Assembly: GCF_002285265.1 (NCBI RefSeq)
Contig: NZ_NSJB01000012.1
Location: 1 to 64,000 of the forward strand
Length of the DNA: 64,000 nt
Direction of reading: 5' to 3'
Source: Vandammella animalimorsus
GTDB taxonomy: Bacteria > Pseudomonadota > Gammaproteobacteria > Burkholderiales > Burkholderiaceae_C
The notes below the pieces were generated by a model. It saw nothing but the letters and a program-made list of their open reading frames with translations, made no database searches and was not told the origin of the DNA. A program made the position numbers and the translations under genes. This document shows, one piece after another, positions 1 to 64,000 of the stretch (positions within the stretch are counted from its first letter, which is position 1; each line of letters opens with the position of its first letter).

Positions 1-2006
1 CGGCCGCCACGTTCGCCGCCACGGCGTTCGCTGCGTTCGCCGCGCTCCTGGCGTGGGGCTTCGGCGGCGCCTTCCTGGCGCCCATTGCCGCCGCGCCCGC
101 CCTGGCCATTGCCGCTGCTGCGCTGGGTGCGGCCGCGCTGCTCGCCGCTGCGGCGTTCGCTGCGCTCACCACGCTCGCCGCGTTCGCCGCTGCTGCGGCG
201 GCGCTCGCCGCCACGCGCTGCGCCGCTCTTGCCTTCCTCTTCAGGCTGGGCCTGGGGTTGCACGGCGGGGGTGGCTGGCGCGCCAAAGCCAAACAGGGTT
301 TTCAGGCGCTCCACCCAGCCGGCCAGGGTGCTGCCCAGGCTGGACGCAGCGGCCGGGGCAGCAGTTGCCGCCACGGGCTCGGGCTTGTTCGCCGCAGGCG
401 GCGGCGCATCGGGCAGCACGCTTTTGATGAGCGGGCTCTGGCGGTTGGTGGGCTCCTTGGAGCGGCGCGAGGTGGCCAGCGGGTCTTCGATTTCCTCGGC
501 CAGCTTGTAGCTGGCCTCGGGGCTGTCCAGCCGGCTGTCGTCGACCTTCAGGCGCTCGAGCCGGTAGTTGGGCGTCTCCAGCGTTTTGTTGGCGACGATT
601 TGCACGTTGACGCGCTGCTGGATTTCGATCTTGGTGACTTCGGTGCGCTTTTCGTTGAGCAGGAAGCTGGCGACCTCCACCGGCACCTGGCAGTGCACGG
701 CGGCGGTGTTGTCCTTCATGGACTCTTCCTGGATGACGCGCAGGATTTGCAGCGCCGAGCTTTCGATGTCGCGCACGTGGCCGGTGCCGCCGCAGCGCGG
801 GCAGGGGATGGAGCTGCCTTCGCTCAGGGCGGGCTTGAGGCGCTGGCGGCTCATCTCCAGCAGGCCGAATTTGCTGATGGCGCCAAACTGCACGCGCGCG
901 CGGTCCTGGCGCAGCGCCTCGCGCAGGCGGTTTTCCACTTCGCGGCGGTTCTTGCTGTCCTCCATGTCGATGAAGTCGATCACCACCAGGCCGCCCAGGT
1001 CGCGCAGGCGCATCTGGCGCGCCACTTCGTCGGCGGCCTCCAGGTTGGTGCGGGTGGCCGTTTCCTCGATGTCGCCGCCCTTGATGGCGCGCGCGGAGTT
1101 CACGTCGATGGCCACCAGCGCCTCGGTCTGGTCGATGACGATGGCGCCGCCCGAGGGCAGTTGCACGGTGCGCGCGTAGGCCGATTCGATCTGGTGCTCG
1201 ATCTGAAAGCGCGAGAACAGCGCCGCCGGATCGCGGTAGCGTTTGACGCGCGCGGCGTTCTCGGGCATGACGTAGCCCATGAACTGGCGCGCCTGCTCGT
1301 AAATATCGTCGGTGTCGATGAGGATTTCGCCGATGTCGTTGTGGAAGTAATCGCGCATGGCGCGGATCACCAGGCTGGATTCCTGGTAGATCAGCTCGGG
1401 CTTGCGCAGGCCGTCGGCGGCTTCTTCGATGGCGCTCCAGACCTTGAGCAGGAAGTTCAAGTCCCATTGCAGCTCTTCGGCGCTGCGGCCGATGCCGGCG
1501 GTGCGCGCGATGATGGACATGCCCTTGGGGTATTCGAGCTGGTCCATGGCCTCTTTCAGCTCGCTGCGCTCGCTGCCCTCGATGCGGCGCGACACCCCGC
1601 CGCCGCGCGGGTTGTTGGGCATCAGCACCACGTAGCGCCCGGCCAGACTGATGAAGGTGGTCAGCGCCGCGCCCTTGTTGCCGCGCTCCTCCTTCTCGAC
1701 CTGCACCAGCAGCTCCTGGCCCTCGCGGATGACGTCGTTGATGCGCGCCTGGCTGACGGCCACGCCCTCGGCAAAGTATTGGCGGGAGATTTCCTTGAAA
1801 GGCAAAAAGCCGTGGCGCTCCTCGCCGTAATCGACGAAGCAGGCCTCCAGGCTGGGCTCGATGCGGGTCACCACCGCCTTGTAGATGTTGCCCTTGCGCT
1901 GCTCGCGCCCTTCGATCTCGATTTCGTAATCGAGCAGTTTCTGCCCGTCGACGATGGCCAGGCGGCGTTCCTCGGCCTGCGTGGCGTTGATGAGCATCCG
2001 TTTCAT
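1..2006 (-). CDS. rne: Ribonuclease E, 3' end beyond window
   Basis: RNase E/G-family endoribonuclease, the core of mRNA decay and rRNA/tRNA processing. About 668 residues are visible. They start [15 protein letters not shown], followed by an S1 RNA-binding domain (roughly residues 35-125) and the catalytic DNase I-like subdomain with the IDVNSA and VIDFIDM motifs carrying the metal-binding aspartates. Next comes the zinc-link CPRCGGTG, and then an Arg/Glu/Ser/Gly-rich tail of repeated ERSERR-type blocks that runs off the window at base 1. The ATG at 2006 has an AAGGA ribosome site eight bases upstream. The tail matches the disordered RNA-binding and degradosome scaffold seen in RNase E rather than the short RNase G. 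The reading frame is open to the window edge, so the true C-terminus is not visible. Confidence 0.95.
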
Positions 2007-2640
2007 GATGCGTGTTCCTTTGTGTCAAAGCAATCCATGCCCCAGCGGGGCGCCCGATGCCTCTATCCGGGCTTCGCGATGACACAACGGAAACGCCGCC
2101 TTGGCGGCCTGTGGCCCCTGTCGCCCTCCCGCGGCTGCGCGCCAGCAGCGCACCTGGGCGGCTGAACGCGCATCGGCGTTTCAGCAGCGCGGGGCAGGCA
2201 AAGGGGCTTGCATGACAGCGAGGGCGGCATCGGGCCTGCTTGCGGCCCGGCGCATTGCCGGCGGCGCCTGATGGTCGGCATGAGCCGACGGGCCCAAAGG
2301 CACCCGGGGCGTTGGCCGCAGCCAGTGCCAAAGCAGGTTTGCCAGGGCCATCAACATGGTGTGCTTGCTCGCTCGAATCGGGCTCGCCGGCAGCGCACGC
2401 AACTGGCGTGTGCGGCGCGCTGGCCAACCAGGGGGGGTATTCCGTGTTCAGTGTTGCATCGCGTCGCGCCAAAAAGGGCGGGGCAAGGGTCTGGGCAGAT
2501 TGTTCTTCGGCAGCCCTGACCGGCCCCACGGGCATCGACCTGCCTGAGCCGCGAAGGGAATACAACCGTTTCGCGTCAAAAATCACCAAGGCAATGCAAG
2601 CGCTTGGCCCCGCTCGGGCTCAGGTGCGCGCATTATAGGG
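2007..2640 (-). promoter_or_regulatory. Long leader and promoter region of rne
   Basis: About 630 bases without a convincing gene lie between rne and yefM. On the minus strand a perfect TATAAT (2637-2632) would give an rne transcript with a leader of roughly 600 nt. GC-rich inverted repeats, for example around 2232-2270, lie inside. In E. coli the rne 5' leader folds into hairpins that let RNase E regulate its own mRNA. A similar role here is inference from position and length. Confidence 0.5.
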
Positions 2641-2662
2641 GCACGGGCATGGCGCAAGCGGC

Positions 2663-2692
2663 TTGGCTTGATTGAACAGTTTTTTGTACAAT
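2663..2692 (+). promoter_or_regulatory. yefM-yoeB promoter with TGTACA operator core
   Basis: TTGGCT (2663-2668) and TACAAT (2687-2692), 18 bases apart, form a plausible sigma-70 promoter. The -10 overlaps the palindrome TGTACA (2685-2690). TGTACA is the core of the operator bound by YefM and YefM-YoeB in E. coli, so autorepression at this site is likely but inferred. Confidence 0.5.
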
Positions 2693-2723
2693 TTGCCCCT
2701 TTCATGCGCAGGAGGCAAAACCC

Positions 2724-2978
2724 ATGCAAGCCATCACCTATTCCGAAGCCCGCAACAACCTGGCCAAGCACCTGGATCGGGTGGTCAACGACTGCGACTT
2801 CACCGTCATCACGCGCCAAAAGGGCGAGGCCGCCGTGCTGATGAGCCTGCGCGAGTTCGAGTCGTGGAAGGAAACCCTGTTCCTGCTGCGCGGCAAGAAC
2901 GGCCCCCGGCTGCTGAAGTCGGTGGAGAACATCCGCAACCGGCGCAACATCATCCAGCGCGAGCTGATCGACGAATGA
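2724..2978 (+). CDS. yefM: Type II antitoxin, Phd/YefM family
   Basis: An 84-residue antitoxin that would bind and neutralise the YoeB toxin encoded directly downstream, and with it repress the operon. The N-terminus (MQAITYSEARNNLAKHLDRV) is the typical Phd/YefM fold with the conserved SEAR-NL--L pattern. The VITRQKGEAAVLMS strand and the EFESWKET segment follow, then a charged C-terminal tail that should wrap the toxin. An AGGAGG ribosome site precedes the ATG at good spacing. The stop overlaps the yoeB start (ATGA), so the two are translationally coupled. The pair sits between rne and rluC, which is not its usual company. Family assignment is firm and activity is untested. Confidence 0.93.
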   Translation: MQAITYSEARNNLAKHLDRVVNDCDFTVITRQKGEAAVLMSLREFESWKETLFLLRGKNGPRLLKSVENIRNRRNIIQRELIDE

Positions 2979-3232
2979 TCTCCTTCGAAGACGCCGCCTG
3001 GGACGACTACCTCTGGTGGCAGCAGCACGACCGCCAGGTGCTGCGCAAGCTCAACCGGCTCATCCGCGACATCCAGCGCGACCCGTTTGGCGGCATCGGC
3101 AAGCCCGAGGCGCTGAAAAACGAGCTCTCGGGCTTCTGGTCGCGCCGCATCACGGACGAGCACCGCGTGGTCTACCGGATGGAAGGCGAGGAGCTGGTGA
3201 TCGCACAGTGCCGGGGCCACTATGACGACTGA
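2975..3232 (+). CDS. yoeB: Type II toxin YoeB, ribosome-dependent mRNA interferase
   Basis: An 85-residue Txe/YoeB toxin of the RelE superfamily that cleaves mRNA in the ribosomal A site. Length and sequence match the family end to end. The residues corresponding to the E. coli catalytic set are all present: Glu45, Arg64, His82 and Tyr83 (E. coli numbering is one higher), with the diagnostic WSRRITDEHRVVY core and GHYDD end. It starts in an ATGA overlap with yefM, and its own 3' end contains the rluC start codon, an 11-base overlap. Toxin and antitoxin look intact, so the module is probably functional. The direct coupling to the essential-type rRNA gene rluC is the odd feature. Confidence 0.94.
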   Translation: MISFEDAAWDDYLWWQQHDRQVLRKLNRLIRDIQRDPFGGIGKPEALKNELSGFWSRRITDEHRVVYRMEGEELVIAQCRGHYDD

Positions 3233-4205
3233 AACCCCTGCCGTGCGCCAGCTGGCCGTGGACGAGGAAAGCGCCGGCCAGCGGCTGGACAACTTCCTGT
3301 TTCGCACCGTCAAGGGCGTGCCCAAGACGCACATCTACCGGCTGATCCGCAGCGGCCAGGTGCGCATCAACAAGGGGCGCGCCCAGGCCGAAACCCGCTT
3401 GAACGCCGGCGATGTGGTGCGCATCCCGCCCGTGCGCAGCGCCCAGAACGCAGGCGCCGAAAGCGCGCCAGCCGCCAACCCAGCAGCGCCCGCGCGAGAG
3501 TTCGCCATATTGCACGAGGACGACTGGCTGCTGGCCATCGACAAGCCCGCTGGCGTGGCCGTGCATGGCGGCAGCGGCGTGAGCTTTGGCGTCATCGAGC
3601 AGCTGCGCGCCGCCCGGCCACAGGCGCGCTATCTGGAGCTGGTGCACCGGCTGGACCGCGAAACCAGCGGCATCTTGCTGATCGCCAAGCGGCGCAGCGC
3701 CCTGACGCACCTGCAGGACCAGTTCCGCGCCCGCAGCACCGGCAAGACCTACCTGGCCCTGGTCAAGGGCCACTGGCCCGAGCGCCTGAAAGTGCTGGAC
3801 ACGCCGCTGCACAAATACCTGCTGCCCGATGGCGAACGCCGCGTGCGCCCCACCAGCGCCGACGACCCCGATGGCCAGCGCGCGCTGTCGCTGGTGCGTG
3901 TGCGCCAGCGCCACGAGGCCGTGCCGCAGGCCGGCCTGCCAGCGACCAGCTTACTGGAGGTGACGATCAAGACCGGCCGCACCCACCAGATCCGCGTGCA
4001 CACCGCCAGCAGCGGCCACCCCATCGCCGGCGACGACAAGTACGGCGACTTCGACTGGAACCGCCGCCTGGCCAGGCAGGGCCTGGCGCGCATGTACCTG
4101 CACGCCTGGCGGCTGCGCTTTGCGCACCCGCACAGCGGCGCGCAGATCGCGCTCGAAAGCCCCCCGGGCGCAGACCTGCGCCTGCCTGCGCCACTGGCGC
4201 TGTGA
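3222..4205 (+). CDS. rluC: 23S rRNA pseudouridine synthase RluC
   Basis: RluA-family enzyme of 327 residues that isomerises uridines in 23S rRNA (positions 955, 2504 and 2580 in E. coli). An N-terminal S4 RNA-binding domain (about residues 15-75, GQRLDNFL start) is followed by the synthase domain with the catalytic HRLDRETSG motif, whose aspartate is residue 145. Later family motifs include TGRTHQIRVH and IAGDDKYGD. The ATG lies inside the last codons of yoeB, so translation is probably coupled to the toxin gene. rne-rluC neighbourhood is normal for betaproteobacteria, and the toxin-antitoxin pair is the newcomer. RluC rather than RluD is inferred from the S4 domain sequence and the rne context. 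Confidence 0.92.
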   Translation: MTTETPAVRQLAVDEESAGQRLDNFLFRTVKGVPKTHIYRLIRSGQVRINKGRAQAETRLNAGDVVRIPPVRSAQNAGAESAPAANPAAPAREFAILHEDDWLLAIDKPAGVAVHGGSGVSFGVIEQLRAARPQARYLELVHRLDRETSGILLIAKRRSALTHLQDQFRARSTGKTYLALVKGHWPERLKVLDTPLHKYLLPDGERRVRPTSADDPDGQRALSLVRVRQRHEAVPQAGLPATSLLEVTIKTGRTHQIRVHTASSGHPIAGDDKYGDFDWNRRLARQGLARMYLHAWRLRFAHPHSGAQIALESPPGADLRLPAPLAL

Positions 4206-4340
4206 GGCCGCCAGCGGGCCATGCCCCTTGGCCCGTGCGGCCCATGCGCAGAGCGCGCCTGCCGGGCAGGCGCAAATTTGTCACAATCGCGGGCTTTTGC
4301 AGCGCGTTTTCACATAACAGAACCAACAGGACACTCACCC

Positions 4341-4655
4341 ATGAGCGACGTTCAGCAACGCATCGACCAACTGGTCAAGTCCCACCCCGTGGTGCTCTTC
4401 ATGAAGGGCACGGCCAGCTTCCCCATGTGCGGCTTCTCCGGCCGCGCCACGCAAATCCTCAAGGCCTGCGGCGTGGACTTGAAATCGCTGATGGCCGTCA
4501 ACGTGCTCGAAGACCCGGAAATCCGCCAGGGCATCAAGGACTACAGCCAGTGGCCCACCATCCCACAGCTCTACGTCAAGGGCGAATTCGTCGGCGGCTC
4601 GGACATCATGATGGAGATGTACGAATCGGGCGAGCTGCAAAAGCTGCTGGCCTGA
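4341..4655 (+). CDS. grxD: Monothiol glutaredoxin, Grx4 type
   Basis: A 104-residue CGFS-type monothiol glutaredoxin that binds and transfers [2Fe-2S] clusters with glutathione and BolA-like partners. The active-site motif MCGFSGR has its single cysteine at residue 30, and the GSH-binding features WPTIPQLY and GEFVGGSD follow. Length equals the usual single-domain Grx4/Grx5 form. The ATG at 4341 was chosen because homologues start MSDVQQRID and an AGGAC lies upstream. An upstream in-frame ATG at 4221 would add 40 unconserved residues. It lies between rluC and a HAD phosphatase gene on the same strand, probably with its own promoter in the 135-base gap. Confidence 0.95.
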
Positions 4656-4805
4656 AGCCACAGGCCCGGCAGCCCAGGCCGGCATGGCCATGCCGCAGCC
4701 AGAGGCCGGGCTGCGGTTCGTGCGAAAATCGCCGCCTTTGCCCCAGCGCCAAGCGCCCAGAGGCCGCATGCGCCACGCCGCACACGCGGCCCGTTTCATT
4801 GCCTG

Positions 4806-5537
4806 ATGCCAAGCCACGCCCCCACCACTGCCACGCCCCCCGCCACGGACACCCGAGTGCGCCTGGCACTGTTCGATCTGGACCATACCCTGCTGCCGCT
4901 CGATTCCGACTACGAGTGGGGGCAGTTCAGCGTCCGCCAGGGGCTGGTCGAAGGCCAGGCGTTTGCGCAGCGCAATGCCGAGTTTTTCGAGCAATACCGC
5001 GCCGGCACGCTGGATCTGGCGCAGTACATCCGCTTTGCCACCGAGGCCATTTGCCGCCTGGGCCCCGAGGCCAGCTTGGCCGCGCGCCAGCGCTTCATGG
5101 CCGAGGTCATCGCCCCGGCCATCCTGCCGCCGGCACAGGCGCTGCTGCAGCGCCACCGCGATGCCGGCGACGAGGTGCTGATCGTCACCGCCACCAACAT
5201 CTTCGTCACCGAGCCCATCGCCCAGGCCCTGGGCGTGCCGCGCTCGCACCTGCTGGCCGTGGAGCTCGAGCGCGATGCGCACAGCGGCTGGTACAACGGC
5301 CAGATTGCCGGCGTGCCCAGCATGCGCGAGGGCAAGGTCACGCGCGTGGCGCAATGGTTGCAGCAGCGCGGCTGGGGCTGGCCGCAGGTGCACACCACCT
5401 TCTACAGCGATTCGCGCAACGACCTGGCCCTGCTCGAACAGGTGGACGTGCCCGTGGCCGTCAACCCCGACCCCACGCTGCGCCAGCACGCGCAGCAGCG
5501 CGGCTGGGCCATCATGGATTTGTTCGCCCCCGCATGA
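4806..5537 (+). CDS. HAD-IB family phosphatase (SerB-like)
   Basis: A 243-residue HAD-superfamily phosphohydrolase of subfamily IB, the group that includes phosphoserine phosphatase and related small-molecule phosphatases. Motif I is LFDLDHTLL with the nucleophile Asp24 and the acid Asp26. Motif II is LIVTATN, and motif IV is FYSDSRNDLALLE. A helical cap domain lies between motifs I and II (about residues 40-110). It is followed 28 bases later by pcnB and may be cotranscribed with it. The substrate cannot be read from sequence. The family is certain, but a specific function such as histidinol-phosphatase is not supported. Residues 1-17 are Thr/Pro-rich and may be an over-extension. Confidence 0.88.
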   Translation: MPSHAPTTATPPATDTRVRLALFDLDHTLLPLDSDYEWGQFSVRQGLVEGQAFAQRNAEFFEQYRAGTLDLAQYIRFATEAICRLGPEASLAARQRFMAEVIAPAILPPAQALLQRHRDAGDEVLIVTATNIFVTEPIAQALGVPRSHLLAVELERDAHSGWYNGQIAGVPSMREGKVTRVAQWLQQRGWGWPQVHTTFYSDSRNDLALLEQVDVPVAVNPDPTLRQHAQQRGWAIMDLFAPA

Positions 5538-5565
5538 GCCGCGCCCCCGCCACCACCCTGCCCTC

Positions 5566-7305
5566 ATGATCAAGCAATTTATCGAAAAGCTGCTGGCCAA
5601 GCGCCCGCGCCAGCGCCCGGCTGCCCAGGCCGGCCAAGCCCCCGCGGCCAGCGCGCGCAGCGCCCGCGCCAGCGCCAGCGCCACTGGCGCGGCCAATGCC
5701 GCCAGCGCCCAACGCAAGATCTTCGGCAAGCGCCATGAAGTTCCCGTCAGCGAACACGGCATCGACCCCTCTTTGGTGGACCGGCGCGCACTGGAAGTGG
5801 TCGATACCCTGCAGAGCAAGGGCTTTGAGGCCTACATCGTCGGCGGCGCAGTGCGCGATTTGCTGCTGGGCCTGCGCCCCAAGGATTTCGACGTGGCCAC
5901 CAACGCCACGCCCGAGCAGGTCAAAAGCCTGTTTCGCCGCGCCTTCATCATCGGGCGGCGCTTTCGCATCGTGCACGTGGTGTTCGGCCGCGGGCGCGAG
6001 CACGAGGTGATCGAAGTCACCACCTTCCGCGCCTACCTGGACAACCAGGCCGCCGACCGCATCAGCGGCAACGAGAAAACCAGCCGCCAGGCGCTGGCGG
6101 GCGTGCAGCACGCCGTCGATGCCAGCGGCCGCGTGCTGCGCGACAACGTCTGGGGCAGCCAGCAGGAAGATGCCGCGCGGCGCGACTTCAGCATCAACGC
6201 CATGTACTACGACCCGCGCTCGCAGATCGTGGTCGATTACCACCACGGCATCGACGACGCGCGCCGGCGCACCATCCGCATGATCGGCGAGCCCGAGGCG
6301 CGCTACCGCGAAGACCCGGTGCGCATGATCCGCGCCATCCGCTTTGCCGCCAAGCTCGACGCGCTGGGCTTCACCCTGGGCAGCAAGACCGCCCAGCCCA
6401 TCGCCGCGCTGCGCCCGCTGCTGCAGGACATCCCGCCCAGCCGCCTGTTCGACGAAATGCTCAAGCTGCTGCAGACCGGCCATGCCATGGCCTCCGTGGC
6501 GCAGCTGCGCGCGCTGGGGCTGGCCAAGGGCATCTACCCGCTGCTGGATCTGATCGTCGAGCGCGCCGACTGGCCGCTGGTCGAGCTGGCGCTGCGCGAC
6601 ACCGACCGGCGCGTGGCCGAAGGCAAGCCCGTCGCGCCCAGCTTCCTGCTGGCCTGCGTGCTGTGGGACGACGTGCAGCGCGCCTGGGAGCGCGAGCAGC
6701 AAAGCGGCCAGCACCCCAGCCCGGCGCTCTCGCACGCCATCAGCGAAGTGTTCGAGCGCCGCGTCGGCGATGTCTCCGGGCGCGGCAAGCTCGGCGCCGA
6801 CATCCGCGAAATCTGGACCATGCAGCCGCGCTTTGCGCGCCGCAGCGGCAAGGGCCCCTACAGCCTGGTGCAGCAGCCGCGCTTTCGCGCCGGGCTGGAC
6901 TTTCTGCGCCTGCGCGGTCGCGCCGGCGAAGCCGCGCAGGACTGGGCCGCCTGGTGGGAAGAATTCAGCCTGGCCGACGACGCCACCCGCGCCGACATGC
7001 TCGAACAAGAGCGCCAGCGCAGCCAGCAGGCCAAGCAGGCAGCCGAGAGCGGCCGCAAAGCCAAGAAACCGCGCCAACGCAGCGCGCCCGCGGCGGGCGA
7101 GCCCACCACCACGCCCGAAACCGAAAGCGCCCTGCCCGAAGGCGCAGAGCCGCAAGATCACCAAGAGCTGGCCCAGCCACTGTCCAGCAGCGCCAAGCGC
7201 CGCCGCCGGCGCAAGAAATCCCCCGGCAGCACTGCGGCAAGCCCCGCCCAAGCCGCCGCCCCAGGCGCAGCCCAGCCGCCCTCGGGCAGCGCAGGCCATG
7301 CCTGA
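5566..7305 (+). CDS. pcnB: Poly(A) polymerase I
   Basis: Template-independent polymerase that adds A-tails to RNA 3' ends and so promotes decay, acting with RNase E and PNPase. The 579-residue protein has the nucleotidyltransferase signature GGAVRDLLLG followed by the metal-binding KDFDVAT. The RRDFSINAMYYD and RFAAKLDALGF motifs of the class II CCA-adding/poly(A) polymerase fold are also present. PcnB rather than Cca is indicated by the long basic C-terminus (SSAKRRRRRKK) and the absence of an HD domain. It is longer than the E. coli enzyme because of an Ala/Pro/Gln-rich tail and an N-terminal extension. Its stop overlaps the folK start by eight bases, indicating one operon. Confidence 0.93.
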   Translation: MIKQFIEKLLAKRPRQRPAAQAGQAPAASARSARASASATGAANAASAQRKIFGKRHEVPVSEHGIDPSLVDRRALEVVDTLQSKGFEAYIVGGAVRDLLLGLRPKDFDVATNATPEQVKSLFRRAFIIGRRFRIVHVVFGRGREHEVIEVTTFRAYLDNQAADRISGNEKTSRQALAGVQHAVDASGRVLRDNVWGSQQEDAARRDFSINAMYYDPRSQIVVDYHHGIDDARRRTIRMIGEPEARYREDPVRMIRAIRFAAKLDALGFTLGSKTAQPIAALRPLLQDIPPSRLFDEMLKLLQTGHAMASVAQLRALGLAKGIYPLLDLIVERADWPLVELALRDTDRRVAEGKPVAPSFLLACVLWDDVQRAWEREQQSGQHPSPALSHAISEVFERRVGDVSGRGKLGADIREIWTMQPRFARRSGKGPYSLVQQPRFRAGLDFLRLRGRAGEAAQDWAAWWEEFSLADDATRADMLEQERQRSQQAKQAAESGRKAKKPRQRSAPAAGEPTTTPETESALPEGAEPQDHQELAQPLSSSAKRRRRRKKSPGSTAASPAQAAAPGAAQPPSGSAGHA

Positions 7306-7825
7306 GCAACCCGCCAGTCGCGCCTGGATCGGCCTGGGCGCCAACCTGGGCCAGCCGCTGGCCGCCCTGCACGCCGCGCGCGACGCACTGGCGCAACTGC
7401 CCCGCTCCCGGCTGGAGGCCGTCTCGCCGCTGTACCGCTCCAGCCCGGTCGATGCCGGCGGCCCCGACTACCTCAACGCCGTGGCCCGCCTGGCCACAGA
7501 GCTGGCGCCGCTGGCGCTGCTGCAGGCCCTGCAAGACATCGAACAGGCCGCCGGCCGCCAACGCCCCTACCGCAACGCCCCACGCACCCTGGATCTGGAC
7601 CTGCTGCACTACCACGACCGGGCCGGCGCGCCCGTGCAAATGCACAGCCCGCAGCTGAGCCTGCCGCACCCGCGCTGGCAGCAGCGCGCCTTCGTGCTGC
7701 TGCCGCTGGCCGACATTGACCCTGCCCTGGCCGGCGAGGCCGCCACGCGCGCGCAACTGGCGCTGCAGCAACCACTGCAGCGCCTGCCTGCGGCGCAGCA
7801 ATGGGCGCCCTGGCAGCGGCCATGA
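7298..7825 (+). CDS. folK: 2-amino-4-hydroxy-6-hydroxymethyldihydropteridine pyrophosphokinase
   Basis: HPPK transfers pyrophosphate from ATP to 6-hydroxymethyl-7,8-dihydropterin, the step before dihydropteroate synthase in folate synthesis. The 175-residue protein shows the [10 protein letters not shown] start, the [10 protein letters not shown] segment, the GG-DYLNAV substrate motif, and RTLDLDLL with the two Mg-binding aspartates. [17 protein letters not shown], typical of the C-terminal half, follows. The start codon lies within the pcnB 3' end (overlap 7298-7305), the usual pcnB-folK arrangement of proteobacteria. Length and motifs are normal. Confidence 0.95.
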
Positions 7826-7914
7826 GCGCCTCTCTCGCCTCTCTCAAAAACCGCTGCACGGGCGCACGCAATGCCAGCGATATACTTGCGCCCTTTTGGC
7901 CTTCTCGCACGCAC

Positions 7915-8424
7915 ATGGTTGAATCCTTTACCTACGAGCAATTGATCGCCTCTGGCGAAGGGCGCCTGTTTGGCCCCAACAGCGGCAAGCTGCCGCTGCC
8001 GCCCATGCTGATGTTCGACCGCATCACCCACATCGACGACGAAGGCGGCGCCCATGGCCTGGGCCGCATCGTGGCCGAGCTGGACATCAAGCCCGAGCTC
8101 TGGTTCTTCGCCTGCCACTTCAAGAACGACCCCGTCATGCCCGGCTGCCTGGGCCTGGATGCCATGTGGCAGCTCATCGGCTTTTACCTCACCTGGCTGC
8201 GCCTGCCCGGCAAGGGCCGCGCCCTGGGCGCGGGCGAAGTCAAGTTCACCGGCGAGGTCAAGCCCGACGTGAAGCTGGTGACCTACGAGATCGACATCAA
8301 GCGCGTCATCCGCCGCAAGCTCAACATGGCCATCGGCGACGCCCGCCTGCTGGCCGACGGCCAGGAAATCTACACCGCCAACGACCTGCGCGTCGGCCTG
8401 TTCGAGGCCGAGGCCAAGGCCTGA
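7915..8424 (+). CDS. fabA: 3-hydroxydecanoyl-ACP dehydratase/isomerase FabA
   Basis: Bifunctional dehydratase/isomerase that makes cis-3-decenoyl-ACP, the branch point of anaerobic unsaturated fatty acid synthesis. The 169-residue sequence carries the FabA hot-dog signature [19 protein letters not shown], with active-site His68 and Asp82. The central helix follows as [12 protein letters not shown]. FabZ enzymes lack this exact pattern, so FabA is a firm call. The ATG at 7915 gives the family's usual start ([10 protein letters not shown]). A TATACT at 7881-7886 could be its -10 box. No fabB-like gene is adjacent, so the partner synthase is presumably elsewhere. Confidence 0.96.
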
Positions 8425-8462
8425 AAACCTCTGCCCAAGCCTTTGCGCAGTGGCCGGGCGGT

Positions 8463-9527
8463 CTACAGCACCGCGCCGATCAGCCCGATCACCAGCCACA
8501 GCAGCACCCACAGCACCAGCGTGCGCCACATCAGCGAGGCCAGCCTGTGCAGCAAGCCGGCCAGTTCGTCGCCACACTGCTCTGCCCCATCCAAGATGCG
8601 TGAAGGCGCGCGCCCTTGCCAGTGCGGCCAGGCCAGAATCCATTGCACGCTGCGCCCCGGCAGCCCCAGCGCCGCGCTGCCTGCGGCCAGCACCAGCGCA
8701 TCGCCATCGCCTGGGCGGCGCGCCGTGCAGGCGCGCCAGGCGCTGATGGCCTCGTCATAACGCCCCACGGCGGCGAACATGCCCGCGGTGATGCGCGCGG
8801 GCAGCCAATTGACCCATTGCCAGCCCTGCCGCGCCACGCGCGCCAGGGCCATGCTGGCGCCGTGCGGGCCCTCGTGCCGCCCTGCCCCGCGCCACCACAG
8901 GCCATGCGCGGCCTGCGCCAGGCCAAACAGCACGGCCCCCATGGGCCCCAGCCCGGCAAAGGCCAGCAGCAGGTAGGCAGCAAACACCCCGAACACGTAG
9001 TGGTGCATGTGCTGCACGGAGTAGGACACGCTGGCGGCCAGCAGCGCGGCCGGGCTTTCGTCCTGCGCGGGGGCTGTGCCGCCGGGCTCGGCAGCGCCCT
9101 GCATATCGCTATGCACACCCCCCTGTGCATGGCCCTGGGCCCAGCCGCCTTCCAGCGCCTGGCCCCAGCGCTCCAGGGCCTGGGCGGCGGCCTGGCGATC
9201 GCCGGTGTTGATGGCGTTGCGCACCTGCGTGAAGTACGGCCCAAAGGCGCGAAAGCGCAGCACGGCATAGAGCACCAGCACCGACCAGACAAAGGCCGCA
9301 AAGCGCCCCAGGCCGACCTGCAGCAGCGCAAAGACCAGCCAGACGGCCACGGCCGGCAGGCACACGGCCAGCGCCCACAGCACCCAGGCCTGGCTGGCGG
9401 TGCCAGCATCGAGCGCGTACTGCAAGCGCCAGCGCAGCGCCTGCAGCGCCCCATGCCAGCGCTGGCGGGCGTGCAGCGGGCGCAGCTGCTCCAGCAGCAG
9501 TGCGACGAACAAGGCCAGCACGCTCAT
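8463..9527 (-). CDS. CobD/CbiB-like (AmpE-like) membrane protein
   Basis: A 354-residue integral membrane protein of the CobD/CbiB/AmpE type. The N-terminus MSVLALFVALLLEQLRPL is the typical first helix. Further hydrophobic segments lie near residues 48-70, 75-95, 190-215 and at the C-terminus (LVLWVLLWLVIGLIGAVL). The loop RYDEAISAWR and a Gly-rich segment GDALVLAAGSAALGL resemble cobalamin-synthesis CobD relatives. No cobalamin genes flank it, so a role in adenosylcobinamide formation is not supported. Such stand-alone copies are common in Comamonadaceae and their function is unknown. It follows the aminotransferase gene by 46 bases on the same strand and is probably in its operon. Confidence 0.75.
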   Translation of the reverse strand: MSVLALFVALLLEQLRPLHARQRWHGALQALRWRLQYALDAGTASQAWVLWALAVCLPAVAVWLVFALLQVGLGRFAAFVWSVLVLYAVLRFRAFGPYFTQVRNAINTGDRQAAAQALERWGQALEGGWAQGHAQGGVHSDMQGAAEPGGTAPAQDESPAALLAASVSYSVQHMHHYVFGVFAAYLLLAFAGLGPMGAVLFGLAQAAHGLWWRGAGRHEGPHGASMALARVARQGWQWVNWLPARITAGMFAAVGRYDEAISAWRACTARRPGDGDALVLAAGSAALGLPGRSVQWILAWPHWQGRAPSRILDGAEQCGDELAGLLHRLASLMWRTLVLWVLLWLVIGLIGAVL

Positions 9528-9573
9528 GGCGCTCCCCGCTGGGGCCGGCGCGCAGCGCCAGGGCCGGTGGTGC

Positions 9574-10752
9574 TCACAGCGCCTGCGCCAGACGGCGCAC
9601 CCCTTCGACGATGCGCTCGTCGGGCACGGTGGCGTAGCTCATGCGAAATGCCGCCGGATCGGGGTCGGTGGCGTAGAACGGCGCGCCGGGCACCACGGCC
9701 ACGCCCTGCTCGATGCCGCGCTGCACGAATGGCGCGGCCTGCGCGCCCGGCGCAGTCAGCCGGGCCCAGATGAACATGCCGCCCTGCGGCGGGGTGTACT
9801 GCAGCGCATCGCCCAACTGCTCTTGCAGGCATTGCATCATCAGCGCGGCGCGGTGGGCATAGACGCGCTGCACGTTCTGCAGCGCCGGCTGCAGGCGGCC
9901 GCTGGCCAGGTATTCGCTGGCCGTGACCTGCGCCAGCATGCTGCTGTTGGCATCGCTGAACTGCTTGCACATCACGGCCTGGGCCAGCAGCGCCGGCGGC
10001 GCCACCAGCCAGCCCAGGCGCAGCCCGGGCGAGAGCACTTTGGAGAAGCTGCCGCAATAGGCCAGCCAGTCGCGGCTGCCGGGCACCTGCTCGCTCAGCG
10101 CCAGCAGGGTCGGCGGCGGCGGGGCATCGAAGTACAGCTCGCCGTAGGGGTTGTCCTCGACCACCAGCACCTGGTGGCGCGCGGCCAGCTCCAGGATGCG
10201 CTTGCGCCGATCCAGGCCCAGCAGCGCGCCGCTGGGGTTGCCGAAGGTGGGGATCAGGTACACCAGCCGCGGCCGGTGCTGCACGATGGCCTGCTCCAGC
10301 CGATCAACCTGCACGCCTTGTTGGTCGATGGGCACCGACACGACCTGCGCGCCGTAGAGCCTGAAGCACTGGATGGTGGCCAGGAAGGTCGGCCCCTCCA
10401 CCAGCACCGTATCGCCGGGGGAGATCATGGTCTTGCCCAGCAGATCCAGCGCCTGCTGGCTGCCGGTGGTGACGATCAGCTCCTGGGCCTGCACCTGCGC
10501 GCCCTGCGCCTGCAGCTGGGCGGCGATCTGCTCGCGCAGCGGCTGATGGCCCTCGGTCGGGCCGTACTGCAGGGCCAGCGCGGCGTGCTCGCGCAAGGCG
10601 CGCTGGGCGGCCTGCTCCATGCCTTGGGCATCGAACAGCGCCGCATCGGGAAAGCCCCCGGCAAAGCTGATGATGCCGGGCCGCCCCAGCAGTTTGAAGA
10701 TTTCACGGATGGCCGATGTCTCGACCTGACGCAGGCGCTGGGCAAATTCCAT
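9574..10752 (-). CDS. PLP-dependent aminotransferase, class I/II
   Basis: A 392-residue fold-type I aminotransferase. Visible motifs include FAGGFPD near the N-terminus, LQYGPTEGHQPLRE and IVTTGSQQALDL for cofactor phosphate contacts. NPSGALLGLDRR and VEDNPYGEL carry the asparagine/aspartate that contact the ring, and SFSKVLSPGLRLGW holds the Schiff-base lysine. FRMSYA near the end has the substrate-carboxylate arginine. The pattern is that of the stand-alone 2-aminoadipate/aromatic/branched-chain group related to LysN and the MocR aminotransferase domain, without a DNA-binding domain. The exact amino acid substrate cannot be assigned. It is transcribed divergently from the kinase gene at 10927. 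Confidence 0.88.
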   Translation of the reverse strand: MEFAQRLRQVETSAIREIFKLLGRPGIISFAGGFPDAALFDAQGMEQAAQRALREHAALALQYGPTEGHQPLREQIAAQLQAQGAQVQAQELIVTTGSQQALDLLGKTMISPGDTVLVEGPTFLATIQCFRLYGAQVVSVPIDQQGVQVDRLEQAIVQHRPRLVYLIPTFGNPSGALLGLDRRKRILELAARHQVLVVEDNPYGELYFDAPPPPTLLALSEQVPGSRDWLAYCGSFSKVLSPGLRLGWLVAPPALLAQAVMCKQFSDANSSMLAQVTASEYLASGRLQPALQNVQRVYAHRAALMMQCLQEQLGDALQYTPPQGGMFIWARLTAPGAQAAPFVQRGIEQGVAVVPGAPFYATDPDPAAFRMSYATVPDERIVEGVRRLAQAL

Positions 10753-10926
10753 GGGGCTTGGCTCTCAATGAACAGCAAAGGGCGCGCTTCTGCCGGGCGC
10801 GCCTGGGGGCGAGCATGCGGCATGGGCAGGGCCAAACGCGGCATCATAGCGGCTGCCTTGCCATTCTTTTTCTCTCTGACTCTCGCGCCCGATCGCACCG
10901 GGCACTTGAGCAGGCGCTTGAACTCC

Positions 10927-12525
10927 ATGACCTTGCCACCCACTGCCCACCACAGGCCCGAACGCGGCGCCGACGCGGCCGACCTGCAGGCCCTGCGCCA
11001 AGCCCTGCAGGCGCGCGGCCAGCGCGATGCCCAGCTGCTGCAAACCCACATCTCCTGGCTGCTGCTGGGCCATGAGCAGGTCTGGAAGATCAAAAAGCCG
11101 GTGCGCCTGCCCTTTGCCGACTTCAGCACGCTAGCGCAGCGCCGCCATTTCTGCGACGAGGAGCTGCGCCTAAACCGGCGCCTGGCGCCGCAGCTGTACC
11201 TGGACGTGCAGCCGCTGTGGCGCAATGCCCAGGGCCTGCTGGACTTCGATCCCCCTGCGCCCGACCAGCCCGCAGCCGAGTGGGCTGTGCGCATGCGGCG
11301 CTTTGCCGATGACGCCCTGCTGCGCACCCGCTTCGAAGCCGGCGCAGCGCCCCCGCCCGCTGCGCTGCACCAGCTGGGCCAGCGGCTGGCGCGCTTTCAC
11401 GCCCAAGGCGCTGGCGCAGCAGTGCCGCAGGCCGAGTACGGCAGCGCCGAGCGCATCGAGGCCGATGTGCGCGCCCTGTTCACGCCGCTGCAGCGCAGCG
11501 CCTTTGCCGCGTTGGTGCCGCAGTGGCAGGCCTGGCTGGATCGGCAATGCGCGGCGCTGCGCCCGCTTTGGCAGGCCAGGCGCGCCGGCGGCTTCGTGCG
11601 CGAAGGCCATGGCGATCTGCATCTGGGCAATCTGGTGCTGCTGGGCGATGCCATCGTGCCCTTTGACTGCATCGAGTTCCAGCCCGCGATGCGCTGGATC
11701 GACGTGGCCAACGACATGGCCTTTCTCAGCATGGATTTGCACGCCCATGGCCGCAGCGACCTGGCAGCCCATGTGATGGACGGCTGGCTGCAGCACAGCG
11801 GCGACTTCGCCGCGCTGCAGACCTGGCGCTTTTACGAGGTCTACCGCGCGCTGGTGCGCGCCATGGTGGCGCAAATCTCCCCGCCGGCGGACGGCGCGCT
11901 GCCCGGGGCCGATGCCCCACCGGCCGGGCAGCAGTACGCGCACTGCGCCCAGCAGTGGTGCCAGGCCGCGCCCGCGCCGGCGCTGTTCATCACCTGCGGC
12001 GCCTCGGGCTCGGGCAAGTCCACCGTGGCTGCGGCCTGCATGGAGCAGCTGGGCGCCATCCGCATCCGCTCGGACGTGGAGCGCAAGCGCCTGTTCGGCC
12101 TGGACGCCCTGGCCGACTCGCACGCCCAGGGCCTGGACATTTACACCCCCGAGGCCACGCAGCGCACCTTTGCCCGCCTGGGCGAGCTGGCCGAGCTGGC
12201 GCTGCAGGCAGGCTGGCCGGTGGTGGTCGATGCGGCCTTTTTGCGCCGCGAGCAGCGCGATGCCTTGCGCGCGCTGGCCCAGCGCCTGCAGCTGCCATTT
12301 GCCATCCTCGCCTGCGAGGCCCCGGCCCAGACGCTGCGCCAGCGCATCGCCCAGCGCCGCAGCGCCGCGCAAGACCCTTCCGAGGCCACGCCCGAGCTGG
12401 TGGCCCAGCAGCTGCAGGGGCAGCAGCCATGGGGCGAGCAGGAGCTGCCCTTCGTGCGCCGCATCGACACCAGCGCGCCGCACTGGCGCGCGGCGCTGGC
12501 CGCGCAACTGCAAGCGCAGCGCTGA
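10927..12525 (+). CDS. Fused APH-like kinase and P-loop (zeta-like) kinase protein
   Basis: A 532-residue protein with two kinase-like halves. Residues about 30-330 resemble aminoglycoside phosphotransferase-like kinases: HISWLLLGHEQVWKIKKPV at the nucleotide-binding lobe, GFVREGHGDLHLGNLVL as the Brenner-type catalytic loop, and FDCIEFQPAMRWIDVANDMAF as the metal site. Residues about 355-530 form a P-loop kinase with Walker A CGASGSGKSTVA, an IRSDVERKRLFG segment like gluconate or zeta-type kinases, and a VVVDAAFLRREQRD strand. The fused architecture is widespread in proteobacteria but its substrate is unknown. The ATG at 10927 was preferred because upstream in-frame sequence crosses the divergent promoter region. 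Confidence 0.82.
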   Translation: MTLPPTAHHRPERGADAADLQALRQALQARGQRDAQLLQTHISWLLLGHEQVWKIKKPVRLPFADFSTLAQRRHFCDEELRLNRRLAPQLYLDVQPLWRNAQGLLDFDPPAPDQPAAEWAVRMRRFADDALLRTRFEAGAAPPPAALHQLGQRLARFHAQGAGAAVPQAEYGSAERIEADVRALFTPLQRSAFAALVPQWQAWLDRQCAALRPLWQARRAGGFVREGHGDLHLGNLVLLGDAIVPFDCIEFQPAMRWIDVANDMAFLSMDLHAHGRSDLAAHVMDGWLQHSGDFAALQTWRFYEVYRALVRAMVAQISPPADGALPGADAPPAGQQYAHCAQQWCQAAPAPALFITCGASGSGKSTVAAACMEQLGAIRIRSDVERKRLFGLDALADSHAQGLDIYTPEATQRTFARLGELAELALQAGWPVVVDAAFLRREQRDALRALAQRLQLPFAILACEAPAQTLRQRIAQRRSAAQDPSEATPELVAQQLQGQQPWGEQELPFVRRIDTSAPHWRAALAAQLQAQR

Positions 12526-12549
12526 GGCCGGCAAGGGCGCAAAAAGAAG

Positions 12550-12584
12550 CAGCCCATGGCCTGTGCTGCCATGGGCTGTTTTTT
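12550..12584 (+). terminator. Rho-independent terminator
   Basis: An 11-bp stem (CAGCCCATGGC / GCCATGGGCTG) with a 7-base loop is followed by six T residues. It lies 24 bases after the kinase gene and faces the convergent receptor gene, so it ends plus-strand transcription and may also act on the other strand. Confidence 0.85.
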
Positions 12585-12608
12585 ACCGTGCGCCTTCGGT
12601 ATCCGCGA

Positions 12609-14768
12609 TCAGAACTGATAGCGCAGGTTCACGCCAACGTAGCGGCCAGCCTCGGTGTAGCTGGAGAAGTCGGGCTTGGTGATGCCGCGCGCGCGATTCC
12701 ACAGTGCGTAGCGCTTGTCAGCGATGTTGTAGATGCCGCCGCTGAGGGTGAGGTTGGCCGTGGGCCTGTAGTAAGCGGTCAAATCCACAACGCCGTAGCC
12801 GGGCAGCGGCGCGTAGCGGCTGCTGGGCAGATCGGCCTTTTTCTTTGCCGCGGCCCATTTCACGCGCAGCTGCCCGCCCCAGCGATCGCCGGGCTCGGCA
12901 TAGCGCAGCCCCACGTGGCCGTGCAGCGGGTTGACGCGCAGCAGCGGCGCGCCATCGTCTTGCTTGCCCTTGGCGTAGGCCAGCGCGCCGTCCAGGTGCA
13001 GGCCCTGGGCCGCGCCCAGCGCGCCCAGGTTCAGGCTGCCTTCCCACTCCAGCCCGTGGACTTTGGTGCGCCCCGGCTCGTTGAAGACGGTGCAGACGTC
13101 GTCACGGCCGTAGTCGCCGCAATCGACCTCGATCATGCTGCTGTAGGCGTTGTGAAACACCGTGGCCTTTTGCCGCCCCAGCGCGCCAAAGCTGCTCCAG
13201 GCCAGCTCCACGCCGGTGGCTTTTTCCGGCTTCAGATTGGGGTTGGGGCGCGAGGGCCAGTGGCCATAGCTCTGGCCATTGCTCTCGCCGTAGGCCGGCA
13301 GGCGGGTGCTGCGGTTGAAGCTGGCCGACAGCAGGTGGTTGTCATTGAGCTTCCAGTCCAGCAGCAGGCCGCCGCCCACGGTGGTCTTGCTGTACTTGCG
13401 CGTGCCCTGCACGGGCGTGACCCCGGCATCGAACGCTGGGTCGATGCGGATGTGCGAGACCTTGGCCGAGGGCGTCAGGCTCACGCCGCTCTCGCCCAGG
13501 CCCAGGCGGTTGGCGGCGTGCACGCTGGCCTGCCACTGCTGGTTGCGCGGGAAGTACGTGGGGTTGCTGATGCGGCTGCCCACTGTGCGCACCAGATCCA
13601 GCTCGGCCTCGCTGCGCTGCAGCTTGAAGCCATAGCTCCAGTCCTGGCGCAGGCTGGCGCCTGAGGGCGCGATGGCCTTGTCGAAATCGGCCTTGAAGGT
13701 GTAGGAGCTGGTCTTGAAATAATTCTTGTCCGTGGTCAGCGTGCGCGCGCCGGTTGTGCCGGTGCGGTCGGTAACGCCCAGGTTCTGGCCGCGCGTTCTT
13801 TGCATGGACAGCTGCCAGCTCATGCCATCGAACAGCGCATTGGCGGCGTTCAGATCGTGGCTGAGCGACAGGGCGCTGCGGGTGTTTTTGCGCTCTTCCG
13901 TGTAGCTGTGCGTGGTGGTGCTGCCGCGGCTGGAGGTGCTGGTGCCCAGCGCGTTGCGCCGGTCGATGTCGCTGTGGGCGCCGTAGTACTGGGCGTTGAG
14001 CGTGAGCTTGTGGTCGCGATTGGGCTGCAGCACCCATTTGCCGTTGAGCGAGTTGCTGCGCCCATCCACCGGCAGGCTCTTGGTGCGCTGGGGTCCGTCG
14101 ACGTCCAGCCCGCCCTTGTTGTCCAGCTCCTGGTACGAACGGCGCGTATAGCTCAGCGAGGCGCTCTGGCGCTCGTCGATCAGCGCCGCCAGGCTGAAAC
14201 CGGCGGCAATGTCACGGGTGTCGCCGCTGTAGCCGGCGCGCACATCGCCGCCCAGGCGCTGACCAGGGCGCAGGTAATCGGCCGGATCCTTGGTGCGAAA
14301 CTGCACGCTGCCGGCCAGGCCATTGGCCCCCGGGCCCTTGTGCACGTTGACCTGCTTGAGGTCTGCCGGATCGAAGAGCTGGCGGCCATAGTGCATGCTG
14401 TGGCCGAAGGAGAAGCTCTGCGTGATGTCCATGCCGTCGAGCTCCACGGTCACGCGGTCGCTGCCCACGCCCAGGCCGCCGCCAATGCCGCCCATGCCGC
14501 GGATTTCGATGTCGCCCAGCACGCCGGTCATGGTGGAAAAATCCACCCCGGGCGTGTTGTCGAACACGCCGCGGATGTTTCTGGGCGGCTCTTTCTCGAG
14601 CTGCTCCTGGCCGATCACCGTGCTCTGCGGCTGCGGCTGGGCGCTGACCGTCACAGTGGGCAACTGATCGGCCTGCGCTGGCGCGACCGCGCCCCCCGTT
14701 TGTGCGAAAGCGCAGCCGCAGCAGATATGCGCGGCCAACAAGGCAAGTGGCTTGCGGGCAAATGGCAT
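12609..14768 (-). CDS. TonB-dependent heme/hemoglobin-type receptor
   Basis: A 719-residue outer-membrane receptor. A signal peptide (MPFARKPLALLAAHICCGCAFAQ) is followed by a TonB-box-like region (PTVTVSAQ). A plug domain (about residues 40-160, NTPGVDFSTMTG, EIRGMGGIGG, VNVHKGPGANGLAGSVQFRTKD) comes next, then a 22-strand barrel ending in aromatic YVGVNLRYQF. The plug sequences and NPNLKPEKATGVELAW fit the hemoglobin/transferrin/lactoferrin receptor family. No FecI/FecR genes or STN domain are present, so it is not a signalling receptor. The ATG at 14768 has AGGAG upstream; an earlier in-frame start at 14942 would lack a signal peptide. A Fur-like site and a hairpin lie in the leader. The ligand, heme versus a protein, is inferred from family only. 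Confidence 0.88.
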   Translation of the reverse strand: MPFARKPLALLAAHICCGCAFAQTGGAVAPAQADQLPTVTVSAQPQPQSTVIGQEQLEKEPPRNIRGVFDNTPGVDFSTMTGVLGDIEIRGMGGIGGGLGVGSDRVTVELDGMDITQSFSFGHSMHYGRQLFDPADLKQVNVHKGPGANGLAGSVQFRTKDPADYLRPGQRLGGDVRAGYSGDTRDIAAGFSLAALIDERQSASLSYTRRSYQELDNKGGLDVDGPQRTKSLPVDGRSNSLNGKWVLQPNRDHKLTLNAQYYGAHSDIDRRNALGTSTSSRGSTTTHSYTEERKNTRSALSLSHDLNAANALFDGMSWQLSMQRTRGQNLGVTDRTGTTGARTLTTDKNYFKTSSYTFKADFDKAIAPSGASLRQDWSYGFKLQRSEAELDLVRTVGSRISNPTYFPRNQQWQASVHAANRLGLGESGVSLTPSAKVSHIRIDPAFDAGVTPVQGTRKYSKTTVGGGLLLDWKLNDNHLLSASFNRSTRLPAYGESNGQSYGHWPSRPNPNLKPEKATGVELAWSSFGALGRQKATVFHNAYSSMIEVDCGDYGRDDVCTVFNEPGRTKVHGLEWEGSLNLGALGAAQGLHLDGALAYAKGKQDDGAPLLRVNPLHGHVGLRYAEPGDRWGGQLRVKWAAAKKKADLPSSRYAPLPGYGVVDLTAYYRPTANLTLSGGIYNIADKRYALWNRARGITKPDFSSYTEAGRYVGVNLRYQF

Positions 14769-14795
14769 GAAAAAACTCCTCTGGGATACAACAAC

Positions 14796-14831
14796 AGGCC
14801 CAGCCACGCGCAACGCTGCGCGACTGGGCCT
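14796..14831 (-). promoter_or_regulatory. Hairpin in receptor leader mRNA
   Basis: AGGCCCAG (14796-14803) pairs with CTGGGCCT (14824-14831), and the interior has a further GCGC/GCGC pairing. In the minus-strand transcript it ends about 28 bases before the start codon. It could shield or attenuate the message, but no known riboswitch is recognised. Confidence 0.35.
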
Positions 14832-15017
14832 TGGACGAAACAGGCATCGAGGGGTTTTTTGCATCCACGCCCGCCACCGGGCGGAACCTGGATGGCATCT
14901 GCGTGAAGCGCCCGGCAGCTTGTGCCGGGCAGAAGGCGCCACTCAGCGCTGGGCAAAGGGCGCCCGGCACGCCACGGCGGCAGAACGGCTTCCGCAGATT
15001 GTCAATCTAGTCTCGCA

Positions 15018-15046
15018 ATTATAAATAACTCTCATTTGTTGCGTAA
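15018..15046 (-). promoter_or_regulatory. Receptor promoter with Fur-like box
   Basis: On the minus strand TATAAT (15023-15018) lies 17 bases from TTACGC (15046-15041). The spacer reads AATGAGAGTTATTTATAAT, which resembles the Fur consensus of alternating GATAAT/ATTATC hexamers with mismatches. Iron repression of the downstream receptor is the expected consequence, but this is inference. Confidence 0.45.
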
Positions 15047-15199
15047 GAATTCTTTTCATTTTCTTGTATTTGAGTGCCGGCCGCCGCAGCCAGGCCCGGC
15101 CACAACCAAGCCCAGCCGCAGCCCTGGCCCCGCCCCTTTGTGCCCGCGCCTTTGTGCGCAGCGCGGCAGCAGGCTGGGCAGCGCCAAGGGGCCGGCCCC

Positions 15200-16564
15200 T
15201 CAGCGCCCGGCGAACAAATAGCTGCAAATGGCCACGGAGGCCATGACCGCCACCGCATCGGCCAGCAGCGCCGCCAGCAGCGCATGGCGGATGCGCCGCA
15301 CCTGCACCGCGCCAAAGTACACGGCCAGCACGTAGAAGGTGGTTTCGGACGAGCCCATGATGGTGGAGACCAGATAGCCCACATAGCTGTCCGGCCCGAT
15401 GGCCGGATCGGTCAGCGTGGCGGTCATCACGCCATAGGCGCCCGAGCCCGACAGCGGGCGCAGCAAGGCCATGGGCAAGGCCTCGGCCGGCAGGCCCAGC
15501 GGCGCGGTGAACACCGCCAGCGCGCCCACCAGCACATCCAGCGCGCCGCTGCTGCGCAGCATGCCCACCGCCACCAGAATGGCCACCAGGTAGGGCATGA
15601 TGCGCAGCGCCACCTCGAAGCCGCCCTTGGCGCCTTCGACGAAGGCCTCGTAGATGCGCACGCCGCGCAGCCAGCCAAACAGCAAGAAGCCCACCATCAT
15701 GCCCGGCACGATCCACGGCGCGATGCGCTTGCCCCAGACGATGCTGGCAGGGATGGCCAGCGCAACGGCCGCCAGCGCCAACAGGCTGACCCACAGCGGG
15801 TAGGCCTGCTGCTGCGCCAGGGCGCTGTCGCCCTCGCCGCCTGCCGGCTCGCTCACCCAGGGCCGCTGCATGGCCAGCTCCTGCGGCGTGGCCTGCCCCA
15901 CCGGGAAGAAACGCTGCAGGCCCCAGACCGCCACGATGGCCGCCAGCGTGGAGGCGGCCGTGGCAAACAGCGTCGTGGGCAACACCCCGGCCGGGTCCAT
16001 CGAGCCCGAGGCCGCGCGGATGGCGATGACCTTGGCCGGCAGCAGCGTCACGCTGGAGGTGTTGATGGCCAGGAACATCACCATGGCATTGGTGGCCGTG
16101 CCCGGGCGCGGGTTGAGCGCGTCGAGCGCCTGCATGGCGCGGATGCCAAAGGGCGTGGCGGCATTGCCCAGCCCCAGCGCATTGGCCGACATGTTCAGCA
16201 CCATCGCGCCCATGGCCGGGTGGTTGGCCGGCACCTGCGGGAACAGCCGCACCAGCAAGGGCCGGATCAGCTTGGCCAGCACCACCAGCATGCCGCCCTC
16301 CTCGGCCACCTTCATCAGCCCAAGGAACAAGGCCATCACGCCCACCAGGCCGATGGCCAGCTCGATCGCGCCACTGGCCGAGGAGATCATGCCGGCCGAG
16401 AGCTGCTCCATCGGGCTGCTGGCGGCCTGCGCGGCCTGCGCCCCTTGTGCGGCCGCGCCTTCGGCCGCCGCGCCGGGCGCCTGCGCCGGCGGCTGCCACT
16501 GCCATTGACGCCAGGCGGCCGTGGCAAAGGCCACCACGACCAGCGCAAGAAAAACGAGATTCAT
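15200..16564 (-). CDS. Fused SpmA/SpmB-type nucleoside-recognition (Gate) membrane protein
   Basis: A 454-residue inner-membrane protein combining the two nucleoside-recognition (Gate) domains that are separate SpmA and SpmB in Bacillus. The first half contains IGLVGVMALFLGLMKVAEEGGM and the conserved MVLNMSANALGLGNAATPFGI motif. The second contains GALDVLVGALAVFT and STIMGSSETTFYVLAVYFGAV, again with many hydrophobic helices. Residues 1-60 include an N-terminal helix and an Ala/Gly-rich linker. In non-sporulating betaproteobacteria the protein is conserved but its role is unknown; the spore-maturation name is historical. The ATG at 16564 gives MNLVFLALVV. It lies 47 bases after yqeY on the same strand. 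Confidence 0.85.
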   Translation of the reverse strand: MNLVFLALVVVAFATAAWRQWQWQPPAQAPGAAAEGAAAQGAQAAQAASSPMEQLSAGMISSASGAIELAIGLVGVMALFLGLMKVAEEGGMLVVLAKLIRPLLVRLFPQVPANHPAMGAMVLNMSANALGLGNAATPFGIRAMQALDALNPRPGTATNAMVMFLAINTSSVTLLPAKVIAIRAASGSMDPAGVLPTTLFATAASTLAAIVAVWGLQRFFPVGQATPQELAMQRPWVSEPAGGEGDSALAQQQAYPLWVSLLALAAVALAIPASIVWGKRIAPWIVPGMMVGFLLFGWLRGVRIYEAFVEGAKGGFEVALRIMPYLVAILVAVGMLRSSGALDVLVGALAVFTAPLGLPAEALPMALLRPLSGSGAYGVMTATLTDPAIGPDSYVGYLVSTIMGSSETTFYVLAVYFGAVQVRRIRHALLAALLADAVAVMASVAICSYLFAGR

Positions 16565-16611
16565 GGCGTTTGCCCCCAAAGGCGCGCATCAAAGCGACGG
16601 GCGCTCGCGGC

Positions 16612-17058
16612 TCAGCCCGCCAGCGCGGCCTTGACCGCCGCCGAGACCGCGCCCATGTCGGCCTTGCCCGCCAGCTCCTGCTTGGCCTGGGCCATGACCT
16701 TGCCCATGTCCGCCGGGCCGTTGGCGCCCACGGCGGCCACGATGCGCGCCACGGCCGCGGCCACCTCCTGGGCCGACAGGCGCGCCGGCAGATAGACCTG
16801 CAGCACCTGCAGTTCGGCCTGCTCCTGCGCGACCAGATCCTGCCGCCCGGCCTGCTCGAAGGCGGCGATGGAATCCTTGCGCTGCTTGATGAGCCTGTCC
16901 ACGATGGCCACGATGGCCGCATCGTCCAGCTCGATGCGCTCGTCCACCTCGCGCTGCTTGATGGCCGCCTGCAGCATGCGGATCGTGCCCAGGCGCTGGC
17001 TTTCCTTGGCGCGCATGGCGGCCTTCATGTCTTCGGTGATGCGTTCTTTGAGGCTCAT
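16612..17058 (-). CDS. GatB/YqeY domain protein
   Basis: A 148-residue protein of the YqeY family, which resembles the C-terminal tRNA-binding domain of the GatB amidotransferase subunit. It starts MSLKERITEDMKAAMRAKES, as in homologues, with the conserved RLGTIRMLQAAIKQREVDER and a C-terminal helical domain ending GADMG-type repeats (MGKVMAQAKQELAGKADM). It lies directly downstream of rpsU, the usual rpsU-yqeY order of proteobacteria. A strong terminator between the two may uncouple them. Precise biochemical function is unknown; association with tRNA metabolism is by homology. Confidence 0.93.
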   Translation of the reverse strand: MSLKERITEDMKAAMRAKESQRLGTIRMLQAAIKQREVDERIELDDAAIVAIVDRLIKQRKDSIAAFEQAGRQDLVAQEQAELQVLQVYLPARLSAQEVAAAVARIVAAVGANGPADMGKVMAQAKQELAGKADMGAVSAAVKAALAG

Positions 17059-17183
17059 GCCGGTGTCCTTCTTTGGTTGGCAAAGTGCGCCATTGTGCAC
17101 GCAGCTCGATGGCTGCACGCGCATATGGGCAGGCCCTGGCACGCCCCGGGCCGCAGGCCAAAGGCACACAAGCAGCAGGCACA

Positions 17184-17221
17184 AAAAAACCGCGCCAGGC
17201 GTCCCGGGCGCGGTTTTTTTG
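17184..17221 (-). terminator. Bidirectional-looking terminator after rpsU
   Basis: CCGCGCC (17191-17197) pairs with GGCGCGG (17208-17214), with a run of seven A on the left and seven T on the right. In the minus direction it ends the rpsU transcript 48 bases past the stop. The symmetric T/A runs would also act on the plus strand. Confidence 0.85.
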
Positions 17222-17268
17222 ATGCAGGCCACGGCATGTGCAGCAAGGCTGCGCCGTGGCCGCGGCAA

Positions 17269-17481
17269 TCAGTACAGCTTCTTGGGCAGCTGCATGCTGC
17301 GCACGCGCTTGTAGTGGCGCTTGACGGCAGCGGCTTTCTTGCGCTTGCGCTCGGTCGTGGGCTTTTCGTAGAACTCACGGGCGCGCAGCTCGTTGAGCAG
17401 GCCCAGCTTTTCGATCGTGCGCTTGAAGCGGCGCAAGGCGATTTCGTACGGCTCGTTTTCTTTGACGCGGATGGTAGTCAT
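17269..17481 (-). CDS. rpsU: 30S ribosomal protein S21
   Basis: A 70-residue, strongly basic protein matching bS21 over its full length: [21 protein letters not shown] start, the [16 protein letters not shown] stretch and a basic tail. bS21 binds near the anti-Shine-Dalgarno region of 16S rRNA and helps initiation. The start is unambiguous. It is followed by a terminator and then yqeY. A TATAAT on the minus strand at 17617-17612, overlapping the stop codon of the upstream flavoprotein gene, is a good -10 candidate for its promoter. Confidence 0.97.
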
Positions 17482-17611
17482 TCAGATCAATCAAATGTTG
17501 CCAGATGCGCTGTGCAAGGGAGATCAGGCCTTGCGGCCGGCACCCGGCGGTTTCGCCCCGTTTGTTCAGTAACTAGTATGGCCAACGGGGCAATTGCCAG
17601 CAAAGCTGCAA

Positions 17612-17617
17612 ATTATA
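17612..17617 (-). promoter_or_regulatory. Candidate rpsU -10 box
   Basis: TATAAT read on the minus strand, overlapping the TAA stop of the flavoprotein gene and 131 bases before the rpsU start. No convincing -35 hexamer was found at 16-18 bases, so this is a partial match. Confidence 0.35.
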
Positions 17618-18998
17618 GCGCTTGCTCTTGCGCCAGGCAGGTTTTCTCCAGCGCCTGTGCGCAGGCATAGGCGCTGGCCCAGGCCCACTGGAAGTTGTAG
17701 CCGCCCAGCCAGCCGGTCACATCCATCACTTCGCCAATAAAGAACAGGCCTGGGTGCGCCGTGCTCTGCATGGTCTTGGAGGACAGCGCACGCGTGTCCA
17801 CGCCGCCGATGGTGACCTCGGCCTTGGCATAGCCCTCGGTGCCGCTGGGGATGATGCGCCACTGCGTCAGCTGCACCGCCAACGCTTGCAGAGCCTTGTC
17901 GCCCACCTGATCGATGGGGCGCTGCCATTGCGGTTGCGGGGCCAGCAAGGCATCAGCCAGCCGCGCCGGCATCCACTGCGCCAGCACATTGCTCAGCAGG
18001 CGCCGGCTGCTGCGCTTGGCCTCCTGCAAGGCCTGCGGCACATCCAGCCCGGGCAGCCAGTTGATCTGCAACGCCTGCCCGGGCTGCCAGTAGCTCGATA
18101 TCTGCAGAATGGCCGGGCCGGAAAGGCCCCGGTGCGTGAACAGCAAGTCCTCATGGAACACCGGCGCAGCCGCCGCGCGCCCTTTGCCGCCGGGCGCCGT
18201 ACCTGCCGAGTTTGCCGCGCTTGCCGTCCCGATGGCCACGGGCACGGCCAAGCCCGCCAGTGCGGCATAGGCAGCCCAATCGGCAGCGGCAAAAGTCAGC
18301 GGCACCAATCCTGGACGGCAAGGCACCAGCGGCAGCCCGAATTGGCGGGCAATGCGGTGGCCCAGGTCGCTGGCACCGATCTTGGGGATGGACAACCCGC
18401 CCGTGGCCACCACCAGCTGCGCGGCCTGCACCTGGCCGCGCGCGGTGTGCACGGCATAGCGCGGCGCAGCAGTGGGCTGATCGGCAGGCTGTACCAGCGC
18501 CTGCGGCAGTTGCTCCACGCCTTGCACTTCACATCCCTGCCAGAGCTGCACGCCGGCCTGTTCGCACAGTCGGCGCAGCATGTCGATGATCTGCTGCGCG
18601 CCCTGGTCGCAAAACAGCTGGCCCTTGTGCTTTTCATGAAAGCCAATGCCGTGCTGCTGCAGCAGCGCCATGAAATCCTGGGGCGTGAAGCGCGACAGCG
18701 CCGAGCGGCAGAAGTGCGGGTTCTCGCTGATGAAGTGCCGCTGTGGCGCGCGCACGTCCAGGTCGCGGTTGGTGAAGTTGCAGCGCCCGCCGCCGGAGAT
18801 GCGGATCTTCTCGGCCAGGCGGCGCGCATGGTCAATCAGCAGCACCTTCAACCCGCGCTGGCCGGCCTGCGCCGCGCAGAACAGGCCGGCCGCGCCCGCG
18901 CCCAGCACGATGGCGTCGAACTGAGCCTGCGGGGCTGCGGCGTCGGCTTGCAACGGCACGGGCGGAACGGATGGCACGGGTGGCTGGGCCATGGCCAT
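17613..18998 (-). CDS. BaiN/HI0933-family FAD-dependent oxidoreductase
   Basis: A 461-residue flavoprotein of the HI0933/YhiN/BaiN family. The N-terminal Rossmann motif is VLGAGAAGLFCAAQAG (FAD binding), followed by the family hallmark KIRISGGGRCNFTNRD. VVATGGLSIPKIGASDLGH, EDLLFTHRGLSGPAILQIS and the C-terminal GGVDTRALSSKTM/GLFFIGEVMDVTGWLGGYNFQWAWASG-type FAD site come later. BaiN homologues in gut bacteria reduce bile-acid intermediates, but the substrate in proteobacteria is unknown. The ATG at 18998 shares its A with the last base of the cobA stop (TGATG), so the two are translationally coupled. A longer start at 19049 would lie within cobA. Confidence 0.88.
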   Translation of the reverse strand: MAMAQPPVPSVPPVPLQADAAAPQAQFDAIVLGAGAAGLFCAAQAGQRGLKVLLIDHARRLAEKIRISGGGRCNFTNRDLDVRAPQRHFISENPHFCRSALSRFTPQDFMALLQQHGIGFHEKHKGQLFCDQGAQQIIDMLRRLCEQAGVQLWQGCEVQGVEQLPQALVQPADQPTAAPRYAVHTARGQVQAAQLVVATGGLSIPKIGASDLGHRIARQFGLPLVPCRPGLVPLTFAAADWAAYAALAGLAVPVAIGTASAANSAGTAPGGKGRAAAAPVFHEDLLFTHRGLSGPAILQISSYWQPGQALQINWLPGLDVPQALQEAKRSSRRLLSNVLAQWMPARLADALLAPQPQWQRPIDQVGDKALQALAVQLTQWRIIPSGTEGYAKAEVTIGGVDTRALSSKTMQSTAHPGLFFIGEVMDVTGWLGGYNFQWAWASAYACAQALEKTCLAQEQAL

Positions 18999-19885
18999 CA
19001 GCAGGGCATGGCCGCCAGCGCCGCGGCCTGCGGCGCCTGCGCCAGCCACTGGCGCGCCTTGAGCACGTCGCCCACGATGATGATGGCCGGGCTGGCAATG
19101 TGCTGCGCCCGCATGTGCTCCACCATCGCGCCCAGCTCGGTCAGCAGGCGCTTTTCCTCGGGCAGCGAGGCCGATTGCACCACCGCCACCGGCGTGTGCG
19201 CCGGCAGGCCTTGCAGCAGGCCGGCCTGGATCGTCTGCGCGCCACGCACCCCCATGTAGATCACCAGGGTCAGGCGGCAGGCATGGGCCGTGGCCGCCAG
19301 CGCCGCCCAGTCCATGGCCGGCTGGTCGGGCGCGAGCTGGCCCGTCACCAGCAGCACGCCGTGGGCAAAGTCGCGGTGCGTCAGCGGCGCGGCCAGTGCC
19401 GTGGCCGCCGCCACGCCGGAGGACACGCCGTTGACCACCTGCGCGGCCACGCCCGCCTCATGCAGACGCTGCAGCTCCTCGCCGCAGCGGCCGAAGATCG
19501 CCGGATCCCCCCCCTTGAGGCGCACCACCGTCTCGCCGGCCAGGGCCTGCTCGATCATCAGGCGCTCGATCTCGGCCTGCGGCGTGCTGCGGCCGCCGCC
19601 GCGCTTGCCCACGTGGACGATGCGCGCCGTGGGCGCGGCAAAGGCCAGCACCTGCTCGCCCACCAGGTCATCGACCAGCAGCACCGTGGCCTGGCCGATG
19701 GCGCGCACGGCCTTGAGCGTGAGCAGCTCCGGATCGCCCGGCCCGGCGCCCACCAGCCAGCATGCCCCAGGGCTGCGCGGGCCGTGCGGGCCATGCGGGC
19801 CATTGGGGCCATCCGGCCGCCGCGGCGCTGGCGTGGCGGCCGCGCTGGCGGCGGGCCAGGTGGAATCAAGAATGCGTGTGGGCAT
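18998..19885 (-). CDS. cobA: Uroporphyrinogen-III C-methyltransferase
   Basis: SAM-dependent methyltransferase (SUMT) converting uroporphyrinogen III to precorrin-2, feeding siroheme and cobalamin synthesis. The 295-residue protein has the family motifs LVGAGPGDPELLTLKA, RLKGGDPAIFGRCGEEL, the GVSSGVAAATALAAPLTHRD segment and VIYMGVRGAQ. It is a stand-alone SUMT, without the CysG dehydrogenase/chelatase domain. The start at 19885 (MPTRILDSTWPA) leaves a 45-residue Ala/Pro/Gly-rich lead before the fold. Upstream in-frame starts add only low-complexity sequence. Coupled to the downstream flavoprotein gene by a TGATG junction. Confidence 0.93.
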   Translation of the reverse strand: MPTRILDSTWPAASAAATPAPRRPDGPNGPHGPHGPRSPGACWLVGAGPGDPELLTLKAVRAIGQATVLLVDDLVGEQVLAFAAPTARIVHVGKRGGGRSTPQAEIERLMIEQALAGETVVRLKGGDPAIFGRCGEELQRLHEAGVAAQVVNGVSSGVAAATALAAPLTHRDFAHGVLLVTGQLAPDQPAMDWAALAATAHACRLTLVIYMGVRGAQTIQAGLLQGLPAHTPVAVVQSASLPEEKRLLTELGAMVEHMRAQHIASPAIIIVGDVLKARQWLAQAPQAAALAAMPC

Positions 19886-20083
19886 ACGGCACAGGGCAAG
19901 GCAAGCGAGGGCGCTGCGGCAGGCCATGCGCGCACTGCGCCCCGCCGCCGGGCCCTCTTGCAAATCCGAAGGGTGTGAAATCCAAAGGGCGTGTATTGTG
20001 CGCGAATCCGGGCGCACGCCATCAGCGCAGGCCAACAAACCTGGCCTTGGTGCGCGCGCAGCGCCGATGTTTTGAGCAGGCCC

Positions 20084-21562
20084 TCAGCGCTGCGGCTGCT
20101 TGCTGGCCAGCAGTTTCTTGACCTCGGGCGAGTAGGCCAGCTTGCCTTCGCGCGCATAGGCCTGGTATTGCTCGTCGATGGCGTCGAGACGGTAGAGGTA
20201 ATTGACCATCAGGCCCAGCGACTGGCGCATGCCGTTGTCCGAGCTGTCACCCATCCAGTTGATCTGCTGCAGGCTGGCGCCGTTGCCGAAGTGAAAGCGC
20301 GCCACGGGGTCCAGGGGCTCCTGGCGGCGCTTTTCCAGCAGCAGGTAGTGCGCGCATTCGGCCATCAGCCATTGGCGCAGCGCGGCCATGTCGTCCTTGC
20401 CCAGCGCCTCGCCAGCGGGCTGCTGGCCGGGCTGCGCCGCCTCCTGCGGCGCGCGCAGCAGCTGGCGCAGCCGCTCCAGCGGCGCCTGCGCCCCCTGCCC
20501 TTCTTCCTCGATGAGGAGCTTGACCTGCAGCGGGATGCGCTGGCGGTATTGGGCATCCTCCAGCCGGCCCTGCAGCCATTTGGCAAAGCCCGGCACGGGC
20601 GACAAGGTGGCGAACTTCTGCAGCTTGGGAAATTCGTGCGTGAGCTGCTCGACCACGCGCTTGATGAGGAACTCGCCCATGCTCACGCCGCGCAGGCCGC
20701 TCTGGGCGTTGGAGATGGAGTAGAAGATCGCCGTCGTGGCCTGGGCCGGATCCTGCGTGGGCTGGGCCTCGTCGAGCAGGGCCTGCACGTTGTCGGCCAG
20801 GCTCTTGACCAGGGCCACCTCAACGAAGATCAAGGGCTCATCGGGCATGCGGCCATGGAAGAAGGCATAGCAGCGGCGGTCGGAGTCGAGCCGGTTGCGC
20901 AGGTCGTTCCAGGATTTGATCTCGTGCACCGCCTCGTAGCGGATGACCTTCTCCAGCAACGAGGCTGGCGAGCCCCAGCCGATGCGCTGCAGCTCCAGAA
21001 AGCCGGCATCGAACCACAGGGTGAACAGGCGCAACAAATCCTGCTCCAGCGGTTGCAGCTCGTCCTGGTGGGCCGAGCGCAGCAGCTCGGCGCGCATTTG
21101 CACCAAGGCGTGGATGCCATTGGGCAGCAGGTTGAACTGGCGCAGCACGCGCAGCCGCGGCGATTCGAGCGCCTGGGCCAGCTCGGCCTGGGCGCGCAAG
21201 CTCTCGGGCCCTTCGGGCGCAGCCTGGTAGGCGGCAATGGCCTGATCGAGCGCGGCGCGGTCCACATGAAAGCCCTTGGCCAGGCGCTGCATGAAAAGCA
21301 GCCTGTCGGCGGCGTTGGCCTGCAGATAGGCGTCCAGCAATTGCCGCGCGCGGGCGCGCACGCGGCTGTCGCTGTCGGTCTGCGTGGCCGCCTCGTGCAG
21401 CAAGGCGTCGATCTTTTGCCATTGGCGCTTGTCCAGCGCCTCGCTGGCGCTGGCCGCTTCATCGCCGTGCTCGCGCGCGCCCATGAAGCGGCGCCACAGG
21501 CGCATCAGGCCCAGGCCGCGGGCATCGGCCTGGGGGTCGGCTGAAAGAGTCGTCGGGGGCAT
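20084..21562 (-). CDS. Malonyl-CoA decarboxylase
   Basis: A 492-residue malonyl-CoA decarboxylase, converting malonyl-CoA to acetyl-CoA and CO2. The N-terminal helical domain (residues about 1-160) is followed by the GNAT-like catalytic domain. Signature stretches include FLELQRIGWGSPA, EKVIRYEAVHEIKSWNDLRNR, CYAFFHGRMPDEPLIFVEVAL, TAIFYSISNAQSGLRGVSMGEFL and FATLSPVPGFAKWL. The catalytic His/Ser/Glu region ends with RFHFGNGASLQQINWMGD. The start at 21562 (MPPTTLSADP) was chosen over upstream alternatives that run into the divergent LapA-like gene's promoter. No malonate-utilisation genes are adjacent. Function by family is secure; the physiological role, fatty acid control or malonate use, is open. 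Confidence 0.92.
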   Translation of the reverse strand: MPPTTLSADPQADARGLGLMRLWRRFMGAREHGDEAASASEALDKRQWQKIDALLHEAATQTDSDSRVRARARQLLDAYLQANAADRLLFMQRLAKGFHVDRAALDQAIAAYQAAPEGPESLRAQAELAQALESPRLRVLRQFNLLPNGIHALVQMRAELLRSAHQDELQPLEQDLLRLFTLWFDAGFLELQRIGWGSPASLLEKVIRYEAVHEIKSWNDLRNRLDSDRRCYAFFHGRMPDEPLIFVEVALVKSLADNVQALLDEAQPTQDPAQATTAIFYSISNAQSGLRGVSMGEFLIKRVVEQLTHEFPKLQKFATLSPVPGFAKWLQGRLEDAQYRQRIPLQVKLLIEEEGQGAQAPLERLRQLLRAPQEAAQPGQQPAGEALGKDDMAALRQWLMAECAHYLLLEKRRQEPLDPVARFHFGNGASLQQINWMGDSSDNGMRQSLGLMVNYLYRLDAIDEQYQAYAREGKLAYSPEVKKLLASKQPQR

Positions 21563-21748
21563 GCGGTGCTTCCTCGGGCTAAGAACCTGTTCAAAGGGCT
21601 CGAACGCCTGCGCCGCCACGGCGCGGGCAAGAGGCGATACATGATAATCTCGCCGCACTACATGCCCGGTCCGCAGCCAGCGGGAAACCGCGGCGGCCCG
21701 ACACCGGCGGGACACTTTGGCCCACCACACGACACAAGGATTGCACGC

Positions 21749-22246
21749 ATGAACGCACGACTGGGACTCATCATTCTTCTGGCCCTGGGCATCGGCCTGC
21801 TGTACTACTTCAACTGGGATGCGCTGATCGTGCCCACCGATGTCTCGCTGGGCTTTGCCGTGGTGCATGCGCCCATCGGCATCATCTTGCTGGTGCTGAT
21901 GTGCCTGCTGGGCGCCTTGTTCATCGCCTATGTGCTGTGGCTGCACAGCACGGTCATCATGGATTACCACCGCTACACCAAGGAGCTCAAGCAGCAGCGC
22001 GAGCTGGCCGACAAGGCCGAGGCCTCGCGCTTTACCGAGCTGCGCAGCTTCCTGGCCGAGCAGCACAAGCAGGGCCAGGAAGAATTGCTGCGCCAGATGG
22101 AAGAGCTGGAAGACCACATCTACAGCCGCGTGGACGACTCCGACAACAGCACCGCAGCCTACATCGGCCAGATCGAGAACCAGCTGCGCCACAACCCCGC
22201 GCCGCAGCTGCCGCTGAATCCCAGCCCCGAGCAGCGCGATAGCTGA
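21749..22246 (+). CDS. LapA-like inner-membrane protein
   Basis: A 165-residue membrane protein with two transmembrane helices (about residues 5-22 and 42-70: LGLIILLALGIGLLYYF and GIILLVLMCLLGALFIAYVLWL). A long charged cytoplasmic helix follows (QQRELADKAEASRFTELRSFL), likely coiled-coil, and an acidic Pro-rich tail. The arrangement matches the LapA/DUF1049 group of lipopolysaccharide-assembly proteins, though it is longer than E. coli LapA and lacks an adjacent LapB. The ATG at 21749 starts right before the first helix. It is divergent from the malonyl-CoA decarboxylase gene. Confidence 0.7.
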   Translation: MNARLGLIILLALGIGLLYYFNWDALIVPTDVSLGFAVVHAPIGIILLVLMCLLGALFIAYVLWLHSTVIMDYHRYTKELKQQRELADKAEASRFTELRSFLAEQHKQGQEELLRQMEELEDHIYSRVDDSDNSTAAYIGQIENQLRHNPAPQLPLNPSPEQRDS

Positions 22247-22424
22247 AAGCCTTCTGCCCACCAGTCTCGGGGCGCAGTGGGCTCAAAGGGGCTTGGGATG
22301 ATGATGGGATGCAAGCCGCCCATGGCGTACACAGGGCCAGTGCCCCAGTACGGTCTTTCAGCATCGCAGACTGCCCCAATCGGCTGCTTTTGCCCCGCCA
22401 AGCTGAGGGCGTGAACAAGCCCTC

Positions 22425-23237
22425 TCAACGCAGCCAGCGCGCCAGCAAGCGCCACAGCGCATCCAGGCCCATGGACCACAGCTCGTCGGCAAAGCGATCC
22501 TTGCCCCAGGGGCCGCCGCGCGCCTCGCGCTCGCGCTGCGCGTTCTGGGCCCGCATGCGCTCCTGCGCTATCAGCCATTCGGCCCGGGCCATGGCTTGGC
22601 GCAGTTTCTCGTCGTTGGCATTGGCGGCATCAGGGGCGGCGCTGTCGGCGCCGGCCCTGCCCTGGTACTGCTGCAAGGCGCGCTCCACGGCCTGCGGATC
22701 CAGCAGTGCAAAGGCCGAGCGGCAGTAGGGGCAGGCATGGTCGCGACGCAGATCGACAGTGGCGCCGCAACTGCTGCAGTGGATGGTGCGCACCGTCTCG
22801 GCCAGCGCATGCAGCTGCGCCGCGCTGAGGTGGCGCACAAAGCCTTTCTCGACCATGAAGGAAGAAAAAGTGCCGAAGCGCCCATGCCGCGCCGGGCAGC
22901 GATAGGTGACGTAGGGGCCGCTGATGGTGCGGTCCGTGCCGCGCTGCAATGCCGCGCTGCAGGCCGGGCACTGCATGCGCTGGCCCAGCGGGCGGTGCGG
23001 CTCACCGCGGTGCTCATGCAGAGTCTTGAACAGCGCCAGCACGCCCTGGGCCGAGAGCTGCAGGTTTTCGCGCCAGTCAAACCAGATGCCATGGCAGGCA
23101 AAGCACAGATCCAGCTCCACCGCCTCGCCACGGTGGGACTGCACGCGCAGCGCCTGCATGGGCCCGCGGCATGAGGGGCAGGCCGGCGCGGCGGGCTGCC
23201 ACTGCGCATTGGCAAGGTCTGCTGCGGCTTGGGTCAC
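22425..23237 (-). CDS. Zinc-ribbon (zf-TFIIB-type) protein
   Basis: A 270-residue soluble protein with three zinc-ribbon-like CxxC pairs: CPSC with CFAC near residues 20-48, CPAC with a later C near residues 90-115, and CSSC with CPYC near residues 154-172. The first pair with the LDLCFACHGIWFDWREN pattern is the zf-TFIIB domain. The C-terminal part is a charged helix (EWLIAQERMRAQNAQREREARGG) and a Trp/Leu-rich amphipathic end that could bind membrane. Function unknown. It lies between converging LapA-like gene and the M23 peptidase and appears to be a single-gene unit. Confidence 0.75.
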   Translation of the reverse strand: MTQAAADLANAQWQPAAPACPSCRGPMQALRVQSHRGEAVELDLCFACHGIWFDWRENLQLSAQGVLALFKTLHEHRGEPHRPLGQRMQCPACSAALQRGTDRTISGPYVTYRCPARHGRFGTFSSFMVEKGFVRHLSAAQLHALAETVRTIHCSSCGATVDLRRDHACPYCRSAFALLDPQAVERALQQYQGRAGADSAAPDAANANDEKLRQAMARAEWLIAQERMRAQNAQREREARGGPWGKDRFADELWSMGLDALWRLLARWLR

Positions 23238-23376
23238 GGGCGATGTTCCTCTGCGGGCCGCGCACGCTGCATGGGCTCAGGGGCGCGCCGCGCAGCCATA
23301 TCAGTGCACGGCAGGCAAAGAGGCTGCTATCTCAGGCTGAAGGAGAAGGCGCGAGCGCCGCACGCGCCCGGGCCGG

Positions 23377-24810
23377 TCACTCGGCGCTGGCCTGCGTCAT
23401 CAGCGGGGCCAGCTCGAAGTGCATGCGCGCGGCCTCGGCCAGGGCATCGAAGCGCTGCTTGATTTCCTTGGCAATCGGCGCTGCGGCGGCGCTGTCCTTG
23501 GCGATGATCTGCGGGTCTTTGAATTCGCCGTTGATGCGGAACTCAAAGTGCAGATGCGGCCCGGTGGACATGCCGGTCGAGCCCACGGTGCCGATGAACT
23601 GGCCCTGCGTGACCTTGTCGCCCTTCTTCACGTCGCGGCGGTCCATGTGCGCATAGACCGTGACCTTGCCTTCGCCGTGGTCGATGTAGACCACATTGCC
23701 GTAGCTGTTGCTCCAGGTCGATTCCTGCACCACGCCATCGCCAATGGTGCGAATGGGCGTGCCGGTGCGCGCCGCGTAGTCGATGCCGTTGTGGTTGCGC
23801 CAGGTCTTCTTGATCGGGTGAAAGCGGCTGCCGAAGCTGCTGGAGACGCGCGAGAACTCCAGCGGGGAGGACAGAAAGGCGCGGCGCAGGTTGGAGCCGT
23901 CGAGCGCGTAGTACGCGCCCTTGTCGTGCTCGCTCTCCTGGAACCACAGCGCCTGGTGGGCCTTGCCCTTGTTGACGAACTCGGCGCTGAGCACGCGGCC
24001 GCTGCGCAGCGGCTCGCCATCGGCCTCCAGGGTTTCGTAGACCACCGTGAAGGTGTCGCCCTTGCGCAAGTCCTTGTGGAAGTTCACCTCGGCGGAGAAC
24101 ATCTCAGCGATCTGCACCGCCACCGGATCGGGCAGGTTGGCCTCGTCGGTGGCCGCAAACAGCGAGCTGCGGATCACGCCACTGGCCAGGCGGGTGCTCT
24201 TGGTCAGCTCGCCACGGTCCAGCTCGGCCGAGAAGGTTTCGCCATCGGTGCCGCGCTGCACCACCAGGCGCTGGAAGAAACCGCTGTCGTCGTTGACCCA
24301 GCGCGCCGTCAGGCGTTCGAGCTCATGGTTGGCATTGACCTCGGCGGTGACAAAGCGCCCGTGGCGGCCCCACAGATTCTTGTGCGCCAGGGCATTGCGG
24401 CGCAAAAAGGCAGCCGCCGCCGGATCGCTCACGCCCAGGCGCTGCAGCAAGCCCTCGGCCGTATCGTTGGCGCGCAGGCGGTCGCTGCGGTAGAGCAGCA
24501 AGTGCCCCTGGCCCAGCAGGCTGGCGCTGCTGTGCCCATCGAGCAGCGAGGGCACTTCATACTGCGCCAGACGCGGAAAAATCAGCTCCTGCTCGCCCTG
24601 CAGGTTGGCCACGGCAAAGGCGCCGCCGCCGCCCAGCAGCAGCAAGGCGCTGACTGCGCCCATCAGGCGCTTGGCCACCGGGCTGCGCGCAGTCAATGGC
24701 GCTGCCCCGGCCTGTGCCTGGGGGGCCGGCGGCTGCGGCAGCGCTTCGGGGAAAGTCGGTGCAGCGTCTTGAGAAACAGGGGGCGGGAAGGCTGACTGCT
24801 CGGAGTTCAA
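23377..24810 (-). CDS. M23-family metallopeptidase (LytM domain), membrane anchored
   Basis: A cell-wall peptidase of about 477 residues. An N-terminal Pro/Ala-rich cytoplasmic lead is followed by one transmembrane helix (LMGAVSALLLLGGGGAFAVA). A periplasmic region with an OapA/LysM-like element and a C-terminal LytM domain complete it. Zinc-site motifs are RFHPIKKTWRNHNGIDYAA, GDGVVQESTWSNSYGNVVYIDHG, YAHM, and GPHLHFEFRINGE with the HxH pair, so the peptidase appears catalytically complete. It probably cleaves peptidoglycan crosslinks, like MepM. The start is uncertain. A TTG at 24810 has a well-spaced AGGA and is used here; an ATG at 24846 would add 12 residues but has no good ribosome site. 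It is divergent from tyrS. Confidence 0.88.
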   Translation of the reverse strand: MNSEQSAFPPPVSQDAAPTFPEALPQPPAPQAQAGAAPLTARSPVAKRLMGAVSALLLLGGGGAFAVANLQGEQELIFPRLAQYEVPSLLDGHSSASLLGQGHLLLYRSDRLRANDTAEGLLQRLGVSDPAAAAFLRRNALAHKNLWGRHGRFVTAEVNANHELERLTARWVNDDSGFFQRLVVQRGTDGETFSAELDRGELTKSTRLASGVIRSSLFAATDEANLPDPVAVQIAEMFSAEVNFHKDLRKGDTFTVVYETLEADGEPLRSGRVLSAEFVNKGKAHQALWFQESEHDKGAYYALDGSNLRRAFLSSPLEFSRVSSSFGSRFHPIKKTWRNHNGIDYAARTGTPIRTIGDGVVQESTWSNSYGNVVYIDHGEGKVTVYAHMDRRDVKKGDKVTQGQFIGTVGSTGMSTGPHLHFEFRINGEFKDPQIIAKDSAAAAPIAKEIKQRFDALAEAARMHFELAPLMTQASAE

Positions 24811-25213
24811 GGGACTGTCCTGACACAAAAACAAGCCCGCCATCCTTTTGCATGCGACCGAGGCGGCACGACCGACGCGGCAGCGAAAGCGGCCCCAGCG
24901 GCAAGGCAACGCACAGCAACTGCGCGCGCCCCGGGCCGGGGCCCCAGGCACATGCAAAAGAACGCGCCGGCAAACACGCTCACGCACGAGGCCGGGCGGC
25001 TCTCACCACCTCAGCCGATGCACGGCCATGCGGCGGCACAAAGCAGGCTTGGAAGAAGATTCAAAAAAATGCGGCCAATGGCACGGAGCAAGCAGATCAG
25101 CAATACCTGGGAAAGTTCATTTGCTGCCTGAGCTTCCATACAATAAGCCCGCAAAAACACAGGGCAGTATAGCGGGATTGCCCGTTTTACCAAGCGGATT
25201 TACTTTTATTCTC
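24811..25213. other. Divergent promoter region of M23 peptidase and tyrS
   Basis: About 400 bases with no gene that resembles a family. A TACAAT (25139-25144) is a candidate -10 for tyrS, with a weak TTCATT 17 bases upstream. The AT content rises in the last 150 bases. No T-box or other known tRNA-synthetase leader is visible. Confidence 0.45.
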
Positions 25214-26458
25214 ATGTCAACTATTGCCTCCCCCAGCCCCCACCCCTCGCAACCGCCCAGCGCCGCCGTGCAGGAAGCCCTGGCCATCAGCCTGCGCGGC
25301 GCAGAGGAATTGCTGCCGCAGGCCGATTGGATCGCCAAGCTGCAACGCGCCGAGGCCAGCGGCCAGCCGCTGCGCATCAAGCTGGGCCTGGACCCCACGG
25401 CCCCGGACATCCACCTGGGCCACACCGTGGTGCTCAACAAGATGCGCCAGTTACAAAACCTGGGGCACCAGGTGATCTTTCTGATCGGCGATTTCACCGG
25501 CCGCATTGGCGATCCTTCCGGGCGCAACAGCACCCGCCCGCCGCTGACCGAGGAGCAGATCAAGGCCAACGCCCAGACCTACTACACCCAGGCCAGCTTG
25601 GTGCTGGATCCGCAAAAGACCGAGATCCGCTACAACAGCGAATGGAGCAACGGCCTGGGCGCGGCGGACATGATCGCGCTGGCCTCCAAATACACCGTGG
25701 CGCGCATGATGGAGCGCGACGACTTCCACAAGCGCTTCCATGGCGGCCAGTCGATCAGCATCCACGAGTTCCTCTACCCGCTGATGCAGGGCTATGACTC
25801 CGTGGCGCTCAAGGCCGATCTGGAGCTGGGCGGCACCGACCAGAAATTCAACCTGCTCATGGGCCGCCACCTGCAGCAGGAATATGGCCAGGAGCCGCAG
25901 TGCGTGCTGACCATGCCGCTGCTGGTGGGCCTCGATGGCGTGGACAAGATGTCCAAGTCCAAGAACAACTACATCGGCATCACCGAAGACGCCAACACCA
26001 TGTTTGCCAAGGTGCTGTCGATCTCCGACGAGCTGATGTGGGACTGGTACACGCTGCTGTCTTTTCGCTCACTGGCCGAGATCGAAGCCCTGCGCAAGGA
26101 GGTCGCCCAAGGGCGCAACCCCAAGGACGCCAAGGTATTGCTGGCCAAGGAGATCACCGCGCGCTTTCACAGCGCCGCCGCCGCCGAGGCCGCCGAGCAG
26201 GACTTCATTAACCGCAGCAAGGGCGGCGTGCCCGAGGACATCCCCGAGGTGCGGCTCAGCGGCGCGCCGCTGGGCATCGGGCAAATCCTCAAATCCGCCG
26301 GGCTGACGGCCTCCACCGGCGAGGCCAACCGCCTGATCGACGGCCACGGCGTGCGCGTCGATGGCAGCACCGTTGGCGATCGCGGCCTCAAGCTCACGGC
26401 CGGCAGCTACGTGGTGCAGGTGGGCAAGCGCAAGTTCGCGCGCGTGCACCTGAGCTGA
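25214..26458 (+). CDS. tyrS: Tyrosyl-tRNA synthetase
   Basis: Class I aminoacyl-tRNA synthetase of 414 residues charging tRNA-Tyr. The HIGH-type motif appears as [10 protein letters not shown], the tyrosine-binding region as [20 protein letters not shown], and the KMSKS loop as [13 protein letters not shown]. The C-terminal S4-like domain ([16 protein letters not shown]) ends the protein. The sequence belongs to the TyrZ-like subgroup rather than E. coli TyrS, judging by the [13 protein letters not shown] pattern. The ATG at 25214 begins [10 protein letters not shown]. Upstream in-frame sequence has no family similarity. A terminator follows about 60 bases downstream. Confidence 0.96.
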
Positions 26459-26521
26459 ACCCAAGCGCCGGCTTGCCGGCTCACGCCCTCGGCGCGAACC
26501 GGTTCTGCTCGCCCCAAGAAA

Positions 26522-26549
26522 AAGCCGCTGGAATCAGCGGCTTTGTTCA
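26522..26549 (+). terminator. Terminator after tyrS
   Basis: AAAGCCGCTG (26522-26531) and CAGCGGCTTT (26536-26545) form a perfect 10-bp stem with a 4-base loop, followed by a short T-rich tail (TTTGTT). It may act in both directions between tyrS and serA. Confidence 0.75.
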
Positions 26550-26629
26550 TGGCGCCCCTGCGGCCCTGGCGGGTGCGGAGCTTGCGCCGTGAGGCCGGCG
26601 CCGGCGCCTGGGCCAGCGCGGTGATCGGC

Positions 26630-27859
26630 TCAGAACAGCACCCGCGCGCGGATCGTGCCCGGCACGCGGCGCAGCGGCTCCAGCACCTTGCTGGCGCCGC
26701 CCGGCTCGGTGTCGATCACCACGTAGCCGATGGCCTCGTCGGTCTGCAGGTACTGCGCCGCCACGTTCAGCTGGGCGTCGGAGAAGATCTGGTTGATGGC
26801 CGACATCACGCCCGGCACATTCTTGTGGATGTGCAGGATGCGGTCGCGCCCGGCGTGCGCGGGCAGCGCCGCCTCGGGGAAGTTCACCGAGGTGGTGGTG
26901 GTGCCGTTGTCCGAGTAGCGCACCAGCTTTTCCGCCACTTCCAGGCCGATGTTGGCCTGCGCCTCCATGGTCGAGCCGCCGATGTGCGGCGTGATGATGA
27001 CGTTGTCCATGCCGCGCAGCGGGGAGACGAACTCGTCCTGATTGGACTTGGGCTCAACCGGGAACACGTCGATGGCCGCGCCCAGCAGCTTCTTGCTCCT
27101 CAAGGCCTCGGCCAGCGGCTCGATCTCCACCACCGTGCCGCGCGAGGCGTTGATGAGGATGGCGCCATCCTTCATCGCCGCCAGCTCCTTGGCACCGATC
27201 ATCCACTTGGTCGAGGGCAGCTCGGGCACGTGCAGCGTCACCACGTCGCTGCGCTCGAGCAGCTCCTTGAGGCTGCCCACCTGCTGCGCATTGCCCAGCG
27301 GCAGCTTGGTGATGGCGTCGTAGAAGATCACGTGCATGCCCAGCGACTCGGCCAGCACCGACAGCTGCGAGCCGATGGAGCCATAGCCGACGATGCCCAG
27401 CGTCTTGCCGCGCGTCTCATACGAATGGGTGGCCGACTTGAGCCAGCCGCCACGGTGCGCCGCTGCGTTCTTCTGCGGCACGCCGCGCAGCAGCAGGATC
27501 AGCTCGCCCAGCACCAGCTCGGCCACCGAGCGCGTATTCGAATAGGGTGCGTTGAACACCGCCACCCCTTTTTGCCGCGCCGCCTGCAAGTCGATCTGGT
27601 TCGTGCCAATGCAAAACGCCCCCACGGCCACCAGCTTGTTGGCCGCAGCCAGCGCATCGGCCGTCAGCTGCGTGCGCGAGCGAATGCCCAGAAAGTGCAC
27701 GTCGGCGAGCTTCTCCTTGAGCTCATCGCCCTGCAGCGCGCTGGAGAGCGTCTCCACATTGTCGTAACCGGCCTGCCTGAGCACATCCACGGCCGAGGGG
27801 TGAATGCCCTCCAGCAACAAAAACTTGATCTTGCCCTTGTCCAGCGATGTCTTGCCCAT
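26630..27859 (-). CDS. serA: D-3-phosphoglycerate dehydrogenase
   Basis: First enzyme of serine synthesis, oxidising 3-phosphoglycerate with NAD. The 409-residue protein has the E. coli-type layout: catalytic domain, central NAD domain with GIVGYGSIGSQLSVLAESLGM, the catalytic INASRGT, VFPVEPK and TPHIGGSTMEAQ motifs, and a C-terminal ACT domain (about residues 335-409). The ACT domain normally senses serine for feedback inhibition. Length is nearly identical to the E. coli enzyme (410). The ATG at 27859 (MGKTSLDKGKIKFLLLEGIH) fits homologues. It is divergent from ugpB, with 287 bases of shared upstream region. Confidence 0.95.
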   Translation of the reverse strand: MGKTSLDKGKIKFLLLEGIHPSAVDVLRQAGYDNVETLSSALQGDELKEKLADVHFLGIRSRTQLTADALAAANKLVAVGAFCIGTNQIDLQAARQKGVAVFNAPYSNTRSVAELVLGELILLLRGVPQKNAAAHRGGWLKSATHSYETRGKTLGIVGYGSIGSQLSVLAESLGMHVIFYDAITKLPLGNAQQVGSLKELLERSDVVTLHVPELPSTKWMIGAKELAAMKDGAILINASRGTVVEIEPLAEALRSKKLLGAAIDVFPVEPKSNQDEFVSPLRGMDNVIITPHIGGSTMEAQANIGLEVAEKLVRYSDNGTTTTSVNFPEAALPAHAGRDRILHIHKNVPGVMSAINQIFSDAQLNVAAQYLQTDEAIGYVVIDTEPGGASKVLEPLRRVPGTIRARVLF

Positions 27860-28024
27860 GATTTGCCTACCCCAAACGCATCCAGCGCAAGCCTGAACAG
27901 GGCACCCTGCCCGCCTGCGCGAAAAGCGCGGATATTAGCACTAACCCTAGATACCACTGAGCAGCCAGCCCCACTGTCAAGCCCATTGCCGCCCTCGCGC
28001 CAGAGCTCCAACCTGGGGTAAACC

Positions 28025-28046
28025 TTGACACTTTTTTGTCACAAAA
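28025..28046 (+). promoter_or_regulatory. Candidate PhoB box or dyad operator upstream of ugpB
   Basis: Two adjacent 11-base units, TTGACACTTTT and TTGTCACAAAA, resemble the PhoB-box direct-repeat spacing. The first begins with a perfect -35 TTGACA. TACCAT at 28053-28058 could be the -10. The same bases also form an inverted repeat (TGACA/TGTCA), so another regulator is possible. E. coli ugp genes are PhoB-controlled, and control here is inference. Confidence 0.4.
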
Positions 28047-28146
28047 CTGCCTTACCATCGCCCCCGTTTTCAGAAGGCGCCCGCCGCAGATCTTGCGGCA
28101 GGCCCTTCGGTTTTCACCCGTTTCCCCCAATACGCAAGGAGTCCCA

Positions 28147-29451
28147 ATGAAACTGCGTCACTTCGCCCTCGCCGCCGCTGCCGCCCTGGCCGTTGGCAGC
28201 GCCCAGGCCCAGACCGAAATCCAATGGTGGCATTCGATGTCTGCCGCGCTGGGCGACTGGGTCAACGACCTGGCCAAGCAGTACAACGAAAGCCAGAGCG
28301 AGTACCGCATCGTGCCCACCTACAAGGGCAAGTACGACGAATCCATGACGGCCGCCATCGCCGCCTTCCGCGCCGGCAATGCGCCGCACATCCTGCAGGT
28401 CTTCGAGGTCGGCACCGCCACCATGATGGCCGCCAAGGGCGCCACCATGCCCGTGACCAAGGTGATGGAGGACGCCGGCCTGAAGTTCGACCAGGGCGCC
28501 TACATTTCCGCCGTCAGCGGCTACTACACCGCGCCCAACGGCCAGATGCTGAGCTTTCCCTTCAACAGCTCCACCACCGTCTTCTACTACAACAAGGACG
28601 CCTTCAAGGCCGCCGGCCTGGACCCGGAAAAAGCCCCCAAGACCTGGCCCGAGGTGTTCGAGGCGGCCAGCAAGCTCAAGGACAGCGGCCACAAGTGCGC
28701 GCTGACCACCAGCTGGATCAGCTGGACGCAGCTGGAGAGCTTCTCGCTGTGGCACAACACCTTGTTTGCCAGCGCCAACAACGGCTTTGACGGCAACGGC
28801 GCCCGCCTGCAGGTGAACTCGCCGCTGCACCTGCGCCACTTCGAAAACCTGGCCAAGGCCGCCAAGGACGGCAGCTTCGTCTACAAGGGCCGCGGCAACA
28901 CCGCCGATGCCACCTTCCCATCGGGCGAATGCGCCATGATCACCGGCTCCTCGGGCCTGTACGCACGCACGCGCAAAGAGGCGAAATTTGCCTACGGCAT
29001 CTCCACCCTGCCCTACTACCCCGACGTCGAGGGCGCACCGCAGAACACCGCCATCGGCGGCGCCAGCCTGTGGATCATGGGCGGCAAGAGCGAAAAGGAA
29101 TACAAGGGCGTGGCCGACTTCTTCCGCTTCCTCTCCAGCCCCGAAGTGCAGGCGGCCAGCCACCAGCGCACCGGCTACCTGCCCGTGACCACCGCCGCCT
29201 TCGAGCTGACGGAAAAGGCCGGCTTCTACGAGCAAAACCCCGGCACCGACGTGGCCGTGACGCAGATGATCCGCAAGACCACGGACAAGTCGCGCGGCAT
29301 CCGCCTGGGTAATTTCGTGCAGATCCGCACCATTGCCGATGAGGAAACCGAGCAGATCTGGGCCGGCAAGAAAACCCCCAAAGAGGCCCTGGAAGCCATC
29401 GTGCAGCGCGGCAACGAGCAACTCGAACGCTTCGAGCGCGCCAACCGCTGA
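28147..29451 (+). CDS. ugpB: sn-Glycerol-3-phosphate ABC transporter substrate-binding protein
   Basis: Periplasmic binding protein of 434 residues that captures glycerol-3-phosphate or its diesters for the UgpAEC permease. A clean signal peptide MKLRHFALAAAAALAVGSAQA is cleaved before QTEIQWWHSM, a motif typical of UgpB. Other family stretches are VPTYKGKYDESMTAAIAAFRAG, SFPFNSSTTVFYYNKD and FPSGECAMITGSSG. The ATG at 28147 has AAGGAG upstream. The unusual point is that no ugpA, ugpE, ugpC or ugpQ follows. A strong terminator comes 55 bases after the stop and the next genes are an ECF sigma system. The transporter membrane parts must be elsewhere or this is an orphan binding protein. Confidence 0.93.
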   Translation: MKLRHFALAAAAALAVGSAQAQTEIQWWHSMSAALGDWVNDLAKQYNESQSEYRIVPTYKGKYDESMTAAIAAFRAGNAPHILQVFEVGTATMMAAKGATMPVTKVMEDAGLKFDQGAYISAVSGYYTAPNGQMLSFPFNSSTTVFYYNKDAFKAAGLDPEKAPKTWPEVFEAASKLKDSGHKCALTTSWISWTQLESFSLWHNTLFASANNGFDGNGARLQVNSPLHLRHFENLAKAAKDGSFVYKGRGNTADATFPSGECAMITGSSGLYARTRKEAKFAYGISTLPYYPDVEGAPQNTAIGGASLWIMGGKSEKEYKGVADFFRFLSSPEVQAASHQRTGYLPVTTAAFELTEKAGFYEQNPGTDVAVTQMIRKTTDKSRGIRLGNFVQIRTIADEETEQIWAGKKTPKEALEAIVQRGNEQLERFERANR

Positions 29452-29505
29452 TCGCGCCAACCACCTTGATCGCTGATGAGCGCCGTGCAAGCGGCGCAGC
29501 CCTCC

Positions 29506-29534
29506 AAAGCCAGCGCCTGCGCTGGCTTTTTTTT
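29506..29534 (+). terminator. Terminator after ugpB
   Basis: A 10-bp perfect stem (AAAGCCAGCG / CGCTGGCTTT) with loop CCTG is followed by eight T residues in total, a textbook rho-independent terminator. Confidence 0.92.
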
Positions 29535-29575
29535 CTACCCCCAACCGCTGGCTGCGCCAGGCCATGCCAGGGGCT

Positions 29576-29600
29576 GAATAGAATAAGAACCACTCTCGAT
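29576..29600 (+). promoter_or_regulatory. Weak Fur-like/promoter element of signalling locus 1
   Basis: TAGAAT with the partly dyadic AATAAGAACCACTCTCGAT lies 24-48 bases before the sigma-factor gene. It has the A/T-C pattern of degenerate Fur boxes but several mismatches. Given only because iron control is expected for such genes. Confidence 0.25.
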
Positions 29601-29623
29601 ACCGTCCCGACCAGGCCCTGCCA

Positions 29624-30136
29624 ATGTCCCTCGCGCCCGCCTACCAGCAGCAAGTCCAAGCCCTGTACCTGCGCCATCACGGCTGGCTGCACGGCTGGCT
29701 GCGCCGCCGCCTGGGCGATGGCGACGCCGCCGCCGACCTGGCGCACGACACCTTCGTGCGCCTGCTGGGCCGCCCGCATGCGCTGCACGCGCTGCGCGAG
29801 CCGCGCGCCTATCTGGGCGCCATTGCCCACGGCTTGGCCGCCAGCCACCTGCGCCGCCGCGCGCTGGAAGCCGCCTGGCTGCAAACCCTGGCCGCCCTGC
29901 CCGAAGCGCACGCCCCCTCGCCCGAGCGGCGCGCCATCACGCTGCAAACCCTGCACCAGCTCGACGAGGCCCTGCACACCCTGCCCGCGCGCGTGCGCCA
30001 GGCCTTTCTGATGGCGCAGTTCGACGGCATGAAGCAGCGCGACATCGCCGCCGCCCTGGGCCTGTCCGTGCCCACCGTCAAAAAGTACATGCAGCGCGCC
30101 TGGCTGGCCTGCCTGCACCTCATGCCCGAGGACTGA
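29624..30136 (+). CDS. ECF sigma factor, FecI family (locus 1)
   Basis: A 170-residue extracytoplasmic-function sigma factor of the iron-starvation FecI group. Region 2 (about residues 10-80) contains GDGDAAADLAHDTFVRLLG, which recognises the -10 element. Region 4 (about 110-165) contains [41 protein letters not shown], the helix-turn-helix for the -35. It should direct RNA polymerase to the receptor gene at 32004 when the signal arrives. Start ATG at 29624. The fecR-type gene follows 11 bases later, so the two are cotranscribed. Confidence 0.92.
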   Translation: MSLAPAYQQQVQALYLRHHGWLHGWLRRRLGDGDAAADLAHDTFVRLLGRPHALHALREPRAYLGAIAHGLAASHLRRRALEAAWLQTLAALPEAHAPSPERRAITLQTLHQLDEALHTLPARVRQAFLMAQFDGMKQRDIAAALGLSVPTVKKYMQRAWLACLHLMPED

Positions 30137-30147
30137 GGCCGCGCCCC

Positions 30148-31224
30148 ATGGCCGAGCCGCTCAACCACCCTGCCAGCGCCCCCATCGCCGAGCCCATCGA
30201 CGAGCGCATCCTGGCCGAAGCCGCCGCCTGGCTGGCCCAGCTGCAAGACGGCCCCCTGCCCCCCGCCGAACAAGCCCGCCTGGCCGCCTGGCGCCAGCAA
30301 AGCCCGCAGCACCAGCGCGCCTGGCAGCGCGCCGAGCGCCTGCTGGACCAACTCAACGCCCTGCCCGCCCCGCTGGCCGGCCCCGCCCTGCACGCCAGCG
30401 CGCAAGCCAGCCGCCGCGCCAGCCTGGCCCGCATTGCCAATGTGGCCAAGGGCACGGCCCTGGCGCTGCTGATCGCCCCCGGCGCCTGGCTGCTGTGGCA
30501 GCGCCAGCCCTGGCAGCAGTGGCGCCACTGGATGGACGCCGACTACGCCGCCCTGCCCGGCCAGAACCTGGACTTGCAACTGGACGACGGCAGCCAGCTC
30601 AGCCTGCACGCCGGCAGCCAGCTCGACGTGCGCTACAGCCGCCGCCAGCGCCTGCTGCACCTGCGCCAAGGCGAGCTGTACGTGCACACCGCCGCCGACA
30701 GCGCCCAGCCGCCGCGCCCCTTCATCGTCAGCACCGCGCACGGGCGCATGCAGGCCCTGGGCACGCGCTTTGCCGTGCGGCGACTCGATGGCCGCGATGG
30801 CCGCAACAACGGCAGTGATGGCGGCAATGATGGCGGCAGCACCCTGCTCGCCGTTTACGAAGGCGCGGTGCGCATCGAACCGGCCAAGGCCCCGAGCGCC
30901 GCGCACCAAACCCTGCGCGCCGGCCAGCAGGCCCGCTTCACGCGCGATGCCATCGCCCCCGCCAGCGCCGCCCGCGAGGCCGACACCGCCTGGCGCCGGG
31001 GCCTGCTCATCGCCGACGCCATGCCCCTGCCCGACTGGGCCGCCGCCCTGGCCCGCCACAGTGGCCGCGCCATCCGCGTGCTGCCCGCCGCCCAGGCGCT
31101 GCGCATCTCCGGCACCTTCCCTTTGAACGACCCCGACCGCGCCCTGCGCATGCTCGCCGCCACCTTGCGCCTGCGCATCCGCCAGCGGGGCCAGGGCGAA
31201 GGCGCGGTGGTGGAGATTGGCTGA
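30148..31224 (+). CDS. FecR-family anti-sigma/regulator (locus 1)
   Basis: A 358-residue single-pass inner-membrane regulator. The N-terminal DUF4880-type cytoplasmic domain (AAAWLAQLQDGPLPPAEQARLAAWRQQSP, residues about 25-75) binds the sigma factor. A transmembrane helix (about 108-127, TALALLIAPGAWLLW) follows. Then comes the periplasmic FecR domain (about 140-280), with DGSQLSLHAGSQLDVRY and FIVSTAHGRMQALGTRFAV. The C-terminal part resembles the STN-contacting domain. An insert rich in Asp, Gly, Asn and Arg (about residues 212-230) is encoded by imperfect GATGGC-type repeats, probably a flexible loop. It should receive the receptor's signal and release or activate the sigma factor. Confidence 0.9.
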   Translation: MAEPLNHPASAPIAEPIDERILAEAAAWLAQLQDGPLPPAEQARLAAWRQQSPQHQRAWQRAERLLDQLNALPAPLAGPALHASAQASRRASLARIANVAKGTALALLIAPGAWLLWQRQPWQQWRHWMDADYAALPGQNLDLQLDDGSQLSLHAGSQLDVRYSRRQRLLHLRQGELYVHTAADSAQPPRPFIVSTAHGRMQALGTRFAVRRLDGRDGRNNGSDGGNDGGSTLLAVYEGAVRIEPAKAPSAAHQTLRAGQQARFTRDAIAPASAAREADTAWRRGLLIADAMPLPDWAAALARHSGRAIRVLPAAQALRISGTFPLNDPDRALRMLAATLRLRIRQRGQGEGAVVEIG

Positions 31225-31337
31225 GCGCCACCCCATCCACTTCACGAATCTCGCCCCGCGCCTGGCTTGCCGCCCTGCCGCAAAAGCCGTTACTTTCCCG
31301 GCAACCCACGACACCATCAATCCTCAGCAGATTGCCC

Positions 31338-31592
31338 ATGACCATCACTACCTTGTCCAGCCAAGCGCTGCGCCAAAACATCGCGCGCGCCAAGCAGGCC
31401 ACCCAGCGCGGTCCTGTGCTCATCACCGACCGTGGCCGGACCGCGCACGTGCTGCTCAGCTTCGAGGACTACCAGCGCCTGACCCGGCAACAGCGCAGCA
31501 TTGCCGATGCGCTGGCCATGCCCGGAGTGGAGGGCATCGCCTTCGAGCCTCCGCGCCTGCACCTGGGCGCAGAGCCCGCTGATCTTTCATGA
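31338..31592 (+). CDS. Phd/YefM-type antitoxin, toxin partner degenerate
   Basis: An 84-residue antitoxin of the Phd/YefM family. MTITTLSSQALRQNIARAKQ is the DNA-binding N-terminus, GPVLITDRGRTAHVLLSFEDYQRL is the signature strand-helix, and an acidic C-terminus follows. It ends in an ATGA overlap with the next frame, which begins like a VapC/FitB PIN toxin but is truncated. The gene lies between the anti-sigma and receptor genes of signalling locus 1, where no such gene is expected. The antitoxin itself shows no damage. The ATG at 31338 is preferred over a TTG two codons earlier. Confidence 0.88.
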   Translation: MTITTLSSQALRQNIARAKQATQRGPVLITDRGRTAHVLLSFEDYQRLTRQQRSIADALAMPGVEGIAFEPPRLHLGAEPADLS

Positions 31593-31678
31593 CGTTCTTG
31601 CAGTACACCTGCTTCCTTTCCGGGCTGCGCACAGCGCAGAGCGGCAAGTCCCACCGAAGCCTGTTCACGCCCCCAGGG
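31589..31678 (+). pseudogene. VapC/FitB-like PIN toxin, N-terminal remnant
   Basis: Overlapping the antitoxin stop (ATGA), the frame begins MTFLQYTCFLSGLRTAQSGK. PIN toxins in this position begin M-(F/Y)LLDTCVLSELRK-like, so about 28 residues are recognisable. The catalytic aspartate of LLDT is replaced (LQYT), and the acidic residue of SELR is lost (SGLR). After about 31678 no PIN similarity remains although the frame stays open. The toxin is therefore dead and truncated. The assignment rests on a short stretch plus the classical gene overlap. Confidence 0.6.
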
Positions 31679-32003
31679 CAAGCCTGCCAAGTGCGATATC
31701 AGGCGTACTACGCAAGCCCACCCGCTCAACCCGTGGGCGCCAGCGCCATAGGCGCAGCGCCCGGCAAACCGCCGTTTGATTTCGGCCCGCGCCTGCCTGC
31801 CAGCCCTGCGGGCCTGCCTTCAAAAAAAAAATTTCACCCCGCCCGTATCCCTTTTTCGCGCTCGTGCGGCATAGGGGATAGCCAGGCGTGTGGCCGCCCC
31901 GGCCCTGCATGTGCCCCATGTGCATGCAGGTGCGGGGGCGGCAGGGCGCGCCAGGCCACAGCCCGATTGACCCTCCCCCTGCCGCCACGAAAGGAGCGCC
32001 CTC
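31679..32003. other. Gap between PIN remnant and receptor of locus 1
   Basis: About 325 bases with no family-like coding sequence. Includes a poly-A stretch near 31822 and a GC-rich region before an AAAGGAG ribosome site of the receptor gene. It probably holds the sigma-factor-dependent promoter, but no confident -35/-10 could be read. Confidence 0.4.
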
Positions 32004-34532
32004 ATGGCCCGCCGCGCCATTTCCATCGCCGTCCCCACCGCCATCCCCGTCACCCTTGCCACCGGCCGCCCCCGCCGCCTCACGCCAGCCGCCATACAGA
32101 CACGGGCGCGGCCGCATGGCCTGCGCCCCAGCGCGCTGGCATTGGCCGCATTCGCCACCGCCAGCCTGGCCGCTGGCGGCGCGCTGCTGCCCGCCCGCAG
32201 CGCCCAGGCCCAAACCGCCGCCACCGCCACCCAGGCCACTGCCCCGGCCACGCGCCACTACCACCTGCCCGCCGGGCCGCTGGGCGCCTCGCTGGCGGCC
32301 TTTGCCGGGCAGGCCGGGCTGCTGCTGTCCTTCGACCCGGCGCTGACCCAGGGCCGCCAAGCCCCCGCCCTGCAAGGCCAGCACAGCCCGCAAAGCGGCC
32401 TGGCCGCGCTGCTGGCCGGCAGCGGCCTGCAAGCCGTGCAGCAGGCCGACGGCAGCTTCACGCTGCGCCGCGCCCCGGCCCCCGCGCGCGCCGCGGATGC
32501 CAGCGTGCAAACCCTGCCCGCCGTCACCGTGCAAGCCGCGCCCGAAACCGCCACCGGCCCCGTGCCGGGCTACGCCGCGCGCCGCAGCGCCACGGCCACC
32601 AAGACCGATACGCCGCTGTTGGAGACGCCGCAGTCCATCAGCGTGGTGGGCGCCGAGGAAATCGAAGACCGCGGCGCCAGCAACTTGATGGAAATCGGCC
32701 GTTATACGGCCGGCGTGCAGGTAGAGTCGTATGGCAATGGCGCGCATTACAACTGGATCAGCCTGCGCGGTTTCAATGCCAACGCTTCCACCTACGTCAA
32801 CGGCCTGCGCGCGCCTTCGTCGGGCTATGTCTCGCGGCTGACGAACCCGTTCGAGGTAGAGCGCTTCGAGGCGCTGCGCGGCCCCAGCTCGGCGCTGTAT
32901 GGCCTGGGCGATGCGGGCGGCGTCATCAACGTCATCACCAAGCAGGCCGGGCCAGAAGCTGAGCGGCAGGTGCAGGCCGAGCTGGGCAGCCACCGCAAGG
33001 CGCTGGGCGTGGACGTGGGCGGCGCGCTGGATGCGCAGCGCAGCCTGCACTGGCGCGTGGTGGCCGCGGCCAACCACAACCGGCATTTCTTCGCCATTCC
33101 CGGCCATGGTCGCCAGACTTACCGTAGCCATGTGCTGGCCCCTTCATTGAGCTGGACGCCCAATGCCGACACCACGCTGACGCTGCATGGCCGCTGGTTC
33201 CGCAAGCAGGGGGCGGATCAGGAAACGCAGTTTCTGGGCGCCGACCGCCAGTCGTCCAGCGGCTGGAGCAACAGCAACCCGAGCTTCAGCTTCGGCAATA
33301 CCCGGCAAGGCGAATGGGGCTACCAGTTCAGCCACCGCCTGCACGCTGGCTGGTCGATCCAGCAGCGCTTCGTGAGCGGCAGCCACCGTTTTCATGGCGG
33401 CTGGCTGTATGGCGAAGGCCCGGCCGACCCGCAAACGGGCGAGCTGGCGCAAACCGCCTATGAAAACGACAACCGCATGCGCCACACCGCGCTGGACACG
33501 CAGCTGCAAGGCCAGTGGCACAGCGGCCGCGTGCGCCACACGCTGGCGCTGGGGCTGGATGCGCATGCATCGCGCTTTGCCAGCGTCAACCGCGACGATC
33601 CGGCAGAAAGCCTGAACATCTTCCTGCCGCCAGAGGCGCAATACCGCCGCCCCGTGCCGCCGCCCACCACGGTCAATACCGATGAGCAAACGCGCCAGCG
33701 CCAGATTGGCCTGTACCTGCAAGACCAGATGCAGCACGGCCCCTGGCGGCTGACGCTGGGCGGGCGCTATGACCGCGTGCACACGCGCCTGGACAACCGG
33801 CTGGACGGCTCGCAAACGCGCGAGAAGGATGGTGCCTTCTCCGGCCGCGTGGCGCTGGGCCATGTCTGGCCCAGCGGCTGGGCGCCGTACCTGAGCTACG
33901 CCACCTCCTTCCTGCCCGAAAGCGGCGCCGATGCCCACGGCGCGCTGTTCAAGCCCACGCGCGGCCAGCAGTGGGAACTGGGCCTGAAATGGCAGCCCAG
34001 CGGGCGCGAGCTGCTGCTCACCGCCGCCGTGTTCGACCTGCGCAAGACCAACGTGCCCACCAATGATCCCGAGCACTACGGCCACCGGCGCCAGACCGGC
34101 GAAGTGCGCTCGCGCGGGCTGGAGCTGGAAGCCAAGGGCGCGCTCACCCGCCAGCTCAAGCTCACCGCCCAGCTCACCGTGCAGGACGTGAAGATTGCCC
34201 GCAGCGAGGACGGCGACCAGGGCAACCGGGTGGACAACGTGCCGCGCATGCTGGCCTCCGCCTGGCTGGACTACCGCCTTGCCGCCGCACCCGGCCTGAG
34301 CGCCGGCCTGGGGGTGCGCCACACCGGCAGCCGCTACGCCTACAGCGACAACCAGATCGCCATGCCCGCCCACACCCTGCTGGACGCCGCGCTGCGCTAC
34401 GAGCGCGGCCCCTGGCAGGCGGCGCTGAACGTCAGCAACCTGAGCAACAAGCGCTATGCATCGAGCTACGGCTGGGGCTACTACCCCGGCCTGCCGCGCA
34501 CGGTGACGGCCAGCCTGAAGTACCGCTTCTGA
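32004..34532 (+). CDS. TonB-dependent siderophore receptor with STN signalling domain (locus 1)
   Basis: An 842-residue outer-membrane transducer. A long N-terminal lead with a twin-basic stretch ends in the signal-peptide core LALAAFATASLAAGGALLPARSAQAQ. An STN (secretin/TonB short N-terminal) domain, residues about 85-150 (YHLPAGPLGASLAAFAGQAGLLLS), contacts the anti-sigma protein. The TonB box/plug region follows (VTVQAAPETAT, ETPQSISVVGAEEI, RFEALRGPSSALYGLGDAGGVINV). The barrel ends in VTASLKYRF. Plug and barrel match ferric siderophore receptors of the FpvA/FhuE type. With the FecI/FecR pair upstream it forms a cell-surface-signalling system. Residues around 180-200 are almost identical to the second receptor at 54232. 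Confidence 0.92.
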   Translation: MARRAISIAVPTAIPVTLATGRPRRLTPAAIQTRARPHGLRPSALALAAFATASLAAGGALLPARSAQAQTAATATQATAPATRHYHLPAGPLGASLAAFAGQAGLLLSFDPALTQGRQAPALQGQHSPQSGLAALLAGSGLQAVQQADGSFTLRRAPAPARAADASVQTLPAVTVQAAPETATGPVPGYAARRSATATKTDTPLLETPQSISVVGAEEIEDRGASNLMEIGRYTAGVQVESYGNGAHYNWISLRGFNANASTYVNGLRAPSSGYVSRLTNPFEVERFEALRGPSSALYGLGDAGGVINVITKQAGPEAERQVQAELGSHRKALGVDVGGALDAQRSLHWRVVAAANHNRHFFAIPGHGRQTYRSHVLAPSLSWTPNADTTLTLHGRWFRKQGADQETQFLGADRQSSSGWSNSNPSFSFGNTRQGEWGYQFSHRLHAGWSIQQRFVSGSHRFHGGWLYGEGPADPQTGELAQTAYENDNRMRHTALDTQLQGQWHSGRVRHTLALGLDAHASRFASVNRDDPAESLNIFLPPEAQYRRPVPPPTTVNTDEQTRQRQIGLYLQDQMQHGPWRLTLGGRYDRVHTRLDNRLDGSQTREKDGAFSGRVALGHVWPSGWAPYLSYATSFLPESGADAHGALFKPTRGQQWELGLKWQPSGRELLLTAAVFDLRKTNVPTNDPEHYGHRRQTGEVRSRGLELEAKGALTRQLKLTAQLTVQDVKIARSEDGDQGNRVDNVPRMLASAWLDYRLAAAPGLSAGLGVRHTGSRYAYSDNQIAMPAHTLLDAALRYERGPWQAALNVSNLSNKRYASSYGWGYYPGLPRTVTASLKYRF
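32538..32605 (+). repeat. 68-bp block shared with the second receptor gene (54655-54722)
   Basis: The two receptor genes share this 68-base block with only two differences, coding for the TonB-box-to-plug junction (APETATGP, GYAARRSATATKT). Flanking sequence is much less alike. It suggests recent gene conversion, domain swapping or strong constraint. Confidence 0.85.
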
Positions 34533-34578
34533 CGTGCCGCTTCTGGCTTCTGTTGTGACAACGCAGCCCGGCAGCTGC

Positions 34579-34677
34579 AACTGCCTGGCCGCCAAGACCT
34601 ACGTCGCCCATTGCACCTACGGCTGCCTCTACAGCGAGCCGCGCACCGCGACGGCCAGCGTGACCTGGCGCTGGTGA
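34579..34677 (+). pseudogene. C-terminal fragment of another TonB-dependent receptor
   Basis: One frame reads NCLAAKTYVAHCTYGCLYSE then PRTATASVTWRW and a TGA stop. This is the last segment of FhuE/FpvA-type siderophore receptors: an NL-KTYVA strand, a paired cysteine loop, EPR, and a final aromatic strand ending in W. No upstream part of such a receptor exists here; the intact receptor ends at 34532 with its own different C-terminus. The fragment is therefore the leftover of a deleted second receptor gene. The similarity is short but covers the characteristic C-terminal signature. Confidence 0.65.
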
Positions 34678-34888
34678 GCGCCCGCCGGGCCTGGCGGCCC
34701 GGCTGCGCTTGCACCGCACGCTCGCACCGAGGAAAACCTTGTGCCGCTGCCAGCGCCTGTGCAAGGGTGCTGGCTTGGCCAGAGTGGTGGTGTGGCAGCC
34801 GCCACGGCTTGTTTGCCGCCGCAGCTTGCGGCAAACCGCCCCACGCCCAGACAAAAAAGCCGGGCATGGCGCAGGCTCCGCCAATGAA

Positions 34889-34920
34889 AAACCCCTTGCA
34901 GCTTGCGCTGCAAGGGGTTT
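34889..34920 (-). terminator. Terminator of the tRNA-Ala-Glu-Asp operon
   Basis: AAACCCCTTGCAGC (34889-34902) pairs with GCTGCAAGGGGTTT (34907-34920), a 14-bp stem. In the minus direction it is followed by further T residues. It lies just after tRNA-Asp. Confidence 0.88.
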
Positions 34921-34925
34921 GGTCT

Positions 34926-35002
34926 TGGCGGAGCGGACGGGGCTCGAACCCGCGACCCCCGGCGTGACAGGCCGGTATTCTAACCAACTGAACTACCGCT
35001 CC
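34926..35002 (-). tRNA. tRNA-Asp (GTC)
   Basis: Minus-strand cloverleaf beginning GGAGCGGTAGTTCAGTTGG with acceptor stem GGAGCGG/CCGCTCC, anticodon loop CCTGTCACG (anticodon GTC), T-arm GGTTCGAGCCC, and encoded CCA. It is the last of three clustered tRNA genes. Confidence 0.97.
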
Positions 35003-35054
35003 TGGTAGCGGAGCGTTCGCCGGCTTTGATGCAACCGGCCAAGTGCTCTGGACT

Positions 35055-35130
35055 TGGCGACCCTACGGGGATTCGAACCCCGGTACCCACCGTGAAAGGG
35101 TGGTGTCCTAGGCCTCTAGACGATAGGGTC
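35055..35130 (-). tRNA. tRNA-Glu (TTC)
   Basis: Minus-strand cloverleaf starting GACCCTATCGTCTAGAGG with anticodon loop CCTTTCACG (anticodon TTC), T-arm GGTTCGAATCC, and encoded CCA. It lies downstream of gltX, the gene for its charging enzyme, on the same strand. Confidence 0.97.
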
Positions 35131-35168
35131 GTAGCCTTTGGACTTCAGGCCCTGCGGGCCTGGTGTTT

Positions 35169-35244
<76 letters not shown>

Positions 35245-35361
35245 AAATTTTGCTGCCTTGGACTGCCCCAGGGCTTTTGCTGGTCTTCGCTTTTGCTTTC
35301 GTCTTGCCAGCCGTTTGTCTTGGGCTTGGCTTTCAAGATTTCGTCATCAGCGAAGCCTCGC

Positions 35362-35391
35362 ATTGTATAGCAATTTTCAGCGCTTTTGCAA
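35362..35391 (-). promoter_or_regulatory. Promoter of the three-tRNA operon
   Basis: On the minus strand TTGCAA (35391-35386) and TACAAT (35367-35362) are 18 bases apart, overlapping the 3' end of gltX. It would start transcription about 110 bases before tRNA-Ala. Confidence 0.6.
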
Positions 35392-36798
35392 AAGTTCGAG
35401 AATTTTTTTCTGTCCCATCAATTCGAACACAGCGTCGATGGATGGCGTCTGCGCCACGCCCATGGTCAGCACGCGCGCGGGCATGGCCAGCTGGGGCATT
35501 TTCAGGCCCTGTTCCTTGAGCACTTGCTTGAAGGCGGCGCTGATGTGCGCGGCCTGCCACTGCGGCAGTGCGGCCAGGGCCAGGGCCAGGGCGTCGAGCG
35601 CCGGGCCGATGGCTGCGGTGACGTGCTGCTCGTAGTCGGCCTGGTTGATGCTGGGCTGCTCGCTGTAGAAGGGCTGGGCCCAGCGGGCCAGGTCTTCGAG
35701 GGTTTCGCAGCGGTCCTTGAAGAGCGCGACGATGGCCGGCAGGCGGCCATCGGCCAAGGCGGCGGCCTGGATGCCGCGCGCGGCCAGGCGCGGCGCCAGC
35801 AGTTCGGCCAGGGCGGTGTCGCTGGCCATTTTCATGTGCTGGGCATTGACCCAGCGCAGCTTGGCTTCGTCAAAGCGCGCGGCGCTGCTGCCCAGGTGAT
35901 CCAGATCGAACCACTGCAGGAATTGCTCGCGCGAGAAGATTTCGTCATCACCATGGCTCCAGCCCAGACGCGCCAGGTAGTTGACCATGGCATCGGCCAG
36001 ATAGCCTTCGTCGCGGTATTGCGTCACGGCCTTGGCGCCGTGGCGCTTGCTCATCTTCTCGCCCTGTTCGTTGAGCACGGTGGGCAGGTGGGCATAGACG
36101 GGCGGCTCTTTGCCCAATGCGCGGAAGATGTTGATCTGGCGCGGGGTGTTGTTGACGTGGTCGTCGCCGCGGATGACGTGGGTGATGCCCATGTCGATGT
36201 CGTCCACCACCACGCAGAAGTTGTAGGTGGGCGTGCCATCGGGGCGGGCGATGACGAGATCGTCCAGCTCGTCATTGCGGATTTCGATGCGGCCCTTGAC
36301 CTTGTCGTCCCAGGCGACCACGCCGCCTTGCGGGTTCTTGAAGCGCAGCACGGGCTGCACGCCTTCGGGCACGGGCGGCAGTTGTTTGCCCGGCTCGGGC
36401 CGCCAGGTGCCGTCGTAGCGGGGCTTTTGCTTGGCGGCCATCTGGCGCTCGCGCAGGGCATCGAGCTCGGCCACGCTCATGTAGCAGGGGTAGACCAAAC
36501 CTTGGGCCTGCATCTGCGCCAGCACTTCTTTGTAGCGCTCCATGCGCTGCATTTGATAGAACGGGCCTTCGTCGGGCGTCATGCCCAGCCAGGCCATGCT
36601 CTCCAGAATCACATCGACGGCGGCCTGGGTGGAGCGCTCCTGGTCGGTGTCTTCGATGCGCAGGATGAAGTCGCCGCCGTTGGCCTTGGCAAAGGCCCAG
36701 GGATACAGCGCGGAGCGGATGTTGCCCAGGTGGATGAAGCCGGTGGGCGAGGGGGCGAAGCGGGTGCGGACTTTGCCGCCAGTGGCTTGGGTGCTCAT
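35377..36798 (-). CDS. gltX: Glutamyl-tRNA synthetase
   Basis: Class I synthetase of 473 residues charging tRNA-Glu with glutamate. It starts with [23 protein letters not shown], the HIGH-region variant typical of GltX, and has KMSKS as [32 protein letters not shown] and the C-terminal helical anticodon-binding region follow. Length is normal for bacterial GltX. It lies upstream of tRNA-Glu in the same direction, though a separate tRNA promoter overlaps its 3' end. Whether it also charges tRNA-Gln cannot be judged from this window. Confidence 0.96.
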
Positions 36799-36861
36799 GG
36801 TGCGTGCGGGTGGTGCTGGGTGTGTGGCGGATGGGGGCTCGAATGGGGGCTCAAATAGGGC

Positions 36862-38100
36862 TCACAAGGCCTGCAGGCCACGCTGCAGATCGCGCTGCAG
36901 GTCGTCCGGGTGCTCCAGCCCGACTGAGATGCGCAGCAGCCCCTGGCCAATGCCGGCGGCCTGGCGCTGCGCCTCACTCAGCCGGCCGTGCGAGGTGGTG
37001 GCCGGGTGCGAGATGGTGGTCTTGACGTCGCCGAGGTTGGTGGTGCGGCTGAGCAGCTGGCATTGGTCGATGAGGGCAAAGGCATTGGCGCGCAGTTGCT
37101 CGGGCGATTGGCCAGGCACTTCAAAGGCCAGCACCGCGCCGCCTGCGCCGCCTTGCTGGCGCATGGCCAGCGCGTGCTGCGGGTGGCTGGCCAGGCCCGG
37201 GTAGTAGACCCGCCCGACCTTGGGGTGCTGCTCCAGCCACTGGGCCAACGCCAGCGCATGGCGGCTTTGGGCCTGCATGCGCACGAACAGGGTTTCCATG
37301 CTTTTGAGCACGACCCAGGCATTGAAGGGCGAGAGGCTGAAGCCGGCCGTGCGCAGGTAGGGGCCGAGCTTTTGCTCCACCAGCGCATGGCTGCCGCAGA
37401 CGGCGCCAGCCATCACCCGGCCCTGCCCTTCGAGGAATTTGGTGCCCGAGTGCAGCACGAAATCGGCCCCCAGCGGCGCGGCCTGTTGCAGCGCAGGCGT
37501 CAAAAAGGAGTTGTCCACCGCCAGCCAGGCGCCGCTGTTGTGCGCCAGATCGGCCAGAGCCTGGATGTCGCAGACCTCGGTCAGCGGATTGGTGGGCGTC
37601 TCCGCAAACAGCAGCCTGGTGCGCCCGGGGCGGATGGCCTGGCGCCATTCGTTCACGTCGGTCTGCGAGACGAAGCTCGTTTCCACGCCAAAGCGCTGCA
37701 GCTCACTGCCCAGCAGCCTGATGGTGGAGCCAAACATGGAGCGCGAGGCGACGATGTGGTCGCCGCTTTGCAGCAGGCCATAGGCCAGCGTGGCGATCGC
37801 CGCCATGCCGGTGGCCGTGCCCAGCGCGCACTCGGTGCCCTCAAGTGCGGCCAGGCGCTGCTCGAAGCTGGTGACGGTGGGGTTGGCGGTGCGGGTGTAG
37901 GTAAAGCCCGGCTGCTCACCGGCAAAGCGCTGCGCCGATGTTGCGGCATCGGGCTGCACGTAGCTGCTGGTGAGGAACAGGGCTTCGGAATGCTCGCCGT
38001 ACTGGCTGGGCGCCAGGGCCTGGCGCACGGCTAGGCTCTGGCGGTGCAGGCCCTCCGGCAAGGGCGAAGAGGTTTCTGGGTCGGTCACGGGAAATTCCAT
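36862..38100 (-). CDS. metZ: O-succinylhomoserine sulfhydrylase
   Basis: A 412-residue Cys/Met-metabolism PLP enzyme making homocysteine from an activated homoserine and sulfide. Family landmarks: LFLTSSYVQPDAATSAQRFAG, YTRTANPTVTSFEQRLAALEG, ATGMAAIATLAYGLL, AETPTNPLTEVCDI, the PLP lysine in HSGTKFLEGQGRVMAGAV, and NLGDVKTTISHPATTSHGRL. The EGQGRVMAG sequence is characteristic of MetZ rather than MetB or MetC. The ATG at 38100 is used. Upstream in-frame sequence is low in similarity. It lies between rimM and gltX on the same strand. Confidence 0.92.
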   Translation of the reverse strand: MEFPVTDPETSSPLPEGLHRQSLAVRQALAPSQYGEHSEALFLTSSYVQPDAATSAQRFAGEQPGFTYTRTANPTVTSFEQRLAALEGTECALGTATGMAAIATLAYGLLQSGDHIVASRSMFGSTIRLLGSELQRFGVETSFVSQTDVNEWRQAIRPGRTRLLFAETPTNPLTEVCDIQALADLAHNSGAWLAVDNSFLTPALQQAAPLGADFVLHSGTKFLEGQGRVMAGAVCGSHALVEQKLGPYLRTAGFSLSPFNAWVVLKSMETLFVRMQAQSRHALALAQWLEQHPKVGRVYYPGLASHPQHALAMRQQGGAGGAVLAFEVPGQSPEQLRANAFALIDQCQLLSRTTNLGDVKTTISHPATTSHGRLSEAQRQAAGIGQGLLRISVGLEHPDDLQRDLQRGLQAL

Positions 38101-38194
38101 TGAGTTGCGGGCCCACGGCGCCGCTGCGCCTGGGCAGGCTTGCCGGTGTCGGCAGCGCGCGCCGCGCCTGCCGCGTGCATGGGGCAAGCTGCCA

Positions 38195-38899
38195 TCAGTA
38201 ATCGGGCTGCCAGTCCACGACGATCTGCCCATCGGTCAGCGAAACGCTGTCCACATAGGCATCGACGAAGGGGATCAGGTGTTCGCGCAGGCGCGGCGCA
38301 GGCGCATCGGGAGCATCGGCCGGGGGCTGCTCGCGCACCACCAGCACCGACTGCGGGCCGTTGGAGAGCATCTCAGCCACCGTGCCCAGCACCACGGCCT
38401 GCCGGTTGCGCACCTGCAGGCCGAGCAGATCCACCCAGTAGAACTCGCCCTCGGGCAGCGCCGGGAAGGCGCTGCGCGGCAAGGCAATGGTGGCGCCGCG
38501 CAGGGCCTGCGCCACATCGCGGTCGTCAACGCCCTGCAGCTGCGCCACCAGCGCATCGCCTTGCGGCTTGAGCTGCAGCACATGCACCTGCAGCGGCGCA
38601 TCGAAATGGCGCGGGCCCTGGCGGCGCCGCGCATCGGGCGGCGCGATGAACCAGTCGCGCGCCTCGTGCAGAGCATCGGCATCGGCGCTGAACGGCGCGA
38701 GCTTGATCCAGCCGCGCACGCCCCAGGCCCCGGTGATGCGCGCCAGGTCGATCAGGGGCGCGGGCGGCGCCTTGGCCATCAGTTGCGCCAAGGCCTGGCG
38801 CAACTGCGGCCCCGCAGGCGCGGCCGCCTCGGGCGATGGCGTGGGCCCGGCTGCGGCGCGGGCGCTGGCACGGGGATGGGTGGGCTTGCGGTGCGGCAT
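38195..38899 (-). CDS. rimM: Ribosome maturation factor RimM
   Basis: A 234-residue 30S assembly factor that binds uS19 and helps fold the 16S 3' domain. An Ala/Pro-rich N-terminal extension (about 45 residues) precedes the RimM domain, which begins LIDLARITGAWGVRGWIKLAPFS. The PRC-barrel half contains EGEFYWVDLLGLQVRN, VAEMLSNGPQSVLVV and LIPFVDAYVDSVSL. It follows rpsP, as in the universal rpsP-rimM-trmD-rplS operon, but trmD and rplS are not next to it. metZ follows instead. An alternative start at MAKAPPAP would remove the low-complexity lead. Confidence 0.92.
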   Translation of the reverse strand: MPHRKPTHPRASARAAAGPTPSPEAAAPAGPQLRQALAQLMAKAPPAPLIDLARITGAWGVRGWIKLAPFSADADALHEARDWFIAPPDARRRQGPRHFDAPLQVHVLQLKPQGDALVAQLQGVDDRDVAQALRGATIALPRSAFPALPEGEFYWVDLLGLQVRNRQAVVLGTVAEMLSNGPQSVLVVREQPPADAPDAPAPRLREHLIPFVDAYVDSVSLTDGQIVVDWQPDY

Positions 38900-39138
38900 A
38901 AGCGAATGGGCAGGTTCGGGCGGCCTGGGCAGCTTGGACGGCCTGGGGGGCTGGCAGGCCTTGCGGGCGACGCGCCTGGCGCGTGGCGCGTGGCGCATGC
39001 GCCAGGCCATAAAAAAACAGGCGCTGCACCACTTGCGTGGCCAGGGCCTGTCGATTGCCAACGGGCAGCGGCCAGGAAACCCGCGCCGCCCGAAAGACCT
39101 CGCGCAAAAGGCCCGCCTGGGGCCTCTTGCTCTGTGCA

Positions 39139-39396
39139 TCAAGCAGCCACTTGCTGCTTGGCCGATTGCTTGATCAGGCGCTGCACGGTCTCCGATGCCT
39201 GGGCGCCCACGCCTTGCCAGTAGCTCAGGCGGTCATGGCTGAGCTGCAGGCCTTGCTCGGCGCCACGGGCGTTGGGGTTGTAGTAGCCAATGCGCTCGAT
39301 GAAGCGGCCATCGCGGCGCACGCGCTTGTCGGCCACGACGATGTTGTAAAACGGACGGGCCTTGGAGCCGCCGCGGGAGAGTCTGATTACGACCAT
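39139..39396 (-). CDS. rpsP: 30S ribosomal protein S16
   Basis: An 85-residue bS16, needed for 30S assembly. [20 protein letters not shown] is the standard N-terminus, followed by [14 protein letters not shown] and [21 protein letters not shown]. The start at 39396 has AAGGAA upstream; a longer frame to 39519 has no similarity. On the minus strand a TATAAT at 39533-39528 is a likely -10 for the operon. First gene of the rpsP-rimM unit. Confidence 0.97.
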
Positions 39397-39608
39397 TGCG
39401 AGAATTTCCTTTGGGCCTGCATGGCTGGCGCGCAAGCAAAACCCGCGCGGCACATGCAAAAAAATCCGCAGCGTTGAGAGACACGCGACATGACCACCCG
39501 GCCAGCGACGACGCTGCAAAGCGCGCGATTATAGCAACAGCCAGGCGGCGCAGCGCAACCGGCGCTGGCGCCCGCGGCGCGCGACAGGGCAATGGCACAA
39601 TCGCCCCC

Positions 39609-40091
39609 ATGAAGCCGACCGCCCGCACCACCGCCCGCTGCGCCCCCAGCCCCGAGCACGACCAGGCCGGCCCGGCGCATGCCCGGCCGCCGCATGGCGA
39701 GCGCGCCACGCGCCAGCGCGCGGCCATCCGCGCCGTGCTGCAGCGCGAGGCGCGCCCGCTCTCCCCGCCCGAGGTGCTCAGCGCCGCGCAGCAGCTCGTG
39801 CCGGGCCTGGGCATTGCCACGGTGTACCGCAACCTCAAGGCCATGGTCGAGGCCGGCGAGCTCAGCCCCGTGCCGCTGCCGGGCGATCGCCTGTACTACG
39901 AGCTGGCCCACCAGGCCGAGCACCACCACCACCACTTCCGCTGCCAGGGCTGTGAAAAGGTGTTCGACGTGCACGGCTGCAACGACACCTTCGCGCGCCT
40001 GCTGCCCGAGGGCTTTGTGCTGCAAAGCCACGACATCACGCTCTACGGCCTGTGCCCGGCCTGCAGCGGCAACGGCGACGCGGCCGAGTAA
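39609..40091 (+). CDS. Fur-family metal-responsive transcriptional repressor
   Basis: A 160-residue Fur-superfamily regulator. After an Arg/Pro-rich lead of about 35 residues comes the winged-helix DNA-binding domain (LSPPEVLSAAQQLVPGLGIATVYRNLKAMVEAGEL). Then the metal-binding/dimer domain with HQAEHHHHHFRCQGCEKVFDVHGC, and a second CPAC near the C-terminus. Two CxxC-type pairs are present, so a structural zinc site is likely. The C-terminal features do not distinguish Fur, Zur or PerR; the HHHHHF run and the short C-terminus are closer to Zur/PerR-like paralogues. It is divergent from rpsP and is followed by the endonuclease V gene. Confidence 0.85.
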   Translation: MKPTARTTARCAPSPEHDQAGPAHARPPHGERATRQRAAIRAVLQREARPLSPPEVLSAAQQLVPGLGIATVYRNLKAMVEAGELSPVPLPGDRLYYELAHQAEHHHHHFRCQGCEKVFDVHGCNDTFARLLPEGFVLQSHDITLYGLCPACSGNGDAAE

Positions 40092-40142
40092 TGCCCCGGC
40101 GCCCATGCCCCGGCATCTGTATGGCCCAACTGGCATGAGGGC

Positions 40143-40532
40143 ATGACCCGCATCAACCTCGTCGCCCCCGCCGAGCTGTGCGACCAGCACCTGCTGGCCG
40201 AGCACCGCGAGCTCACGCGCATCCCCAACGCCGTCGCCAAGGGCAAATACCGCCTGCAGGGCCAGCCCCAGGACTATTGCCTGGGCACGGGCCACGTGCG
40301 CTTTTTCTTCGACAAGCTGGCGTTCCTGCAGCGCCGCTACGAGGCGCTGCACGCCGAGTGCCTGGCGCGCGGCTTCAAAGTGCAGCACATCTGGCCGGCC
40401 GCACTGCCTGCAGACCCGGCGCTGTGGCAGGACTACACGCCCACCGCCCAGGCCCTGGCGCTGAACCGCGCGCGCATTGCCGAGCGCATGCCGGCCCGCG
40501 CGCGCTTTACCGGCGGCGCCCCAAAAGCCTGA
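40143..40532 (+). CDS. T4 endonuclease V-like pyrimidine dimer DNA glycosylase
   Basis: A 129-residue homologue of bacteriophage T4 DenV, a base-excision enzyme that cuts at cyclobutane pyrimidine dimers. It starts MTRINLV, so removal of Met exposes the catalytic N-terminal Thr2. The catalytic glutamate is conserved as Glu23 in HRELTRIP. Further matches are LGTGHVRFFFDKLAFLQRRYEALHAECLARGF and the C-terminal DYTPTAQALALNRARIAERM. The T4 tail region is shorter. A GAGG ribosome site precedes the ATG at 40143. Such genes are patchy in bacteria and probably spread by phages. It may be cotranscribed with the Fur-like gene, 51 bases upstream. Confidence 0.88.
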   Translation: MTRINLVAPAELCDQHLLAEHRELTRIPNAVAKGKYRLQGQPQDYCLGTGHVRFFFDKLAFLQRRYEALHAECLARGFKVQHIWPAALPADPALWQDYTPTAQALALNRARIAERMPARARFTGGAPKA

Positions 40533-40580
40533 CTGACCGACCCGCCGTGCAGAGACTTTGCGCAGGCTCTGACACTGCTC

Positions 40581-41720
40581 TTACACCGCCACGTCTTCCA
40601 GCGGCCAGCGCGGCAGCACGTCAAAGCTCCAGACGCGGCTGGGCTCCTGCAGGCCGGCCTGCAATCGCATGGCGGCGGCCAGCGCGATCATGGCGCCGTT
40701 GTCGGTGCACAGGTACAGCTCGGGGTAATGCACGCGCACGCCGCGCCGGGCGCAGGCCGCATCCAGCGTGGCGCGCAACAGGCGGTTGGCGCCCACGCCG
40801 CCGGCCACCACCAGGCGCTGCAGCCCGGTCTGGCGCAAAGCCAGCAAGGCCTTGCGCACCAGCACGTCAACAATGGCCGCCTGGGTGCTGGCGGCCAGGT
40901 CGTGGCGGCGCGCCTGGGCCTGCTCGCCCAGGCGCTGCACCTGGGTGAGCACGGCCGTTTTCAGCCCGGCAAAGGAGAAATCCAGGTTGTCGCCGCGCAG
41001 CAGCGGGCGCGGCAGGTCAAAAGCCTGGGCATCGCCCTGCTCGGCCAGCCGCGCCAGCTCCGGCCCGCCCGGATAGGGCAGGCCCAGCAGCTTGGCCGAT
41101 TTGTCAAAGGCCTCACCCGCGGCGTCGTCGATGGTTTCGCCCAGCAACTGATAGCGCCCCACGCCATCGACGCGCATCAGCTGGGTGTGCCCGCCCGAGA
41201 CCAGCAGCGCCACGAAGGGAAATTGCGGCGGATCGGCGCTGAGAAAGGGCGAGAGCAAATGCCCCTCCAGATGGTGCACGCCCAGCACCGGCGTGCCCAG
41301 CGCCGCGCCCAGCGCGCAGGCCACGCCCGCGCCAACCAGCAGCGCCCCGGCCAGGCCAGGGCCCTTGGTGTAGGCGATGACGTCGAGCTCTTGCAGGCTG
41401 CAGCCGGCCTGCTGCAGCACCTGCTGCGTCAGCGGCAGCACGCGGCGGATGTGGTCGCGGCTGGCCAGCTCGGGCACCACGCCGCCATAGAGCCGGTGCA
41501 TGTCGATCTGGCTGTGCAGCGCATGGGCCAGCAACTGCGGCACAGGCGGGCTGGCCGCGCCGGGCGCTGCCGGCTGCGTCTGCACCAGGGCCACGCCGGT
41601 TTCGTCGCAGGAGGACTCGATGCCCAGCACCCGCAAGGGCCGGGTGGCCGCATCCAGGGCCGGCGACAAGGCCTGGGGGGATGGGGGCGCGGCGTTGGGC
41701 AAAGGCATGGGCGGATTCAT
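40581..41720 (-). CDS. tsaD: tRNA N6-adenosine threonylcarbamoyltransferase TsaD
   Basis: Transfers the threonylcarbamoyl group to A37 of ANN-decoding tRNAs (t6A), acting with TsaB and TsaE. The 379-residue protein begins the fold with [16 protein letters not shown]. It has the metal-binding [12 protein letters not shown], the ATP motifs [13 protein letters not shown] and FAGLKTAVL, and [19 protein letters not shown] with the TDNGAMIA end motif. About 28 residues at the N-terminus are Pro/Ala-rich and unconserved. The start codon overlaps the stop of the MATE gene (ATGA, 41717-41720), so the two form an operon. Confidence 0.96.
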
Positions 41721-43108
41721 TCAAGTCCCGGCAGGGCCGCTGCGCGGTCGCGGCCGGGCGCGCCATTATCCGGGCAATCGGCCCGCGCCACGCGCCACAG
41801 CAGCCCGCACAGCAGCGCCGCCACCAGCAGCAAGGCGGTGGCGCTGGTCATCCAGAAAGCCTGCGGCGCCTGCATGGCCGGCCACGGCCCCAGACCCTGG
41901 AAGGCCAGCAGGTAGCCGCCGCTCAGGCCCAGGCCCCACAGCAGCAGCGCGTAGAGAACGAAGGGCAGCACCGTGATGCGGTAGCTGCGCAGCACGAACA
42001 GCGCCACTGCCTGCAGCGCATCGCCCAGGTGGTAGGCCGCCACCCACAGCAGCAGCCCTTGCGCGAGCGCGGCGATGGCCGGGTCATTCACGTACAGCGC
42101 CGCCACCGGGCCGGCGGCCAGGGCCAGCGCCGCCGCGGCCAGCAGGGCCAGCAGCGCGGCTGCGCCCAGGCCCAGGCCTGCGGCATGGCGGGCCCGAGCT
42201 GCGTCGCCCGCGCCGCGCCAGTGGCTCACGCGCATGCTGGTGGCAATGCCCAGCGCCAGCGGCAGCATGTACAGCAGCGCGGCCACATTGCCGGCGATCT
42301 GGTGGCTGGCCGAGGCCAGCGTGCCCAGGCGGGCGATGAACAAGGCCATCAGCGTGAACGAGGTGACCTCGACCATCACCGACAGCCCGGCCGGCACGCC
42401 CAGGCGCACGAAGGCAGCCAGCTGGCGCCAGTCGGGCCGCTCCAGCCGCTGCCAGATGGCGTAGGGGGCATACAGGCCTTGCGTGCGCAGCAGCCACAGC
42501 GCCACGGCCAGCAGGCCGCAGTTGACCAGCAGCGTGGCCCAGGCGCAGCCGACCGCGCCCTGCGGCGCCAGCCCCGCGCCGCCAAACGTCAGCCAGACCG
42601 ACAGCGCGATCTTGGGCAGCAGCGCCGCCACCTGCAGCAGCGTGACCAGGCGCGGATGACCCAGGCTTTGGTTGAGCGTGCTGTAGAGGCGAAACAGCAG
42701 CGCCGGCGGCAGCGCCCAGGCCAGCACGGCCAGATAGCGCTCGGCCTCGGCCTGCAGGGCCGGCGGCACCTGGGCCGCGCGCAGCAGCGGCCCGGGCATC
42801 AGCAGCACCACCATGCCCAGCACGATGCAGGCAGCGCACAGATACAGCGCCTGGCGCAGCGAGCGCCCGACCTCGCCATGGCGGCGCGCGCCCTGCAGCT
42901 CGGCCCAGATCGGCAGCAGCGCCTGCAGCACGCCCATCAGTCCGACATAGACGCTGATGTAGATGGCCGTGCCCACCGACAGCGCGGCCAGCGCCTGGGC
43001 CGAGTGGCGCCCGGCCACCACGGTGTCGGTCACGCCAAAGGCCATCACGGCCAGCTGGCCGACAAAGACGACCCCGGTATGGCGGGCGATGGATTTGAGT
43101 TCGGACAT
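41717..43108 (-). CDS. MATE-family multidrug/Na+ efflux transporter
   Basis: A 463-residue polytopic membrane protein with about twelve helices. It belongs to the MATE family (NorM branch), which exports cationic drugs using Na+ or H+ gradients. The first helix region [27 protein letters not shown] is diagnostic, as are [20 protein letters not shown] and the second-half equivalent [25 protein letters not shown] with [21 protein letters not shown]. The C-terminus is a short charged tail overlapping tsaD by four bases. Substrate is not predictable. Confidence 0.9.
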
Positions 43109-43168
43109 GGCAGCTGGGCTGTGCCTGCGCGCGGGCGCCGATGCACCGGCCGCGCGTCAAGCCAATGG

Positions 43169-43207
43169 AAAAACGCCACCTTCGCGCGCGGCAAGAGTGG
43201 CGTTTTT
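43169..43207 (-). terminator. Terminator after tRNA-Thr
   Basis: AAAAACGCCAC (43169-43179) pairs with GTGGCGTTTTT (43197-43207) around a GC-rich 17-base interior. On the minus strand it ends with a T run 45 bases past tRNA-Thr and before the MATE gene. Confidence 0.8.
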
Positions 43208-43251
43208 CGGGAGCTTGCCACCGGGCGGGCCGTTGCCGGTGGCGCAATGCG

Positions 43252-43327
43252 TGGTGCCGAATAGAGGAGTCGAACCCCCGACCTTCTCATTACGAATGAG
43301 CTGCTCTACCAACTGAGCTAATTCGGC
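43252..43327 (-). tRNA. tRNA-Thr (CGT)
   Basis: Minus-strand cloverleaf starting GCCGAATTAGCTCAGTTGG, anticodon loop TTCGTAA (anticodon CGT), T-arm GGTTCGACTCC, discriminator A and encoded CCA. The same G27-A43 mismatch as in E. coli tRNA-Thr(CGT) is present. Confidence 0.96.
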
Positions 43328-43333
43328 CCTTGT

Positions 43334-43360
43334 GAAAGGGCGCGATTATAGCGCCCTTTC
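43334..43360 (-). promoter_or_regulatory. Palindrome enclosing the tRNA-Thr -10 box
   Basis: GAAAGGGCGC (43334-43343) and GCGCCCTTTC (43351-43360) flank GATTATA, which is a TATAAT -10 box on the minus strand (43350-43345). The stem may terminate the fbp transcript while its loop carries the tRNA promoter. Confidence 0.55.
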
Positions 43361-43405
43361 ACCGCGCTCTCACAGCGGCGCGGCGCGATGGTTTTGCGCG
43401 GGCGC

Positions 43406-44428
43406 TCAAGACTGGCTGGCATCGAGCTCGGCGTAGTAGCGCTCGATGCGCTCAACCTCGTTCTTTGCGCCCATGATGACCGAGACGCGCTCGTGCAGTT
43501 GCGTGGGCTGGATGTCCAGGATGCGCTGGCGGCCGTTGCTGGCCGCGCCGCCGGCCTGCTCGATCAACCAGCCCATGGGGTTGGCCTCGTACATCAGGCG
43601 CAGCTTGCCGGGCTTGGCCGGCTCGCGCTGATCCCAGGGGTACATGAAGATGCCGCCACGGCTGAGGATGCGGTGGATGTCGGCCACCATGCTGGCGATC
43701 CAGCGCATGTTGAAGTTCTTGCCGCGCGGGCCCTCCTCGCCGGCCAGGCACTCGTCGATGTAGCGCCGCACGGCCCCATCCCAGTGGCGCATATTGCTCA
43801 TGTTGATGGAGAACTCCCGGGTGTCCTCGGGGATCCTGACGTTCTCCTCGATGAGCACGAACGAGCCCTGCTCGCGGTCCAGCGTGAACATGGCCACGCC
43901 ATCGCCCACGGTCAGCACCAGCGTGGTCTGCGGGCCAAAAACGCAGTAGCCCGCGGCCACCTGCCGCGCGCCCGGCTGCAGGAAGTCGTCCACCGTCACG
44001 CCGCGCTGCTCCTGGGGCTTTTCCAGCACGCTGAAGATGGTGCCGATGCTGACGTTGACGTCGATGTTGGACGAGCCATCGAGCGGGTCGAACAGCAGCA
44101 GGTACTCGCCCTGCGGATAGCGGTTGGGCACCAGGTAAATGCCCTCCATCTCCTCGCTGGCCATGGCCGCCAGGTGGCCGCCCCATTCGTTGGCCTCGAT
44201 CAGCACCTCGTTGGCGATGATGTCGAGCTTTTTCTGCACCTCGCCCTGCACGTTCTCGCTGCCGGCGCTGCCCATGGCCTCGCCCAGCGCGCCTTTGTTG
44301 ACTTCAAAACTGATGCGCTTGCAGGCGCGCGCCACGACCTCCAGCAGCAAGCGCAGCTGGGCCGGGATGCGGCCATCGACGCGCTGCTGCTCGACCAGGT
44401 AACGGGAGAGGGAAATTCTCTTGCTCAT
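43406..44428 (-). CDS. fbp: Fructose-1,6-bisphosphatase class 1
   Basis: Gluconeogenic and Calvin-cycle phosphatase of 340 residues removing the C1 phosphate of fructose-1,6-bisphosphate. Class 1 motifs: [26 protein letters not shown] (metal site), [52 protein letters not shown] and [23 protein letters not shown]. It starts three bases after the stop of the 145-residue gene of the inserted pair, so it now appears to be transcribed with pepN and that pair. In related genomes pepN and fbp are typically neighbours. Confidence 0.96.
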
Positions 44429-44431
44429 GAA

Positions 44432-44869
44432 TCAAACCTTGGAAAGATCAAGTTGGCGATGCAGGTGAATCCTGGTTTCGGCGCTGAAGCGCCCAGCCAG
44501 ATCGGAACGAATATCGCCGGTCACGATGACGTGCCAGCCACAAATGTCTGCCATGGCATCCGGGCAGTGCTTTTGCAAAATTGCCAGTGTGCCCGCTCGC
44601 TTGCCTCTCAACTCACTCGGCTTGAATGGATGCACCTCGACGGCCAGGACTTTTCCGGCGCTTGCGCCCGTCTCAATGAAGTAGTCCCAGCGTTGTTGCT
44701 TGGGCATCAGCTTGAGCTCAGTCGTACAGGCATCGAAGTCCATGCTTTGCACGCATTTATGGCTGCGATGCTTGCCCTCGAGAACACGCTTCTTGTGCTC
44801 GCTTTTGAGAGCTTGTTTTCCTTCTTTGATACAGCAGGAAAACTGCGGATTCTGCGCCAAGCTCTTCAT
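44432..44869 (-). CDS. Uncharacterised 145-residue partner of the AAA ATPase
   Basis: A 145-residue soluble protein not recognised as any family. It is basic at the N-terminus (KEGKQALKSEHKKRVLEGKHRSHKC). Then come an acidic stretch (MDFDACTTELKLMP), and a central strand pattern RWDYFIE followed by KVLAVEVHPFKPSELRGKR. The Asp62/Glu78-x-His80/Lys90 arrangement is loosely reminiscent of PD-(D/E)xK nucleases but is not a clean match. Cysteines at 12, 13, 39, 48, 103 and 110-ish have no clear pairing. It overlaps the ATPase stop (ATGA) and ends three bases before fbp. Base composition is clearly lower in GC than the neighbours. An effector role is inference. Confidence 0.55.
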   Translation of the reverse strand: MKSLAQNPQFSCCIKEGKQALKSEHKKRVLEGKHRSHKCVQSMDFDACTTELKLMPKQQRWDYFIETGASAGKVLAVEVHPFKPSELRGKRAGTLAILQKHCPDAMADICGWHVIVTGDIRSDLAGRFSAETRIHLHRQLDLSKV

Positions 44870-46101
44870 GGCCTGAGCTCCTCGTCGGCCAGCGAGGAGA
44901 AATCCAGGTCAAGCTGCACGATGGCTTCGGCCAAGTGCGTGGAATACTTCAGCAGATCGCCCCAGACGGGCTTGTCGGAAGGGCCATAGGTGCGCAAGTC
45001 AGAGATGTCGCGCGACACTACCCGGCTTGCTGGCTGCGACCTTTGCTGTTTCTGATACCCCAGATAAAACACCCGCGCACGAGAATCCTTGAGGCGCACC
45101 GCAACTGCCTTGGAAGTCAGGTTTGCGCTCAATCCAAACGCCTTGAGGACATCCTGCTCGCTCGCCTTGTCCATTTTTCGCGCCGTATTCAAGCGATTCA
45201 GGGCCCAGGCGAAATCGACCATCAAAGGCGAATGGGTAGAGAGAATGACGCGATAGCCTCTGGCCATCAGATGCAATACGGCTACACCCACCGCAAACAA
45301 GGCCTTGGGATGCAGGCCCAATTCAGGCTCTTCGAGAATCACTGTATCCACGGCCTGGACTTTGGTGTTTCGTCCGGCTGGCATCAACTCATACAACGCC
45401 AGCAGCAAAGGGACGAACTCACGCTGCCCCGCCGTCCAGGCCATATAAGGAATCGCACTGGCCTGACTGACCGAAAGAATCAAGCGGCTTTGCTGCGATA
45501 CACGGTCGATATTGAGTGCCGCACCGTGAAAGATGGCCTCGGAAAAAAGGCTACGAATACTGGCATGGAGCCGGTTCTTGATAGGGAACAAGGCCTTGTC
45601 CGATTGATTGAGCCATTGCAGTATGCGCTCGCTCTGCGCGCGCGCCACATAAGGCGTGCCCGTGCGGTGCTGCTGAAAGGCCAAAGGCCAGCCATCCATC
45701 AGCAACAAGGCCCGGTGCGCGGGGATGTAGTAGGTGCGCTCGGCGCGCTGCTCCTTTTGAGCTGCGGCATTGCCCTTGGGCAAGCGAAACAGTGAATCCA
45801 ACTTGTAAGAGACGCCATCGAGCTCAATGCGGGTATGGTCAAAGTCATACCCGCCTTTGCCAATGCCCTCGCCAAAAAAAAGATCCAAAGGCCTGCTCGG
45901 ATGCTCACCCGAACGCCAATTGATGCCGTAATGCTCCCAAGTGCGCCGAATGGCAACCCGGTCCGTGAGCAGTTTCAGCCATTGAAGCACCAGGCTTTTG
46001 CCGGTGGCCTGCTCCCCCACCAGGATAGTCAGGTCACCCGCTTGCCCGAAGTCGATCTCGGCACTCTCAATCTGTGCGAATTTTTCAATGCGCAGCTTCA
46101 C
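44866..46101 (-). CDS. AAA family ATPase (AAA_15/21, ABC-like), low-GC insert
   Basis: A 411-residue RecF/ABC-type ATPase. Start MKLRIEKFAQIESAEIDFG, Walker A GEQATGKS (residues 29-36), a signature-like WTAGQREFVPLLLALYEL, Walker B VILEEPELGLHP (Glu257/258) and the switch STHSPLMVDFAW (His about 290). No TOPRIM domain follows, so it is not a full OLD nuclease. GTG at 46101 has GGAG seven bases upstream and lies inside the pepN end. An ATG at 46128 is possible but has no ribosome site. It overlaps the 145-residue gene by four bases, a tight two-gene unit. Such ATPase plus small-protein pairs are common among phage-defence systems; that role here is inference. The low-GC codon use suggests transfer. 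Confidence 0.75.
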   Translation of the reverse strand: MKLRIEKFAQIESAEIDFGQAGDLTILVGEQATGKSLVLQWLKLLTDRVAIRRTWEHYGINWRSGEHPSRPLDLFFGEGIGKGGYDFDHTRIELDGVSYKLDSLFRLPKGNAAAQKEQRAERTYYIPAHRALLLMDGWPLAFQQHRTGTPYVARAQSERILQWLNQSDKALFPIKNRLHASIRSLFSEAIFHGAALNIDRVSQQSRLILSVSQASAIPYMAWTAGQREFVPLLLALYELMPAGRNTKVQAVDTVILEEPELGLHPKALFAVGVAVLHLMARGYRVILSTHSPLMVDFAWALNRLNTARKMDKASEQDVLKAFGLSANLTSKAVAVRLKDSRARVFYLGYQKQQRSQPASRVVSRDISDLRTYGPSDKPVWGDLLKYSTHLAEAIVQLDLDFSSLADEELRP

Positions 46102-48841
46102 CACTCTTCTCCATGGAGGGCCTTGCATTCAGCGCTTTGCCGACGATCTCGCGCACGTCCTTGCTCAGGCCCTGGTGCGCGGCCACTTGCTGCAGCGCCG
46201 CCTCGGCGTGGGTGCGGTAGGGCTGGGCCAGCTTGCGCCAGGCGTCCATGGCGCGCGCCAGGCGCGCGGCCACTTGGGCGTTGATGGCGTCCAGCGCCAG
46301 CACCTGCTCGGCCCAGAACTGGTAGCCCGCGCCATCGGCGCGGTGAAAGCCCGCCGGGTTGTGGCTGCTGTAGGCAAAGATCAGGCTGCGCGCGCGGTTG
46401 GGGTTCTTGAGGTTGAAGTCCGCATGGCGCATCAGCTGGCGCACCGCGGGCAGCACGTCGCCGTCCACGTCAGGGGCCATGGCTTGGAGCTGGAACCATT
46501 TGTCCAGCACCAGGGCCTCGTCGCGGAACTGGCGGTGCAGGCGCTGCAGGGCCTGCTGGGCCAGCGGGTGGCGCGCCTGCACCAGCGCCGCCAGCGCGTT
46601 GAAGCGGTCGGTCATGTTGCCCGCGTCCTTGACGCGCTGATAGGCCTTGCCGGGCCAGACGGCATCGCCCGTGCGGCCGGCCTGGCGCACCAGCATGGCC
46701 AGGGCCTTGCCGGCCAGGGCGCGGCGGCCTGCGCCGTGGGCGTCGGGCCGGTAGGCGCCCGTGTCGTGGTGCTGCTCCCACACGGCTTGCCATTCGGCCT
46801 GCAGGGCCTGGGCGAGCTGGTCCTGCAGGGCCTCGCGCACGGCGTGGATGCGCTGCGGATCGACCTGCTCGAGCTGCTCGGCGATGTAGCCCTCCGAGGG
46901 CAGCGTGAGCACCAGGTCCTTGAAGGCCGCATCCAGCTGCGCATCGCCCAGCACCTGGCGCATGGCCTGCACGAAGCGCGCCGGCAGGGCGATCTCGGCC
47001 TCGGGGTTGTGGATGGCCGCCAGCATGATGCGCTGGGCCCATTGCTGGCTGGCCTCCCAGCGGTTGAAGGGGTCGCTGTCGTGTTGCAGCAAGGTCTCCA
47101 GCGCGTCGTCCTCCAGGTTTTGGTGCAGCACCACGGGGGCGCTGAAGCCGCGCAGCAGCGAGGGCACGGGCATCTCGCCCACCTGGGTGAAGACAAAGCT
47201 TTGCTGGCGCTCGTGCAGCACCAAGGTGGCCTCCAGCCCCAGCCCTTGCGCGCCTTGTTCGCTCTGCAACTGCAAGGGCAGCGCCGCGCCGCTGCGGCCC
47301 AGCAGGCCCAGGCGCACGGGGATGATGAGCGGCTGCTTCTCATCCTGGCCCGGCGTGGGCGGGGTGGTTTGCGTCAGCGTCAGGGTGTAGGTCTGGGCTG
47401 CGGCGTCGTACTGGCTCTCGGCGTGCACCTGGGGCGTGCCGGCCTGGCTGTACCAGCGCTTGAACGGCTCCAGATGCACGGCCAGCGGGCTATGCGGGTT
47501 GGCATCGGCGATGGCCTGGGCGAAGTCGTCGCAGGTGACGGCCTGGCCGTCGTGGCGCTCGAAGTACAGCGCCATGCCTTTGCGAAAGCCCGCCTCGCCC
47601 ACCAGGGTGTGCATCATGCGCACCACCTCGGCGCCCTTTTCATAGACGGTCAGGGTGTAGAAGTTGTTGATTTCCTGGTAGCTGTCGGGCCGCACGGGGT
47701 GGGCCATGGGGCCGGCGTCCTCGGCAAACTGCATGGTGCGCAGCAGGCGCACGTCCTCGATGCGCTTGACGGCGCGGGCGCTGTCGCTGCCGGCCATGTC
47801 CATGGAGAACTCCTGATCGCGAAACACCGTCAGCCCCTCTTTGAGCGAGAGCTGGAACCAATCACGGCAGGTGATGCGGTTGCCCGTCCAGTTGTGGAAG
47901 TATTCGTGGCCGATCACGCTTTCCACGTTGGCGAAGTCCTGATCGGTGGCCGTGGCCTGGCTGGCCAGCACGAACTTGGTGTTGAAGATGTTCAGGCCCT
48001 TGTTCTCCATCGCGCCCATGTTGAAGTCGCTGGTGGCGACGATCATGAAGCGCTCCAGATCCAGCGGCAGGCCAAAGCGCGCCTCATCCCAGGCGATGCT
48101 GGCCATGAGCGAGCGCATGGCGTGCTCGGTCTTTTCCAGGTCGCCCGGGCGCACATACACCTGCAGCAGGTGCTGCTGGCCGTTGCGCGCCGTGATGGCC
48201 TGCTCGCGCGCCACCAATTGCCCGGCCACCAGCGCAAACAGGTAGCTGGGCTTCTTGAATGGGTCGTGCCAGCGGGCGAAGTGGCGCCCGTCCCCCAGAT
48301 CGCCCTGCTCCAGCAGGTTGCCGTTGGACAGCAGCACCGGGTAGGCCGCCTTGTCGGCGCGCAGCGTCACGGTGAAGACGCTCATCACATCGGGCCGATC
48401 CAAAAAGTAGGTGATGCGGCGAAAGCCCTCGGCCTCGCACTGCGTGAAGAACGCGCCCTGGCTGACGTACAGGCCCGAGAGCTGGGTGTTCTTCTCGGGC
48501 TGGCAGGTGGTGAAGATCTCCAGATCGAAAGGCTCTGGCCCCTCGGGCAGGTTGGAGAGCACCAGCTGATCGCCCTCCATCTTGAAGCTCGCGCCCTGGC
48601 CATTGACCAGCACGCGCGCCAGGTTCAGCGCCTGGCCATCGAGCCGCAACGGCTGGGCCGGCACATCCGGGTTGCGGCGCACGCGCATCTTGTTGAGCAC
48701 GCGGGTCTTGGCCGGGTCCAGATCAAAGCTCAGATCCACCGTGTCGATCCAGAACGCAGGCGGGCGGTAATCCTCGCGCCGCACCACGCTGGCAGCGCTG
48801 TGGCGTTGGGCGGCATCGGCAAAAGTGGCGGTATCAGTCAT
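46085..48841 (-). CDS. pepN: Aminopeptidase N (M1 family)
   Basis: Broad-specificity zinc aminopeptidase of 918 residues. The exopeptidase motif appears as FNMGAMENKGLNIF and the zinc site as VIGHEYFHNWTGNRITCRDWFQLSLKEGLTVFRD (HExxH plus downstream Glu). The barrel domain and the long C-terminal superhelix (HPLAQQALQRLHRQFRDEALVLDKWF) follow E. coli PepN. It is somewhat longer than the E. coli protein. The last twelve residues (RPSMEKSGEAAH) follow the usual REIVGKALNA end and overlap the ATPase start, suggesting that the insertion rebuilt the 3' end. Start at 48841 (MTDTATFADAAQRH). Confidence 0.95.
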   Translation of the reverse strand: MTDTATFADAAQRHSAASVVRREDYRPPAFWIDTVDLSFDLDPAKTRVLNKMRVRRNPDVPAQPLRLDGQALNLARVLVNGQGASFKMEGDQLVLSNLPEGPEPFDLEIFTTCQPEKNTQLSGLYVSQGAFFTQCEAEGFRRITYFLDRPDVMSVFTVTLRADKAAYPVLLSNGNLLEQGDLGDGRHFARWHDPFKKPSYLFALVAGQLVAREQAITARNGQQHLLQVYVRPGDLEKTEHAMRSLMASIAWDEARFGLPLDLERFMIVATSDFNMGAMENKGLNIFNTKFVLASQATATDQDFANVESVIGHEYFHNWTGNRITCRDWFQLSLKEGLTVFRDQEFSMDMAGSDSARAVKRIEDVRLLRTMQFAEDAGPMAHPVRPDSYQEINNFYTLTVYEKGAEVVRMMHTLVGEAGFRKGMALYFERHDGQAVTCDDFAQAIADANPHSPLAVHLEPFKRWYSQAGTPQVHAESQYDAAAQTYTLTLTQTTPPTPGQDEKQPLIIPVRLGLLGRSGAALPLQLQSEQGAQGLGLEATLVLHERQQSFVFTQVGEMPVPSLLRGFSAPVVLHQNLEDDALETLLQHDSDPFNRWEASQQWAQRIMLAAIHNPEAEIALPARFVQAMRQVLGDAQLDAAFKDLVLTLPSEGYIAEQLEQVDPQRIHAVREALQDQLAQALQAEWQAVWEQHHDTGAYRPDAHGAGRRALAGKALAMLVRQAGRTGDAVWPGKAYQRVKDAGNMTDRFNALAALVQARHPLAQQALQRLHRQFRDEALVLDKWFQLQAMAPDVDGDVLPAVRQLMRHADFNLKNPNRARSLIFAYSSHNPAGFHRADGAGYQFWAEQVLALDAINAQVAARLARAMDAWRKLAQPYRTHAEAALQQVAAHQGLSKDVREIVGKALNARPSMEKSGEAAH

Positions 48842-48989
48842 GAAGCAATCTTTGCAAACGGGCGGCATTGGCAGGGCCGGCCAGCGGCCCAAAAAATGCC
48901 CGGATTTTGCAGCACACTGGGCCCGCCGCGCAAAACGCGACCGAGCCAGGCGCTGCCCAGCTCGGCCCGGCAGCGCCACACAGAACAAC

Positions 48990-49022
48990 GCAGCCCATGG
49001 GCGCCAAGGCCGCATGGGCTGC
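48990..49022 (-). terminator. Hairpin between the Trp-rich protein gene and pepN
   Basis: GCAGCCCATG and CATGGGCTGC arms around a GC-rich interior form a strong hairpin. In the minus direction it is followed by GTTGTTCTG, a poor T run, so termination of the upstream small gene is likely but not certain. Confidence 0.45.
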
Positions 49023-49071
49023 TTGCAGGGAGCGGGGCCAGACAGTGGACGCGGGCGACGGGCTCAAGGCC

Positions 49072-49317
49072 TCACTTCTTGCCCTTGCGCACGATCAGGC
49101 CCAGGCGCTCGCGGTCGCGGGCAATGCGCGCCTGCTTGCGCTCATTCTCCTTCTCGACCACCTTGCGCTTGGTGTAGCCCGACCAGTCGGCCCAGGCCCA
49201 CCACAGCGCCGTCAGGCCAAACGGCACGGCAATCCACCACCAAGGCCAATCGGCCACCGGCCCGAAGGCAAAGTACTTCATGGCCAGCAGGATCAAAGAA
49301 ATGGCAAGCAGGTACAT
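49072..49317 (-). CDS. Small Trp-rich membrane protein
   Basis: An 81-residue protein with two hydrophobic segments rich in tryptophan (MYLLAISLILLAMKYFAFGPV, then DWPWWWIAVPFGLTALWWAWADW). A basic tail follows (SGYTKRKVVEKENERKQARI, ending VRKGKK). This is the pattern of the small Trp-rich protein family found mainly in Comamonadaceae and relatives. Function is unknown. The ATG at 49317 was chosen because upstream in-frame sequence is not conserved-looking. It is useful mostly as a taxonomic marker. Confidence 0.8.
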   Translation of the reverse strand: MYLLAISLILLAMKYFAFGPVADWPWWWIAVPFGLTALWWAWADWSGYTKRKVVEKENERKQARIARDRERLGLIVRKGKK

Positions 49318-49490
49318 CCAGGCTCCTTGTTCATCGACACGCCCCGGGCTTTCAATCGAAAAAAGCCCAACGCCGCACATTCTGCAACAGATATATCCAA
49401 ACCACACCCACGGCTGCGCCCCCTGCCAAGGCCCAAGGCGCGATTTGGTGTACAACCAGGCCCTGTCATTTCACCACCAGAGGACGAGTC

Positions 49491-50510
49491 ATGAAAAAAC
49501 CCATGCTGCTGGCGACGCTGTGCGCGGCCGCCCTGCCTGCGCTGGCGCAGCAGGCCTTGTTTGCCGATGCCATCGCCCCCGCCGCAGGTGGCAGCACGGG
49601 CAAGGCGCCCTACCTCTACGTCGGCCAGGCGACCACGGCCAAGGCCCCGCTGGCGCTGAGCAGCCAGCCGGGCAAGGGCACGCCGGTGACGACCGTGCCC
49701 GCCCAGGCCCCGCTGACCGTGTTGTTGGCCACGCCCGACAAAGCGCATTACCTGGTCAAGACCAGCCTGGGCCTGACCGGCTGGATTGCCGCCGACGCCC
49801 AGCCCGCTGCCGACAGCCGCGACAGCGAGGACTTCAGCCAGCTGAAAAAGCTCAGCCCCATCCCCGAGGGCCTGAAGATCGAAGGCCTGCCGCCCTTTGC
49901 CCTGCACTACAACCCGCAGCGCATCCAGCCGCTCACGCCGGCGGCGCAAAGCAATGAGGACAGCTACGTGCTGCTGCAAGGGCAGTTTGCCGCCAACGAT
50001 CGCAACTACCGGCTCGAATGCGGCCCTGGCCCGAGCGCCGACCCCTACTGCGAGCTGCTCGACGCGGCCGACCTCAAGCAACGCGCCGATGGTCAGCTCG
50101 CCGCCGGGCGCATGCTGGGCGGGGAGACCTTTTACTTCCCCGGCAACGGCACGCTCTACAGCAGCACCCACATCAACCGCCACCACCAGACCTTCAGCAA
50201 ATACCGCCTGAAAGACGATGGCCAGCTGGCCGAAGTCGCGCAGGCTTTTTATTACGTAGGGCTGAAAAGCACGGCACTGGCGCCCATCACCCTCAGCAGC
50301 CAGCCCGAAGGGGGCGAGCCCGTGGCCCGCATCGCCAAGGGCGACAAACTCCAGGTGCTGCTGCACGACGCCTTCCGCCCGCGCAAGGAAGACGACTATC
50401 GCGACTTCCTGCTCATCCAGGCCAGCGACGGCAGCCTGGGCTGGCTGAGCGTCAACCACCTCGGCGACGAGCCCGCCCCCATCGAGGACTACCGCTTCAT
50501 GGGCGACTGA
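49491..50510 (+). CDS. Secreted protein with SH3-like repeats
   Basis: A 339-residue exported protein with a clear signal peptide (MKKPMLLATLCAAALPALAQ). Two segments resemble bacterial SH3 (SH3b) domains: residues about 35-105 (YLYVGQATTAKAPLALSSQPG to GLTGWIAADAQP) and about 250-325 (FYYVGLKSTALAPITLSSQPE to DGSLGWLSVNHLGD). The two share the phrase VG-(A/S)T-AP--LSSQP, so they are likely an internal duplication. Between them is a region with paired cysteines (YRLECGPGPSADPYCELLD). Family and role unknown; periplasmic or cell-wall binding is plausible. The ATG has an AGAGGA upstream. Confidence 0.75.
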   Translation: MKKPMLLATLCAAALPALAQQALFADAIAPAAGGSTGKAPYLYVGQATTAKAPLALSSQPGKGTPVTTVPAQAPLTVLLATPDKAHYLVKTSLGLTGWIAADAQPAADSRDSEDFSQLKKLSPIPEGLKIEGLPPFALHYNPQRIQPLTPAAQSNEDSYVLLQGQFAANDRNYRLECGPGPSADPYCELLDAADLKQRADGQLAAGRMLGGETFYFPGNGTLYSSTHINRHHQTFSKYRLKDDGQLAEVAQAFYYVGLKSTALAPITLSSQPEGGEPVARIAKGDKLQVLLHDAFRPRKEDDYRDFLLIQASDGSLGWLSVNHLGDEPAPIEDYRFMGD

Positions 50511-50671
50511 GCGCCGCCGGGCAAGGCGTGTTCTCTGCACACGCCGCAGCAACAAGCGCGTGCGCTGCGGCGCGCACAGCCCTTGCCCGAAGACCTGCCC
50601 AAAGGCCGCAGCAAGGCCACCGCAAGATCACAGCAAGGCCGCGCCGCATGGGGCGCAGAGTGCGAAAACAG

Positions 50672-50693
50672 CAATGATTCGCATTGATAATCG
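50672..50693 (+). promoter_or_regulatory. Fur-like box upstream of the hybrid sigma/anti-sigma gene
   Basis: CAATGATTCGCATTGATAATC lies 7-28 bases before the ATG and fits the GATAAT/ATTATC hexamer array of Fur boxes with few mismatches. TGATAAT within it could also serve as the -10, which would give a very short leader. Iron repression of this locus is therefore likely. Confidence 0.55.
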
Positions 50694-50699
50694 CACCCC

Positions 50700-52256
50700 A
50701 TGCCGCCACCGCCCACACTCGACGCCCCCAACTGGCCCGCCCCGGCGGGCTTTCGCGCCATCACCGCCCGCCTGCAAAAACAGGTGCAGCGGCGCACCGG
50801 CTGCGCCGAAGACGCGCGCGATCTGGTGCAAGACGCCTGGCTGCGCCTGCTGGAGCAAGGCGATGCCGCGCGACGCCTGCGCGAGCCCGCCGCCTGGCTC
50901 AGCGCCGTGGCGCACCACCTCACGCTCGACCACCTGCGCCAGCGGCAGGCCGCCGCCCGCTGCGGCCTGCCCCGCCACGGCAGCCACGGCAGCGGCGATG
51001 GCAATGGCGCAGGCCACAACGACGGCGGCGACGATGCCGCCATCGCCCCCTGGCAGGCCCAGCCCGACGCCGCCGAATCCCTGATGTACCGCCAGGCGCT
51101 CGATGCCGTGCAGGCCGCCCTGCACGCCCTGCCCGAGCGCGCGCGCCAAGCCTTCCTCGCCCACCGCCTGCACGGCACGCCCCAGAGCGAGCTGGCCGCG
51201 CGCCACGGCGTCAGCCTCGCCACCATCGAGCGCGATGTGCAGCAGGCCAGCGCCCGCCTGCACGCCGCCTTGCTGCACTGGCGCGGCGAACACCCCCAGG
51301 CCAACGCCAACGCCAGCAACGAGCGCCCGGCCCCGCCCCGTCGCCGCTCGCTCACCGCCCTGCTGGGCCTGGCCGCCCTCAGCGGCAGCGGCCTGCTGGG
51401 CTGGCGGGTGTGGCAACACAGCGCCGCCCGCCCGCTGCTGGCGCTGGCCCTGCACACCCCGCGCGGCCAGCTCGCCCGCCAGGCCCTGCCCGACGGCAGC
51501 GCCCTCACCCTCGACGCCGCCAGCCGCGCCCACATCACCTACCGCCGCGCCCTGCGCCACGTGCAACTGCTGCACGGCGCGCTGTTTGCCGAAGTGGCCC
51601 ACGACCCCCAGCGCCCCTTCGTCGTCGAAGCCGCCCTGCCCCAGCCCGCCGCCGCCACTACCGCAGACAGCCCCGCAGACGCCACCGCAACCAGCACCGC
51701 CCAAGCCGCCCCCGATGCCCCCGATGCCCCCGATGCTCCCGATGCTCGCCCCCGCGTGCGCATCACCGTGCTGGGCACCCGCTTCAGCGTGGACATCGCC
51801 CCCGCCGGCATCGACGTGCGCGTAGCCCAGGGCCGCGTGCGCGTTGAGTGGCTGGACGCCGGCGGCCAGCCGCGCAGCCAGCGCGATCTGCACCCTGGCC
51901 AGGGCCTGCGCCTGAGCGCCGCCAGCCCCGCCCCCATCGAACTGCCCGCCAGCAGCGCCGCCAGCCCTGGTGATGACGCCGACCAGCACGCCGCCCCCTG
52001 GCGCCACGGCCACCTGCGCTTTCACGCCGAACCCCTGGCCCACGCCATCGCCCGCCTGGCGCGCTACCAGCGCGAAGACGCCGCCCCCATCAAGCTTGAC
52101 CCGCGCGTAGCCTCGCTCGCCATCAGCGGCCAGGTGCCCCTGCGCCACGCCCACGACTGGCTGCAATCCCTGCCCGCCGTGCTGCCCGTCACCGTGCGCC
52201 GCCAGGGCCAGGGCTGGCACATTGCCCCGCGCGCCAACCCGCGCGCGCGGCGGTAA
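50700..52256 (+). CDS. Hybrid ECF sigma factor / FecR anti-sigma protein (locus 2)
   Basis: A single 518-residue polypeptide containing both halves of a Fec regulator. Residues about 15-190 are an ECF sigma factor: region 2 with CAEDARDLVQDAWLRLLEQG and region 4 with LPERARQAFLAHRLHGTPQSELAARHGVSLATIERDVQQA. They are separated by a Gly/His/Asp/Asn-rich insert (about 95-125). Residues about 218-240 (LTALLGLAALSGSGLLGW) are a transmembrane helix. Residues about 250-410 are a periplasmic FecR domain (LPDGSALTLDAASRAHITYRR, VLGTRFSVDI). The end (about 430-518) is an STN-contacting type domain. There is no stop or frameshift between halves. The one described precedent I know is IutY of Pseudomonas putida. 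Activation probably needs proteolytic release of the sigma part. Confidence 0.88.
   Translation: MPPPPTLDAPNWPAPAGFRAITARLQKQVQRRTGCAEDARDLVQDAWLRLLEQGDAARRLREPAAWLSAVAHHLTLDHLRQRQAAARCGLPRHGSHGSGDGNGAGHNDGGDDAAIAPWQAQPDAAESLMYRQALDAVQAALHALPERARQAFLAHRLHGTPQSELAARHGVSLATIERDVQQASARLHAALLHWRGEHPQANANASNERPAPPRRRSLTALLGLAALSGSGLLGWRVWQHSAARPLLALALHTPRGQLARQALPDGSALTLDAASRAHITYRRALRHVQLLHGALFAEVAHDPQRPFVVEAALPQPAAATTADSPADATATSTAQAAPDAPDAPDAPDARPRVRITVLGTRFSVDIAPAGIDVRVAQGRVRVEWLDAGGQPRSQRDLHPGQGLRLSAASPAPIELPASSAASPGDDADQHAAPWRHGHLRFHAEPLAHAIARLARYQREDAAPIKLDPRVASLAISGQVPLRHAHDWLQSLPAVLPVTVRRQGQGWHIAPRANPRARR
51711..51746 (+). repeat. Four 9-bp tandem repeats coding for Pro-Asp-Ala
   Basis: CCCGATGCC/T occurs four times in tandem in frame, adding PDAPDAPDAPDA to the periplasmic domain just before the conserved FecR strand. 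In-frame slippage would alter loop length without breaking the protein. Confidence 0.85.
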
Positions 52257-52332
52257 GCGGCCAGGCGGCCGCGCATCCAGCCAGCCAAACGCACCCAAGA
52301 GCAGCCCCCGTCACAGGAAGAAAGGCACGACC

Positions 52333-52356
52333 GGGAAGTACCTTGGGAAGTACCTC
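52333..52356 (+). repeat. 12-bp direct repeat upstream of the HigB-like gene
   Basis: GGGAAGTACCTT and GGGAAGTACCTC are exactly adjacent, immediately before the toxin start. The AAGTACCTT core is nearly palindromic, so it could be the autoregulatory operator of the toxin-antitoxin unit. Confidence 0.5.
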
Positions 52357-52361
52357 TTTTG

Positions 52362-52661
52362 ATGCAATCGTCCGCATGGCTCCCCTCGTCCTTTCCGTCA
52401 AGTTTTTTGCGCAAAGCAGCGGCAGAAGACCGCAAGGCCATCGGCACGGACATCAAAACCGTGCCAATCGGCTGGCCGCTGGGCATGCCTTTGGTGCGCA
52501 AGCTGGAGCCGCATTTGTGGGAAGTGCGCTGCGCCATTGCCGACGGCATCGCCCGTGTGCTGTTCACCGTGCAGGACGGGCACATGGCGCTGCTGCACGC
52601 CTTCGTGAAGAAGTCCCAGAAAACCCCCGCGACCGAACTGGAAACCGCGCGCTCGCGCTAG
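52362..52661 (+). pseudogene. HigB/RelE-type (Gp49-like) toxin, damaged N-terminus
   Basis: From residue about 20 the frame is a clear Gp49/HigB-like toxin: AEDRKAIGTDIKTVPIGWPLGMPLVRKLEPHLWEV and RVLFTVQDGHMALLHAFVKKSQKTP. The residues before it (MQSSAWLPSSFPSSFLRK) do not match the family. The expected N-terminal strand appears in another frame just upstream (VLSVKFFAQSSGR, about 52394-52432), and the conserved EPVREWL helix is missing. This is best explained by a small deletion with frameshift around 52425-52435. The last residues are also short of the usual end. Toxin activity is doubtful. A 99-residue product from the ATG at 52362 remains possible. Confidence 0.65.
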
Positions 52662-52681
52662 AAACAACTGGGGCAAGCCAC

Positions 52682-52966
52682 ATGACCCCCAACCCCCACA
52701 TCGGCACCGGCTTTGACGACTTCCTGGCCCAGCAAGGCATGCAAGAAGAAGCCGCTGCCGCCGCGATGAAGCGCGTCATCGCCTGGCAACTGGCGCAGGC
52801 CATGAAGCGCCAGGGCATCACGCAAACCGAAATGGCCCAGCGCATGCGCACCAGCCGCATGGTCGTCAAACGCCTGCTTGACGAAACCGACACCAGCGTG
52901 ACGCTGGCCACCCTGGCGCGCGCCAGCGTCGCCGTGGGCCTACCCATGCGCTTTGAGCTGGCCTGA
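52682..52966 (+). CDS. higA: HigA-type XRE-family antitoxin
   Basis: A 94-residue antitoxin with a helix-turn-helix: AMKRVIAWQLAQAMKRQGITQTEMAQRMRTSRMVVKRLLDETDTSVTLATLARASVAVG. This pattern accompanies Gp49/HigB-like toxins. The N-terminal segment (GFDDFLAQQGMQEEAA) is the usual toxin-contact region. It starts 20 bases after the damaged toxin gene. The gene appears intact and could act as a solitary repressor. It lies within signalling locus 2 between the hybrid regulator and the receptor. Confidence 0.88.
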   Translation: MTPNPHIGTGFDDFLAQQGMQEEAAAAAMKRVIAWQLAQAMKRQGITQTEMAQRMRTSRMVVKRLLDETDTSVTLATLARASVAVGLPMRFELA

Positions 52967-53040
52967 ACGGGTTCTGACGCGCCAGGGCATCGCGCCGGTC
53001 ATCGCGCCAACCGCAATGGCCCCGCCCAGCGCCTCCAGCC

Positions 53041-53550
53041 TCACCCCGCTCCTGGCGTCAGCGGCACGCTGGCCAAGGGCAGGAACAAGGTGCGTGGCGA
53101 ATCCGGCAGGGCCATCAAGCCGTGGTGCCGGTAAAAGGCCGCGGCCGTGGCGTCCTTGGCATCCACGATCAGCGCGTAGGCGGCAATCTCCGAACGGGCG
53201 GCACGGCGCAATGCATCGGCCAGCAGGGCCGCCCCCAGCCCCTGCCCCTGAAAAGCCCGGTCCACCGCCAGGCGGCCCAGGCGCACGGCCGGCACCGTGG
53301 GGTAGCGCGGCAGCTTGCGGCCAATGGCGGTGGGCAAATCTCCCAGCAGCACACTGGCCGAGGCCAGCGTGTAATAGCCCGCAATGCGTTGCCCAGCCCC
53401 CAGCGCCACAAAGCAGGCGGCCACGCGGCGGCGCATGTCCTGGCCGGCCTGCTCACGCAGATAGCGGTTCAGCGGCGGCGAGGCGCTGTCGAACGCCGTG
53501 CGCTCGTGCGCGGCATCCAGCAGCGCCAGCCGGAAGGGCGCACCGCTCAT
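53041..53550 (-). CDS. GNAT-family toxin, TacT-like
   Basis: A 169-residue acetyltransferase of the TacT/AtaT toxin group, which acetylate aminoacyl-tRNA and stop translation. Typical stretches: FDSASPPLNRYLREQAGQDMRRRVAACFVAL at the start, AGYYTLASASVLLGDLP, and the acetyl-CoA site VRLGRLAVDRAFQGQGLGAALLADALRRA. YALIVDAKDATAAAFYRHHGL follows. All core motifs are present, so it looks functional. Its start overlaps the antitoxin stop (ATGA, 53547-53550). The pair is oriented opposite to the flanking iron genes. Confidence 0.9.
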   Translation of the reverse strand: MSGAPFRLALLDAAHERTAFDSASPPLNRYLREQAGQDMRRRVAACFVALGAGQRIAGYYTLASASVLLGDLPTAIGRKLPRYPTVPAVRLGRLAVDRAFQGQGLGAALLADALRRAARSEIAAYALIVDAKDATAAAFYRHHGLMALPDSPRTLFLPLASVPLTPGAG

Positions 53551-53873
53551 CCGGCGTCTGCGGCCGCCGCGCCCGCGGCCCCCGCGGGCGGTTCAGGGCG
53601 CAACAACTGGCCGTGGCGGGCCAAGGCGCGCTCCAGCGCCGCAGCCGGCGGCGGCGGCGACAACATGGCCTGCGCAAAGCATTGCTGATCGGCCAGCGAC
53701 AGGCGCACCAGCTCCGCCTGCTCAATGGCGCGCTGGGCCGCCTCCTGCACGGCGGCTATCACGAAATCCGTCATCGTGCGCCCCTGCAACTCGGCAGCGC
53801 GCTTGAGCAGGGCATGCAAATCGGTACTGATCCTCGCCTCAAGGCGGGCGTTGGCGCTGGTGGTCACAGACAT
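53547..53873 (-). CDS. DUF1778 antitoxin, TacA-like
   Basis: A 108-residue ribbon-helix-helix antitoxin of the DUF1778 family paired with the GNAT toxin. NARLEARISTDLHALLKRAAELQGRTMTDFVIAAVQEAAQRAI is the signature, followed by a toxin-binding tail (LADQQCFAQAMLSPPPPAAALERALARH). The C-terminus is extended by an Ala/Gly/Pro stretch. Start at the ATG 53873 (MSVTTSANARLEARIS); a GTG eight codons earlier adds nothing conserved. Neutralises the toxin and presumably represses the pair's promoter. Confidence 0.9.
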   Translation of the reverse strand: MSVTTSANARLEARISTDLHALLKRAAELQGRTMTDFVIAAVQEAAQRAIEQAELVRLSLADQQCFAQAMLSPPPPAAALERALARHGQLLRPEPPAGAAGAAAADAG

Positions 53874-54231
53874 AGGGGGCAAGGGCTGATTGAACACAGA
53901 TGGGGCGGATGTTCCGGCAATCTGCCGTACAAATCAAGCCCACATCGCCAGCCCGCACCGCCCCTGTTACAAAAAACCTGAGGGAAACGCCCTCGTCATC
54001 CGTCAACACCCATGACGGCCCGTTTTGGGCTGGTCAACCGGGCGGGTTGCGGCGTTTGCGCCGTCTTGGCGCGCGCGGGCAGGCGGCGGTTCGGGCCAGG
54101 CGATGCCACGCGGCAGACCGGCCCCATCCGCGCGCTGGCCTGCCGCGCCGGGGCCGTGAGCAGCCCCAACCCGCCGCCCCTTGCCGCGCGCATGCGCGCC
54201 CATGATCCATTTGACGAAGGACGACACCACC
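53874..54231. other. Shared upstream region of tacA-tacT and the second receptor
   Basis: About 358 bases without a recognisable gene. A GGAAAC (53983-53988) inside the small hairpin GAGGG-CCCTC (53980-53994) resembles the -35 of ECF promoters, and a CGTC follows, but the spacing is not canonical. The receptor promoter must lie here if it is driven by the hybrid sigma factor. Confidence 0.35.
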
Positions 54232-56661
54232 ATGCTTGCTGCCCCGTTCCGCCCCCGCGCCGCCGCCGCTGCGGCCGCGCTGGCCTGCACCCTGGCCGCC
54301 TGGCCCGCGGCCCAGGCCCAAACAGCCAACCCAGCGGCCAACCCGGCCACGGCATCCACCCCGGCCGCCGCCATCCACCTGCCCGCCCAGCCGCTGGCGC
54401 ACAGCCTGGCCGCGTTGGCGCAGCGCAGCGGCGCCTCGCTGGCCTATGCGCCCGAGCTGGTGGCGGGCAAACAGGCCGCCGCCGTGCAAGGCGCGCCCGG
54501 CGTGGGCGCGGCGCTGGCGCAAATGCTGCGCGGCACCGGCCTGCAAGCGCGCCAGCAGGGCCAGACCTGGACGATCCAGCCCGCCCCAACCCGCGCCGCC
54601 GCCGCAGGCAGCGCGGGCGATGCCCAGACCCTGCCGGCCATCACCGTGCAGGCCGCGCCCGAAACCGCCACCGGCCCGGTGCTGGGCTACGCCGCGCGCC
54701 GCAGCGCCACGGCCACCAAGACGGACACGCCGCTGGTGGAAACGCCGCAGTCCGTCAGCGTGATCGGCGCCGAGGAGATCGAGGCCAAGGGCATGCGCGA
54801 TGTGCTGGACACGCTGGGCTACATGCCGGGCGTGCTCCCCCGAATGTGGGGTCCCGATGGCCGGGGCTATGAATACATGATGCTGCGCGGCTTTGACAAC
54901 CTGGCAGCCCAGAACTTCCTCGACGGCCTGGCGCAAATGAGCTTCGTGGGCATTGCCCCACACACCGAGGTCTATGGCATGGAGCGCATCGAGGTGCTGC
55001 GCGGCCCGGCCTCGACCACCTTCGGGCGGGCCGACGTGGGCGGCATCGTCCACCGCGTCAGCAAGCGGCCCACGCTGGACGAGCCGGTGCGCGAGGTGCA
55101 GGCGCAACTGGGCAATTACCGGCAGCGGCAACTGGCCTTCGACTACGGCGGCAAGCTGGGCGAGCAGACCGCTTACCGCCTGGTGGGGCTGGCGCGCCAG
55201 GGCCGCTCGCAAGACCGCTACCCCACGGGCGAATGGGACACGGCCAAGCGCCAGTACTTCGCCCCCTCGCTGCTGTGGCAACCCTCGGCCGCTACCCGCC
55301 TGACGCTGCTGGCCTCGGTGCTGCGCCATGACGCGAGTGATGACATCAGCTATGTATCCGACAGCAACGGTCAGCCCACCCAGGTGCGCGAAGGCGACCC
55401 GCGCTACAGCCGCATCAAGCACGACAACTGGTCGCTGGGCTATGAGCTGCGCCACGACTTCAACGCCCAATGGGGCCTGCGGCAAAACTTCCGCCACGCC
55501 AAGCGTGTCGGGGATAAACATCACACCTATTCCTCACTGCAGGATGACGGGCGTACGTTCACGCGCACGGCCGAACGCAACGAAGGCAACCTGCGGCAAA
55601 CCTCGCTGGATACTTACTTGGAAGGGCGCTTGCAAACCGGCGCGGTGCGCCACCAGCTGATTGCCGGGCTGGACTTCACCCAGGCGCGAGGCTTGGAGAC
55701 GCAAAAAAGCGGACCGGCCTCAGACCTGGACCTCTACAACCCTGTGTACCACCCCATCACCCCGCCCAGCGTAGTGACCGACATTGCCGGGCCGAACAAG
55801 CTGCGCGCGCTGGGGCTGTATGCGCAAGACCAGATGCGCATGGGCGAGCAATGGCTGCTGACGCTGTCGGGCCGGCACGACACGGTGAGGGGGGATGACG
55901 CCTCCAGCTCGCGCGGGCAACGCCAAAGCCGCACCGACCGCGCCTTCACCGGCCGCGCCGCGCTCACCTGGCTGGCCCCCGGCGGCTGGGCGCCTTATGT
56001 GAGCTACGGCACCTCCTTCCTGCCCGCCTTGGGCGCTTATGACACGTTCGATGCCAAGCCCACCACCGGCCGCCAATGGGAGCTGGGCATCAAATACCAG
56101 CCCCCGGGGCAAAGCCTGTTGCTGAGCGCTGCCGTGTTCGACCTGCGCAAGCGCAACATCACCGTGAGCAACCCCATCACCAACCGCGATGAGCAGGTGG
56201 GCGCCATGCGCTCGCGCGGGCTGGAACTGGAGGCCAAGGGCCGCCCGTTGCCTGCCTTGCCCGGCCTGCACGCCACCGCCGCCTACACCTATAGCGACGT
56301 CAAAGGCCTGGCGGGCAGCACCTGGCGCGTGGAGGCGGGCAAGGCCCCCATCCAGGTGCCCAAGCACATGGCCTCGCTGTGGCTGGACTACCGCTTGGCC
56401 GAAGGCCGCCTGCGCGGCCTGCACCTGGGCCTGGGCGCGCGCCACGTGGGCCGCCGCTGGGACGACGCGGCCAACACCCGCGCGCAACCGGGCTACACGC
56501 TGGTGGACGCCAGCCTGCGCTACGACCTGGGCGCCAACTGGCGCCTGGCGCTGAACGTGCACAACCTGCTCAACAAGAAGTACTTCGCCAGCAATCCTTT
56601 CAATGACTGGTGGCGCGGCGAGCAGCGCACGGTGACGGCCACGGCCACCTACCGCTGGTAA
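54232..56661 (+). CDS. TonB-dependent siderophore receptor with STN signalling domain (locus 2)
   Basis: An 809-residue outer-membrane transducer. Signal peptide core [23 protein letters not shown] domain about residues 45-110 (IHLPAQPLAHSLAALAQRSGASLAYAPELV). TonB-box/plug with VTVQAAPETAT, ETPQSVSVIGAEEI, MLRGFDNLAAQNFLDG and RIEVLRGPASTTFGRADVGGIVHRVSK. A barrel follows, ending VTATATYRW. A FpvA/FhuE-type ferric siderophore receptor that should signal to the hybrid sigma/anti-sigma protein. Two toxin-antitoxin pairs separate it from that gene. It shares a nearly identical 68-base junction with the first receptor, although the rest diverges. ATG at 54232 has AAGGA upstream. Confidence 0.92.
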   Translation: MLAAPFRPRAAAAAAALACTLAAWPAAQAQTANPAANPATASTPAAAIHLPAQPLAHSLAALAQRSGASLAYAPELVAGKQAAAVQGAPGVGAALAQMLRGTGLQARQQGQTWTIQPAPTRAAAAGSAGDAQTLPAITVQAAPETATGPVLGYAARRSATATKTDTPLVETPQSVSVIGAEEIEAKGMRDVLDTLGYMPGVLPRMWGPDGRGYEYMMLRGFDNLAAQNFLDGLAQMSFVGIAPHTEVYGMERIEVLRGPASTTFGRADVGGIVHRVSKRPTLDEPVREVQAQLGNYRQRQLAFDYGGKLGEQTAYRLVGLARQGRSQDRYPTGEWDTAKRQYFAPSLLWQPSAATRLTLLASVLRHDASDDISYVSDSNGQPTQVREGDPRYSRIKHDNWSLGYELRHDFNAQWGLRQNFRHAKRVGDKHHTYSSLQDDGRTFTRTAERNEGNLRQTSLDTYLEGRLQTGAVRHQLIAGLDFTQARGLETQKSGPASDLDLYNPVYHPITPPSVVTDIAGPNKLRALGLYAQDQMRMGEQWLLTLSGRHDTVRGDDASSSRGQRQSRTDRAFTGRAALTWLAPGGWAPYVSYGTSFLPALGAYDTFDAKPTTGRQWELGIKYQPPGQSLLLSAAVFDLRKRNITVSNPITNRDEQVGAMRSRGLELEAKGRPLPALPGLHATAAYTYSDVKGLAGSTWRVEAGKAPIQVPKHMASLWLDYRLAEGRLRGLHLGLGARHVGRRWDDAANTRAQPGYTLVDASLRYDLGANWRLALNVHNLLNKKYFASNPFNDWWRGEQRTVTATATYRW

Positions 56662-56715
56662 GCCAGCACGCTGGCGGCAGGCGCCCTGCCCGCTTGCATG
56701 GCGGGCAGGCCCGCT

Positions 56716-56803
56716 TGCAAGGCGCCTGCAAAGTGCCTGCAAAGTGCCTGCAAAGTGCCTGCAAAGTGCCTGCAAAGTGCCTGCGAGGTGCTTGCGAGGT
56801 GCA
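56716..56803 (+). repeat. 11-bp tandem repeat, eight units
   Basis: Units of TGCAAAGTGCC: five perfect copies (56727-56781) flanked by one degenerate unit before (56716-56726) and two after (56782-56803). It lies between the receptor stop and the convergent RHH/PIN pair. The units are contiguous, with no spacers. Not coding in any convincing frame. Confidence 0.93.
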
Positions 56804-56836
56804 GGCCGCGCCGCCGCCGTGGCGCGCGGCGCTGGC

Positions 56837-57073
56837 TCACCGCGCATCGCCCGGCGCGGGCGGGGCATCGGGCACGCGCTCCAGCACGGCCAGAAAATCC
56901 TCGCGCCGCCCCTGCGCCGCCTCGGCGCGCAGGTGCTCCAGCGTCAGCCAACTGGCCAGCTTCTCCGCCGTGGCGCTGGCAATGAACTGGTTGACGGAGA
57001 TGCCATCGCGCGCGGCCAGCTCTTTCACTTTGCGGTGGATGGAATCGGGCAGGCGAATCGTCAGGGCGGTCAT
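56837..57073 (-). CDS. RHH-type antitoxin of a PIN toxin
   Basis: A 78-residue ribbon-helix-helix protein: MTALTIRLPDSIHRKVKELAARDGISVNQFIASATAEKLASWL is the Arc/MetJ-type DNA-binding unit, with a helical tail (LEHLRAEAAQGRREDFLAVLERVPD) for toxin binding. This form is often labelled HicB-family antitoxin but pairs here with a PIN protein. Its start overlaps the toxin stop (57070-57073), and the toxin gene is upstream, a reversed order seen in the PIN COG1569 group. Looks intact. Confidence 0.85.
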   Translation of the reverse strand: MTALTIRLPDSIHRKVKELAARDGISVNQFIASATAEKLASWLTLEHLRAEAAQGRREDFLAVLERVPDAPPAPGDAR

Positions 57074-57492
57074 GGGGTGCTCTCCAGAAGGTTCAAGAAT
57101 TCAGCAGGTGTGAGGGCTTGGATACCGAAGGCCGATGTGCCCCGGAAATCCCGCGTGTTGTGCGTGATGATGTAACGGCTGGCCGAGGCCACGGCGCATT
57201 CCAGCACCATGTCGTCGTCCGCATCGCGCAGGAACGGGCGCCACAGGTAATACACATCCTGCAAATGCGCCAGCGAGGCCAGGTAGCGCAAAAAGCCTTG
57301 CATTTGCGCCACGTCAACGCCGGCGGGCACATGCTCTGGCCGCGTGAGGACAGCTTGCCATTCCATGTACAGCGCCACCGACAAGGCCGGGCGGAACTTG
57401 GGCGATGGCAATTGCCGCAGCAAATGGTGGCTCGCGCCGCTTCGAGAGCGCATCGCGGCCACCAGCACAGAGGTATCCAGAACGATCAACAT
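57070..57492 (-). CDS. PIN-domain toxin, COG1569-type
   Basis: A 140-residue putative endoribonuclease toxin. PIN acidic residues are in MLIVLDTSVLVAAMRSRSGA (first Asp), YMEWQAVLTRPEH (Glu), LRDADDDMVLECAVAS (Asp cluster) and ITHNTRDFRG (last Asp). These are the catalytic positions expected for metal-dependent RNA cleavage, so the toxin appears competent. Start at ATG 57492; a longer start at 57519 adds unconserved residues. It lies between the receptor and the PepSY gene of locus 2, on the opposite strand. Confidence 0.87.
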   Translation of the reverse strand: MLIVLDTSVLVAAMRSRSGASHHLLRQLPSPKFRPALSVALYMEWQAVLTRPEHVPAGVDVAQMQGFLRYLASLAHLQDVYYLWRPFLRDADDDMVLECAVASASRYIITHNTRDFRGTSAFGIQALTPAEFLNLLESTP

Positions 57493-57593
57493 GGTTGCGC
57501 CAGTGTAACCACGCAGCATCCAAAAAGCACCACCCCAGCCTCATTTCTTGCCTCATTGATTACTCCATTTCTTTGAAAAGGCTCTTGCCCCTC

Positions 57594-58943
57594 ATGCCCC
57601 CGCCGCACACCCAAGCCCGCCCCAAGCCATCCCGCCTGCTGCGCCCGGCCCTGCTCAAACTGCACCGCTGGGCGGGCCTGGCCTTGGCCGCCTTTCTGGC
57701 GCTCACCGGCCTGACCGGGGCCGTGATGGCCTGGACGGACGAGCTGGACGCGCTGCTGAACCCACACATGCTGCGCACGCCCGGCACGCCGGCGCAGGAT
57801 GCGGCGCAGTTGCTGGCGCTGGCCGCGCGGGTGGAGGCCGCGCAGCCGCAGTGGCGCGTGACCAGCCTGCCGCTGGCGCTGGAGCCGGGGCAGGCGGCCA
57901 TGCTGCGCGTGGCGGCCAAACCGAGTGCGGATGCCAGCACGGGCACGGACGCGAGCGCACCGCTGGGCTTTGACCAGTTGTTCGTGCACCCGGCGAGCGG
58001 TCAGATTCTGGGCCAGCGGCAATGGGGCCAGTGGCGCGGCGGCTCGCTGGCGCAGGCGCGGCAAGATGTGCTGCCTTTCATCTACAAGCTGCACTACAGC
58101 CTGCACCTGCCCGGCGTGTGGGGCGTGTGGCTGCTGGGCGGCGTGGCCTTGCTGTGGGCGCTGGATTGCCTGTGGGCGCTGGCGCTGGCCTTCCCCAGCC
58201 GCAAGGCGTGGCGCAAGTCCTTCGCGTTTCGCTGGGGCGCGGGCGGGCACAAGCTGACGTTCGATCTGCACCGCTCGGGCAGCGTGTGGCTGTGGCCGCT
58301 GCTGCTGGCGCTGGCGATGACCGGCGTGGGGCTGAATCTGCGCACGGAAGTCATGCAGCCGCTGGTGGCGTGGTTTTCGCCCGTGCCGCCCGAGCCTTGG
58401 GCGGGCCGCCAGCCCTTGCCCCCAGGGCAAGCGGCCATCGGGCGCGAGCGCGCGCTGCAATTGGCGCTGGAGCGGGCGCGGCAGTTGGGCTGGCTGGGCG
58501 ATGCGCCCGTCGCGCGCCCATCCACCATCCACACCGCTGCCGCGGCTTCATCGCCCGCCACGCCCGCCCCTGGCGCAGCCAAGGCGCTGGGCTTGCAGCC
58601 CTGGCGGCTGTACGACTGGCAGGATGCAGACGGGCTGTACGCCGTGGCCTTTGCCGCGCCGGGGCGCGAGCCTTACGGCCCGGCGCTGGGGCCGCACTGG
58701 GTGTATCTGGATGCCGCAAGCGGCACCGTGGCAGGCGTGCGCACGGGCCTGGGCGGCAGCGCGGGCGAGGTGTTCATGGCCGCGCAGTACCCGCTGCACT
58801 CGGGCCGCATTCTGGGCGTGGCAGGCCGCGCGCTGGTCAGCCTGCTGGGGCTGGCGGTGGCCGTCATCAGCGTGACGGGGGTGATGATCTGGCTGCGCAA
58901 GCGCCGCGCCGGGCTGCCCCAGCGCGGGGCGCCAAAGGGTTAG
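57594..58943 (+). CDS. PepSY-associated transmembrane protein (iron uptake type)
   Basis: A 449-residue inner-membrane protein with four or more helices. The first unit is [26 protein letters not shown], with HRWAGL characteristic of the PepSY_TM/PiuB family. Further segments are [46 protein letters not shown] and [34 protein letters not shown] and [14 protein letters not shown] are heme-ligand-like histidine motifs. Relatives sit next to siderophore receptors and may reduce ferric siderophores. The receptor at 54232 is its logical partner, though a toxin-antitoxin pair lies between. Its stop abuts a truncated RNase Z-like gene. Confidence 0.85.
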
Positions 58944-58944
58944 G

Positions 58945-59154
58945 GCAATGGTCGCCGTGCACATGGCTGATGCACACGGCGGCCAGGCTGTGCAGCGACA
59001 GGCCGGTGCGCAGCAGTTGCTGCTGCGTGCCTTGGCCACAGTCGAGCCAATATCAGCCCGCCGCGGCCAAGGGCGCTTGCACCGCCAGGGCCGAGACATT
59101 GCGCTGGCGCGCGGGCACGCCCGGGCAAGTCCCAGGAAAGGTGATGTCCAGCAT
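58945..59154 (-). pseudogene. Ribonuclease Z-like metallo-beta-lactamase gene, N-terminal remnant
   Basis: On the minus strand from an ATG at 59154: MLDITFPGTCPGVPARQRNV, then SALAVQAPLAAAG, an in-frame TGA, then [36 protein letters not shown]. This is the start of an RNase Z-type MBL-fold protein, including the zinc motif HxHGDH. One stop codon interrupts it (where homologues have Trp), and similarity ends exactly at the 3' end of the PepSY gene. It is a dead, truncated gene whose remainder was replaced by locus 2. Confidence 0.75.
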
Positions 59155-59416
59155 GGTTGCAACAAAAAAGAGAAATGCGCAGCGCCCATACCACAGCCGG
59201 CCGGGCCTGCTTGAGCAGGTCACCCCGCATGGCGCTACACCATTGGCAAATCGTCAAAAAAATGTAAGACAATGCCCCAGCTCCGCCACACGGGCACACG
59301 CAAGTGCGTGTGTTTTCTCTAAAAAAACCTGTTCACGCCCCCGCTGCAAGCCGAGCTGTGCCGGCCCACGCCGCGTTGGGAACAGGCGCCACCGTTTTCA
59401 CCACAGGGCCATTGCC

Positions 59417-59932
59417 ATGAGCATTCTTCAGTGGACGCCGGACATGGACACCGGCATTGCCGAGATCGACAGGCAACACCGGCGCATCGTCGAATACATC
59501 AATATGCTGCACCAGGCGCGGCAAACGCACGACCGCCAGCGCCAGGGCGAGGTGATCGCCGAGATGGTGGACTACACCATTTCGCACTTCGCCTTCGAGG
59601 AAGCCTTGATCGAGGAAGCTGGCTACGTGTTCAGCGGCCCGCACAAGAAAGTGCACGAGCTGTTCACGCGCAAGGTCACCGAAATGCAGCGGCGCTTTGA
59701 CAGCGGCGAGGACGTGAGCGAGGAACTGCACGGCATGCTCTCGCGCTGGCTGTTCAACCACGTGCGCAACGAAGACCACGGCTATGTGGAAGCCGTGCAG
59801 GCCTATCAGCGCCAACTGCTGGGCGAGCCAGCCCCCAGCGCGCCAGAAGAAGCCGAGCAAGCCCTCGCCGCCGAAACTGCGGGCGCCGCCGCGCCACAAA
59901 AAGGCTGGCTGGCCAGGATGTTTGGCTGGTGA
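59417..59932 (+). CDS. Bacteriohemerythrin
   Basis: A 171-residue non-heme di-iron O2-binding protein. All seven expected iron ligands can be seen: His21 (EIDRQHRRI), His57 and Glu61 (SHFAFEE), His76 and His80 (PHKKVH), His115 and Asp120 (NHVRNEDH). The four-helix domain covers residues about 8-130, followed by an Ala/Glu-rich linker and a C-terminal amphipathic segment (GWLARMFGW). It may store or deliver oxygen or sense it. Stand-alone, with no methyl-accepting or GGDEF partner. Start ATG at 59417 (MSILQWTPDMDTG). Confidence 0.93.
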   Translation: MSILQWTPDMDTGIAEIDRQHRRIVEYINMLHQARQTHDRQRQGEVIAEMVDYTISHFAFEEALIEEAGYVFSGPHKKVHELFTRKVTEMQRRFDSGEDVSEELHGMLSRWLFNHVRNEDHGYVEAVQAYQRQLLGEPAPSAPEEAEQALAAETAGAAAPQKGWLARMFGW

Positions 59933-59975
59933 GCCTTGGCCCGAAACCTTCAGCGTTGAGGTTTTGAGCTGGTGC

Positions 59976-61463
59976 TCAGCCCAGCCGCAGGTCTTTGAGC
60001 ACTTCCTCAAAAGCAGCCAGCCTGCCCCTGCCAAACAACTGCGGCAGGGGCGCAACGGGCAGCAGCGCGCGGATGCGCTGGCGCTGCGCATCGGTGGGCT
60101 GCACGAAGCAATGCAGGCGCACGTCCGCCAGCCAGCCAAGCGCCAGAGGCCGAAAGAGGCTGGCGGCGCGGGCCTCATCGCCCAACGCGGCGCGCGGCAC
60201 GCTCAGCAGCACGATGCAGTGGTTCCACGCATCGCCCAGGCGACTCAGCTGCAGCAGGCGCAGCCAGTGCTCGGCGCTTTCACCGCGCATGTATGGCCAG
60301 AGCATCTCCAGCGTGGGTGCGTTGCCGCTGCGCTCGGCGTGCAGGCGGGCGACGCGGAACACGGCGCGCGCAGGGTCTTGCAGCGCGCGCAGGGTCAGGG
60401 CGTCGGCCTCTTGCGCCTGCAGGCGGTAGGCCGCGGCGTAGGCGGCGCGGCGCACCACGGGGGCGCTGTCGCCCAACGCGGCCAGCGCGAGCGGGCGGCC
60501 TTGCGGCAGGGCCAGATCGGCCAGCAGGCCCAGCGCAGCGGCGCGCTGGCGCGGCGTGGCGTCGGGCCTGTGCAAGGTGGCTGTGGCATGGGCCTGCAGG
60601 TCTTCGCTGGGGCCGCCGCACAGCTGAATGGCCAGATAACGCACGCTGGGGCTGGCATCGTGCAGGGCCGCTTGCAACCAATTGGGCCAGAGGGTTTGCC
60701 CGCTGCCCGGGCTTGGCGCGGCGGCGCTGCCGTGCGCGGCCCTCAGCGTGAGGCTCAATGCGCGCAACGCGCTCAAACGGGTGCGGATATGGGGCGTGCG
60801 CAGGGCTTGCTCATACAGGCTTTGGCGCAGCTCAGCACTGGGCAGCTTGTGCACCCATTGCACGGCGCGGCGGGTGATGGCCGGCTGACGCGCGGCCAGG
60901 CCGCTGGCCAGCACCTGGGCCAGGGCTTGGGCGCCCGGCGCATGCAGCGCCCAGTCGAGCAGCGCATCAAAGCAAAACACGGCCTGCGCAGGCGTGCCGC
61001 GCCGCACCAAGGCATGCAATGGCTGGCGCTGGGCGGCATCCATGCCTTGGAGGTTGCGCCGCATGCATTGGCGCATCAGTTCCAGCGCATCGCCGTGGTA
61101 GGCGCGCTGGCCACGCTCCAGCGCCTTCAGCGCGGGCAAGGCGTGCAGCGCGGTGGCAAGGTCCCATTGGGGCAATAGCCGCTGCAAGGCCTGCCAGGCG
61201 GCAGCGCGCACTTGCGGCACCCAGTCGTTCAGGCGCAGCAGCACGGCTTGCCAGATGGCGGCATCGGCATTGCCTGGCGTGATGCGATCCAGGGCGCGCT
61301 CGCGCACCCGGCCGTCGGGGTGGCACAGTGCGGTCAACAGGCTGTGGAGGTCAGAAGGTATGGGGGATCGCCGGGAAAAGGCAGCGCGCACCCATTGAGC
61401 AAAAGCCAGGGCGCGCGCCTGGGTGAATCGGGAAAAGCGCCGCAGCGATGGAATGTCTGGCAT
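59976..61463 (-). CDS. HEAT-repeat-like protein of unknown function
   Basis: A 495-residue alpha-helical protein built of repeating Ala/Leu-rich helix pairs. Examples are LLTALCHPDGRVRERALDRI, WVPQVRAAAWQALQRLLPQ, AALGLLADLALP and DSAPVVRRAAYAAAYRL, which resemble HEAT repeats. No enzyme motif, signal peptide or transmembrane helix. It lies 17 bases after rtcB on the same strand and is probably cotranscribed, so a scaffold role connected with RNA ligation is conceivable but unproven. Start at 61463 (MPDIPSLRRFSRF). Confidence 0.7.
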   Translation of the reverse strand: MPDIPSLRRFSRFTQARALAFAQWVRAAFSRRSPIPSDLHSLLTALCHPDGRVRERALDRITPGNADAAIWQAVLLRLNDWVPQVRAAAWQALQRLLPQWDLATALHALPALKALERGQRAYHGDALELMRQCMRRNLQGMDAAQRQPLHALVRRGTPAQAVFCFDALLDWALHAPGAQALAQVLASGLAARQPAITRRAVQWVHKLPSAELRQSLYEQALRTPHIRTRLSALRALSLTLRAAHGSAAAPSPGSGQTLWPNWLQAALHDASPSVRYLAIQLCGGPSEDLQAHATATLHRPDATPRQRAAALGLLADLALPQGRPLALAALGDSAPVVRRAAYAAAYRLQAQEADALTLRALQDPARAVFRVARLHAERSGNAPTLEMLWPYMRGESAEHWLRLLQLSRLGDAWNHCIVLLSVPRAALGDEARAASLFRPLALGWLADVRLHCFVQPTDAQRQRIRALLPVAPLPQLFGRGRLAAFEEVLKDLRLG

Positions 61464-61480
61464 GGGCTTTGGGCTTTCTC

Positions 61481-62851
61481 TCACCCCTTCACGCACAGCA
61501 CCTGCTTGAGCGTGTGCACCACGTCCACCAGATCGCGCTGGGCGGCCATCACGGCGTCGATGTCTTTGTAGGCCATCGGGATTTCGTCGATCACGGCCTC
61601 GTCCTTGCGGCATTCCACGCCTTCGGTGGCGGCGATCTGGTCGGCCACGGTGAATTGCTTTTTGGCCTGGGTGCGGCTCATGGTGCGGCCCGCGCCGTGG
61701 CTGCAGCTGTTGAAGCTGTCGGGGTTGCCCTTGCCGCGCACGATGTAGCTTTTGGCGCCCATGCTGCCGGGGATGATGCCCAGCCGCCCTTTTTCGGCGT
61801 TGACCGCGCCCTTGCGGGTGACGAACACGTCTTGCCCGAAGTGGGTTTCGCGCTGCACGTAGTTGTGGTGGCAGTTGACGGCCTCCACGTGCGTGTCGAA
61901 GGGTTTGGCGATGACTTGGCGCAGCGCTTGGATGACGCGGGTCATCATCACCTCGCGGTTGGCGGCGGCAAACTTTTGCGCCCAGCCCACGGCCTGCACG
62001 TAGTCGCCAAAGTACTGCGCGCCTTCCTCGAAGTAGGCCAGATTGGCATCGGGCAGGTTGCGCTGGTGCCGCTCGGCGTCTTTCTTGGCCAGCTCGATGA
62101 AGTGGGTGCCGATGGCGTTGCCCACGCCGCGCGAGCCGCTGTGCAGCATGATCCACACGCTTTGCGCTTCGTCCAGGCAGATTTCGATGAAGTGGTTGCC
62201 CCCGCCCAGCGTGCCCAGGTGCTTGTGGTTGTTGGTGTTGCGCATGCGCGGGTGCTTGTCGCAGATGGCGTTGAACTCATCGGCCAGCCGCGCCCAGGCG
62301 GCGTCGGTTTCCTCGGGCGGGGTTTCCCAGCCGCCCTTGTCGCGGCCGTATTTCTTGGGCGTCATGCCGTGCGGCACGGCTTTTTCGATGGCCGCGCGCA
62401 AGGGGCCGAGGTTGTCGGGCAGGTCGCTGGCCACCAGCGTGGTCTTGCAGGCGATCATGCCGCAGCCGATGTCCACGCCCACGGCGGCGGGGATGATGGC
62501 GCGCACGGTGGGGATGACCGAGCCGATGGTCGCCCCGATGCCGTAGTGCACGTCGGGCATCACCGCCACGTGCTTGAACACGATGGGCAGGCTGGCGACG
62601 TTTTGCAATTGCTGGCGCGCCTCATCCTCCACCGGCACGCCCTGCGTCCACATCTTGATGGGCGCGGCGCTGCCTTGCTGCATGTGCAGGTGGCTGCCGT
62701 ACTCGCCTCGGATTTCCACGACCTCGGGCTGCGGCTTTTCTTCAGCAGGCGCACGGCGCGATTGCGCGGCGGCCAGACGGCGGGCGAGGCGGGCAGCAGC
62801 GGCGTCATCGGCGGCGGCGGTGCTTTGTTCGGTGTGTGGTTCGGTGTGCAT
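61481..62851 (-). CDS. rtcB: RNA-splicing ligase RtcB
   Basis: GTP- and Mn-dependent RNA ligase joining 2',3'-cyclic phosphate or 3'-phosphate ends to 5'-OH ends. The 456-residue protein shows GIGATIGSVIPT and AVGVDIGCGM (metal Cys), GTLGGGNHFIEICLDE, MLHSGSRGVGNAIG, VNCHHNYV and GSMGAKSYIVRGKGN. SHGAGRTMSRTQA with the guanylylated histidine and the C-terminal DEIPMAYKDIDAVM end complete it. It is longer than E. coli RtcB by an N-terminal Ala/Gln/Arg-rich lead. No rtcA or sigma-54 activator rtcR adjoins it. The start at 62851 (MHTEPHTEQ) is preferred over a TTG-region extension. Confidence 0.94.
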   Translation of the reverse strand: MHTEPHTEQSTAAADDAAAARLARRLAAAQSRRAPAEEKPQPEVVEIRGEYGSHLHMQQGSAAPIKMWTQGVPVEDEARQQLQNVASLPIVFKHVAVMPDVHYGIGATIGSVIPTVRAIIPAAVGVDIGCGMIACKTTLVASDLPDNLGPLRAAIEKAVPHGMTPKKYGRDKGGWETPPEETDAAWARLADEFNAICDKHPRMRNTNNHKHLGTLGGGNHFIEICLDEAQSVWIMLHSGSRGVGNAIGTHFIELAKKDAERHQRNLPDANLAYFEEGAQYFGDYVQAVGWAQKFAAANREVMMTRVIQALRQVIAKPFDTHVEAVNCHHNYVQRETHFGQDVFVTRKGAVNAEKGRLGIIPGSMGAKSYIVRGKGNPDSFNSCSHGAGRTMSRTQAKKQFTVADQIAATEGVECRKDEAVIDEIPMAYKDIDAVMAAQRDLVDVVHTLKQVLCVKG

Positions 62852-62977
62852 GGGTGATTTTGTTGTTGTGTGTGGATCAGGTGGGTGCAGCCGTCTTTGC
62901 AGGGTGCGTGCCGTTGGCAGGCCCGCTTCGGGCAAGCGATGGTTCGTCGATGCTGTGCTCTGCCGCCAATGATTCAT

Positions 62978-63922
62978 TCAAGCCGCAGCATCCAGCCAGC
63001 AGCGCTGCAAGCGCCCAGCGGCATCTTCCAGGCGGCCTTGCTGCTCCAGCCGCAGCGGGGGCAAGGCCTTGGCGCCGCGCCGGGCGCCCCACAGCGCGCC
63101 GGCCATAGCGGCAATGGTGTCGGTGTCACCCCGGCAGGCCGTGGCAAAGCGGATCAGCGCCTCGAAAGGCTGCTCAAGGTGGCGCAGCGCCAGGTACAGC
63201 GCAGTCACGCAAGAGGCGCGGGCCGTGATGCCGTGGCCCAGCATGCGCGCCACTTGGCGCGGGGTGGGCGCATCGCCCTGGGCCAGCCAGGCTGAAGCGT
63301 TGCGCAAGGCGGGATCGAATGCTTCTGCTTCGGCATCCGACAAGGCGCCGCGGGCGGCAGTCAACACGGCGTCAGCGCTGATGCCAGGCGTCATGAGGGC
63401 GCGGGTCGCCAGGGCCAGCAGCACCGCACCCGCCATGCCCTGCGGGTGGGCATGGGTCACTTGCGCCGACTGGCGCGCGGCCTGCGCCAGCCCCTGCTCG
63501 GTGACAAAGGGCCACAGCGCCAGCACGGGCGCGCGCATGGCTGCGCCATTGCCCCATGAGCCTTGAGGGTGAACACTGCGGTTGGCCTGCTGCCAAGGTT
63601 GGCCCGCGCGGATGCGGCGCAGCACCTTGGCCGCGCCAGGCCCATAGCCGCGCCGCCACTGGTAGCTGCGGGCAAAGCGCTGCGCCAGATCGTCCTGATT
63701 CAGGCCGCCACAGGCCAGCAAGGATTCGGCCAAATCCAGGCTCATCTGTGTGTCGTCGGTAAAGCGGCGCACCCCCTCGGGCGTGCGGCCCAGCAGCGCC
63801 CACAGGCCGCGCGCCAGCAGTCCGCCCTCATACGGCGCGCCCAACGTGTCGCCCAGGGCCAGGCCCAGCAAAACGCCGCGCACGGTATCGGTGGAGGGAA
63901 TGATGTCGGCAGATATGGTCAC
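62978..63922 (-). CDS. ADP-ribosylglycohydrolase family protein (DraG-like)
   Basis: A protein of about 314 residues in the ADP-ribosylglycohydrolase family, which removes ADP-ribose from modified targets. Key motifs: RGVLLGLALGDTLGAPYEGG, the Mg-binding FTDDTQMSLDLAESL, SWGNGAAMRAPVLAL, HAHPQGMAGAVLLA and the second metal motif CRGDTDTIAAMAGALWG. All acidic metal ligands appear present. Start is uncertain: GTG at 63922 (reading V-TISADIIPSTD) is used; a TTG at 63970 would add 16 residues. It lies 126 bases upstream of rtcB on the same strand. Target, protein or nucleic acid, is unknown. Confidence 0.85.
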   Translation of the reverse strand: MTISADIIPSTDTVRGVLLGLALGDTLGAPYEGGLLARGLWALLGRTPEGVRRFTDDTQMSLDLAESLLACGGLNQDDLAQRFARSYQWRRGYGPGAAKVLRRIRAGQPWQQANRSVHPQGSWGNGAAMRAPVLALWPFVTEQGLAQAARQSAQVTHAHPQGMAGAVLLALATRALMTPGISADAVLTAARGALSDAEAEAFDPALRNASAWLAQGDAPTPRQVARMLGHGITARASCVTALYLALRHLEQPFEALIRFATACRGDTDTIAAMAGALWGARRGAKALPPLRLEQQGRLEDAAGRLQRCWLDAAA

Positions 63923-64000
63923 AACAACTCTTGTTTTGATGGCTTGAAAATCTTGATGTACTGGTGCCAAGGGCGTGCAATTGCTGGCTTCTACGAATCA

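Follow-up and report, generated by a model that had tools for sequence, protein, structure and literature searches.

The analysed stretch of DNA (the window) comprised the first 64,000 bp of contig NZ_NSJB01000012.1 of Vandammella animalimorsus. On its forward strand, a single gene at 50700..52256 encoded an ECF sigma factor fused to a FecR-type anti-sigma factor (518 aa), as recognized from its open reading frame, its Pfam matches and its conservation among orthologues. In the ORF listing, the frame ran from an ATG start through 518 codons to a TAA stop without interruption, as stated in the preliminary description, and it was kept in two sister genomes (G007 and G009). The sigma half comprised Sigma70_r2 (residues 24–83; 50769..50948) and Sigma70_r4_2 (residues 135–187; 51102..51260), and both Pfam matches exceeded the curated cut-offs. 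It was followed by a short linker of predicted cytoplasmic location (approximately residues 195–212; 51282..51335), which was delimited by profile searches and dN/dS and carried no DUF4880 domain, and by one membrane segment at a hydropathy peak (residues 217–235; 51348..51404). This segment was only moderately hydrophobic (1.39 over 19 residues) and was preceded by three arginines at 213–215, of which those at 214–215 were invariant in the alignment. Thus, an ECF sigma factor and a FecR periplasmic domain lay in a single frame with one membrane segment between them.

The FecR core (residues 251–312; 51450..51635) exceeded the curated Pfam cut-off and included D265, R286, F307, and V309, which were placed from the alignments. 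Alignment and dN/dS also delimited an Ala/Pro-rich insertion of about 39 residues (51636..51752) on the 5′ side of the GT self-cleavage motif, Gly359-Thr360 (51774..51779), which was located from the alignments. The insertion was complete in only three of the 16 aligned proteins (those of the window, G007, and G009), and a shorter version was present in L039; a 9-base tandem repeat was found inside it. The C-terminal part (approximately residues 431–510; 51990..52229) was STN-like, and its residues 431–506 matched the PDB chain 6ovk_R (E 5.5e-05), which is labelled "Siderophore-interacting protein" and which we take to be the periplasmic domain of PupR. Just 5′ of the start codon, sequence comparison revealed an AT-rich block (50670..50694, forward strand) as a possible Fur site. 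The block was kept in G007 and partly in G009; it resembled a Fur box by eye and did not rank among the top 14 sites when the DNA was scanned with a simple consensus.

A TonB-dependent receptor with STN, plug and barrel domains was found by profile search at 54232..56661 on the same strand and was presumed to be the partner of the fused regulator. Two toxin-antitoxin pairs intervened between the two genes, at 52359–52966 and 53041–53897. They consisted of a Gp49-like toxin with a weakly matching HTH partner, and of a GNAT protein with a TacA1-like partner. G009 matched only the GNAT/TacA region (94.5%), and G007 contained neither pair. The window also held a second iron-signalling locus on the forward strand (locus 1), in which profile searches detected a FecI-type sigma factor (29624..30136), a FecR with a DUF4880 anti-sigma domain (30148..31224) and an STN receptor (32004..34532), the last also from the receptor comparison. 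As previously proposed, this was an ordinary two-protein Fec system: its sigma and anti-sigma genes were separate, and those at 50700..52256 were not.

Conservation of the Fused Reading Frame

The openness of the 518-codon frame was in itself weak proof of a gene, because this DNA is GC-rich and often shows long frames by chance; one of 556 aa lay antisense to the fused gene. The comparison with the sister genomes was more informative. The entire frame was found at 90% identity in G007 and G009, and among the three genomes the dN/dS values were 0.19–0.43 in the folded domains (one value undefined), 0.41–0.88 in the loop between the sigma regions, and 0.84–1.9 in the linker and the Ala/Pro-rich insertion, single values being rough because dS was only about 0.1 and the counts were small. 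The linker showed no sign of purifying selection in this comparison. The fused gene is under purifying selection in its folded domains.

An error in sequencing or assembly, or decay of the gene, might also be held responsible for the fusion, in view of the draft state of the genome (22 contigs) and of a few relatives (L080 and L072) that do look frameshifted. This is scarcely conceivable, given that the same frame occurred in two sister genomes and in many genera, that another fusion lay on a complete circular plasmid, and that the folded domains were under purifying selection. An artefact or a chance frame was thus rejected on the basis of the conservation, the sister genomes, the many genera and the closed plasmid. 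The two observations named beforehand as fatal to the fusion both failed to appear: it was conserved rather than created by a sequencing error, and no stop near codon 200 was found in close relatives.

Distribution of Fused Regulators

A second fusion was present in the window's own genome (G000:C1:8014-9480). At the genus level, open frames revealed at least one fusion in eight of 10 genomes, the window's own included, and none in G005 and G006. At the family level (80 genomes, one per genus), full-length fusion matches occurred in at least eight genomes with at least 11 genes, which is a lower bound since up to 21 candidates were scored per genome; one of the 11 genes, in G025:C42, was apparently frameshifted. 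Beyond the family, 80 genomes of the order and 369 genomes of the class were covered, and a full-length fusion was found only in the window's own genome, these frequencies being lower bounds with up to 21 and four candidates scored per genome, respectively. Eight genomes of the genus of G425 (possibly Pseudomonas) yielded no full-length fusion.

A scan of named relatives confirmed 239 stretches, and the best 80 of the 239 were analysed, nine of which duplicated loci already in the set. Both halves were in one frame in 41 of these best 80 and in two genes in 36, while the remaining three showed only FecR, near a contig end. Two of the 41, L080 (Acidovorax sp. CCYZU-2555) and L072 (a Xylophilus MAG), were apparently frameshifted inside the sigma part. 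Pieces of their sigma parts lay in another, overlapping frame, and in L081 (Rhodoferax sp. OV413) the STN and barrel of the receptor likewise fell in overlapping frames. Because the peptide pattern used in the scan included the GT motif, its hits carried GT by construction; 15 fusions found without this pattern (L031–L045) carried GT too. The scan also placed fusions in Thauera, Pseudothauera, a Rhodocyclaceae MAG and Mesopusillimonas. The proposed search for a single sigma-membrane-FecR chain in Comamonadaceae therefore gave a positive answer, with 41 fused relatives among the best 80 (two of them apparently frameshifted) and a main fused clade in the tree that was mostly Comamonadaceae. The statement that described examples are rare was correct for the literature searched; it did not hold for the genomes of the family, and the fused switches turn out to form a sizeable family.

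Outside the best 80, the complete circular Diaphorobacter plasmid NZ_CP049906.1 (L214) carried sigma, FecR and receptor genes followed by a fused gene and a receptor, and the public annotation of its fused protein was merely "sigma-70 family RNA polymerase sigma factor." The two-protein and the one-protein system stood in tandem on this plasmid, each with its own receptor. In L053, L054, L056, L064, L066, and L070, the fused gene likewise had a two-gene pair no more than 5 kb away. In L132 (G143), L087, and L088, sigma and FecR were in the same frame with a single stop between them, which is a possible route to fusion.

Phylogeny of Fused and Split Regulators

A quick tree was built from 134 rows, 84 of two-gene and 50 of fused regulators, in which L045 and L164 were one gene. 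Forty-five of the 50 fused rows fell in one clade (SH-aLRT 100), which was mostly Comamonadaceae plus Zoogloeaceae/Rhodocyclaceae. The other five were found in other places: L045/L164, L083/L085 (Hydrogenophaga) and L086 (Mesopusillimonas). The tree needed four changes between the split and the fused state, likewise when only the starred branches were counted. These four changes are most simply read as four fusions, in a tree that does not distinguish gain from loss and in which several rows were flagged as long or odd in composition.

Absence of the Cytoplasmic Anti-Sigma Domain

The FecR of locus 1 carried DUF4880 (49.6 bits). This domain was absent from the fused protein and, at E 0.01, from all 16 fused proteins searched. 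Our own anti-sigma profile, built from the N-termini of split FecRs (72 rows), scored at least 10 bits with 83 of the 84 split FecRs, the majority of which belonged to its training set, and with one of the 50 fused rows, where the match lay inside sigma region 4. Only L045 (in G001; L164 is the same gene) looked like a fusion with a worn anti-sigma stretch, with a weak match of 6.8 bits at the right place. Candidate fusions with a retained anti-sigma domain at L132 (G143) and at L130 (one G267 locus) were rejected, as sigma and FecR were separate frames there. The distance between the end of the sigma match and the membrane segment was 16–39 residues in the measured members of the fused clade, eight in L083/L085, four in L086 and 54 in L045.

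Sigma regions 2 and 4, the membrane segment and the FecR periplasmic domain were thus all present, as stated in the preliminary description; the usual cytoplasmic anti-sigma part of FecR was missing. The preliminary description overlooked this absence, as well as the wide spread of the fusion and the exchange of receptor halves. Because fused proteins lack a domain that an ordinary FecR has, the covalent link between sigma and FecR probably replaces the cytoplasmic anti-sigma domain of the two-protein systems. This domain was gone in three of the four fused groups, which suggests that tethering alone may be enough to restrain the sigma factor. A natural family of one-protein switches makes it possible to test whether membrane tethering suffices to silence a sigma factor, and why the two plans occur side by side.

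Comparison with Known Systems and Proposed Mechanism

The fused protein shared the sigma type, the FecR periplasmic domain, the GT motif and the STN receptor with FecI/FecR, FoxI/FoxR, and PupI/PupR, and its C-terminal match to 6ovk_R presumably extends the likeness to PupR. It differed from them in that they consist of two proteins with a cytoplasmic anti-sigma domain.

The closest known system was IutY of Pseudomonas putida, the one-protein sigma/anti-sigma regulator of the aerobactin system (PMC5411451). It has a cytosolic ECF sigma factor, one membrane segment, a periplasmic FecR domain and an STN receptor as partner, as in our case. The sigma domain of IutY was given as residues 8–164, and a form of 168 residues was purely cytosolic (PMC9249621, PMC5411451); judging by this published numbering, IutY too seems to lack the anti-sigma domain. 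On the other hand, IutY has 374 residues vs. 518 in the fused protein, it belongs to other bacteria, its receptor is IutA instead of an FhuA/FoxA-like one, and the accessible text of PMC5411451 does not mention an Ala/Pro-rich insertion. In ECF48, ECF52, and ECF53, the anti-sigma factor is also joined to the sigma factor in one chain, and proteolysis has been proposed (PMC8999054). However, these are Actinobacterial proteins with zinc-finger C-terminal membrane extensions, and FecR or an STN receptor went unmentioned in the accessible part of that review (PMC8999054). The same review listed IutY under ECF243, a FecI-like group of ECF sigma factors, with an asterisk in its table that we read as "only certain members" (PMC8999054). 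IutY has been called unique, or the sole experimentally characterized case, in the accessible parts of the literature, and it was the only FecR fusion found described in a search whose scope lay outside most subscription journals. The architecture is therefore already known, and the fused protein is one more example of the IutY kind. What seems to be new is how broad the clade is, that the anti-sigma domain is missing repeatedly, and the exchange of barrels described below.

According to the available text on IutY, the protein is cut by Prc and RseP and the sigma factor is freed; nine truncated versions showed constitutive activity, and RseP was required by every one that retained the membrane segment (PMC5411451). 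Mutation of D210, R231, F251, V253, W301, or L313/L317/L320 made IutY constitutive, as far as the accessible text goes. Matched by spacing only, D265/R286 of the fused protein corresponded to D210/R231 (21 residues apart in both), W434/L446/I450/L453 to W301/L313/L317/L320 with the same spacing, and F307/V309 to F251/V253, R231 and F251 being 20 residues apart in IutY vs. 21 here. Except for I450, these residues were mostly invariant or nearly so in the alignments. The GT motif, which is the self-cleavage site of FecR and FoxR according to the portions seen of PMC8144685 and PMC11637429, was invariant at G359-T360 in the 16-row and 26-row alignments. RseP (304 bits, cut-off 147.55) and a Prc-type protease (315.3 bits, cut-off 218.6) were both encoded in the window's genome. 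Their presence says little because both families are near-universal; in the control genomes the RseP family was found in 14 of 14 and the Prc type in 11 of 14.

By analogy, it is very likely that the fused protein is a one-protein cell-surface-signalling regulator which works like IutY, with its sigma factor freed by proteolysis and the receptor at 54232 driving it. The N-terminal sigma factor would be kept inactive by its inner-membrane tether, that is, the short linker and the one membrane segment, and the periplasmic FecR half would read the STN domain of the receptor. When the receptor binds a ferric siderophore, a Prc-like protease would trim the periplasmic part and RseP would then cut the membrane segment. 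The freed sigma factor would switch on the receptor promoter, for which a block at 53964..54022 (forward strand), nearly identical in the window, G007, and G009, is the candidate. The precedent of IutY together with the conserved sites argues for a sigma half that is cut loose. It might instead act while still tethered, perhaps through a change of conformation at the membrane, and the fusion would then not be a proteolytic switch; the linker between sigma region 4 and the membrane segment is up to 39 residues long in some members, which might bring a tethered sigma factor within reach of RNA polymerase. We consider this very improbable, since IutY forms that retain the membrane segment need RseP, as far as described in PMC5411451, and since the GT motif and the control residues were kept.

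The Presumed Partner Receptor

The supposed link to a siderophore receptor was supported by the STN-bearing receptor at 54232 and by the relatives, as 44 of 46 non-redundant fused loci were followed on the same strand by an STN receptor (43 by search, and L042 by reading the N-terminus). The exceptions were L086, in which the receptor search found only a downstream fragment without a recognized STN, and the fused regulator L034 (G007:C10, 9170-10675), which had no downstream receptor and was followed by a Ppx/GppA-like frame. The homologue of L034 in the window's genome, L031 (contig C1), does have a receptor. A dyad search for a common sigma-target motif 5′ of the receptors of the fused clade recovered pairs that scored above shuffles and that were GC-rich and coding-like.

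One may ask whether some other receptor serves the fused regulator, the one at 54232 being a mere neighbour beyond two toxin-antitoxin pairs, as the gap between regulator and receptor was about 2 kb in the window vs. about 340 bp in G007, and as a receptor-less fused gene (L034) exists in G007. This is very improbable, because the STN domain was 94–95% identical across the three fused loci although the barrel differed, and because the block upstream of the receptor was conserved in all three genomes. As for the ligand of the partner receptor, the barrel was FhuA/FoxA-like and yet scored below every equivalog cut-off; from this similarity, a hydroxamate-type xenosiderophore would be our guess.

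Mosaic Structure of the Receptors

The STN domains of the three fused-locus receptors (window, G007, and G009) were 94–95% identical. The barrel of the window's fused-locus receptor, however, was only 41% identical to those of G007 and G009, and it was 88% identical to the barrel of a receptor on contig C9 of G007. The receptor of locus 1 (32004) was the counterpart: compared with the two-gene locus of G007, its STN was 94% but its barrel only 42% identical, and this barrel shared 95% identity with the fused-locus barrel of G007 and 93% with that of G009. The receptor comparison placed the boundary of the mosaic in the linker/TonB-box tract (54592..54756, forward strand), of which 30 residues were 90–100% identical in all seven receptors compared; at the DNA level, the identity changed over within codons 121–190. 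The receptors thus appear, from their sequences, to be mosaics in which the STN stays with the regulator while the plug and barrel are exchanged between loci.

The shared tract would also be a natural place for a misjoin, and a chimera made by the assembly at this repeat could mimic recombination, the longest exact runs among the receptors compared being 53 bp in the window's genome and 83 bp in G007. Such a chimera is highly improbable: the longest exact run common to the two receptors of the window was only 39 bp, the pairings differed between independent assemblies, and in the two-gene locus both flanks of the changed receptor remained syntenic, at 91–93% identity.

The homology to C9 extended past the barrel to window position 58913, across a PIN-domain gene (57070–57519, reverse strand) and a PepSY_TM gene (about 57594–58943, forward strand) located 3′ of the receptor. 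Because G009 has the same stretch (84%) behind its own fused-locus receptor, the presence of the stretch does not depend on this barrel.

The generality of the pattern was assessed across the tree, with receptors assigned by nearness to 82 of the 134 units, which may add noise. Thirty-six pairs of regulators were at least 70% identical, and 13 of them had barrels less than 60% identical. After removal of two rows sharing one receptor, one row with a short overlap and near-identical rows, the identity of the regulator correlated with that of the STN in 36 fused (rho 0.69) and 38 split rows (rho 0.86; Mantel p 0.001). Its correlation with the barrel was weak in the fused rows (rho 0.36, p 0.001) and not detectable in the 38 split rows (rho 0.06, p 0.18). 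This indicated that free assortment is clearer for the split loci.

Here, we propose as the probable explanation that regulator and STN form a fixed pair, that plug and barrel form a cassette which recombines at the TonB-box tract, and that in the fused regulators tethering alone restrains the sigma factor. Since the cassette would move between pairs, nearly the same barrel is controlled by one protein in the two sister species and by a two-protein system here. The literature search, within the same scope outside most subscription journals, gave no pointer to barrel exchange between signalling loci, and the recombination in the accessible part of PMC11444679 concerned synthetase clusters rather than receptors. 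The mosaics amount to a natural experiment, in which close relatives place almost the same barrel under the two different plans, and they suggest a way for bacteria to rewire the sensing of ligands while the signalling chain stays as it is.

Just 3′ of the receptor gene, an 11-base tandem repeat (unit TGCAAAGTGCC) was present in 7.3 copies at window positions 56716–56795.
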